From positions 1 to 27,519 of IMG/VR virus record IMGVR_UViG_3300037450_000082: a DNA stretch of 27,519 nucleotides, one strand, 5' to 3'. The stretch comes from a virus. The notes beneath the pieces were generated by a model, which was not told the origin of the DNA, ran no database searches, and saw only the letters and a list, made by a program, of their open reading frames with translations. Below, in pieces: positions 1 to 27,519 of this stretch. Both the position numbers and the translations under genes were made by a program. Numbering within the stretch: the stretch's first letter is position 1; each line of letters opens with the position of its first letter.

Positions 1-1
1 C

Positions 2-28
2 TCTCCTACTCCCGCCGGTGACGCGTGA
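2..28 (+). CDS. possible 3' end of an upstream ORF (partial)
   Basis: Eight codons reading SPTPAGDA and a TGA stop run in from the left edge. The TGA overlaps the GTG start of the next gene as GTGA, the junction style used repeatedly in this window. That coupling is the only evidence; the product cannot be judged. Confidence 0.3.
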   Translation, partial: SPTPAGDA

Positions 29-213
29 ACTCGGCGACGCTCGCCCAGGTTAAAGGACGCCTCCGCCGCCTCGAGGCGCGCCGGCGTCGCCTCGAGATCC
101 AGAACCCGAACGGATTCTCTCCTGATCTCGAGCGCCGCGTCGCGAAAATCGACCGCGAGCTAGTGAGCCTCCGCGCCCGCCTCGAGGCCCACGCGCGCGA
201 GGCCTGGACGTGA
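25..213 (+). CDS. small coiled-coil protein, unknown function
   Basis: Sixty-two residues, GTG start. The protein is very rich in Arg, Leu and Glu: two basic/acidic amphipathic helices (about residues 7-27 and 33-58) are separated by an Asn-Pro-Asn-Gly turn, so a helical hairpin or coiled coil is likely. The GTG overlaps a stop codon at 26-28, and the gene's own stop overlaps the next start (GTGA at 210-213), so it looks like part of a tightly coupled operon that begins outside the window. I do not recognise a family. A structural or DNA-associated accessory role is possible but not shown. Confidence 0.6.
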   Translation: MNSATLAQVKGRLRRLEARRRRLEIQNPNGFSPDLERRVAKIDRELVSLRARLEAHAREAWT

Positions 214-533
214 GCGGCGACGAACCCCAGCTCCCGCTATTCGTTCCGGGTTTTTTCAATACAACCGGCGAGCGCGGCGAAACCCTCAAGCGTTACCGTC
301 GCAAGGCGAGACGCCAAGAGGTGAAGGTCCTCAGTTTTTTTGAGAGGGAACCCGGAGGGCACACTCCGAGCGAGGTTCACCCTCTCACGCTACCGGAGGC
401 GCCGCTGACGTCGGTCCGACGAGCGATCACGGTCCTAACGAAAAAACGCCAGCTCGAGAAAACCGGCGAGAAACGTCGCGGTCCGTGCGGTCGACCGGAG
501 CTAGTTTGGCGTCTGAGGGAGGCGGGAGAGTGA
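210..533 (+). CDS. winged-helix-like small protein
   Basis: One hundred and seven residues, GTG start overlapping the previous stop. Residues about 38-105 have the layout of a winged helix-turn-helix: a helix (VLSFFERE), a segment with PLTSVRRAITVLTKKRQLEKTG that fits a recognition helix, and a basic wing (GEKRRGPCGRPELVWRLRE) ending in an aromatic strand. This resembles small phage proteins that carry only a wHTH. The N-terminal 25 residues (PQLPLFVPGFF) are hydrophobic but too short and Pro-rich for a clear membrane segment. A regulator or replication-associated DNA-binding role is inference from the fold only. It ends in front of convergent minus-strand genes. Confidence 0.6.
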   Translation: MSGDEPQLPLFVPGFFNTTGERGETLKRYRRKARRQEVKVLSFFEREPGGHTPSEVHPLTLPEAPLTSVRRAITVLTKKRQLEKTGEKRRGPCGRPELVWRLREAGE

Positions 534-550
534 TCGGGCGGGAGGACGCC

Positions 551-570
551 GGCCTCGAGACCTCGAGGCC
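551..570. terminator. inverted repeat between convergent genes
   Basis: GGCCTCGAG, two bases, then CTCGAGGCC: a 9-bp perfect stem, followed directly by another TCGAGGCC at 571-578 that could pair alternatively. It lies between the stop of the plus-strand gene at 533 and the stop of the minus-strand gene at 586, where a bidirectional terminator would be expected. There is no T-tract, and CTCGAG is common throughout the window, so the call is tentative. Confidence 0.35.
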
Positions 571-585
571 TCGAGGCCAGCGCGG

Positions 586-684
586 TTACAGAAGGCCTAC
601 GCTATACGCCGCGGCGAGGAGAATAATCGCGATCGCGACGATTCCGACTCCGCGCTCGGTTACGCTCAGTTCAAGCCACTTCAC
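586..684 (-). CDS. 32-residue single-pass membrane microprotein
   Basis: Reads MKWLELSVTERGVGIVAIAI then ILLAAAYSVGLL and TAA. It has a short N-terminal amphipathic piece and one hydrophobic segment (residues about 12-32) long enough to span a membrane. The GTG start overlaps the TGA of the upstream gene (GTGA at 681-684), and a strong GAGGAGGTGA Shine-Dalgarno sits at the right distance. These two signals are why I accept a gene this short. Function is unknown; phage single-span microproteins include holin or antiholin partners and superinfection-exclusion peptides, but nothing here decides between them. Confidence 0.6.
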   Translation of the reverse strand: MKWLELSVTERGVGIVAIAIILLAAAYSVGLL

Positions 685-1022
685 AGCGTCACCTCCTCGT
701 CGAACTGGACGAGCCGGCGGGCTTCCTGATCGATTACGACGAGTTCGCTCGGCGAGATCGAGAGAAGCGCGAGCGCGTCCAGGGCGACGCGGACGCGGTC
801 CTCCCGTTTCAGCGGACGGAGCGCGATCGTCACGGTCACGAGCGCGTCGATCCGGTGAGGCTTCACGCCGCCGCGTTCGATCGCGTCGAGGGCTCGATCG
901 GCGAGTTCGAGGAGCGCGTCCTCGGGAGTTCCGGCCGGTTTGGATTCGGGTCGATCGATGCTATGCGGGCGGCGGTGGTTGCTCTGAACCTTGCCATCTC
1001 TCCAATCGAAATATTGACTCAT
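681..1022 (-). CDS. hypothetical protein, mostly helical
   Basis: One hundred and thirteen residues, ATG start with AGGAGG 8 bases upstream. The N-terminal third (to about residue 30) is polar and probably disordered. Residues 33-113 are rich in Ala, Leu, Asp, Glu and Arg and look like a compact helical domain. I see no catalytic or metal-binding motif and do not recognise a family. With the microprotein at 586-684 it forms a two-gene minus-strand unit between plus-strand genes, divergent from the gene at 1079. An inserted or separately regulated cassette is therefore plausible. Confidence 0.6.
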   Translation of the reverse strand: MSQYFDWRDGKVQSNHRRPHSIDRPESKPAGTPEDALLELADRALDAIERGGVKPHRIDALVTVTIALRPLKREDRVRVALDALALLSISPSELVVIDQEARRLVQFDEEVTL

Positions 1023-1078
1023 CTTCTAGGCCTCCTGGAAAGGGTTTAGAGGTCTTAACGGACGGCGGAGGTAGAAAC
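1023..1078. promoter_or_regulatory. short divergent intergenic region
   Basis: Only 56 bases separate the divergent starts at 1022 (minus) and 1079 (plus), and both Shine-Dalgarno motifs (AGGAGG on minus, GGAGGT on plus) fall inside. Any promoters must therefore overlap one another or the coding regions. I do not see a convincing -10/-35 pair. A shared operator is possible but no clear inverted repeat is visible. Confidence 0.3.
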
Positions 1079-1378
1079 TTGAGTGATAAAATCACGCCGA
1101 AACACGGAACCGAGCGGGAGCGCCGGATCGAGGTCGAGCCGAGCGCGGAGATCGCGCTCGTCGATCCGATGAGCGGCGAGCCGGTCTACGTCGGCCCGGG
1201 GTCCTGGGTCGCGCTCTCCTTTTCTGAGCGGTGGTGCGAGAGCTGCGATCGCTGGATCGAGGTCCTCGGGGTCCTGGGCGCGCTCCGTTTCATGGCGGAG
1301 CACGACAAACACGGCGATTCCACAGTCCCGCGCCCGCGGCGCGTCCGCTTGTGGGACGACAAGGAGGTGACGCCGTGA
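1079..1378 (+). CDS. small CxxC/HxxH protein, possible zinc binder
   Basis: Ninety-nine residues. I chose the TTG start at 1079 because GGAGGT sits 7 bases upstream and the longer open frame further left overlaps a minus-strand gene. Residues 53-56 are C-E-S-C and residues 75-78 are H-D-K-H, giving C-x2-C-x18-H-x2-H, compatible with one zinc site although the spacing is longer than in a classic finger. The N-terminal half is acidic with a short beta-like segment (EIALVDPMSGEPVYVGPGSW). Its stop overlaps the next GTG start. Function unknown; a nucleic-acid or protein-binding adaptor is a guess. Confidence 0.55.
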   Translation: MSDKITPKHGTERERRIEVEPSAEIALVDPMSGEPVYVGPGSWVALSFSERWCESCDRWIEVLGVLGALRFMAEHDKHGDSTVPRPRRVRLWDDKEVTP

Positions 1379-1578
1379 GAGCGCCGGACCTTCCGCTCCC
1401 GCCGATCACTAACTCGCCCGCTGATCTCCTCCTCGTCCTCGACGTCGCCCGCGCGCAGATCGCCGGGATCCGCGACGTCACGCCGGCCGATTACGTCGGC
1501 GTGATCGCGACGGCGCGCGCGACGAAAATCGCCCTCGACCGTTGGCTCGAACTCGCGGTCGAGGGGATGGGAGGGTAG
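1375..1578 (+). CDS. small hypothetical protein
   Basis: Sixty-seven residues, GTG start at 1375 overlapping the preceding TGA, with AAGGAGGTGA just upstream; an in-frame upstream GTG at 1231 would bury 144 bases in the previous gene and is less likely. The sequence is Pro-rich for the first 16 residues, then two predicted helices (LLLVLDVARAQIAGIR; VGVIATARATKIALDRWLELAV). No family recognised. It is coupled to its upstream partner and lies 3 bases before the next gene. Confidence 0.55.
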   Translation: MRAPDLPLPPITNSPADLLLVLDVARAQIAGIRDVTPADYVGVIATARATKIALDRWLELAVEGMGG

Positions 1579-1581
1579 AAC

Positions 1582-1881
1582 GTGCGACGCCTCCGGAAGC
1601 TATCCGAGACTCAGAAACTCGTCCTCCTCGCGATCGCCGAGGTCGGCGGCGTCGCCGCGCGAACGGCGATCATCGCGGGGCAACGCGCGAGGCCTGGGGG
1701 CAAGTATCGAACGCCGGTCCGTCACTGGCCGGGGCCGGCGGTCCGGAACCTCGTCGACCACGGTTTTCTCGAGTTCGTGACCCGGGACGGGACGAGCCCC
1801 TGGGAGTTTCAGCGGTATCGGCTCACGGATTCCGGCTGGGATGCGGTCGGCGAGGAGGCGAGGATCCCGTCGGTCAAGTAG
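1582..1881 (+). CDS. winged-helix/MarR-like small protein
   Basis: Ninety-nine residues, GTG start with GGGAGGG upstream. The pattern KLSETQKLVLLAIAEVGGVAAR, a second helix ending AVRNLVDHGFLEFV, then a Gly/Thr turn and a YRLTDSGW strand is typical of winged helix-turn-helix proteins of the PadR/MarR type: a helix, a recognition helix followed by hydrophobic GFLE, and a beta-wing leading to LTDxG. The LTxxG ending is the most persuasive part. It is probably DNA-binding, but its target is unknown. It is the last gene before the long C-rich spacer at 1882-2128. Confidence 0.6.
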   Translation: MRRLRKLSETQKLVLLAIAEVGGVAARTAIIAGQRARPGGKYRTPVRHWPGPAVRNLVDHGFLEFVTRDGTSPWEFQRYRLTDSGWDAVGEEARIPSVK

Positions 1882-2128
1882 GCCGGCGGAGAGAGGGGGC
1901 GCCCGGCGGACCTCAGAGCCCGGCCGGACGCCTCCTCGAAGCCCCCAGGCGGAGATCCCCGCCACCCCCAGGCCTTCCCCTTCCAGGCCGCCGGGCGGGC
2001 GCCGCCTGGGGGCGATCCTCCGGCGCCCCCCTCGGCGCCCCCCTGGGGGAGAACTTTCTCGCCTCCGCCCTCATTTTTTCCTTTGATTCTCTGGCAGGTA
2101 ACCGATAAGCCTGGGAGGAGGTAACACA
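1882..2128. other. C-rich structured intergenic spacer
   Basis: No credible gene: open frames here lack ribosome sites and are low-complexity Arg/Pro. The plus strand is strongly C-rich from about 1920 to 2045, with the motif CCCCCAGG at 1942 and about 1965, its complement CCTGGGGG at 2005, and CCCCCCTGGGGG at about 2038-2049. It then switches to an A/T-richer, pyrimidine-biased stretch (about 2065-2100) before the Shine-Dalgarno GGAGGAGG of the next gene. A terminator plus promoter, or an iteron-like replication origin, would both fit. Confidence 0.4.
2021..2044 (+). repeat. tandem 12-bp repeat CGGCGCCCCCCT x2
   Basis: CGGCGCCCCCCT occurs twice back to back (2021-2032 and 2033-2044), followed by GGGGG, which can pair with the C-tracts. 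The preceding CCTGGGGGCG at 2005-2014 can pair with the C-tracts as well, so several mutually exclusive hairpins are possible in this spacer. Confidence 0.6.
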
Positions 2129-2344
2129 ATGACCGAAACAACCCTGATTGAAAACACCCTCTCAGAGCTGGGTCTCGATCGAGCCGGACCGGCGATCACG
2201 GACGACGACGGTTTTACAACCCAGGTCGATCAGTGCGGAGGGTTCACCCTCTACTCCCCGAACGGTCGCCCGTTCGCCTGGGCTCAGACGCTCCTCGAGG
2301 CCGACGCGAAGGTCGCCCGCGCGCGTCGCGGCCTGATTCTCTGA
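2129..2344 (+). CDS. small hypothetical protein
   Basis: Seventy-one residues, ATG start with GGGAGGAGG upstream, the strongest ribosome site in the left region. The protein has an N-terminal helix (TLIENTLSELG), a central beta-like part (FTTQVDQCGGFTLYSPNGRPFAWAQTL) and a C-terminal helix (LEADAKVARARRGLIL). One Cys, no paired metal motif. No family recognised. It begins a new unit after the C-rich spacer and is followed by a short regulatory-looking gap. Confidence 0.6.
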   Translation: MTETTLIENTLSELGLDRAGPAITDDDGFTTQVDQCGGFTLYSPNGRPFAWAQTLLEADAKVARARRGLIL

Positions 2345-2349
2345 AACAC

Positions 2350-2390
2350 TAGCAGGCTATCCCCCCGGTCTGCTATAACGATCGCTATAG
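2350..2390 (+). promoter_or_regulatory. overlapping hairpin and near-palindrome upstream of gene at 2402
   Basis: TAGCAG (2350-2355) pairs with CTGCTA (2370-2375). Overlapping its right arm is the 18-base near-palindrome CTATAACGATCGCTATAG (2373-2390), with one mismatched pair; it runs directly into the AGGAGG ribosome site. The two structures cannot form together. Either a DNA operator or a translational switch is possible. Confidence 0.4.
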
Positions 2391-2401
2391 GAGGAAACGG
2401 A

Positions 2402-2761
2402 ATGACGATCGAACTCTACGCGAAACCGATCCGGATCCGCGCGACGAAACACGTCCTCGAGGAGGCCTCCGGGTTCGAGTATGGGAGCTGGGAGGATCAC
2501 GGTAAGCCGGACGACGTCCTGGGCGACGCGCACCCGAAAGAAATTTTCGAGCGCCGTCAGTCGGTCGTCCTGATCGCGAGCCCGGCGGAGGCCGAGCGCG
2601 TGATCGACTCGCTCCTGAACTCCGCCGACATTGCACACGATCAGGCGACGTGTGCGGGTTGGCCCGAAGGCGGTCACCGTCGCCAGCTCGCGATCGCTTT
2701 CGAGACGGTCGTCGAGAAACTCCGCGCGATTATCGCCGCGCGGCCTGAAACGAGGAGGTAG
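2402..2761 (+). CDS. hypothetical protein, small alpha/beta
   Basis: One hundred and nineteen residues, ATG start with AGGAGG 7-8 bases upstream. An opening beta-like segment (TIELYAKPIRIRA) leads to an acidic stretch with Trp and His (YGSWEDHGKPDDVLGDAH), a strand (QSVVLIASPAEAERVID) and a C-terminal helix (LAIAFETVVEKLRAIIAARP). No motif that I can assign to an enzyme. The gene lies just after the palindrome at 2373-2390 and just before a ribbon-helix-helix-like protein, which may be its regulator; that is inference from position only. Confidence 0.6.
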   Translation: MTIELYAKPIRIRATKHVLEEASGFEYGSWEDHGKPDDVLGDAHPKEIFERRQSVVLIASPAEAERVIDSLLNSADIAHDQATCAGWPEGGHRRQLAIAFETVVEKLRAIIAARPETRR

Positions 2762-2765
2762 AGAC

Positions 2766-2798
2766 GTGGGAGATCGGACCTCGAGGCCGAGGTGGTGA
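2766..2798 (+). CDS. possible 10-residue leader ORF
   Basis: GTG at 2766 follows a good GAGGAGG motif (from 2752) at normal spacing. The frame reads ten residues ending Arg-Trp-Trp and stops with TGA at 2796-2798, which overlaps a GTG at 2795 in the frame of the next gene. It may serve only to deliver ribosomes to the downstream start. Confidence 0.25.
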   Translation: MGDRTSRPRW

Positions 2799-3010
2799 GC
2801 GGGCGAGGCGGGAAGAGACGCGGGGCCGGACGGCCGCCGCGGTCGCGTCTCGGACGGACGCGGGAGATATCAATCGCATTGCCGGAGCCGATCGTCGCCT
2901 GGATCGACCGGCGAGTCGAGAACTCCGAGGACCTGGGCGCCTCGCGCTCCCGCGCGATCGCCGAGATCCTAGAGAGGTCCTTTCGGGCCTCCGCGGATCG
3001 CGAGGGCTAG
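2792..3010 (+). CDS. ribbon-helix-helix-like DNA-binding protein
   Basis: Seventy-two residues. The N-terminus GGKRRGAGRPPRSRLGR is a basic arm of the GGxRxGAGRP type seen in several phage and bacterial DNA-binding proteins. Residues about 27-66 (ISIALPEPIVAWIDRRVEN, then SRSRAIAEILERSF) have the beta-strand, helix, turn, helix order of the MetJ/Arc ribbon-helix-helix fold, with an alternating-residue strand REISIAL. It is probably a dimeric repressor or antitoxin-like protein. No toxin-like neighbour is certain, though the gene at 2402 is adjacent. GTG at 2792 or 2795 can serve as start; 2795 overlaps the leader stop. Confidence 0.65.
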   Translation: MVSGRGGKRRGAGRPPRSRLGRTREISIALPEPIVAWIDRRVENSEDLGASRSRAIAEILERSFRASADREG

Positions 3011-3066
3011 GACCTGGGCGCGGGCCTGGACGCCCTCGGGGAGGATGAGGGCGCCCAGGTCCTAGC
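3006..3066. terminator. perfect 16-bp inverted repeat at convergent junction
   Basis: GCTAGGACCTGGGCGC at 3006-3021 is matched exactly by its reverse complement at 3051-3066, with a 29-base loop. The left arm contains the TAG stop of the plus-strand gene. A second perfect 7-bp stem with one central base (CGCCCGG-A-CCGGGCG, 3066-3080) follows. It lies between the rightward small genes and the end of the leftward late operon, so a bidirectional terminator is the simplest reading. There is no T-tract on either side. Confidence 0.55.
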
Positions 3067-3119
3067 GCCCGGACCGGGCGACGATCGCAGCTTACAAGCG
3101 ATCCTCGAGGCCCGGCCTC

Positions 3120-3212
3120 TCAGTCGAGCGCCTCGAGCGCGAACACGAGCCACCCAGCGGTCCCCAGGACGAGGAGCGCCAGTGCTCCGAGGATCCAGAG
3201 GATCGCCCTCAC
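3120..3212 (-). CDS. 30-residue single-pass membrane microprotein
   Basis: Reads MRAILWILGALALLVLGTAG then WLVFALEALD and TGA: almost the whole peptide is one membrane segment with a positive N-end and acidic C-end (N-in, C-out by the positive-inside rule). The GTG start overlaps the stop of the outer-spanin gene (GTGA at 3209-3212), which supports translation. It is the last gene of the late operon, next to the spanins. A small holin-associated or regulatory membrane peptide is possible; nothing identifies it. Confidence 0.5.
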   Translation of the reverse strand: MRAILWILGALALLVLGTAGWLVFALEALD

Positions 3213-3487
3213 GGCGCGATCCCGTCCTCCTCGACGTAGCCCTCGCCGCGGAGACCCATCACGTAATCGGCGAAGTCCTGGACGTCGTGGAGGTAGCGGA
3301 CGAGCGGATCGCCCTCCGCCGCCAGGAGGCCGGCGCGCCGGAAGGCGGCGAGCTGCGCGTCGACGGCCTCGCTCGGAACCGGCGGCCGGCGGCGGAGTTG
3401 GCACTCAGTCGCCGCCCTCGTCGCGCATCCTACGGCGCCGCTCGCGAGAACGATTCCAGCGATCCAGAAGGCCGCCCAGGTCCTCAC
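3209..3487 (-). CDS. outer-membrane lipoprotein spanin (Rz1-like)
   Basis: Ninety-two residues from the GTG at 3487. The N-terminus RTWAAFWIAGIVLASGAVGC is a lipoprotein signal ending in a plausible lipobox (AVG-Cys), then comes a Pro-containing stretch (RRRPPVP) typical of o-spanins, then a charged C-terminus. Its 5' 83 bases lie inside the 3' end of the i-spanin gene in another frame, the known overlapping Rz/Rz1 arrangement. In that system the lipoprotein binds the inner-membrane spanin across the periplasm and fuses the two membranes at the end of lysis. At about 75 mature residues it is larger than the smallest Rz1 proteins. An upstream in-frame ATG (3544) would hide the signal peptide. 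Confidence 0.7.
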   Translation of the reverse strand: MRTWAAFWIAGIVLASGAVGCATRAATECQLRRRPPVPSEAVDAQLAAFRRAGLLAAEGDPLVRYLHDVQDFADYVMGLRGEGYVEEDGIAP

Positions 3488-3671
3488 GCGGCGGGCCGTC
3501 GAGGTGGACGCTCGCGGCGCCCTCGAGTTCGTCGAGGTCCTCACGTCGTCGGATCTCCTTTTGATAGGCGCTCCGCGCGGCTCGATTTTGGCCGGAGAGA
3601 TACCACCCCCAGACGAACAGGCCGAGCGCGAGCGCGCCGAGGGCGATTTTCGCGATCAGGTCGGAAGGCAT
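3405..3671 (-). CDS. inner-membrane spanin (Rz-like)
   Basis: Eighty-eight residues, ATG start. One N-terminal membrane anchor (residues about 6-25, LIAKIALGALALGLFVWGWY) is followed by a strongly charged helical periplasmic domain (RAARSAYQKEIRRREDLDELE and RSRERRRRMRDEG), the i-spanin pattern of N-in, C-out with a coiled-coil ectodomain. It is shorter than lambda Rz (about 150 residues). Assignment rests on topology plus the overlapping lipoprotein gene; sequence identity to known spanins is not claimed. Confidence 0.65.
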   Translation of the reverse strand: MPSDLIAKIALGALALGLFVWGWYLSGQNRAARSAYQKEIRRREDLDELEGAASVHLDGPPREDLGGLLDRWNRSRERRRRMRDEGGD

Positions 3672-3672
3672 T

Positions 3673-3975
3673 CTAGGCGTTGGGATCCGGGCGGGCCTTC
3701 CCGACCGCCAGCGCGCCCAGGTTCACGACGCGGCCCAGAAACGCGACGATCGGCGAAAGGCTCGAGTTCGGCGTCCGGGTCGCGAGGATCGAGAGGATCG
3801 TCACGATCGACGAGAACACGGCCCAGACCTCGAGGCCGATCCCCTGCCAGTCGAGCGGCGCGGTCTCGACGACCGGGACGACCGGCTCGACCTGGGCGAA
3901 CACGGCGAGCGGGAAGAGGGCGGCCAGGAGGGCGAGGAGGAGCCATAGAAACACAGAGCGGGGTCGTAGCGTCAT
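3673..3975 (-). CDS. small membrane protein, holin or antiholin candidate
   Basis: One hundred residues, ATG start with AGGAG upstream. Residues 7-27 form a hydrophobic segment ending AVFA-Q, which scores by eye as a cleavable Sec signal or a SAR-type anchor. Residues about 46-65 (IGLEVWAVFSSIVTILSILA) are a clear membrane span, and 75-92 (PIVAFLGRVVNLGALAVG) a weaker one. The tail is Pro/Asp-rich. Its position between the muramidase and the spanins makes a lysis-timing role likely, but with three other candidates nearby I cannot say which is the holin. It starts one gene after, and on the same strand as, the 3987-4286 membrane protein. Confidence 0.55.
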   Translation of the reverse strand: MTLRPRSVFLWLLLALLAALFPLAVFAQVEPVVPVVETAPLDWQGIGLEVWAVFSSIVTILSILATRTPNSSLSPIVAFLGRVVNLGALAVGKARPDPNA

Positions 3976-3986
3976 GGATTCATCTC

Positions 3987-4286
3987 CTAGATGTAAAAGT
4001 GAGCGATTCCGTAGGCCGTAAGGGAACCCACGACGGAGTCGACGACGTCGCGGATCCGGTCGAGGAGATTCAGCTTGCGGCGTTTGATTCCCTGGACGAT
4101 CTCCCGGATCAGTTCCGGGAGCGCGCCGACGACGATAATCGTCCAGGGCGGAACGGCGGAGAGCCACCACACGAGAGCACTCCAGGCGAGCCCGGTCCCG
4201 AGTCCGATTCCCCAGTGACCGAGGAAATTCAAGGCCTGTTTCCCGATCGAAACCTCCGTGAATTTCTGGATCCCCCACGTCGTCAC
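3987..4286 (-). CDS. polytopic small membrane protein, holin candidate
   Basis: Ninety-nine residues from a GTG that overlaps the stop of the endolysin gene (GTGA at 4283-4286). Two to three hydrophobic segments: about residues 19-38 (FLGHWGIGLGTGLAWSALVW), 44-58 (VPPWTIIVVGALPEL) and 80-98 (VVDSVVGSLTAYGIAHFYI), with a strongly basic loop (GIKRRKLNLLDRIRD) between the last two. Size, topology and tight coupling to the muramidase fit a class I or II holin. The last part also recalls VanZ-like signatures (DxxxxxxG), so a non-lytic membrane protein is possible. Confidence 0.55.
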   Translation of the reverse strand: MTTWGIQKFTEVSIGKQALNFLGHWGIGLGTGLAWSALVWWLSAVPPWTIIVVGALPELIREIVQGIKRRKLNLLDRIRDVVDSVVGSLTAYGIAHFYI

Positions 4287-4810
4287 GGCGTCCTCCCCTG
4301 GGTCCGATTGATCGCGGCCGCCAGCTCGACGAACCGCACGGCCCACCCCTCGGCGAACTTGATCGAACTCGAGCCCGCCTGAACCCGGTTCATTTGCCGG
4401 CGCGTCCGGCGGACGACGATCCGCGTCGCGAGCTGGCGGTCGCCGTAGCGTTTCACGTAGAGGCGCGCGGCGAGGAGCGTCCGCGGCCCGATCACGCCGT
4501 CGGCCTTTGCGCGGACCTCGCGCTGAAAATGCTTTTTCGCGGCGCCGGCGTGAGCATTCGCGGCGAAGTCGAAGAGAGCCCAGGCCGCGAGCGGGGCGAC
4601 CTTCGCGACCCGGTCGCATCCGTGACGGCGCCAGTAGCGAACGCGGAGGATCTCGGCGGCGTCCTCCCACGTGAGCCGACGCACGTCGCCCAGGTCCGGG
4701 TTATACGCGGACGCGATCCCCCAGTTAGTCGCGCCGCCTGGGTCGGCGGCGTGATCGGAGTAACCGCCCTCCGCGCGTTTCCAGAACTCGAGAGCGCGCG
4801 CGAGGCTCAC
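4283..4810 (-). CDS. endolysin, GH108-family N-acetylmuramidase
   Basis: One hundred and seventy-five residues from the GTG at 4810, which overlaps the upstream stop; the longer frame further right is mostly shadow of that gene. Residues 14-32 read EGGYSDHAADPGGATNWGI, the diagnostic GH108 motif: Glu14 is the expected catalytic acid, and DPGG-x-T-x-x-GI is the family signature. Residues about 101-120 (AKADGVIGPRTLLA) match the short peptidoglycan-binding segment normally found at the C-terminal side of this family. Length is normal for the family (about 170-180). It cleaves the glycan between MurNAc and GlcNAc. There is no signal peptide, so it should need a holin for release. Confidence 0.85.
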   Translation of the reverse strand: MSLARALEFWKRAEGGYSDHAADPGGATNWGIASAYNPDLGDVRRLTWEDAAEILRVRYWRRHGCDRVAKVAPLAAWALFDFAANAHAGAAKKHFQREVRAKADGVIGPRTLLAARLYVKRYGDRQLATRIVVRRTRRQMNRVQAGSSSIKFAEGWAVRFVELAAAINRTQGRTP

Positions 4811-5175
4811 GGCTCGTGGTGCCTCGCCGGGGGCCTGGGTTTCTCGAGTTCGCCGCCCGGGGCGGCGCCCGCCTTGACGGCGAGTTCGTTTAGGATCCTC
4901 CGGTTTACAGCGTCGTTCACGAGGTCGGCCTCCGCCTTGCGGGAGAGATAATCGACGTCGTCCTCGATCCGCTCGACCTTCTCCGCGAGCTGCGCGACCT
5001 CGGACGCGTCCGCCTTCGCCGCAATATCGCCGGCAAGCGAGGTCCAGACGACGCCGCAAAGGATGCTAACGAGAACGAACGCGCCGACGGCGGCCCATTG
5101 CGGGATCGTCTTTCCGCTATTCGCGGCCTTGAGGCCCGCGCGAATCTCGTCGTCGGTGAGGGTTGGGTCAGACAT
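4807..5175 (-). CDS. single-span membrane protein with coiled coil, lysis-associated
   Basis: One hundred and twenty-two residues, ATG start. Residues 1-25 are cytosolic and polar, residues about 27-48 (WAAVGAFVLVSILCGVVWTSLA) are one membrane span, and residues 50-95 form an acidic/basic heptad-like helix (ASEVAQLAEKVERIEDDVDYLSRKAEADLV). The C-terminal end is Pro-rich. This is the layout of XhlA-like holin partners and of i-spanin-like proteins. It sits directly before the muramidase with a GTGA overlap. It may be a holin accessory, or a second spanin-like subunit; I cannot separate the two. Confidence 0.5.
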   Translation of the reverse strand: MSDPTLTDDEIRAGLKAANSGKTIPQWAAVGAFVLVSILCGVVWTSLAGDIAAKADASEVAQLAEKVERIEDDVDYLSRKAEADLVNDAVNRRILNELAVKAGAAPGGELEKPRPPARHHEP

Positions 5176-5187
5176 CTTCAGAGCCCC

Positions 5188-6111
5188 CTAGCTACAACAC
5201 GAATCAGTGAGGTCCGCGCATTCCGCGCACGTTCCTAGACCTAGACCCGTGCAGCACGGCCACGGTTGGCCCGAGCTAGTGCAAGCGTCGCTACCATAAT
5301 TACTCTCGCGCGTCGCGCCGGTCGCGTCGCCGTAATAACCGCACAGGACGATCTCCTCGATCTCGACTCGCGTCAGAACTTCATCGCGATACCAGCACTC
5401 ATGCGAAAGCCCGTTGTAATCCCCGCCCTTTGACTCGTTGGCCCCGATCACGAAATCGTCGGCGTTGCCGGTTGGATCGTTGCCTGAATCGCAACCCGCG
5501 TTGCAGGCGTCGCCGCCGTTGATATAGGCCTTGATTGTCTGAGTGCTACTACCGTCATAAGTCACCGCCCAGTGATACCACGAAGTAGAGCCACCAAATA
5601 TCGGAGTTTGCTCGATGCCGTCGTTAACCTCGGCGTGAAATGCGCCCGTCGCAAGCGTCTTGAACTCGTAGTTATCTTTGTCGTCCTTACTCATTACCAT
5701 GTCGTTAGCGATATTATCGGGGTTGATCCAGCAGCCCGCACTAAAATCGATCGCCTCGAACGCGTTCATCTCGCCGGAGCCGTCGCTCGCGTAGAAATAA
5801 TCATTGCTGTTTTGGTGATCTGCCCCTTGAGAGCCCGAGGCGCTACCAGCGGGGCCGCTCGCGTAGGCCCAGTTCCCCACCCACGTGAGGCTATCGTTAG
5901 ACGAGTCCGCGACACAATTGTCCGCTTGCGCCGTGCTCGACGAGCTATCGTCGAAAGTAACCCAGCACCCGAGCGCGGCGGTGTCCGAGCTGTAATCGTA
6001 ACCCGGCCCGGGCGGCGTCACGTCCGCGCGGCGAGGCCAAATCGGCGCGACCTGGAGGAGCGCGAGGAGCGCGAGCGCGAGCGTGAGACTACGGGACGTC
6101 TTGACAGTCAT
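5188..6111 (-). CDS. secreted LamG/jelly-roll-like protein with Cys-rich tail
   Basis: Three hundred and seven residues. Residues 5-22 (TSRSLTLALALLALLQVA) are a hydrophobic signal or anchor. Residues about 40-265 resemble the concanavalin/LamG-type sandwich found in phage adhesins: WVTFDDS, a GCWINPDN strand, SWYHWAVTYDGSSTQTIKAYINGG, and a late LSHECWYRDEVLTRVEIEEIVLCGYYG segment, the last typical of LamG_3 domains. The C-terminal 32 residues hold eight Cys, including CTSSGQPWPCCTGLGLGTC and a terminal CCS. It probably binds glycans. Whether it is a virion fibre component or an exported host-modifying protein is open. It overlaps the upstream gene by 23 bases. Confidence 0.65.
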   Translation of the reverse strand: MTVKTSRSLTLALALLALLQVAPIWPRRADVTPPGPGYDYSSDTAALGCWVTFDDSSSSTAQADNCVADSSNDSLTWVGNWAYASGPAGSASGSQGADHQNSNDYFYASDGSGEMNAFEAIDFSAGCWINPDNIANDMVMSKDDKDNYEFKTLATGAFHAEVNDGIEQTPIFGGSTSWYHWAVTYDGSSTQTIKAYINGGDACNAGCDSGNDPTGNADDFVIGANESKGGDYNGLSHECWYRDEVLTRVEIEEIVLCGYYGDATGATRESNYGSDACTSSGQPWPCCTGLGLGTCAECADLTDSCCS

Positions 6112-6499
6112 CGTCGCACGTCACGCCGGCGTCCGGAGGGTCGCACTCTTCGCCGAACTCCGTGTCCACGACGTCGTCCCCGCAAAAAGAGACGACCGCG
6201 TGAATGCCCCAAATTGAATCGAAGGTATCGAGCGCGTCGTCCACGTCGCTAGAAACCGTTGCTCTTGATTCGCGTCTAGTGACCTGTTTCTCGAAATCTC
6301 TCATTCCGCGCCGGAAGAACTCCGTCGCGCATTCGTTCGTGCTCCAGTTTGCAACGGTGACATTCAAGTGAACCCGGAGAATCTCGCACAGCTCGACGTT
6401 CCGCGTCGCGGCGGCGCTCGGAGCCCAGCAGTTATGTACGGCGGCCGACGCCGGCGGCGAACAGATCAAAAAGAGGATTAAAAACAAAGCCCGCATCAT
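6089..6499 (-). CDS. secreted small protein with Myxococcus-type Cys repeat
   Basis: One hundred and thirty-six residues, start ATG at 6499 overlapping the upstream TGA (ATGA); a second Met follows immediately. Residues 1-19 (MMRALFLILFLICSPPASA) are a textbook Sec signal with A-x-A cleavage. The middle is helical and charged. Near residue 105 the sequence reads CGDDVVDTEFGEECDPPDAG then VTCDDDC, closely matching the consensus of the Myxococcus cysteine-rich repeat (CGDGxxxxGEECDDGN...C...C). In cellular proteins that repeat occurs near the C-terminus of exported proteins. The N-terminal half also has two Cys near CWAP and CEI. Function unknown; an export or surface role is inferred. Confidence 0.65.
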   Translation of the reverse strand: MMRALFLILFLICSPPASAAVHNCWAPSAAATRNVELCEILRVHLNVTVANWSTNECATEFFRRGMRDFEKQVTRRESRATVSSDVDDALDTFDSIWGIHAVVSFCGDDVVDTEFGEECDPPDAGVTCDDDCQDVP

Positions 6500-8967
6500 T
6501 GCCTCACTATCTCGAAATTAATGCAAATGATATAATCATCGTCCGCCGTCGGCGTGTTGTCCACGTCGAAGCGGAGGACGTCGTACTGATCGAGCGTCGC
6601 CTCGGCTCCCGAAAGCCCGGTGTTCGTGTCGCCCGTCGTCGTATCCTCACACGTGACGGTTCCCGTTATGTCGGCCGGCGTCCCGTCGTCGTTCTCGAAC
6701 GAAAGATCCGCCTCGACTGTGCAGGTCCCGATGCAATGGCAGGCCGCGGACAAGAGCGTGACGGAGGAGTAAGCGGTCGGCATCCAAAACGGTTTATCTG
6801 TATCCGAATCCGAGAGCGCCTCTATCGTGTGACATTTCTGCATTCCCGGGACGAGGACCTGGACGTTAGGAGCGCCGCCGTCGTCCTCCCAGACTAGTTG
6901 AGAGGCGGAGATCCCGTTATCCGACGTGTCGATCGCGATCTCGCCGTCCGCGTCGACCGTCGGATTCGCCGCGTTCGGAACCTCGAGACTCGCGCCGCCG
7001 AAATCGTGAGCGCCCGTGTAGGTATCGCCGGTGGCGAGGGCGAGGTTCGCTGTATCGGCGATCCCGTGGACTGAGGTCGTAACGGCGGCATGAGTCGCGA
7101 CAATCGAATCGATTTCCGTCGAGGCATCGGTACAGGTAGCGCTGGCATCACCGCTCGCATCGACACCCTTCGCGTAGGAACCGGCGGCGCAATCAGCCCC
7201 GTCACCGTGACCCGCGACGTAGCTCGAGTGATTTGTTCCCGGATCGGCGGCCGGGGAGAAGATATCATGCCCGATGATCTCAACCGAATGATTCGCGACG
7301 CCGGAGACGACGGTCGAAATCCCAGTCCCGCCAGCGAATGTAATCAATTCCCCGTCGTCGACCTGTCGGATCGGACTCGCGTCGTCGTCGGTTATATCAA
7401 AAGACGAAAACGTTCCGCTCGGCGTTGCGATACAGCTCGGAGCGCCGGCCGCGTCGTATTCGACGATCCGGTTCGCCGCGCCGGTGCAGGCGATCAGCTC
7501 GTCGAGCCCGACCGTATCGTCGTCGAGCGCGCAGTCCTCGGCGCCCGCGCCGCACGCCCAGTCGCCGAAATCATCGGTCGCCATATCGGGATCGGTGACC
7601 GTCGTTAGGAGCGCGGACGTGTCTGTAATCCCGTGGACCGAGGTCGTTACGGCCGCGTGGGTCGTAATGTCGGCGTCCGACGCCCAGGTCGCGTCGTCGA
7701 TTCCGAGCACGTCGGCCGCGAGGTCGAAGTCCGCGGCCGCGGCCGACACGAGCCGGAGGTCGAAGCTACTCTTCGGCGTCGAGTGTGTGAGAGCCAGGGC
7801 GCCCTCCGGACTCGAGATCGTATTCGCCTCGCCGCCTCCGCCGGTCGGCGTGAGGATACAGGTCGGAGCGCCGGCCGCGTCGTATTCGACGATCCGGTTC
7901 GCCGCGCCGGTGCAGGCGATCAGCTCGTCGAGCCCGACCGTGTCGTCGTCGAGCGAGAGGCCGCCGCCGATCGTCCCGGTCACGTCGCCGGCGGCGACGG
8001 TCTCCGCCTGGACAAACGCCGTCGTCGCGGCGAGCGTCGAGTCGTCGTTAACGGACGGACTCGCGTCCGCGGTAAAACTCGCCGCCTCGAGGCCCATCGT
8101 AAAATCAAGCGTGTCGACGAGAGTTAGCGAGGAGAACTCGACCGTGTTCGTCGAGTGTGTAAGGCGGAGCCGCTCGACTCCGTCGAAAAAGAACTCGAAA
8201 TAATCCGCCGGCGTCCCCTCGACCGTGAGGCTCGAGTTCGAGTGTGCGATCGTCGTCTGAAAGGTAGAGAGCGAATCGCACACGTCGCAGGCATCGTTTA
8301 GGTCGGCGTCATAGTCGACCTTGAACATCATTCCAGTAACGAGCGTTGAACATTGCTTGACCTCGCGCGAGCTATCAGACTGGAAGCACAGATACTCGTC
8401 CGTGATCCCGCCGCCGCCGAACGGTTGCGTGACGACCTTCGAGAAATCCGTGATCCCGTGGACGTCCGACTCGTCGGACGCGTGCGTAGAGAGGTCCCCA
8501 TCGGACGCCCATTTCGCGTCATCGATCACGAGCAAGTCGAAGGCCGCGATATCAAAATCCGCGGCCGCGGCCGACACGAGCCGGAGGTCGACTCCGGCCT
8601 TCGGCGTCGAGTGCGTCAGAGCGAGGTCGCCCCCTGGGCTCGAGATCGTATTCGCCTCGCCGGCTCCGGCGAGCGGTTCGTCCAGGACCCAAGCGTCCGC
8701 CTCATCGCTCCAACGGCATACGTTTTCATCTGTACCGCCGCCCGTGTCGCCGGCGTTCCCGCACTCGGCGCTCGTGTCGCCGTCTATAACGACGATCCGG
8801 ACGCCGAGGAGTTCCGCCGAACACGTTCCGGCCTGGACCTCGGCGACGGTACAGGCGACCGGCGCGCGGATCCCGGGCGACGAGGGCGAGGACGTCACCG
8901 GCTGAGCGAGCGCCGGCGCGGCGATCACGAGGGCGGCGAGGGCGGCGAGCTGCGCGCGTAGGCTCAC
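6496..8967 (-). CDS. large fibre-like repetitive protein with N-terminal signal peptide
   Basis: Eight hundred and twenty-three residues, GTG start with AGGAGG. Residues 1-22 (MSLRAQLAALAALVIAAPALAQ) are a clear Sec signal peptide with ALA-Q cleavage, very unusual for a tail fibre. The body is Asp/Thr/Ala-rich and repetitive: two long modules containing GEANTISSP..LALTHSTPK..DLRLVSAAAADFD, then ASDxDxxTHA and VHGITD, plus two copies of a DDDTVGLDELIACTGAANR module. THAxxxxxVHGI motifs are common in phage fibre shafts. The C-terminal ~110 residues contain paired Cys (ACHCIGTC, VTCEDT, YIICINFE) and look like a beta-rich head domain. A receptor-binding fibre or exported adhesin are the alternatives. 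Confidence 0.65.
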   Translation of the reverse strand: MSLRAQLAALAALVIAAPALAQPVTSSPSSPGIRAPVACTVAEVQAGTCSAELLGVRIVVIDGDTSAECGNAGDTGGGTDENVCRWSDEADAWVLDEPLAGAGEANTISSPGGDLALTHSTPKAGVDLRLVSAAAADFDIAAFDLLVIDDAKWASDGDLSTHASDESDVHGITDFSKVVTQPFGGGGITDEYLCFQSDSSREVKQCSTLVTGMMFKVDYDADLNDACDVCDSLSTFQTTIAHSNSSLTVEGTPADYFEFFFDGVERLRLTHSTNTVEFSSLTLVDTLDFTMGLEAASFTADASPSVNDDSTLAATTAFVQAETVAAGDVTGTIGGGLSLDDDTVGLDELIACTGAANRIVEYDAAGAPTCILTPTGGGGEANTISSPEGALALTHSTPKSSFDLRLVSAAAADFDLAADVLGIDDATWASDADITTHAAVTTSVHGITDTSALLTTVTDPDMATDDFGDWACGAGAEDCALDDDTVGLDELIACTGAANRIVEYDAAGAPSCIATPSGTFSSFDITDDDASPIRQVDDGELITFAGGTGISTVVSGVANHSVEIIGHDIFSPAADPGTNHSSYVAGHGDGADCAAGSYAKGVDASGDASATCTDASTEIDSIVATHAAVTTSVHGIADTANLALATGDTYTGAHDFGGASLEVPNAANPTVDADGEIAIDTSDNGISASQLVWEDDGGAPNVQVLVPGMQKCHTIEALSDSDTDKPFWMPTAYSSVTLLSAACHCIGTCTVEADLSFENDDGTPADITGTVTCEDTTTGDTNTGLSGAEATLDQYDVLRFDVDNTPTADDDYIICINFEIVRQ
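7429..7529. repeat. 101-bp in-frame direct repeat, copy 1 (copy 2 at 7855-7955)
   Basis: By eye the 7429-7529 and 7855-7955 segments differ at two positions only. They are 426 bases (142 codons) apart and encode the repeated DDDTVGLDELIACTGAANRIVEYDAAGAP part of the fibre-like protein. Near-identity at the DNA level implies recent duplication or gene conversion. Confidence 0.75.
7728..7835. repeat. ~108-bp diverged in-frame direct repeat, copy 1 (copy 2 at 8556-8663)
   Basis: These two segments, 828 bases (276 codons) apart, share CGCGGCCGCGGCCGACACGA and CTCGAGATCGTATTCGCCTC blocks with differences between them. They encode the GEANTISSP...LVSAAAADFD module. This pair is more diverged than the 101-bp pair, suggesting an older duplication. 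Confidence 0.7.
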
Positions 8968-8978
8968 GTTCGGACCTC

Positions 8979-9320
8979 CTAGACGCGACGGCGCGCGGCG
9001 ACCCAGAGACCGATCACACCCTGGGGATAGGTCACCTCGACCCGTCGAAACGTGCTGTTATAGCGGGAGATCGAGAACCGCCCGAACGTGATCCGCTTCC
9101 CGGCGCCGACCGTTGCGAGCTGGGAGGTGTGGACGTTGAGGTCGCCGTAAGGGCACGCCCTTTGCTCGGTCACGTGGACCTCGAGGTCCGCGCCGCTCTG
9201 GTTGTAGGCGTTCAGGATCGCGTCGCCGCGCGTGTTATCGAACTCGTCGCCGCCGGCCTCCGCCGCGACCTCGTTCCCCTCGAGCGGGTCGGAGGCCTCG
9301 AGGAGGACTAGGATCGCCAT
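8979..9320 (-). CDS. small tail-region protein, unknown
   Basis: One hundred and thirteen residues; its ATG overlaps the stop of the upstream fibre gene by one base (TAATG). The sequence is beta-rich: an N-terminal strand (AILVLLEA), then short strands through DLEVHVTEQ and DLNVHTSQLATVGAGKRITFG, ending in RRVEVTYPQGVIGLWVAARRR. It has the look of a small beta-sandwich or beta-barrel subunit of a fibre or its cap. No family recognised. Being between two fibre-like genes suggests a virion role or a fibre-assembly function. Confidence 0.55.
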   Translation of the reverse strand: MAILVLLEASDPLEGNEVAAEAGGDEFDNTRGDAILNAYNQSGADLEVHVTEQRACPYGDLNVHTSQLATVGAGKRITFGRFSISRYNSTFRRVEVTYPQGVIGLWVAARRRV

Positions 9321-10312
9321 TAAGCGACCTCCGGCGCGTAGTCGTCAACCCACCCGAGGACCTCGATAATTTGAACGCCGTTCGCCGTCTTGTACTTGAT
9401 CCTCGAGGCGACCGTCTGATCGTCGTTCGGGACGAGCCCGGTGTCGTCGCCGTAGTGGACGTCGCCGCCGCCGCCGCCGCCGCAATGGAGGATCGCGTCG
9501 GAGTCGGCGTTCCCGTCTCCGGGCGCGATCCAAATCTCCTCGGAGCCGTTCGTCGTCTCGCATTCCGCGTGCAGGTAAAACGCCGACGCCGTCCGCGGCG
9601 CGTTGATCGTTAGCGCCGTGTAGGCGGCGTTATTCGGCGCCTCCGTGAAACTTGAATCACGATCGAACAGGACGATCAGGCCGCCGCGGCACGCGTTGAA
9701 GTTGGCGACGTCCTCGCCGGCATCATTCCAGAACGAGCCGACACACCTCCACGTCGTATTCGTCGGATGGTATCCGACCTTATCTGCCGAGCCGCGAGGC
9801 TCCGGCCCGGTCGCGGAAAGGTGCTGGACGAGCGTCCCGGACGAGTTCTCGAGATACAGATAGTAGGGTGTGTCGGTTGCCTCGCTCCCCGTGTCGAGGT
9901 CGGAGCCGCCGACGCCGGAGTCGCCCAGCTCCCACACGATATTCGCAGACTGGGAGAGGACGACATTATCGATCTCGACCGTAATCAGGCCGCCGAGTCC
10001 GGGCGTGAATCGAACTTGATTGACCGCGACCCACTCGAAATTCGCGCGGAGGAGCCCAGTCGCCGCCGTCCCGAGGATCGCGTTCATCGCGTCGATTAGA
10101 TCACTATCTCCGCCCGGCCCTTTCGTCCCGGTGATTCCGCCGGCGACGAGGACGGCCTCGAGGTTCGCCTGGATATCGTTCAGCCAGTCGGCTTCGATCA
10201 CGGTCGCCGGGACTCCGCCTCCCGGGTCGCCGTTGTGCCACCACTTTTCGGTCCCGGCGGCGGTGATCGTCGGACGAACCGCGTTCGCCGTGTCGTTATC
10301 GATTCGGATCAC
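9320..10312 (-). CDS. tail fibre protein
   Basis: Three hundred and thirty residues, GTG start with AGGAGG. The N-terminal ~70 residues include GGGVPATVIEADWLNDIQANLEAVL, matching the DPATxVEADWLNxxQEE-type attachment motif common to phage tail fibre N-termini. The remainder is Gly/Asn/Asp/Thr-rich with beta character. Near residue 285 is a run of six Gly encoded by a GCC/GGC triplet repeat (around 9464-9483). The position directly after the gp48-type baseplate gene is where Mu-like phages place the fibre gene. It should attach to the baseplate and take part in host recognition. No chaperone of the Mu U type is evident nearby. Confidence 0.7.
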   Translation of the reverse strand: MIRIDNDTANAVRPTITAAGTEKWWHNGDPGGGVPATVIEADWLNDIQANLEAVLVAGGITGTKGPGGDSDLIDAMNAILGTAATGLLRANFEWVAVNQVRFTPGLGGLITVEIDNVVLSQSANIVWELGDSGVGGSDLDTGSEATDTPYYLYLENSSGTLVQHLSATGPEPRGSADKVGYHPTNTTWRCVGSFWNDAGEDVANFNACRGGLIVLFDRDSSFTEAPNNAAYTALTINAPRTASAFYLHAECETTNGSEEIWIAPGDGNADSDAILHCGGGGGGDVHYGDDTGLVPNDDQTVASRIKYKTANGVQIIEVLGWVDDYAPEVA

Positions 10313-10321
10313 GGGAGCCTC

Positions 10322-10906
10322 CTACGTATAGGAAAAGATCAGGAAAACGTGGGCTTGTTGCATCCCCTGAATCGTGCACTCGAGGAGTTCGTTTCCCCAC
10401 CACCTGAGCGGATCGCCGGCGACGGCCTCGCCCGCTTTCGCCTCGAATATCGTCGTTTCCGGCGCGTTGACCTGGAGGACGAACCACCACTCCCAGCCGT
10501 TGATCGGGAGGCCGCACGGATCGCCGCAGCGTAGCGGCGTGAACTCGTCGACGGTGATCGTATATCCGATCGCGAGCGCCGCGGCTTCGTAATCTTCGAG
10601 GCGTTGGAGTCCGAAGTCCGTCAATTTTCGGACGAGTACGTCGCGGCGCGCCTCGAGGGTTCCGGCGGCGCCGGAACATTCGTCGGGGAGGCCGGCGTCG
10701 TTCTCCCATTCGACGATCAGCTCCTCCGTCGTGTCCGCGTAGGCCTCGACGTCGAGGAGCGAGAGCCCGCGGCCGTGGACGCGCGCGAGTTCGTCGGCCC
10801 AGGCATAGAGGAGCTGGGAGAGGTTCGTCCCGATCTCCGTCGCCCAGGCCCGCCCAGGCGGGAGGAGTCGGAGGAGTTGATCGCGATAGTCCTCGGCTAG
10901 AGCCAC
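10322..10906 (-). CDS. baseplate protein, Mu gp48-like (DUF2313)
   Basis: One hundred and ninety-four residues, GTG start overlapping the upstream stop by 10 bases. The N-terminal part (YRDQLLRLLPPGRAWATEIGTNLSQLLYAWADELARV) is characteristic of the YmfQ/gp48 family, in which LLPxGxAW is highly conserved. The central part has paired Cys (LRCGDPCGLPI), and the C-terminus is aromatic and beta-like. In Mu this protein connects the baseplate wedge to the fibre. Its position after gp47-like baseplate J and before the fibre gene matches Mu order exactly. Confidence 0.85.
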   Translation of the reverse strand: MALAEDYRDQLLRLLPPGRAWATEIGTNLSQLLYAWADELARVHGRGLSLLDVEAYADTTEELIVEWENDAGLPDECSGAAGTLEARRDVLVRKLTDFGLQRLEDYEAAALAIGYTITVDEFTPLRCGDPCGLPINGWEWWFVLQVNAPETTIFEAKAGEAVAGDPLRWWGNELLECTIQGMQQAHVFLIFSYT

Positions 10907-11982
10907 GTGATCGACCCAAGCGTCCGGATTTGATTCGTCGTCGATGTGACGTCAGCGGACGGGACGCTGACCGTATTATCCGTTTCGCCGGCGGCCGCGG
11001 AGACCGCCTCGCGGATCTGAGAGAGATAGATCGTCCCGCCCGGCGTCCCCTCGCGGAGGTGGAGGTCCTCGAGTTCGGCCTGGACGGCGGCGCGGATCTC
11101 CGCGGTATCCGGCGTGATCGCGATCGAGTAGGCCTGAGCGAGCGCCGTCGGCGCGACGACGAATAGCTCGACCGTTGCGGGCTTCCCGACCGTCCGCCCG
11201 GTCTCCGGGTCGACGTGTTCGAGGAGGTAGGCCTCGACGGCGGCGACGTCGGCGGAGTCCGGGATCAGGCCGTCCGGATCGTCGTCACGAACGAATGTTA
11301 CGGAGACCGTCCCGAAACCGAGCGCGCGTTCCGTCGCCCAGGCGCGCGTAACGCCCGGGACCTCGAGCGCCCAGGCCTCATAGTCGTTAGTGTGACCGCC
11401 TCGAGGCGGCGTCCGGATCCGGCGGAGCGTCCGCGCGCGGAGCGCCGCGTCGCTCTCGTCGTCGGCGCCGTCGGCCATTCCGCCGGCGGAGACGGTCCCG
11501 GTCGCATCGACGCCGGCGATCGGAGACGAGAACGTGAGGACGGTTCCCGCGTCGGCGTTGCCGTCCTCGCCCGCCTCGACCGCGGTCCCGGCGACGGTGA
11601 TCGTTCCGCCGGAGATCACGCCCTCCTCCGTCGTCACATACTCGACGGCGTCGCCGCGGAGTAACTCCGTCCCGATCGGGATCACAATCGCGTCGCCACC
11701 GGTGATCGTAATCCCGCCGACCGCGAACTGGGCCGGCGTCCGATCCGTTCCCCAGAAGGCGGAGTGCCGCGTGAGGTGTTCGGAGTCGGCGCTATCGACG
11801 AATAGCTGGCGGGAGAGGTAGTCGAGGAACCCGTAGAGGCCGTGAACGGCGCCGGCGGATACCTGGGCGAGGACCCCCAGGACGGAGCGCCGGAGGAGCG
11901 CGTCCGCGCCCGGGAGGCGCGCCGATAGGTCGGCCTTCGCGCGTTGGATCAATTCCGTAAGCGTAGGCCGCGCGAACGCCAT
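10897..11982 (-). CDS. baseplate J-like protein, Mu gp47-like
   Basis: Three hundred and sixty-one residues from the ATG at 11982, chosen because GGGAGG lies just upstream and the sequence MAFARPTLTELIQRAKADLSARLPG is the usual start of the family; a longer frame to 12102 overlaps the gp46-like gene. It contains the family pattern LLRRSVLGVLAQVSAGAVHGLYGFLDYLSRQLFVDSAD and ALRARTLRRIRTPPRGGHTNDYEAWALEVPGVTRAWA, both highly conserved in baseplate J proteins. It forms the wedge of the contractile-tail baseplate with the gp46- and gp48-like neighbours. Confidence 0.9.
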   Translation of the reverse strand: MAFARPTLTELIQRAKADLSARLPGADALLRRSVLGVLAQVSAGAVHGLYGFLDYLSRQLFVDSADSEHLTRHSAFWGTDRTPAQFAVGGITITGGDAIVIPIGTELLRGDAVEYVTTEEGVISGGTITVAGTAVEAGEDGNADAGTVLTFSSPIAGVDATGTVSAGGMADGADDESDAALRARTLRRIRTPPRGGHTNDYEAWALEVPGVTRAWATERALGFGTVSVTFVRDDDPDGLIPDSADVAAVEAYLLEHVDPETGRTVGKPATVELFVVAPTALAQAYSIAITPDTAEIRAAVQAELEDLHLREGTPGGTIYLSQIREAVSAAAGETDNTVSVPSADVTSTTNQIRTLGSITWL

Positions 11983-11983
11983 A

Positions 11984-12433
11984 TCAGACCGCCTCCCAGA
12001 CGTAGCTAAATCGGAAATCAATCCTCGTTCCGCGCGGCTCGTAAATTTCGACCTGGAGGGCGGCGAGGTCGTCGTCGAGGATCTCGCCGACGGCGTCGAC
12101 ACGAGTCGCGATCCCGTCCTCGACGAGCCACGCCAGCGCGTCGCGCGCGCGCTCCTCGAGCTGCGCGCGGGTCCGTTCGATATTCAGCTCCCGGTCGAGG
12201 AGCCAGAGAAGCGACCCGGTTTGATCGCCGGCGAGCTGCGCGAACGAGTCCCCCCAGAAACCACGGCGATCCGTCGACTCCGCCGGGAGCCGAACGTCTC
12301 GAGGCGCGCGAGCGTCAGAGAACAGCGAAACGACGACGGCCGTTAGGAGGCCGTCGTCGGCCTGGAGATCCGCGGCCTCGAGGGCGAGGTCGTAGGTTCC
12401 GTCCGTCGAATCGAACACGAGCGCGGCGTCCAT
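11984..12433 (-). CDS. baseplate wedge protein, Mu gp46-like
   Basis: One hundred and forty-nine residues, ATG start. Contains DRRGFWGDSFAQLAGDQTGSLLWLLDRE, the region most conserved in the gp46/W family (RRGWWGD...GSrLWLL), then an acidic/helical part and a C-terminal strand (IDFRFSYVWEAV). Homologous to the T4 gp25/P2 W group with lysozyme-like fold but no catalytic role. It lies directly upstream of gp47 with a gap of one base. Confidence 0.85.
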   Translation of the reverse strand: MDAALVFDSTDGTYDLALEAADLQADDGLLTAVVVSLFSDARAPRDVRLPAESTDRRGFWGDSFAQLAGDQTGSLLWLLDRELNIERTRAQLEERARDALAWLVEDGIATRVDAVGEILDDDLAALQVEIYEPRGTRIDFRFSYVWEAV

Positions 12434-12561
12434 CCCAGGCGGTCCCCTTTCTCTGGATCACTAGGTCCTAGCGGTCGGACCTCCTCGAGAACTCTCGACC
12501 TGGGCGATCCTCGAGCGCCTCTTTTCTGGGCACTCCAAGCGAAACCCGCGCAGCTCGCGAT
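12434..12561. other. 128-base gap between gp45- and gp46-like genes
   Basis: The only sizeable spacer in the tail operon. It has the odd palindrome CTAGGTCCTAG (12461-12471), which with its next bases shares AGGTCCTAGCG with the 3' arm of the inverted repeat at 3006-3066. A 21-codon open frame on the minus strand (stop at 12468) lacks a good ribosome site. I see no terminator or promoter that I can defend. Confidence 0.35.
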
Positions 12562-13281
12562 TCAGTCCGCTTTCGTGATAATCGTGGTGTCGACGTCGAG
12601 GACGGCGACATCCGAGACGAAAACTCCGGTGAGGTCGCCGGAGTGTCGATGAGCGTTGAACGTCGCGAGGAACGTCTCATTACATAGCTTTTGTAGCGCG
12701 GCGAGCGCGCCGAGATTGACGTTCGTTAAACCCTTCACATTGACGACGCCGGCGGTCGCCTCGAGATCGATATCTCCGACCGTCGCGACGACCGTTATCC
12801 CTCCCGCCGCCGCCTTGATATCGACGCCGGTCGCGCCGTCGATCGTCACGTCGCCCTCGGAGTCGACCGTGACGTCGCCCTCGGCGTCGACGTCGACGTC
12901 GAGCGGCGTCTCGACGACGACGCCCGTCCGCTTTAGGTGGACGCTCTGGCCGAGGTCGTCGTGAATCGCGACCTCGCCGTCCTCGAGCGTCACCTTGTAG
13001 CGGCGGTCCGCAGTCGCGATTATCACCGCGTGATCCCGGAGCCCGGCGATCGCCGCGGCGATCGCTTCCGAGCCCGCCTTCGGCCGGCTCGCGAATCCGT
13101 ATTCCTGGAATAGCTCGACGCCCTCGAGGATCTCGTCCGCCAGGCCGGCGAGCTGCGCGGTCCGGAGGAGCGGATCCTCCCGGATCGCCTGGACGACGAA
13201 CCGGCCGATGATAAGCTGAATCCGCGTCCAGAGCGGCGCGAGGAGCCGGTTTAATCCTCGGACGTTTCGGACGTTGTCCAC
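12562..13281 (-). CDS. baseplate spike protein, Mu gp45-like
   Basis: Two hundred and thirty-nine residues, GTG start within the 3' end of the gp44-like gene (31-base overlap). Residues 1-75 match the gp45 N-terminus (GLxxRLAPLWTRIQL...), with an OB-fold-like part around DHAVIIATADRRYKVTLEDGEVAIHDDLGQ. Residues about 120-195 are a regular V-D-V-x-x-x-G-D-V-T repeat expected of the triple-stranded beta-helix of the piercing spike. H211-x-H213 (AHRHSG) is the HxH motif that in P2 gpV and relatives binds iron at the spike tip. It should pierce the outer membrane. Confidence 0.85.
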   Translation of the reverse strand: MDNVRNVRGLNRLLAPLWTRIQLIIGRFVVQAIREDPLLRTAQLAGLADEILEGVELFQEYGFASRPKAGSEAIAAAIAGLRDHAVIIATADRRYKVTLEDGEVAIHDDLGQSVHLKRTGVVVETPLDVDVDAEGDVTVDSEGDVTIDGATGVDIKAAAGGITVVATVGDIDLEATAGVVNVKGLTNVNLGALAALQKLCNETFLATFNAHRHSGDLTGVFVSDVAVLDVDTTIITKAD

Positions 13282-14333
13282 AGTGAATCACTCCCGCTCT
13301 CTGGGATCGCCTGGACGCCGAACGCCTCGCGCGGCGCGAGGTCAAGCTCGGCACGCGTTCCGCCGGAGTCCTTTAGGTAAGTAACGCCGGCGATCAGGAG
13401 GCGGCGGTCGATCTCGAGGAACTCGTCGCGGACGTGAACGAATGTATTAGGCCGCCAGAGAGCGCCCTCGTCGTCGCGCCAGTCCCGGACCGTGATCGTC
13501 GCGGTCCGACCGTTCGCGCTCCGCCGGTTCGCCTCGAGGCGCGCGCGGATCCCGAGCGTCGAGGGATCCGCCTGGGCCTCCGCGATAATCGTCCGCGGCC
13601 GATAGCGCCCGACTCCCGGATCGGTCGCTCGCGCGAACGGCGACGTCACCGGCTCGGCGAAATCGAAATCGGATCCGGCGCGTTGTCCCTTGACGGTGTA
13701 AACGCTGAACCGATCGCGGGTCGAATACTCGACGGAGCCCGCGAGCACGTTCGAGCCCAGGACGAGCGGCGCGGCGACACGGCTCCCGGCGCCCGCTTCC
13801 GTCAGGATGAGCATTCCGAGCCCGTCCGTCGTCACGAGGACGCCGCGGTGACGTGCCATTCTTTCTATCGACGCGAACGCCGTCTCCGACTCCTGGACTC
13901 GCCAGCGCGTAAACGGTTCGCCGAGCGAGACCTCGGAGCGGACACCGACGTCGAACGGCGCCGCGAGCGCCTGGGCGATCCGGAGCATTCCGGCGCCGTG
14001 CCACTCGCCCGGGACGTGGACCGCCGAACAGTCGACGAGATCGGACGTCCGATCTCGGCCGGCGACGAGGATCGCGTGAGAGTTCGCGTCGTAGGACGGG
14101 ACGCGCCGGTCGATATATCCGGTGATTACGATCTCGCCGTGAATCGCGACCGAGCACTCCGCGCCGAGCTGGATCTCGCGGGCGGCGACGTCCTCCGGGT
14201 TCGATTGTGAGACAGAGAACGAGAACGAGCCGGACGCGTTCGTGATCGAGAGCGAGACCGCGACTGTCGTCCAGGAGGTAAACCGTTTCCCGCTCGCGCG
14301 CAGCTCGACCGGGGCAGCGGTCGTTTCAGGCAT
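13251..14333 (-). CDS. baseplate hub protein, Mu gp44/P-like
   Basis: Three hundred and sixty residues, ATG start overlapping the gp43-like stop by 8 bases. The pattern WTTVAVSLSITNASGSFSFSVS near the N-terminus, IHGEIVITGYIDRRVPSYDANSHAILVAGRDRTSDLVDCSA, and later TDGLGMLILTEAG and RDRFSVYTVKGQ fit the P2 D/Mu gp44 family of tail hub proteins (gp27-like). It should form the trimeric hub under the spike. Full length by family standards (about 350-380). Confidence 0.85.
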   Translation of the reverse strand: MPETTAAPVELRASGKRFTSWTTVAVSLSITNASGSFSFSVSQSNPEDVAAREIQLGAECSVAIHGEIVITGYIDRRVPSYDANSHAILVAGRDRTSDLVDCSAVHVPGEWHGAGMLRIAQALAAPFDVGVRSEVSLGEPFTRWRVQESETAFASIERMARHRGVLVTTDGLGMLILTEAGAGSRVAAPLVLGSNVLAGSVEYSTRDRFSVYTVKGQRAGSDFDFAEPVTSPFARATDPGVGRYRPRTIIAEAQADPSTLGIRARLEANRRSANGRTATITVRDWRDDEGALWRPNTFVHVRDEFLEIDRRLLIAGVTYLKDSGGTRAELDLAPREAFGVQAIPESGSDSLWTTSETSED

Positions 14334-15531
14334 CCGTCAAAACCTGGAGGGCGCTCCCGCCCGGCGTAAACCCAGGGTGAGGGATCCCGTTCCGGGCGAT
14401 CAGCTCCTCGTCGCGTGTCGCGTCGCCGTAGAGGTGCTGCGCGATCGCGAGCGCGGGCATCGTCGCCGGCGGCGTGAACCTCGAGAGCCGCGCCAGCGTC
14501 GACGCGCGGGCCTGGATATCGTCGGCAACGGCGGCATATAACGCGCGCAGCTCGAGATAGGTGTCGTCCGTGTAGAACTCGCCGGCCGCAAGTAGCTCGA
14601 CGTCGAGGGCCTCGAGGACGCGGCCGCGGACGTCCTGGGCCTCCTCGTAACTCGCGAACTCGACGTCCGGGACGGCGGCCGCGGCGCGGGCGATCGCGGC
14701 GCGGCGTTGGAGCGAGACGATCGCCTCCTGATTGACGCCGGCCTGAATCCGCGCCGGCGTCGATGTCGTTTGAGGCTCGAGGTCGACGAGGGTCTCGGCG
14801 AGTTCAAGCATCCGATCGATCCGATCGTTCGGATCGGTCGCGAGATCCGCGACGGATCCGGTTAGCCGATCGATCTCCGTTCCGAGACTCGCCGGCGTGT
14901 AGGAGAGCGCGACGATATCCTCGCGGAAATTCGCGAGGTCCCGGAATACCTCCGCGGCCGGCTCGAGGCCTCCGCGGGCGAGGCGCTCCGCCGTCTCGAG
15001 TCCGTCGGCGACGTCGCCGAGGACGACCTGGGAGAGGCCGGCGAGGTAGGAGGGCCGGGTCGAGGTCGAATAGGTCGCGCCGAACGTCGTCACGGACGAC
15101 GCCGCGGCGCTCGAGGCCGTATCCGTCACCGCCCAGGCCGTGTCGGTCTCGGCGACCGGCGCGACGTTCACGCCCGCCTCCTCGAACGTCAGCGTAAACC
15201 GGGCGAACGCGCCCTCCTGGAGATTCTCGCGGAGTTGGCATCGGACGCATACGACGGAGAGAACACCCTCCCAGGGATCGATCAGCTCGCCGGCGCCGGC
15301 CTCCTCGCACGCCGCGAGGAGTTCGTCGCGGGCGGTCATGTAGTCATCGCCGACGACAAAGGCGGATTGCGAGATCGTTCGAGCCCGCCGGCCCAGGTCC
15401 TCGGAGTAGGGTTCGTCCCGTTGGGGGTACTCGTGGAGGACGGTACGGCGCCCAGTCCCGAGCCCGCGCTCCTCGACGACGTAACGGACGCCGCGAAAAC
15501 TCGCGTCGCGGAGATTCTCACGCCAGCCCAC
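14326..15531 (-). CDS. tail/DNA circularisation protein, Mu gp43/N-like
   Basis: Four hundred and one residues, GTG start. The first ~100 residues (WRENLRDASFRGVRYVVEE, GRRTVLHEYPQRD, DLGRRARTISQSAFVVGDDY, WEGVLSVVCV) match the DNA_circ N-terminal domain of Mu N, which in fact is a tail/baseplate component despite the name. The rest is largely alpha-helical. Located between tape measure and hub as in Mu. Confidence 0.85.
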   Translation of the reverse strand: MGWRENLRDASFRGVRYVVEERGLGTGRRTVLHEYPQRDEPYSEDLGRRARTISQSAFVVGDDYMTARDELLAACEEAGAGELIDPWEGVLSVVCVRCQLRENLQEGAFARFTLTFEEAGVNVAPVAETDTAWAVTDTASSAAASSVTTFGATYSTSTRPSYLAGLSQVVLGDVADGLETAERLARGGLEPAAEVFRDLANFREDIVALSYTPASLGTEIDRLTGSVADLATDPNDRIDRMLELAETLVDLEPQTTSTPARIQAGVNQEAIVSLQRRAAIARAAAAVPDVEFASYEEAQDVRGRVLEALDVELLAAGEFYTDDTYLELRALYAAVADDIQARASTLARLSRFTPPATMPALAIAQHLYGDATRDEELIARNGIPHPGFTPGGSALQVLTDA

Positions 15532-15533
15532 GG

Positions 15534-17081
15534 TTAGCTCCCGACCGGGATTAGAGTCATTCCCGTTTCGACCTCGAGGTCGAACGAGGGCGCGCCGGAG
15601 GTCATAAGGCGCCGGACCTCCGGCGGCCGATCCTGGGAGATCGAGACCTCGAGGCGCCCGTCGAACGTCTCACGCGGCCCGACCGCCGCGGCCGCCAGTC
15701 CTGAGAGGACTGGCCGCACGGTCGGCGCGCCCGGCCTGGAGGCCGCCTCATCGCCCGCGCCGAACAGTCGTCCGACGCTACCTCCCAGGCGGCCGGCGTG
15801 TCGGCCGACCCATTGAACGAGGTCGACAACTTGACCTAGCTTCTCGAGGACCCCATCCCAGAGACCCGAGAAAAACGGTCCGACGCCTTTCCAACTCTTG
15901 ATAACCCAGACACCGGCGGCCGCGAGGGCGACGACGCCGAGGACGACGGCCCCGATCGGCGAGGCGAGCGCGCCGATCACGGTCACGAGCGCGCCGATCA
16001 GAACGACGAGGGCCGTCACGATCGGCGCGAGAACCGCGGCTCCCATGACGGCGCCGAGGATTTTCGCGACGCGGATCCAGCCTCCCATATCCTCGACGGT
16101 TTGCTGGACCTTCGGCGCCAGCTCGCGAACCGCCTGGAGGAGTTCGAGGAATCCCTCCGCGGCGCGGACCCCCCAGTCGTGGACCTTCGCGCGGAGGAGT
16201 TCGCGATTAGCGATCGCCCATTTCGTCCAGAGCTGGAAGAGATCCGCAAGCGTCGTAATCAGCGGACCGCCGAACACGAACGCGAGCCCCTGGGCAACGC
16301 TCTTGACCTCGAGCCAAGAGTCAACGAACCGCTCGGACTCGCGCGCGAGCTGTTCCCCCATGACAAACCCGAGGGCCTCCGCGTGTTCCATCATTTCCTG
16401 AATCCCGGCGGAGCCCAGGTCGAGCATTTTAACCATCCGAGTTCCGGACCGGGAGAAAAGCGTCTGAGCGAGGAACGCCTTCAGGGTCGGAGACGTCACG
16501 CGAGAGAACGCGTCGCCCAGTTCGCCGAGGAGCTGGGCGTGATCTTTGACGTTTCCCTGGGAGTCGACTATCTCGACATTGAGGGTCTCGAACGCGAATT
16601 TCGCCTCGACCGATCCGCGGAGCGCGTCGCCGACCGTCTTCGAAAGGCGCGACATACTCTTTGCGAATTTCTCGTTCGAGACACCCGCCAGCTCGGCGAC
16701 GTGCATTAGCTTCTGATACTGCTCGATCCCGAGGCCGAGGTTATCCGCCGTTTTTGCGATCTCGTCGCCTTGAGCCGCGATCGCGGAGATCCCGCGCGCA
16801 ATCCCCGCGAGGCCCACGACGCCGACGAGCCCTCCGATCATAGCGAGGCGCGAGGCGACGGCTCCGACGCTCGTCGCGAGGCCTCGCATCGCAAGGCCGG
16901 CGGCGACGACGGAGCGGCGAAGGTTCTTGAATCCGGCCGCGCGGTCGAGCGTCCGGAGCCGGTTCGTTACGGTCCGGATAGGACGGGTGAGCCGATCGAT
17001 CCGACGATTAATCCGCTCAATCGGCGCCGAGATTCTATCGACGCCCGCGAGAACTAGCTTTAACGGCTTCGGCCTGGGCAT
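15534..17081 (-). CDS. tail tape measure protein
   Basis: Five hundred and fifteen residues, ATG start. N-terminal basic amphipathic repeats (VDRISAPIERINRRIDRLTRPIRTVTNRLRTLDRA), an Ala/Gly-rich hydrophobic stretch (residues about 78-95) and a strongly hydrophobic core (about 338-395, VMGAAVLAPIVTALVVLIGALVTVIGALASPI) are the standard features of tape measure proteins; the hydrophobic segments are thought to enter the host membrane during DNA ejection. Using the common estimate of 1.5 Angstrom per residue, it predicts a tail of very roughly 75-80 nm. Its first 47 bases lie inside the frameshifted chaperone reading frame. Confidence 0.85.
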   Translation of the reverse strand: MPRPKPLKLVLAGVDRISAPIERINRRIDRLTRPIRTVTNRLRTLDRAAGFKNLRRSVVAAGLAMRGLATSVGAVASRLAMIGGLVGVVGLAGIARGISAIAAQGDEIAKTADNLGLGIEQYQKLMHVAELAGVSNEKFAKSMSRLSKTVGDALRGSVEAKFAFETLNVEIVDSQGNVKDHAQLLGELGDAFSRVTSPTLKAFLAQTLFSRSGTRMVKMLDLGSAGIQEMMEHAEALGFVMGEQLARESERFVDSWLEVKSVAQGLAFVFGGPLITTLADLFQLWTKWAIANRELLRAKVHDWGVRAAEGFLELLQAVRELAPKVQQTVEDMGGWIRVAKILGAVMGAAVLAPIVTALVVLIGALVTVIGALASPIGAVVLGVVALAAAGVWVIKSWKGVGPFFSGLWDGVLEKLGQVVDLVQWVGRHAGRLGGSVGRLFGAGDEAASRPGAPTVRPVLSGLAAAAVGPRETFDGRLEVSISQDRPPEVRRLMTSGAPSFDLEVETGMTLIPVGS

Positions 17082-17564
17082 CGATTACCCTCTCCGCTTC
17101 CTGGACCCAACGGCGAAACTCCTCGAACTCGAGCGCGTCGATCTCCGACGGCGAGAACCCGAACGGTTCCGACCGTCCGAGGACGACGCATCCCGCCCAG
17201 ATATCCGGCGGGACGAGGACCTCGAGGGCTATTCCTCCTCGTCGTCCCCCAGAGTCACGCCGAAAAAACCCGCGACGATCTCCTGAGCCTTCGCGAACTC
17301 GAGCGCCTCGATCTCATCGACGACGGAGGTCGGAACCCGGGCGGCCTTCGCGACGAGCGCGATTCCCTGCGAGACCTTTCCCTCGATCTTATCGAGGATC
17401 CGCATATCTCGGACCTTGAGGCCGTAGAACGTGAGCCGCTCGACGTCGGCCGCGTTCTTTCGCTCGACCGGCGTCGCGAGTTCGATATACGGCCGCCCCT
17501 CGGCGTCGACCTCCCACGCGGTCGCCTCCGGCTCGACTCCCTCGTCGCGTTCGTCCTCTTTCAC
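17035..17564 (-). CDS. tail assembly chaperone, long form by programmed -1 frameshift
   Basis: Reading the first 101 codons of the gene starting at 17564, then slipping back one base at UUUUUUC (17268 to 17262, minus strand), opens a frame with no stop until TAG at 17035-17037. This gives about 176 residues. The 75-residue extension ends LEVLVPPDIWAGCVVLG, EPFGFSPSEIDALEFEEF and a Glu/Arg-rich helix. The FGFS-x-x-E-I-x-A-L-x-x-x-E-F pattern resembles the small acidic C-terminal domains of other tail chaperones (lambda gpGT, P2 E+E'). The extension runs into the tape measure start, as in those systems. Shown by frame analysis only; expression untested. Confidence 0.65.
17229..17564 (-). CDS. 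tail assembly chaperone, short form (Mu gp41-like)
   Basis: One hundred and eleven residues from the GTG at 17564, which overlaps the tail tube stop (GTGA); the longer frame to 17699 is shadow of the tube gene. The sequence ERDEGVEP, EGRPYIELATPVERKNAADVERLTFYGLKVRDMRILD and helical IEALEFAKAQEIVAGFFGVTLG fits the Mu gp41/phage_TAC family. It ends with three Glu before TAG. Its small size and position between tube and tape measure are diagnostic. The short and long forms probably work together to assemble tube around the tape measure. Confidence 0.85.
   Translation of the reverse strand: MKEDERDEGVEPEATAWEVDAEGRPYIELATPVERKNAADVERLTFYGLKVRDMRILDKIEGKVSQGIALVAKAARVPTSVVDEIEALEFAKAQEIVAGFFGVTLGDDEEE
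17262..17268 (-). promoter_or_regulatory. slippery heptamer TTTTTTC for -1 frameshift
   Basis: In zero frame the codons are GGT TTT TTC GGC, so the heptamer is T TTT TTC, the exact X XXY YYZ form. It lies at codons 100-101 of the chaperone gene, 10 codons before its stop. No obvious stable pseudoknot was found by eye downstream; GC-rich sequence follows. Confidence 0.7.
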
Positions 17565-17926
17565 GCGTTGATCTCCTCGGCCGATTCGCCGACGAAACGG
17601 ACCGGGATCAAACCCTCCTCGGTTCCGGACTCGCCGGCGCCGGCTTGATTCGCGTTCCGGAGGATGATCGTCTTTCCGTTCCGGAGCTGAGCCGCACACG
17701 TCGCGCCTTCAGTCTGGAGGAGGGCGGCCTGATCGACGTCCGGACCGTCCCGGATCTCCAACTCCATAAAAGAGATTCCGGGCGCTTCTTTGAACCCGTG
17801 GTGACGATCGGCTCCCGTCAGTTCCTCCGAGATCGGGAGACCGAGCGAATAGGTGATATTTCCGACGACGTCAAACACGACGCCGTCGACGTCGAAGGCC
17901 CGGAGGCCGGCTCGAATACCGCTCAC
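17561..17926 (-). CDS. tail tube protein, Mu gpM-like
   Basis: One hundred and twenty-one residues, GTG start with GAGGAGGG upstream. Strands VVFDVVGNITYSLGLPISEELTG, GISFMELEIRDGPDVDQAALLQTEGATCAAQLRNGKTIILRN and a C-terminal LIPVRFVGESAEEI match the Mu gpM/phage_tail_tube family, which forms the inner tube inside the sheath. Size is near the usual 118. Next to sheath and chaperone as in Mu. Confidence 0.9.
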   Translation of the reverse strand: MSGIRAGLRAFDVDGVVFDVVGNITYSLGLPISEELTGADRHHGFKEAPGISFMELEIRDGPDVDQAALLQTEGATCAAQLRNGKTIILRNANQAGAGESGTEEGLIPVRFVGESAEEINA

Positions 17927-17931
17927 TTGTG

Positions 17932-17946
17932 ACCCTCCTCGAGGGT
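17932..17946. promoter_or_regulatory. small hairpin covering the tube gene ribosome site
   Basis: ACCCTC-CTC-GAGGGT is a 6-bp stem with a 3-base loop; on the minus strand its right arm is the GAGGAGGG ribosome site of the tube gene. It could modulate translation. Low confidence because such sequence is common here. Confidence 0.25.
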
Positions 17947-17952
17947 TAGGGG

Positions 17953-19428
17953 TTAAGAGTTGAGGCGGAACTGGAGTTTCACGCCCAGTTTCCGTAGCTG
18001 ATTCGCGAGGTCGGGCGGGAGGAGGATATTCAGTTGATCCGGATCCGTTTCGTCCCGCTCGACGACGAGGTCCGCCTTGAACTGAGAGACGTTCTCGACG
18101 TAGCCCGCGACCTCCCAGTCCCGGAAGATTGCGACCGCCTCCGCCGTCGCCCTCGAGGGCGTGATCGTCGCCTGACCGGGCGCGACGTTCGTCTCGTCGC
18201 CGACGAGTTTCGCGCGCGGGAATTTCGTCGCGAACCGCGTCCGGAACGTCGACCGGAGAAGCGAGAGCGTCAACAACGTATTGACGTTCAGGTAAGCGAT
18301 ATCCGGGAGCGCGAGCGCGTTCGTTTGCGAGTTCGTAATCATGCGCTGGATCCGGAGCGTATCGCCCTCGTCCGTGTAGAGGGTCGCTATTCCGTTGTGG
18401 AGAAGGGTGTCCTGTTCGCTCAGCGTAAACCGATCCTCCCGCCTCGAGGCGAGGATCCCGACGAGCGCGAGGGTTTGGAACGGACGCGCCGGATCGATAT
18501 TCCCCTTTTGTGCGACCTGGGCGGCGGCCGCGGCCGCGACGTCGTTCGCGGAGTTCGGGATCCCGGGCTCGACGCCGACGACCGTCACGTGAGGCGAGTT
18601 CCGGAGCCCGCCGGCCGTTACGAGATTGGTCACCGTCTCAGCGACGCCGCCGAACGCGTGCCCGTCGTTCTGGCGGATCGGTCCCCAGCGGTCGGCGAGT
18701 TCGGTCTCGAGAGCCGTATAGTCCGCGGCCTCGAGCTGCGGGAACACGAGGATGTGATATCGATCCTCGCCGATCGCCGTGATCACGTCCGATAGCGTGA
18801 TCGACCCGACGCCCGGAACGGAGTTGGCGACCGCGATCGCGAGATCCGACGGGAGCGCCTCGCCTACGTTGTGATTAAGGACGACCGGGCTCGCGTCCGC
18901 GTCGCGTCCGGCGGCCTTCGCCTCGAGCGTGACGACGCCGACGGCGCTCGTCGCCGAGAACGGGGAATCCTGTTCGGCCTCGACCGCCGCGGCGATCGCG
19001 GACGCGACCTCCGTCACCGATGCGCTATCGGCAACGGCCGCCGTAATCCGGAGCCCGCCCAGGTAGAGGTAGACCGTCCCCGCCGTGATCGCCGCGCCGG
19101 TACAGGTCAGCGTGTACTCCGAGGGCGTTCCGGCGCTCGTGTCAATCGAGATTTGCCAGGTCTCCGTGAACCGGTTGTTCGCACGCCACGCGCGCGCCAT
19201 GTTCGCGAGCGGCGACCCGGGGCCGTGATCGTTCCGCGCCTGATCGTCCGAGATCGAGAGCGTCGGAGTGAGCGCGGCGACGACCGCGCCGGTGTCGTTC
19301 CTCGGCGCGATCAGGAGAGCGCGATAGGGTTCGACCTGGAGACCCTGGACGGCCTGGGAGGAGTCGAACTCGACAAATACTCCGGGGGTCCGGAGCGTTA
19401 CGGGAATCTGATCGAAAGAGATCGTCAC
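17953..19428 (-). CDS. contractile tail sheath protein, Mu gpL-like
   Basis: Four hundred and ninety-one residues, ATG start. The opening ISFDQIPVTLRTPGVFVEFDSSQA is the highly conserved N-terminus of Mu-like sheaths, and the central part holds DRYHILVFPQLEAADYTALETELADRWGPIRQNDGHAF and the C-terminal part LALPDIAYLNVNTLLTLSLLRSTFRTRFATKFPRAKLV, both standard. Length is typical (about 480-500). It surrounds the tube and contracts on infection. Confidence 0.95.
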   Translation of the reverse strand: MTISFDQIPVTLRTPGVFVEFDSSQAVQGLQVEPYRALLIAPRNDTGAVVAALTPTLSISDDQARNDHGPGSPLANMARAWRANNRFTETWQISIDTSAGTPSEYTLTCTGAAITAGTVYLYLGGLRITAAVADSASVTEVASAIAAAVEAEQDSPFSATSAVGVVTLEAKAAGRDADASPVVLNHNVGEALPSDLAIAVANSVPGVGSITLSDVITAIGEDRYHILVFPQLEAADYTALETELADRWGPIRQNDGHAFGGVAETVTNLVTAGGLRNSPHVTVVGVEPGIPNSANDVAAAAAAQVAQKGNIDPARPFQTLALVGILASRREDRFTLSEQDTLLHNGIATLYTDEGDTLRIQRMITNSQTNALALPDIAYLNVNTLLTLSLLRSTFRTRFATKFPRAKLVGDETNVAPGQATITPSRATAEAVAIFRDWEVAGYVENVSQFKADLVVERDETDPDQLNILLPPDLANQLRKLGVKLQFRLNS

Positions 19429-19431
19429 GGG

Positions 19432-19638
19432 TTACTCCTCCTGGGTATCGGGCGCGCGAGTCCGCGCGCGCGTTGCTTTCTTGGGTTCGGGCGGAGAGAT
19501 CAATTCGCAGTCGCCGTCGATGATTCTCCGGCGCCAGTAGGTGTCGATCTCGACGCGCTCGCCGGCATCCTTCAGGACGCGACGACTCCGCGGAAACACG
19601 ACGCGTTTCCCGGCCTTCGGTTTGATCGTTTGCAGCAT
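19432..19638 (-). CDS. DUF2635 protein (Mu gp38-like)
   Basis: Sixty-eight residues from the ATG at 19638, chosen because AGGAG lies upstream. The first half KPKAGKRVVFPRSRRVLKDAGERVEIDTYWRRRIIDGD matches the small DUF2635 proteins that precede the sheath in Mu-like phages (KPxxGxxVRxPxTxxxLPxxGxxVxxxxYWxRRLxDGD). Basic C-terminal tail. Function unknown; conserved position. Confidence 0.85.
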   Translation of the reverse strand: MLQTIKPKAGKRVVFPRSRRVLKDAGERVEIDTYWRRRIIDGDCELISPPEPKKATRARTRAPDTQEE

Positions 19639-19646
19639 GACGGCTC

Positions 19647-20174
19647 CTAAGTAGAGAGATCGATCTCGTCGGTCGCCTCGAGGACGCCGTCCGCGATCGC
19701 GATATCCCATTGTGCGAGGAGGAGGTCGAGGTCGGCGAGCGTCGCCGGGTCGACGAAATCGCTCGTATAAATGATGTCGAATCCGAGCCGGAGGGCCGCG
19801 AGCGTATACTTCCCCTCCCTCGAGGGTTCAGGCCGGAGCACGGTTACGAGTTCGCACTCGAGCACGGATCCGCCCAGGGTCTCGTCGACGGCGACGACGG
19901 CCTCGACCTGGGCGGCGATCACCTCGAGGACGTCGTCAAACTCCGGCTTGAACCGGGAGATTACGTCGACCCAGAGGCGGGCCGTGTGTCGATAGCTGCC
20001 GGGGCGCGCGTTGTACTCCTCGAGGGTCTCGTCGCCCGCGTAGACGAGGAGCGCCGGGAGGAGGACGACCTCGAGCGGGAATACGCGGGAGCGGTAGACC
20101 CGGTCGCCGGCGAGCGTCGTCGCGGTGAGCTGGCGCGCGAAATGCTCGCGGGCGACGAGGACGTCGAGCCCCAC
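19647..20174 (-). CDS. tail terminator-type protein
   Basis: One hundred and seventy-five residues; the GTG follows the upstream TAG with no gap. The order VREHFARQL..., LPALLVYAGDETLEEY, YRHTARLWVDVI, a helix and GKYTLAALRLGFDIIYTSDFV is that of tail-terminator/minor tail U-like proteins (an alpha/beta fold that caps the tail), and it occupies the place of Mu gp37. It should complete the tail end and join it to the head. Family match is by pattern, so moderate confidence. Confidence 0.65.
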   Translation of the reverse strand: MGLDVLVAREHFARQLTATTLAGDRVYRSRVFPLEVVLLPALLVYAGDETLEEYNARPGSYRHTARLWVDVISRFKPEFDDVLEVIAAQVEAVVAVDETLGGSVLECELVTVLRPEPSREGKYTLAALRLGFDIIYTSDFVDPATLADLDLLLAQWDIAIADGVLEATDEIDLST

Positions 20175-20513
20175 CTAGACGACCTCCAGCTCGAGGAGCG
20201 CGCCGCCTTGGCCGTCCGGCTGGACGCTCCGGACATCGTAGTCGACGCCGTCGAGGACGAGCCGCCCCCCTTGAGTCGGCCCGACCCCAACGGCGGCGAC
20301 GAAATCGGCGAGTTTCACGCCCACGACCTCGGCGGTCGTGTCGACCGGGACGCCCGAGTCGAGGTCGACGGCGACGTGATCGCCTGAAAAGACGCCGACG
20401 ATTGCGACGGCCGTCGCAGGGTCCGCGCCCGGAGGAGCGTATAGGAGGCCGCCGTGATCGAAACGTTCCGTCGTAACGCTCAGCACGCGATCGGCGAGAT
20501 CACTCCACGCCAT
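20175..20513 (-). CDS. head-tail joining protein (FII/stopper-like)
   Basis: One hundred and twelve residues, ATG start. It begins with a helix (WSDLADRVLSVTTERFDHGGLLYAPPG) then a beta-rich barrel (VAIVGVFSGDHVAVDLDSGVPVDTTAEVVGVKLADF, GGRLVLDGVDYDVRSVQPDGQGGALLELEV). This architecture fits lambda FII-type joiners of about 110-120 residues. It lies between the decoration protein and the terminator, where head completion genes are expected. Confidence 0.65.
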   Translation of the reverse strand: MAWSDLADRVLSVTTERFDHGGLLYAPPGADPATAVAIVGVFSGDHVAVDLDSGVPVDTTAEVVGVKLADFVAAVGVGPTQGGRLVLDGVDYDVRSVQPDGQGGALLELEVV

Positions 20514-20561
20514 AACGGATGGAACGGCCGGAGGGGGAGCCAGCTCCCCCTCCGTCCGAGC

Positions 20562-20915
20562 CTAAATCTCGCCAGCGACCGGCGTGTCGTGGCCGAGGAG
20601 CACGCGGACGGTCGAGGTCCCGGAGGCCTCATCGCGCGTTGCGACGCCGCAGCGGTAATTCGCGGCCGCGGTGGCGTTGACCTCCTCCGTCGTCGCGTCG
20701 CAATAGGCGGGATCACCCTGGGAGAAGGTGGTCGTCGCCTCCTTCGTGAGGTCGAACTCGCCCTCCATCGCCAACTCGAGGTCCGCGGCGGCGGCGGCGT
20801 CGTGAGTCGCGACGCCGATCAGGGAGCCGATTCGCACGAGATCGCCGGACGACCGGCCGCCCGAGGGACAGACGACCGTCAGGACCTTTCCATTACCAAC
20901 GAAATTCTTCGCCAT
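20562..20915 (-). CDS. capsid decoration-like protein (DUF2190)
   Basis: One hundred and seventeen residues, ATG start with GAGGAG. MAKNFVGNGKVLTVVCPSGGRSSGDLVRIGSLIGVATHDAAAAADLELAMEG is very typical of DUF2190 proteins (MAKNYVQEGxVxxxTAPxGGVxSGxxVxVGxLFGVAxxxAAxGxxxxxxxxG). Residues 70-117 continue with beta pattern. Such proteins sit beside capsid genes and are thought to decorate the shell, replacing lambda gpD. Confidence 0.9.
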   Translation of the reverse strand: MAKNFVGNGKVLTVVCPSGGRSSGDLVRIGSLIGVATHDAAAAADLELAMEGEFDLTKEATTTFSQGDPAYCDATTEEVNATAAANYRCGVATRDEASGTSTVRVLLGHDTPVAGEI

Positions 20916-20982
20916 TGAAATTCTCCTCTCGAGAATGTTTCAGGCCGCACGCGGAGCGCGGCGCGTTCACTGATAGATCCGA

Positions 20983-21000
20983 CGCCCTCGATCGAGGGCG
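20983..21000. terminator. perfect 18-bp palindrome after gene at 21005
   Basis: CGCCCTCGATCGAGGGCG, its own reverse complement, lies 4 bases after the TAA of the small gene at 21005-21265 and before the decoration gene. It could be a terminator/processing hairpin on the transcript or a DNA-binding site. No T-tract. Confidence 0.4.
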
Positions 21001-21004
21001 CGGG

Positions 21005-21265
21005 TTATTTCCTCCGGGAGCCCTTTCCTTTCGATTCCTTTTCCGGCGGCGACGCCGGCGGCGGCGTCGGCGGAGCCGAGGGCTCGGAGGCGGGCGGCGG
21101 CGGAGCCGAGCCCGTAGCGTCCTGGATCTCGATCTCTCCGGGAACCTTCCGGCGGAGGGTCTCGAGGACGTCGTCGATCACGTCGACCCAGTCCTCGGTT
21201 ATTCGGAGCCGGCGGCCGGCGTACCGAACGAGGAGATCCCCTTTGCGGCTTCGGATGTTTGTCAT
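21005..21265 (-). CDS. small head-region protein with Pro-rich tail
   Basis: Eighty-six residues, ATG start with GAGGAGGT. Residues 1-45 are compact (KGDLLVRYAGRRLRITEDWVDVIDDVLETLRRKVPGEIEI); residues 50-86 are a low-complexity Pro/Ser/Ala then Lys/Arg tail, likely disordered. Found between capsid and decoration genes. A minor capsid or scaffold-like factor is possible; family not recognised. Confidence 0.6.
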   Translation of the reverse strand: MTNIRSRKGDLLVRYAGRRLRITEDWVDVIDDVLETLRRKVPGEIEIQDATGSAPPPPASEPSAPPTPPPASPPEKESKGKGSRRK

Positions 21266-21295
21266 CGATCGACCTCCTCGAGGTTCGAGTTTTCG

Positions 21296-21325
21296 CGGCG
21301 CCCGGCATTGACGCGCCGGGCGCCG
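21296..21325. terminator. 11-bp perfect hairpin just after the capsid gene
   Basis: CGGCGCCCGGC at 21296-21306 pairs fully with GCCGGGCGCCG at 21315-21325, with an 8-base loop, 13 bases past the capsid stop codon. The stem is pure G/C. It has no T-tract, so it may attenuate transcription or protect the mRNA 3' end of the highly expressed capsid gene. Confidence 0.5.
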
Positions 21326-21338
21326 TGAGGTTCAGACG

Positions 21339-22733
21339 CTAGGCGCCGGCGCCAGTCACGCCGCCGCGGTAGTCGATCGCGCCGACCGCGAAGTCGAGCG
21401 AAATCTTGAACTCGACTCCGTCGATCTCGAAGCCGGCCCGGACGTCCGTCCGCGGACCCTCATCTCCGGCGAGATAGCCATAGATGTAGTTCGCGAGCTG
21501 GCTCGGATCCGCGAGCATGTAGAACCGCGTCCCGGTCAGGTTCGCGTCTCCGATCGCGGTCATCTCGCCCGCGAACGGGTTTACCTCCGAGGCCTGGGTC
21601 GGCATGATCGCCGCGAGGAACGTCTTCGCGGCGACGACGCTCGTCGGAGAGACGAGAACGAAACGCGGAACGATGTTGAGTTTCAGCCCGTCGAGGCTCG
21701 TCTGGGCCATCATAAGCCCGAGACCCTCGCCGAGGAGAGCGTTACTCAACGCGCCGGCCGCCGTAATGTTCCCGTGTGCGGCGTTGTAGACGACGACCGT
21801 GTCCGAGAGCGCCGGCCCGAGACCGGCGCCCGCCGAGATACAGACGAGGAAAAACGTCGCGTTCTCGAAATCGGCGATCCGGCGGGCCGCCTTGGTGGCG
21901 AGGTTCGCAAACGCCGAAAGGTCGTCGTTCACGATCGTTTGACGCGAAAGCCCGATAATCCGCCCGTAGGTCGCGAGCGTGACGGTCTCCGCGTTCTCGC
22001 CCATCGTTCCGTACTTGTACTCGCCGTGCTCATTCACCTGGAGAGGCACCGGGAAGTCTCCGCTCCGGTTGAACGTGTGCGGCCGGAAATCGTTGAACGT
22101 CTTTCGCTCAGCGATCATCCGATAGGTCGGCGCCGCCAGGGCGTACTCCGGGAGGAGAACCTTGTTCAACGCGTTGGCGAGGAGGAGCGGGAAATCGCTC
22201 GTGGTGTGGAGTGCGAGCTGGAGGATCCGAGTCCCGTCCCGCCGCACGTCGAGCCCCTGGTGCTTCCCGGTCCAGGAGAGCGCCTCGAGCGCGCACTCGA
22301 GGAGCGTCGTGTGGGCATACTGCCGCGCCGATTCCGGCGGATCGATCCGCCTCGCACGCGCGGCGATCGCGCTCTCCATCTGTTCTCGGCGCCAGTGACT
22401 CGAGTCCCTGTCGTCGCCGAATCCGATCTCATTCGTCGTTTTCGGTGCGCGACGCGCCCGCTCGTCGGCCGCCTCCGCGAGAGCCTGATCGATCGTCGTT
22501 CCGAGATTGATGTGACGCTGCGCCCAGACGGAGTCGAGCCCGTAATGCGCCGCAATTCGCTTCAGCTCGGCGGCGTGTTCTTTGTCGCGCTTGATCGTCG
22601 CCGCGACCGTCTCCTCCGCGGTCTCAAGTTCCTTCGAGTGGAGCGTTTCGTCGAAGTCGTTCTCTTCGATCTCGACGATCTCTCCGCTCTTGCCGTTGTC
22701 GGTGTCCGCCAGTAGGCGTACCTTGATTATCAT
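21339..22733 (-). CDS. possible separately initiated scaffold/major capsid product
   Basis: An in-frame ATG at 22733 (residue 209 of the fusion) is preceded by AAAGGGGAAACGAA, an acceptable ribosome site in a locally A-rich stretch unlike the rest of this GC-rich gene. It gives 464 residues beginning MIIKVRLLADTDNGKSGEIV. This is exactly where a separate capsid gene would begin after a ~208-residue protease. Nested in-frame starts are known in lambda (Nu3 within C). Whether it is used is untested. Confidence 0.45.
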   Translation of the reverse strand: MIIKVRLLADTDNGKSGEIVEIEENDFDETLHSKELETAEETVAATIKRDKEHAAELKRIAAHYGLDSVWAQRHINLGTTIDQALAEAADERARRAPKTTNEIGFGDDRDSSHWRREQMESAIAARARRIDPPESARQYAHTTLLECALEALSWTGKHQGLDVRRDGTRILQLALHTTSDFPLLLANALNKVLLPEYALAAPTYRMIAERKTFNDFRPHTFNRSGDFPVPLQVNEHGEYKYGTMGENAETVTLATYGRIIGLSRQTIVNDDLSAFANLATKAARRIADFENATFFLVCISAGAGLGPALSDTVVVYNAAHGNITAAGALSNALLGEGLGLMMAQTSLDGLKLNIVPRFVLVSPTSVVAAKTFLAAIMPTQASEVNPFAGEMTAIGDANLTGTRFYMLADPSQLANYIYGYLAGDEGPRTDVRAGFEIDGVEFKISLDFAVGAIDYRGGVTGAGA

Positions 22734-23357
22734 TTCGTTTCCCCTTTGACGCGCATCGGCAAGAGCCTCCGCGCAGAAAGTGACCGAGCACGGAGACGCC
22801 TCGCGCTCCCCCGATGCCTGGACCTGGGCGCCGGCGTCCGCCGGGACGGCGACGAGTGAAATCTCGTAGGGTTCCCAGGAGGTCGCGCGGAACCGTTTCC
22901 GCGGAGCGCCCTCCTCGGTCACCTCCTCGAGTTCGTGGAGATAGACCCCCATGCTTACGTTCTGAATCACCTTGTCCTCGACGTCCTGCCAAACCGGCTC
23001 GACCTCGTCGCGCTTGGAAAATCGCACGCGCGCGCGAGCCATCCCGTCCGCGAGCCATGCTTTCTCGACGACGCCGAGGATCGCATTCACGCCGCGGTAG
23101 GTTCCGTGACTGTCGATCAGAGCGGCGCCGGCGTTGAGGCGCTCGAGGTTCGCGGCCTTTTTCGAGACCACGAACTCCAGCTCGAAAGGGTCGTCGAACA
23201 TCGGGATCCGGAGGACCGGAACGCCGCTATAGAAAACGAGTTCGACCGTCCGCGTCTCCGAGTCGATCGTCGAGGCGTCGAGCGTGACCGATCGGAGGAT
23301 CGGCGAGAGACTTACCTCCTCCGTCTTTCGATTAGGCCGCTTGGGAATCTTCGCCAT
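21339..23357 (-). CDS. prohead protease-major capsid protein fusion
   Basis: Six hundred and seventy-two residues from the ATG at 23357 (GAGGAGGAG upstream, 26-base overlap with portal). Residues about 20-185 are an HK97-type prohead protease: H84 (IDSHGT) and S135 (VIQNVSMGV) are the expected catalytic pair. Residues about 209-330 are charged and helical, like a scaffold/delta domain. Residues 330-672 contain capsid-like features: PLLLANALNKVLLPEYALAAPTYRMIA, SGDFPVPLQVNEHGEYKYGTMGENAETVTLATYGRIIGLSRQTIVNDDL, and a C-terminal region around IGDANLTGTRFYMLADPSQL. Protease-capsid fusions are known but uncommon. See the internal start at 22733. Confidence 0.9.
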   Translation of the reverse strand: MAKIPKRPNRKTEEVSLSPILRSVTLDASTIDSETRTVELVFYSGVPVLRIPMFDDPFELEFVVSKKAANLERLNAGAALIDSHGTYRGVNAILGVVEKAWLADGMARARVRFSKRDEVEPVWQDVEDKVIQNVSMGVYLHELEEVTEEGAPRKRFRATSWEPYEISLVAVPADAGAQVQASGEREASPCSVTFCAEALADARQRGNEMIIKVRLLADTDNGKSGEIVEIEENDFDETLHSKELETAEETVAATIKRDKEHAAELKRIAAHYGLDSVWAQRHINLGTTIDQALAEAADERARRAPKTTNEIGFGDDRDSSHWRREQMESAIAARARRIDPPESARQYAHTTLLECALEALSWTGKHQGLDVRRDGTRILQLALHTTSDFPLLLANALNKVLLPEYALAAPTYRMIAERKTFNDFRPHTFNRSGDFPVPLQVNEHGEYKYGTMGENAETVTLATYGRIIGLSRQTIVNDDLSAFANLATKAARRIADFENATFFLVCISAGAGLGPALSDTVVVYNAAHGNITAAGALSNALLGEGLGLMMAQTSLDGLKLNIVPRFVLVSPTSVVAAKTFLAAIMPTQASEVNPFAGEMTAIGDANLTGTRFYMLADPSQLANYIYGYLAGDEGPRTDVRAGFEIDGVEFKISLDFAVGAIDYRGGVTGAGA

Positions 23358-24825
23358 TTCCGTTCTCCTCCTCCGACGTCGTCGAGGTCTCCGACCCGCT
23401 CGCCGTCGCCGGGTTACAAGTGAGCACGACCCCGCGTTTCGCGAGGTCCTTTTGCCATTTCTCGATCTCGTCGAGCTGTTCCGAGGCGGTCCAGCCGCGC
23501 CGGCGGACGATCTCGTCCCACGTGTCGAAGCCGGCGCCACAGGATGCGATCTCGGCTTGCGTTTCCTTTAGCGGATCGATCAGCTCGAAACGCGGAGGCG
23601 TCCAGTCGATCGACGCGCGCGCGCCGGCGTTCGGCGTCCTCCCGCGGGCCTCCTCGAGGAATCGGAGCCAGATCCGGTTACACACCTGGGGGATGTGGAG
23701 GAGCCATTGATCCTGTTCGACGCGGCGACGGAACTCGACGAGCCCAGCCCGATAGCTTGAATAATTGACCTGAGAGAGATCGCCGGTCATTAGCTCGTAT
23801 GGCACGCCGTAACCGGCGGCGATCGCGCGCAATCCGAAGCGTTGGAAATCGGCATAACCGCCGGAGGCCTTCGGCTCGGCGACCTTGACGTCCTCGCCGG
23901 CGCGCATGTATTCGATCATTCCAGGATAGAGCGTCTCGATCCGTCCCTCGGTATCGGTCGAGACTGGACCGAGGCGCGCCGCACTCGTCCCCTCTGGAGA
24001 GGTGACAAACGCCGCTAGACACGCCTCGATTTTCTTTCGCATCACCTCGGCGTCGTCGTAGTCGTCCAGGCCGCGGGCGCGCAGCATCACCGGCGCGAAA
24101 TCCGTCACGCCGCGCGACTGACCAGCGCGCAGTTTGCGAAATAGGTGGATCACGTCCTCGGCGGCGACGCGGTCACTCTGCGCGCCCCTCGCTCCGAACC
24201 CAGAAACGGAGAACGCGTCGCCCGGGTGATTCCGAAAGAGATAATAGGCGACGACGCGGCCGAACGCGTCGCGCTCGAGGCCGTAGCTAATCCGATTCCC
24301 GTTTTTCTCGACGCCGTTCTTCGTCGTATCGATAAAATCCGGCTCGAGAACGCGGAGTTTCAGCGGGACGCCGTCCCTATCCGATATCGGCGACGGGATA
24401 AATCGGATCAAGGCTTCGCCCGACTCCGAACGCGTCCGCTCCGTGAGCGCCTGAATCCCGTAGAGGTCGTGATCCCCGTCGGCGTCGCACTCGTCGACGA
24501 ATTGATCCCAGGATTTCCGAAGCGCACGACCGCTGACCTCGGCCGTAATCCCCGTTCCGATTGTGTTCGCGACCTTGATCCCGAGGGCGCTCGAGGCGTA
24601 GGGATTGTTTCGCACGAGATCGCGAGAGCGGTCTCGGAGCACTTCGAGCGTTTTATGGACCTCCGCGTCGGCCGATCCGCTCGCCGTGATCCATCCCTCG
24701 GTAGTCCGGTCCTTCCGTCCCCCCTCGTAGCTGAGCGACTCAGTCAATAGGCGCGCTTGAACGCGACGGAAGCCGGCGGCAGGAGAGGCCCAGGAGATCG
24801 CGCGATCGAGCCAGTTCCGGCGCAT
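23332..24825 (-). CDS. portal protein, lambda B family
   Basis: Four hundred and ninety-seven residues, ATG start with GAGGAGGT. It shows the lambda-family portal pattern: RDRSRDLVRNNPYASSALGIKVANTIGTGI near residue 65, WDQFVDECDADGDHDLYGIQALTERTRSESGEALIRF near 105, VIHLFRKLRAGQSRGVTDFAPVMLRA, and AAGYGVPYELMTGDLSQVNYSSYRAGLVEFRRRVEQDQW near 365. These include the conserved NNPYA and SQVNYSSxRAG elements. It forms the dodecameric DNA channel of the capsid. Confidence 0.95.
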   Translation of the reverse strand: MRRNWLDRAISWASPAAGFRRVQARLLTESLSYEGGRKDRTTEGWITASGSADAEVHKTLEVLRDRSRDLVRNNPYASSALGIKVANTIGTGITAEVSGRALRKSWDQFVDECDADGDHDLYGIQALTERTRSESGEALIRFIPSPISDRDGVPLKLRVLEPDFIDTTKNGVEKNGNRISYGLERDAFGRVVAYYLFRNHPGDAFSVSGFGARGAQSDRVAAEDVIHLFRKLRAGQSRGVTDFAPVMLRARGLDDYDDAEVMRKKIEACLAAFVTSPEGTSAARLGPVSTDTEGRIETLYPGMIEYMRAGEDVKVAEPKASGGYADFQRFGLRAIAAGYGVPYELMTGDLSQVNYSSYRAGLVEFRRRVEQDQWLLHIPQVCNRIWLRFLEEARGRTPNAGARASIDWTPPRFELIDPLKETQAEIASCGAGFDTWDEIVRRRGWTASEQLDEIEKWQKDLAKRGVVLTCNPATASGSETSTTSEEENGNGEDSQAA

Positions 24826-24826
24826 C

Positions 24827-25036
24827 TTACCTCCTCGACGTTGCGACGCGACTCGTTCGCGCGTCGGCCTGGGATGGATTCAAGTAGTCGTCCATTTCCG
24901 CGAGAACGCTGCGCATCGACTCGAGGGACGCATACTTGACGCGCTTGTCGCCGTAGCCCGTCTCGAGGACGCCGCTCTTAATATTGGCGGCGAGCGTGTC
25001 GCGCTCCTCCTGGGTACAGGTAAATAACGACGCCAT
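24827..25036 (-). CDS. gpW-like head-tail joining protein
   Basis: Sixty-nine residues from the ATG at 25036; the terminase TAG lies inside its GGAGGT ribosome site. Sequence FTCTQEERDTLAANIKSGVLETGYGDKRVKYASLESMRSVLAEMDDYL follows the gpW pattern of helix, beta-hairpin around a basic turn and a second helix starting S-x-x-x-x-x-x-L. Size fits lambda gpW (68). It lies between terminase and portal, as in lambda. Confidence 0.85.
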   Translation of the reverse strand: MASLFTCTQEERDTLAANIKSGVLETGYGDKRVKYASLESMRSVLAEMDDYLNPSQADARTSRVATSRR

Positions 25037-25038
25037 TT

Positions 25039-26928
25039 CTACCTCCGGACCCAGTCCCGTTGTGATCCGACCCAATCGGCGCGGCGCTTGCGCGACCGCG
25101 GCGACGAGGTCGGCGCCGCCGGTAGCGGTGGCGCCCCGCCTTGCCCGACCGGCGCCGAAAAGATCGGCCGCGAATCGAGCGCTTGAACCTCGGCCTCGAG
25201 GTCGAACCCGTTAGCGCGGAGCCCGCAAAGAGCCGCGACCGCATAGACCGCACAGTCGAGCGGCTCGTTTCGGATTCCCGCGCGTCGCAGCTCCCAGTAT
25301 CTTTCGACGAACCCGCGCCGGTTCGTTCGCGTCGTAACCCGTTCCGAGGTCAACCCCTCGAAAAAATCGTCTCCGAGCTGTTCGTGAAAGTGGACGAACC
25401 CAGGCCCGGGCTCCGCGAGCGCAAGCCGCCCGTATATCTGATCCTTCGCGGGATCGACCCGGATCGGCCAGAGCGGAACCTTCGTCGTTATCTTACTTGG
25501 ACGCCTCGGCCAAATCTCGCCGGAGCCGTGAGATCCCTTGACCGCGAACACGAACGCGCGTCCGCCGTCCGGCGTCACTCGCCGGAAACGCGGGCCGCAG
25601 AAATCATAGGCCGCCTGGGTATGATGCCCGCCCGTGTCAACGCACGCGCCGCGGACGTAATCGACTCCGCCCGCTTCCCTCGGCCAGGGCGTCAAGAGCC
25701 ACCGATCCAGCTCATCCCAAGTTGCTAGGACCGAGGGATCGCCAAATAGGATCGAATGCGCGATCAGCCACGATTCCTCGGCGTGTCCCCATCCGTAGAC
25801 CGAGCCCTCGATCCGATTGTCCTGGACGTCGATCCCCGCCGTTAGGAGCGCCACGGGAGCGGGGACCGCGAGGCTCCCCTCGACGATCGGATAGGGTTCG
25901 CGGCGCGCTTTTAGTCCGGTGTCGTCGACCGTCGTATATTGCTCATCCCACCACTCGGAGAGAACGGTCGTTTTGAAAACTTTGATCTCCTCCGGGTTCC
26001 CCTGGGCGTTGACCCAACGCCGGACGAGTTTCTCGAGCGAAACGTGAGCGATCCCGAGGGCGGAGATTCGGAAGCCCGCGAGTCCGGAGAAATCGGCCGT
26101 CGCCACATAATCCCCGCGTTCGCACGCCCGCCAGCGTTCGACCTCGTCCAACTCCGAACCACAGTGGAGGCAGGCATAAGTCGCCGTTTCGGGGAGGTGA
26201 TTCCCGCCAGAGTCCTTCCGCCATTGAACGTTTTCATACCAGTCCGGAACGTGGGTCGCGTCGCAATGTGGGCAACGGATCGTCCACTCGCGCTGATCGC
26301 TCCGCTCCCATAGACGCCACGACCTCGAGGCGTTACGGATCCCGGGCGACGTCGCATAGACCTTGACCGAGTTCCAATACGATTCGAGGCGGTTCAACGC
26401 CAGCGCGAGCGGGTCGCCTTCGGTCCCCGCGGAGGCGCTCCATCGGTCCAGCTCGTCGAAGAGTCCGACGCGTTTCGGCGACATTGAGAGCCCGCCCGCG
26501 CTGTTCGATCCGACGAGCGTCAGATCGCCGCCGGCGAACTCTTTCTCGAGGATCGTATTCCCCGAGTCACGGCTCCGCGCCTCGCGGACCTTCCCGCGGA
26601 GCGCCGGCGTCTCGCGGAACATTCCGGCGAACCGTTGTTTCGAGAGTTTTTTCGCCATGTCGAGGGAATACGTAACGACGATTTGCGACGCCGGATCGCT
26701 GTCGATGTAGTAACCGCTCGCGTTCAAGAGAATTTCGGTTTTCCCGCCGCGTTGCGACGGCCCGATGTAGACGACGCCGTCCGCGTTCGCGGGATCCGTG
26801 ATCGCCTCGAGGACCGGCCTTTGAAACACGTCGGAGCGCCACGGGCCAGGCCGCGAGCTAGTCCCGTGCGGAACCATCCGACGCGCCTCGGCCCATTCGT
26901 GGATCGTTTGCCGCGGTGGCGGCCGCAT
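25039..26928 (-). CDS. terminase large subunit, lambda GpA family
   Basis: Six hundred and twenty-nine residues, ATG start. N-terminal TIHEWAEARRMVPHGTSSRPGPW is typical for GpA. Walker A-like GPSQRGGKTE at residues 56-65; Walker B-like VGLFDELD at about 154-161. A zinc-knuckle-type site, CPHC (219-222) and CLHC (253-256), follows. The C-terminal nuclease part begins near TAGIDVQDNRIEGSVYGWG, with Asp as first metal ligand, and includes VRGACVDTGGHHTQAAYDF. It packages DNA into the prohead and cuts at cos-type sites in relatives. No strong ribosome site precedes the ATG, so a further-upstream start is possible. Confidence 0.95.
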   Translation of the reverse strand: MRPPPRQTIHEWAEARRMVPHGTSSRPGPWRSDVFQRPVLEAITDPANADGVVYIGPSQRGGKTEILLNASGYYIDSDPASQIVVTYSLDMAKKLSKQRFAGMFRETPALRGKVREARSRDSGNTILEKEFAGGDLTLVGSNSAGGLSMSPKRVGLFDELDRWSASAGTEGDPLALALNRLESYWNSVKVYATSPGIRNASRSWRLWERSDQREWTIRCPHCDATHVPDWYENVQWRKDSGGNHLPETATYACLHCGSELDEVERWRACERGDYVATADFSGLAGFRISALGIAHVSLEKLVRRWVNAQGNPEEIKVFKTTVLSEWWDEQYTTVDDTGLKARREPYPIVEGSLAVPAPVALLTAGIDVQDNRIEGSVYGWGHAEESWLIAHSILFGDPSVLATWDELDRWLLTPWPREAGGVDYVRGACVDTGGHHTQAAYDFCGPRFRRVTPDGGRAFVFAVKGSHGSGEIWPRRPSKITTKVPLWPIRVDPAKDQIYGRLALAEPGPGFVHFHEQLGDDFFEGLTSERVTTRTNRRGFVERYWELRRAGIRNEPLDCAVYAVAALCGLRANGFDLEAEVQALDSRPIFSAPVGQGGAPPLPAAPTSSPRSRKRRADWVGSQRDWVRR

Positions 26929-26953
26929 TCCGCGGAGCGCCTTTTCGAGACTG

Positions 26954-27463
26954 TTACGGACTCGCGGCTCGAGGTCCTCGACCGCGTCCGGGACGGGCGC
27001 GCGCGCGCGCTTTGTCCGCCGTTTCGCTGAGTTCGTGGAGCGCTTGATCGACCGCGCCGTCGACGATTTTCTGGCAGCCAGGGACGCTCCCCTCTACGGC
27101 CAGCGCGGGCGCGGTCCGCGTGCCGATCGCTTGTAGTCGCGAGCTGACCGCGGTCGCGAGGGCGATCGTCGCGCGATCCATTGCGTCCGGGAGCACGAGA
27201 TCGCCGCGCGCGAGGGCGTTCTTTAGTTCTTGTCCGTCGGCCTGTTCTTTCGCGAGCCGAGCCCGCTCCGCCGTGAGGTCCAGGCCGCCGATTCCAACTA
27301 GCAGCGGGAGCGCCTCGCGCGGCGCGTACCAGACGGTACGGCCGTCTTTCGCGATCGGTTTTAGGCCGTTGAGGCGTTTCCGGACGGTCCTCGGGGTTCG
27401 GCCGGTCAGCTCGTGGAGTTGACTGATCGAGAGTCGAGAGAGATCCGTTTTATGTGTCGGCAC
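26954..27463 (-). CDS. terminase small subunit, Nu1-like
   Basis: One hundred and sixty-nine residues, GTG start. Residues about 10-48 (LSISQLHELTGRTPRTVRKRLNGLKPIAKDGRTVWYAPREAL) are a winged helix-turn-helix as in Nu1, expected to bind the packaging site. The following AERARLAKEQADGQELKNALARGDLVLPD is the family's second signature, a helix that oligomerises. The C-terminus is basic (RARARPGRGRGPRAASP) and somewhat unusual. First gene of the late operon in this window. Confidence 0.85.
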   Translation of the reverse strand: MPTHKTDLSRLSISQLHELTGRTPRTVRKRLNGLKPIAKDGRTVWYAPREALPLLVGIGGLDLTAERARLAKEQADGQELKNALARGDLVLPDAMDRATIALATAVSSRLQAIGTRTAPALAVEGSVPGCQKIVDGAVDQALHELSETADKARARARPGRGRGPRAASP

Positions 27464-27519
27464 TATCGCTGCCCTATGGGGGTTCCCACACTGGCGCGAG
27501 CGAATGCCTTCGCGTTACC
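27464..27519. other. region upstream of the terminase genes
   Basis: Only 56 bases are present. A GCGAA-TGCC-TTCGC hairpin (27500-27513) is visible. A cos or pac site often lies just upstream of small terminase, but I cannot recognise one here. Confidence 0.3.

What the first reader, a model, noticed from the sequence alone, without database searches (positions are those of the whole stretch)
5188..8967. Three consecutive Sec-signal proteins in a phage late operon
The 823-residue fibre-like protein, the Myxo-type Cys protein and the LamG-like protein all begin with signal-like hydrophobic N-termini (two are textbook with A-x-A cleavage), and all carry Cys clusters that would form disulphides outside the cytoplasm. 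Virion fibres normally assemble in the cytoplasm without signals. The cassette may instead encode an exported, surface-displayed or envelope-modifying system made late in infection or from a prophage, with translationally coupled genes.
Basis: partly seen in the sequence, partly recalled or inferred. Interest (0 to 1): 0.7.

Follow-up and report, generated by a model that had tools for sequence, protein, structure and literature searches.

The report
Secreted adhesin cassette in temperate phage
A temperate bacterial virus carries, next to its ordinary tail-fibre and lysis genes, three extra sticky-protein genes of which two have textbook export signals (the third has an export-like N-terminus without a clear cleavage site), and six relatives carry export-tagged fibres or spikes of unrelated sequence in the same place, so this looks like a recurring way for phages to put adhesins outside the cytoplasm rather than a quirk of one genome.

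Summary
P0003 (823 aa) and P0002 (136 aa) have textbook Sec/SPase I signals; P0001 (307 aa, LamG) has an equally hydrophobic N-terminus but no cleavage site. The three hold 44 Cys in 1,266 aa against 43 in 5,920 for the structural proteins. The phage is temperate, with a Mu/SfV-type contractile tail. An ordinary baseplate fibre (P0006) lies upstream of the cassette; holin-like, endolysin and spanin-like genes lie downstream.

In 242 related phage or prophage loci, six others carry signal-bearing fibre, spike or lectin genes in this slot (L022, L024, L130, L144, L275, L277), unrelated in sequence to the window's. Three have bodies that match virion-adhesin families. All six keep an ordinary fibre gene. 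L144 repeats the window's gene order. P0003's six-Cys C-terminal domain recurs as a separate signal-bearing protein on another viral contig.

Most likely these are extra adhesins, exported late to the periplasm, that act on the envelope or its glycans (receptor masking or trimming) and are released at lysis. A virion part matured in the periplasm, or a lysogen surface adhesin, is not excluded. Export is inferred from sequence. The signal scan was a home-made rule set, not SignalP; nothing was tested in cells.

The parts
6496..8967 (-). P0003: 823-aa fibre-like protein with cleavable Sec signal, internal repeats and a six-Cys C-terminal domain (residues ~712-815)
   Evidence: signal scan; DNA repeats; C-terminal domain homologue with its own Sec signal in L289:8896-9321, BLASTP E=3e-10, six Cys matched, five in aligned columns and one offset
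6089..6499 (-). P0002: 136-aa Cys-rich protein with cleavable Sec signal; no database homologue
5188..6111 (-). P0001: 307-aa LamG/ConA-like lectin domain protein, 14 Cys, hydrophobic N-terminus without clear SPase I site
   Evidence: PF13385 E=1.7e-12
9320..10312 (-). P0006: ordinary baseplate-type tail fibre, no signal
   Evidence: phrog_1833 tail fiber E=5e-9 at the N-terminus; homologues in relatives
8979..9320 (-). P0005: 113-aa protein between fibre and cassette, no signal, unknown
4807..5175 (-). P0004: one TM plus coiled coil, lysis-module type; similar-looking genes follow the signal-bearing adhesins in L144, L022 and L275
   Evidence: no family call above cut-off
4283..4810 (-). GH108 endolysin with peptidoglycan-binding domain
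   Evidence: PF05838 E=2.6e-18; phrog_315; start
3987..4286 (-). 99-aa membrane protein, holin candidate
3673..3975 (-). 100-aa protein with signal-like N-terminus plus one TM, holin candidate
3405..3671 (-). i-spanin-like protein (TM plus coiled coil) with an o-spanin-like lipoprotein ORF overlapping it in another frame (3209-3544)
   Evidence: pattern only, no family hit sought
10322..10906 (-). Mu gp48-like baseplate protein
   Evidence: PF10076 E=3e-20
10897..12102 (-). baseplate J-like (Mu gp47)
   Evidence: phrog_6 E=2.5e-72
17953..19428 (-). contractile tail sheath
   Evidence: 44.7% to Bordetella phage PBb001 sheath

Best explanation
The three genes form an accessory cassette of late-made adhesins exported to the periplasm of a diderm host, additional to the phage's ordinary baseplate fibre. 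P0003 and P0002 are translated with the late operon, cross the inner membrane by Sec, lose their signals and form disulphides in the periplasm; P0001 follows them or stays anchored. There they bind envelope components or surface glycans under construction, and when endolysin and spanins open the cell they are released with the virions. Their most likely use is to mask or trim receptors on the host and its debris, blocking superinfection and loss of progeny. Signals, Cys enrichment, gene order and recurrence are shown; export, disulphides, timing and function are inferred.
For: Two textbook signals, rare by chance. Strong Cys enrichment. Spanin-type genes imply a diderm host. The ordinary fibre P0006 is kept here and a P0006-like fibre in all six other loci with signal-bearing adhesins, so the exported proteins are additional to it (weak in L130, E=0.001). 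Signal plus Shine-Dalgarno in 29 of 873 ORFs downstream of gp48 against 2 of 1,395 upstream structural ORFs (the downstream hits include lysis proteins and host genes). Virion-adhesin bodies carry the signals: L024 phrog_4636 tail spike E=6e-15; L275 tail spike E=1e-24 and phrog_32881; L144 LamG-type phrog_10356 virion structural protein E=3e-14. The L144 order is the same as the window's: gp48, fibre, small protein, signal-fibre, small protein with weak signal, signal-LamG, TM/coiled coil, endolysin-like gene. P0003's six-Cys domain is a separate signal-bearing protein in viral contig L289/L291, and another homologue lies beside tandem signal-bearing fibre-like genes in an Omnitrophota genome. 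Precedent for mechanism: T5 Llp, an exported protein encoded beside the receptor-binding protein, blocks the receptor from the periplasm, and added purified receptor-binding protein blocks infection (PMC9586334).
Against: No direct evidence of export, timing or masking. P0001 lacks a cleavage site. Sec alone does not take proteins across the outer membrane. Cys richness is not general (L144 signal-fibre 0 Cys, L024 3 Cys), so disulphide need cannot be the common reason for export. Close homologues of the three whole proteins were not found outside this phage, so conservation of the signal could be looked at only for the P0003 C-terminal domain. The nearest relatives by gp47 manage without the cassette.
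Confidence: 0.42

Rival explanations
1. Accessory virion adhesins matured in the periplasm: the proteins are exported to fold and form disulphides, and join the baseplate or fibre when virions pass through the opened envelope at lysis.
For: Slot is the classical fibre slot; bodies of L024, L275 and the L144 LamG protein match virion spike or structural families; genes are next to lysis genes.
Against: No recognisable baseplate-attachment domain was detected at the mature N-termini, whereas the retained fibre has one; assembly after lysis would be diluted.
Confidence: 0.25
2. Lysogenic conversion: the prophage expresses the cassette so that the host displays adhesins useful to the lysogen.
For: Temperate phage (integrase); P0003 segments resemble exported-type proteins of Omnitrophota genomes; pneumococcal prophage PblB has a reported signal peptide and mediates adhesion (PMC4508584).
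Against: Genes are tightly packed in the late operon and overlap each other; no terminator-like site and only one weak minus-strand promoter-like site, at chance level, were found in 2500-12500.
Confidence: 0.18
3. The N-termini are not used for export: they are buried attachment helices of virion proteins or chance Ala/Leu-rich sequence in a GC-rich genome.
For: Genome is 66% GC; the predictor is home-made; P0001 lacks a cleavage site.
Against: Only 3 of 140 window ORFs and 2 of 1,395 upstream structural ORFs of relatives score as signals; full n-h-c signals recur in the other six loci and in the separate homologue of the P0003 tip domain.
Confidence: 0.1

Closest known systems
T5 Llp and Cor-type superinfection-exclusion lipoproteins
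   Same: Small exported phage protein with a disulphide, encoded directly beside the receptor-binding protein, acting from the periplasm (PMC9586334)
   Different: Llp is a lipoprotein with no adhesin body; here two larger adhesin-like proteins plus a small one, no lipobox
Lambda Lom (outer-membrane protein gene inside the tail-fibre region)
   Same: Exported host-envelope gene in the fibre region (own knowledge, not tested here)
   Different: Outer-membrane protein, not fibre or lectin; different phage type
Streptococcal prophage adhesins PblA/PblB
   Same: Phage tail proteins acting as adhesins of the host; a signal peptide was reported for pneumococcal PblB (PMC4508584)
   Different: Gram-positive host; PblB itself has a predicted phage-tail domain; no three-gene cassette
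Sec-signal endolysins such as fOg44 Lys44
   Same: Late phage protein sent through host Sec (PMC6116005)
   Different: Lysis enzyme, not adhesin
SfV/Mu-type contractile phages; Bordetella phage PBb001
   Same: Head, tail and baseplate genes in the same order; SfV carries envelope-modifying gtr genes just after its fibre genes
   Different: No signal-adhesin cassette found in PBb001 or SfV

Membership tests
Mu/SfV-type contractile-tail phage | sheath, gp45-gp48-type baseplate and fibre genes in order | tested here: met
Temperate phage | integrase | tested here: met
   PF00589 E=1.5e-29 in the near-identical contig G001 (L008:2452-3432)
Laminin_G_3 (PF13385), P0001 | score above the Pfam gathering cut-off | tested here: met
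   48.2 bits vs 27.6
Myxococcus-type disulphide repeat, P0002 | match to Pfam or NCBIfam model | tested here: not met
   no hit; resemblance by eye only
Sec/SPase I secreted proteins (P0003, P0002) | positive n-region, hydrophobic core, A-x-A cleavage site | tested here: met
   rule-based scan; SignalP not available
Sec/SPase I secreted protein (P0001) | A-x-A type cleavage site | tested here: not met
   hydrophobic core present, no site
Virion tail fibre or spike (P0003) | match to a known fibre family | tested here: not met
   no Pfam, PHROG or PDB hit; fibre-like by position and repeats only
T5 Llp/Cor superinfection-exclusion lipoprotein (P0002) | lipobox | tested here: not met
   signal ends in A-S-A before A-V; the only early Cys lies inside the signal without a lipobox
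T5 Llp/Cor superinfection-exclusion lipoprotein (P0002) | blocks the receptor | not testable with these tools
   needs cells

The most novel reading that the evidence does not exclude
A recurring class of Sec-exported phage adhesin cassettes: phages fit export signals to fibre, spike and lectin modules and make them in addition to the virion fibre, as soluble or periplasmic receptor-binding proteins with their own function in infection.
Probability: 0.4. Interest if true: 0.75.

Novelty: new variant of a known kind. Interest (0 to 1): 0.62.

Why it matters
Tailed phages are thought to build fibres and spikes in the cytoplasm. Signal-bearing fibre and spike genes in the fibre slot, kept beside an ordinary fibre in seven phages without shared cassette sequence, point to a repeated use of adhesins outside the cytoplasm. 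If so, calling such genes virion parts by adhesin homology would be wrong, and there is a testable new layer of receptor blocking, glycan trimming or periplasmic maturation.

Tried and rejected
Close relatives of the three proteins were sought in IMG/VR, genome contigs and annotated phages: only the same phage in a second contig (genome contigs with P0003 only, phages with P0003 and P0001 only). Profile searches of Pfam, PHROGs, NCBIfam and PADLOC gave nothing credible for P0002 and P0003, nor did PDB for P0003. Single-sequence AlphaFold models were too poor to use (pLDDT 54 for the P0003 C-terminus, 33 for P0001). Homologues of L130 and L144 signal-bearing proteins in their own phylum or class were too distant to test conservation of the signal. 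Searches with the P0003 N- and C-terminal domains and the L144 fibre in annotated phages found nothing, and a repeat-motif scan of the fetched loci was uninformative. Disulphide need as a general cause of export was rejected because some signal-bearing adhesins have few or no Cys. Several signal hits near prophages look like host genes and were not counted (L104, L132, L138 and others). Literature searches found no description of signal peptides on tail fibres or spikes of tailed phages of diderm hosts; the library holds open-access papers only.

Full report
What was checked. The window is a 27,519-base virus record, and contig IMGVR_UViG_3300037540_000125 (36,887 bases) is the same phage at 99.96-99.99%. 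The rest of that contig adds a tyrosine integrase and a replication protein O, so the phage is temperate. Head, tail and baseplate genes are of the Mu/SfV type: terminase, portal, fused protease and major head protein, sheath, tape measure, gp44-gp48-type baseplate, in the order of Bordetella phage PBb001.

The cassette. After gp48 comes an ordinary fibre P0006 (N-terminal match to phrog_1833), the small P0005, then P0003, P0002 and P0001, then a TM/coiled-coil protein P0004, a GH108 endolysin, two holin candidates and an overlapping pair that looks like i- and o-spanin. P0003 and P0002 have textbook Sec signals by a rule-based scan. Its hits include membrane anchors and lipoproteins. P0001 has the hydrophobic core but no cleavage site. 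The three proteins carry 44 Cys in 1,266 residues against 43 in 5,920 (p = 1.8e-12). Start codons overlap and no terminator-like site was found across 2500-12500.

Recurrence. Downstream of gp48 in 164 related loci the scan gives 29 signal-bearing ORFs of 873, against 2 of 1,395 in the upstream structural genes. With a laxer scan (no ribosome-binding site asked, lower cut-off) the contrast shrinks to 54 of 668 against 45 of 1,156, because tape-measure and other hydrophobic segments enter; the strict figures are the ones relied on. With further fetches 242 loci were surveyed: 50 signal-bearing ORFs of 1,783 downstream, 19 of 717 at 200 aa or more. Reading the large hits, six loci other than the window carry phage adhesin-like genes with signals in the slot: L022, L024, L130, L144, L275 and L277. 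The rest look like lysis proteins or host genes. The bodies are adhesins by homology in L024 (phrog_4636 tail spike), L275 (tail spikes of other phages; phrog_32881) and the L144 LamG-type protein (phrog_10356 virion structural protein); for L022, L130 and L277 the adhesin reading rests on position and sequence character (L130 has a weak phrog_32881 match). L144, a prophage in a Vampirovibrionales genome, has the same gene order as the window: gp48, P0006-like fibre, small protein, signal-fibre, small protein with a weak signal (score 3.38), signal-LamG, TM/coiled coil, endolysin-like gene. All six keep a P0006-like fibre gene (weak in L130, downstream of the cassette in L277). The nearest relatives by gp47 that were read lack the cassette, so it behaves as an exchangeable module. 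Homologues of the L024 and L275 bodies in other phages have no signal.

Independent support from P0003 itself. Its C-terminal domain (712-815) has a homologue of 141 aa on an Omnitrophota genome contig that IMG/VR classes as a virus and that carries a gene read as a GpA-type terminase by eye. That homologue has its own Sec signal; BLASTP E = 3e-10, and its six Cys match those of P0003, five in aligned columns and one offset. A third member lies in another Omnitrophota genome beside tandem signal-bearing fibre-like genes; its own short ORF shows no signal. The 590-700 stretch of P0003 matches repeat regions of large proteins, one with a signal, in a further Omnitrophota genome. The link to export thus reaches beyond this phage, but rests on few sequences.

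Interpretation. The retained fibre argues that the exported proteins are additional rather than the main receptor-binding parts. The spanin-type pair argues for a diderm host, so Sec would deliver them to the periplasm until lysis. T5 provides the mechanistic model: Llp, encoded beside the receptor-binding protein, jams the receptor from the periplasm, and purified receptor-binding protein itself blocks infection (PMC9586334). Receptor masking or glycan trimming is therefore put first (0.42), periplasm-matured virion adhesins second (0.25), lysogen surface adhesins third (0.18), and non-use of the signals last (0.10). None of these has been tested in cells; the host is unknown.

Noticed in passing
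L008:1898-2455 (-), adjacent to the integrase, just outside the window end: 185-aa protein with N-terminal TM, FN3-like middle and a C-terminus that resembles a PEP-CTERM sorting signal (LPEPPRALQLGAGLIALVAMGFGPRGSFRTRVL); not found by Pfam or NCBIfam models.
   Followed up: partly
window 3673-3975 (-): Holin candidate with a signal-like N-terminus followed by one TM; similar signal-plus-TM genes lie in L022:6697-7149 and, by eye, within L275:17304-18170.
   Followed up: partly
window 7415-7955 and 8447-8668: Direct repeats inside the P0003 gene (115 bases 95%, about 222 bases 80%); the second assembly of this phage (G001) begins and ends in this repeat region, so the number of repeats may be uncertain.
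   Followed up: no
L294:10202-13055 (-): Tandem genes for fibre-like proteins with Sec signals (NVGIGS.SPRSKLDV shafts) in an Omnitrophota genome.
   Followed up: no
L012:11337-13070: Diversity-generating retroelement beside the fibre slot of Chromohalobacter phage YPCBV-1.
   Followed up: no
L022:10193-12019: Cys-rich 608-aa fibre-like protein without signal in a phage that also has a signal-bearing fibre.
   Followed up: no
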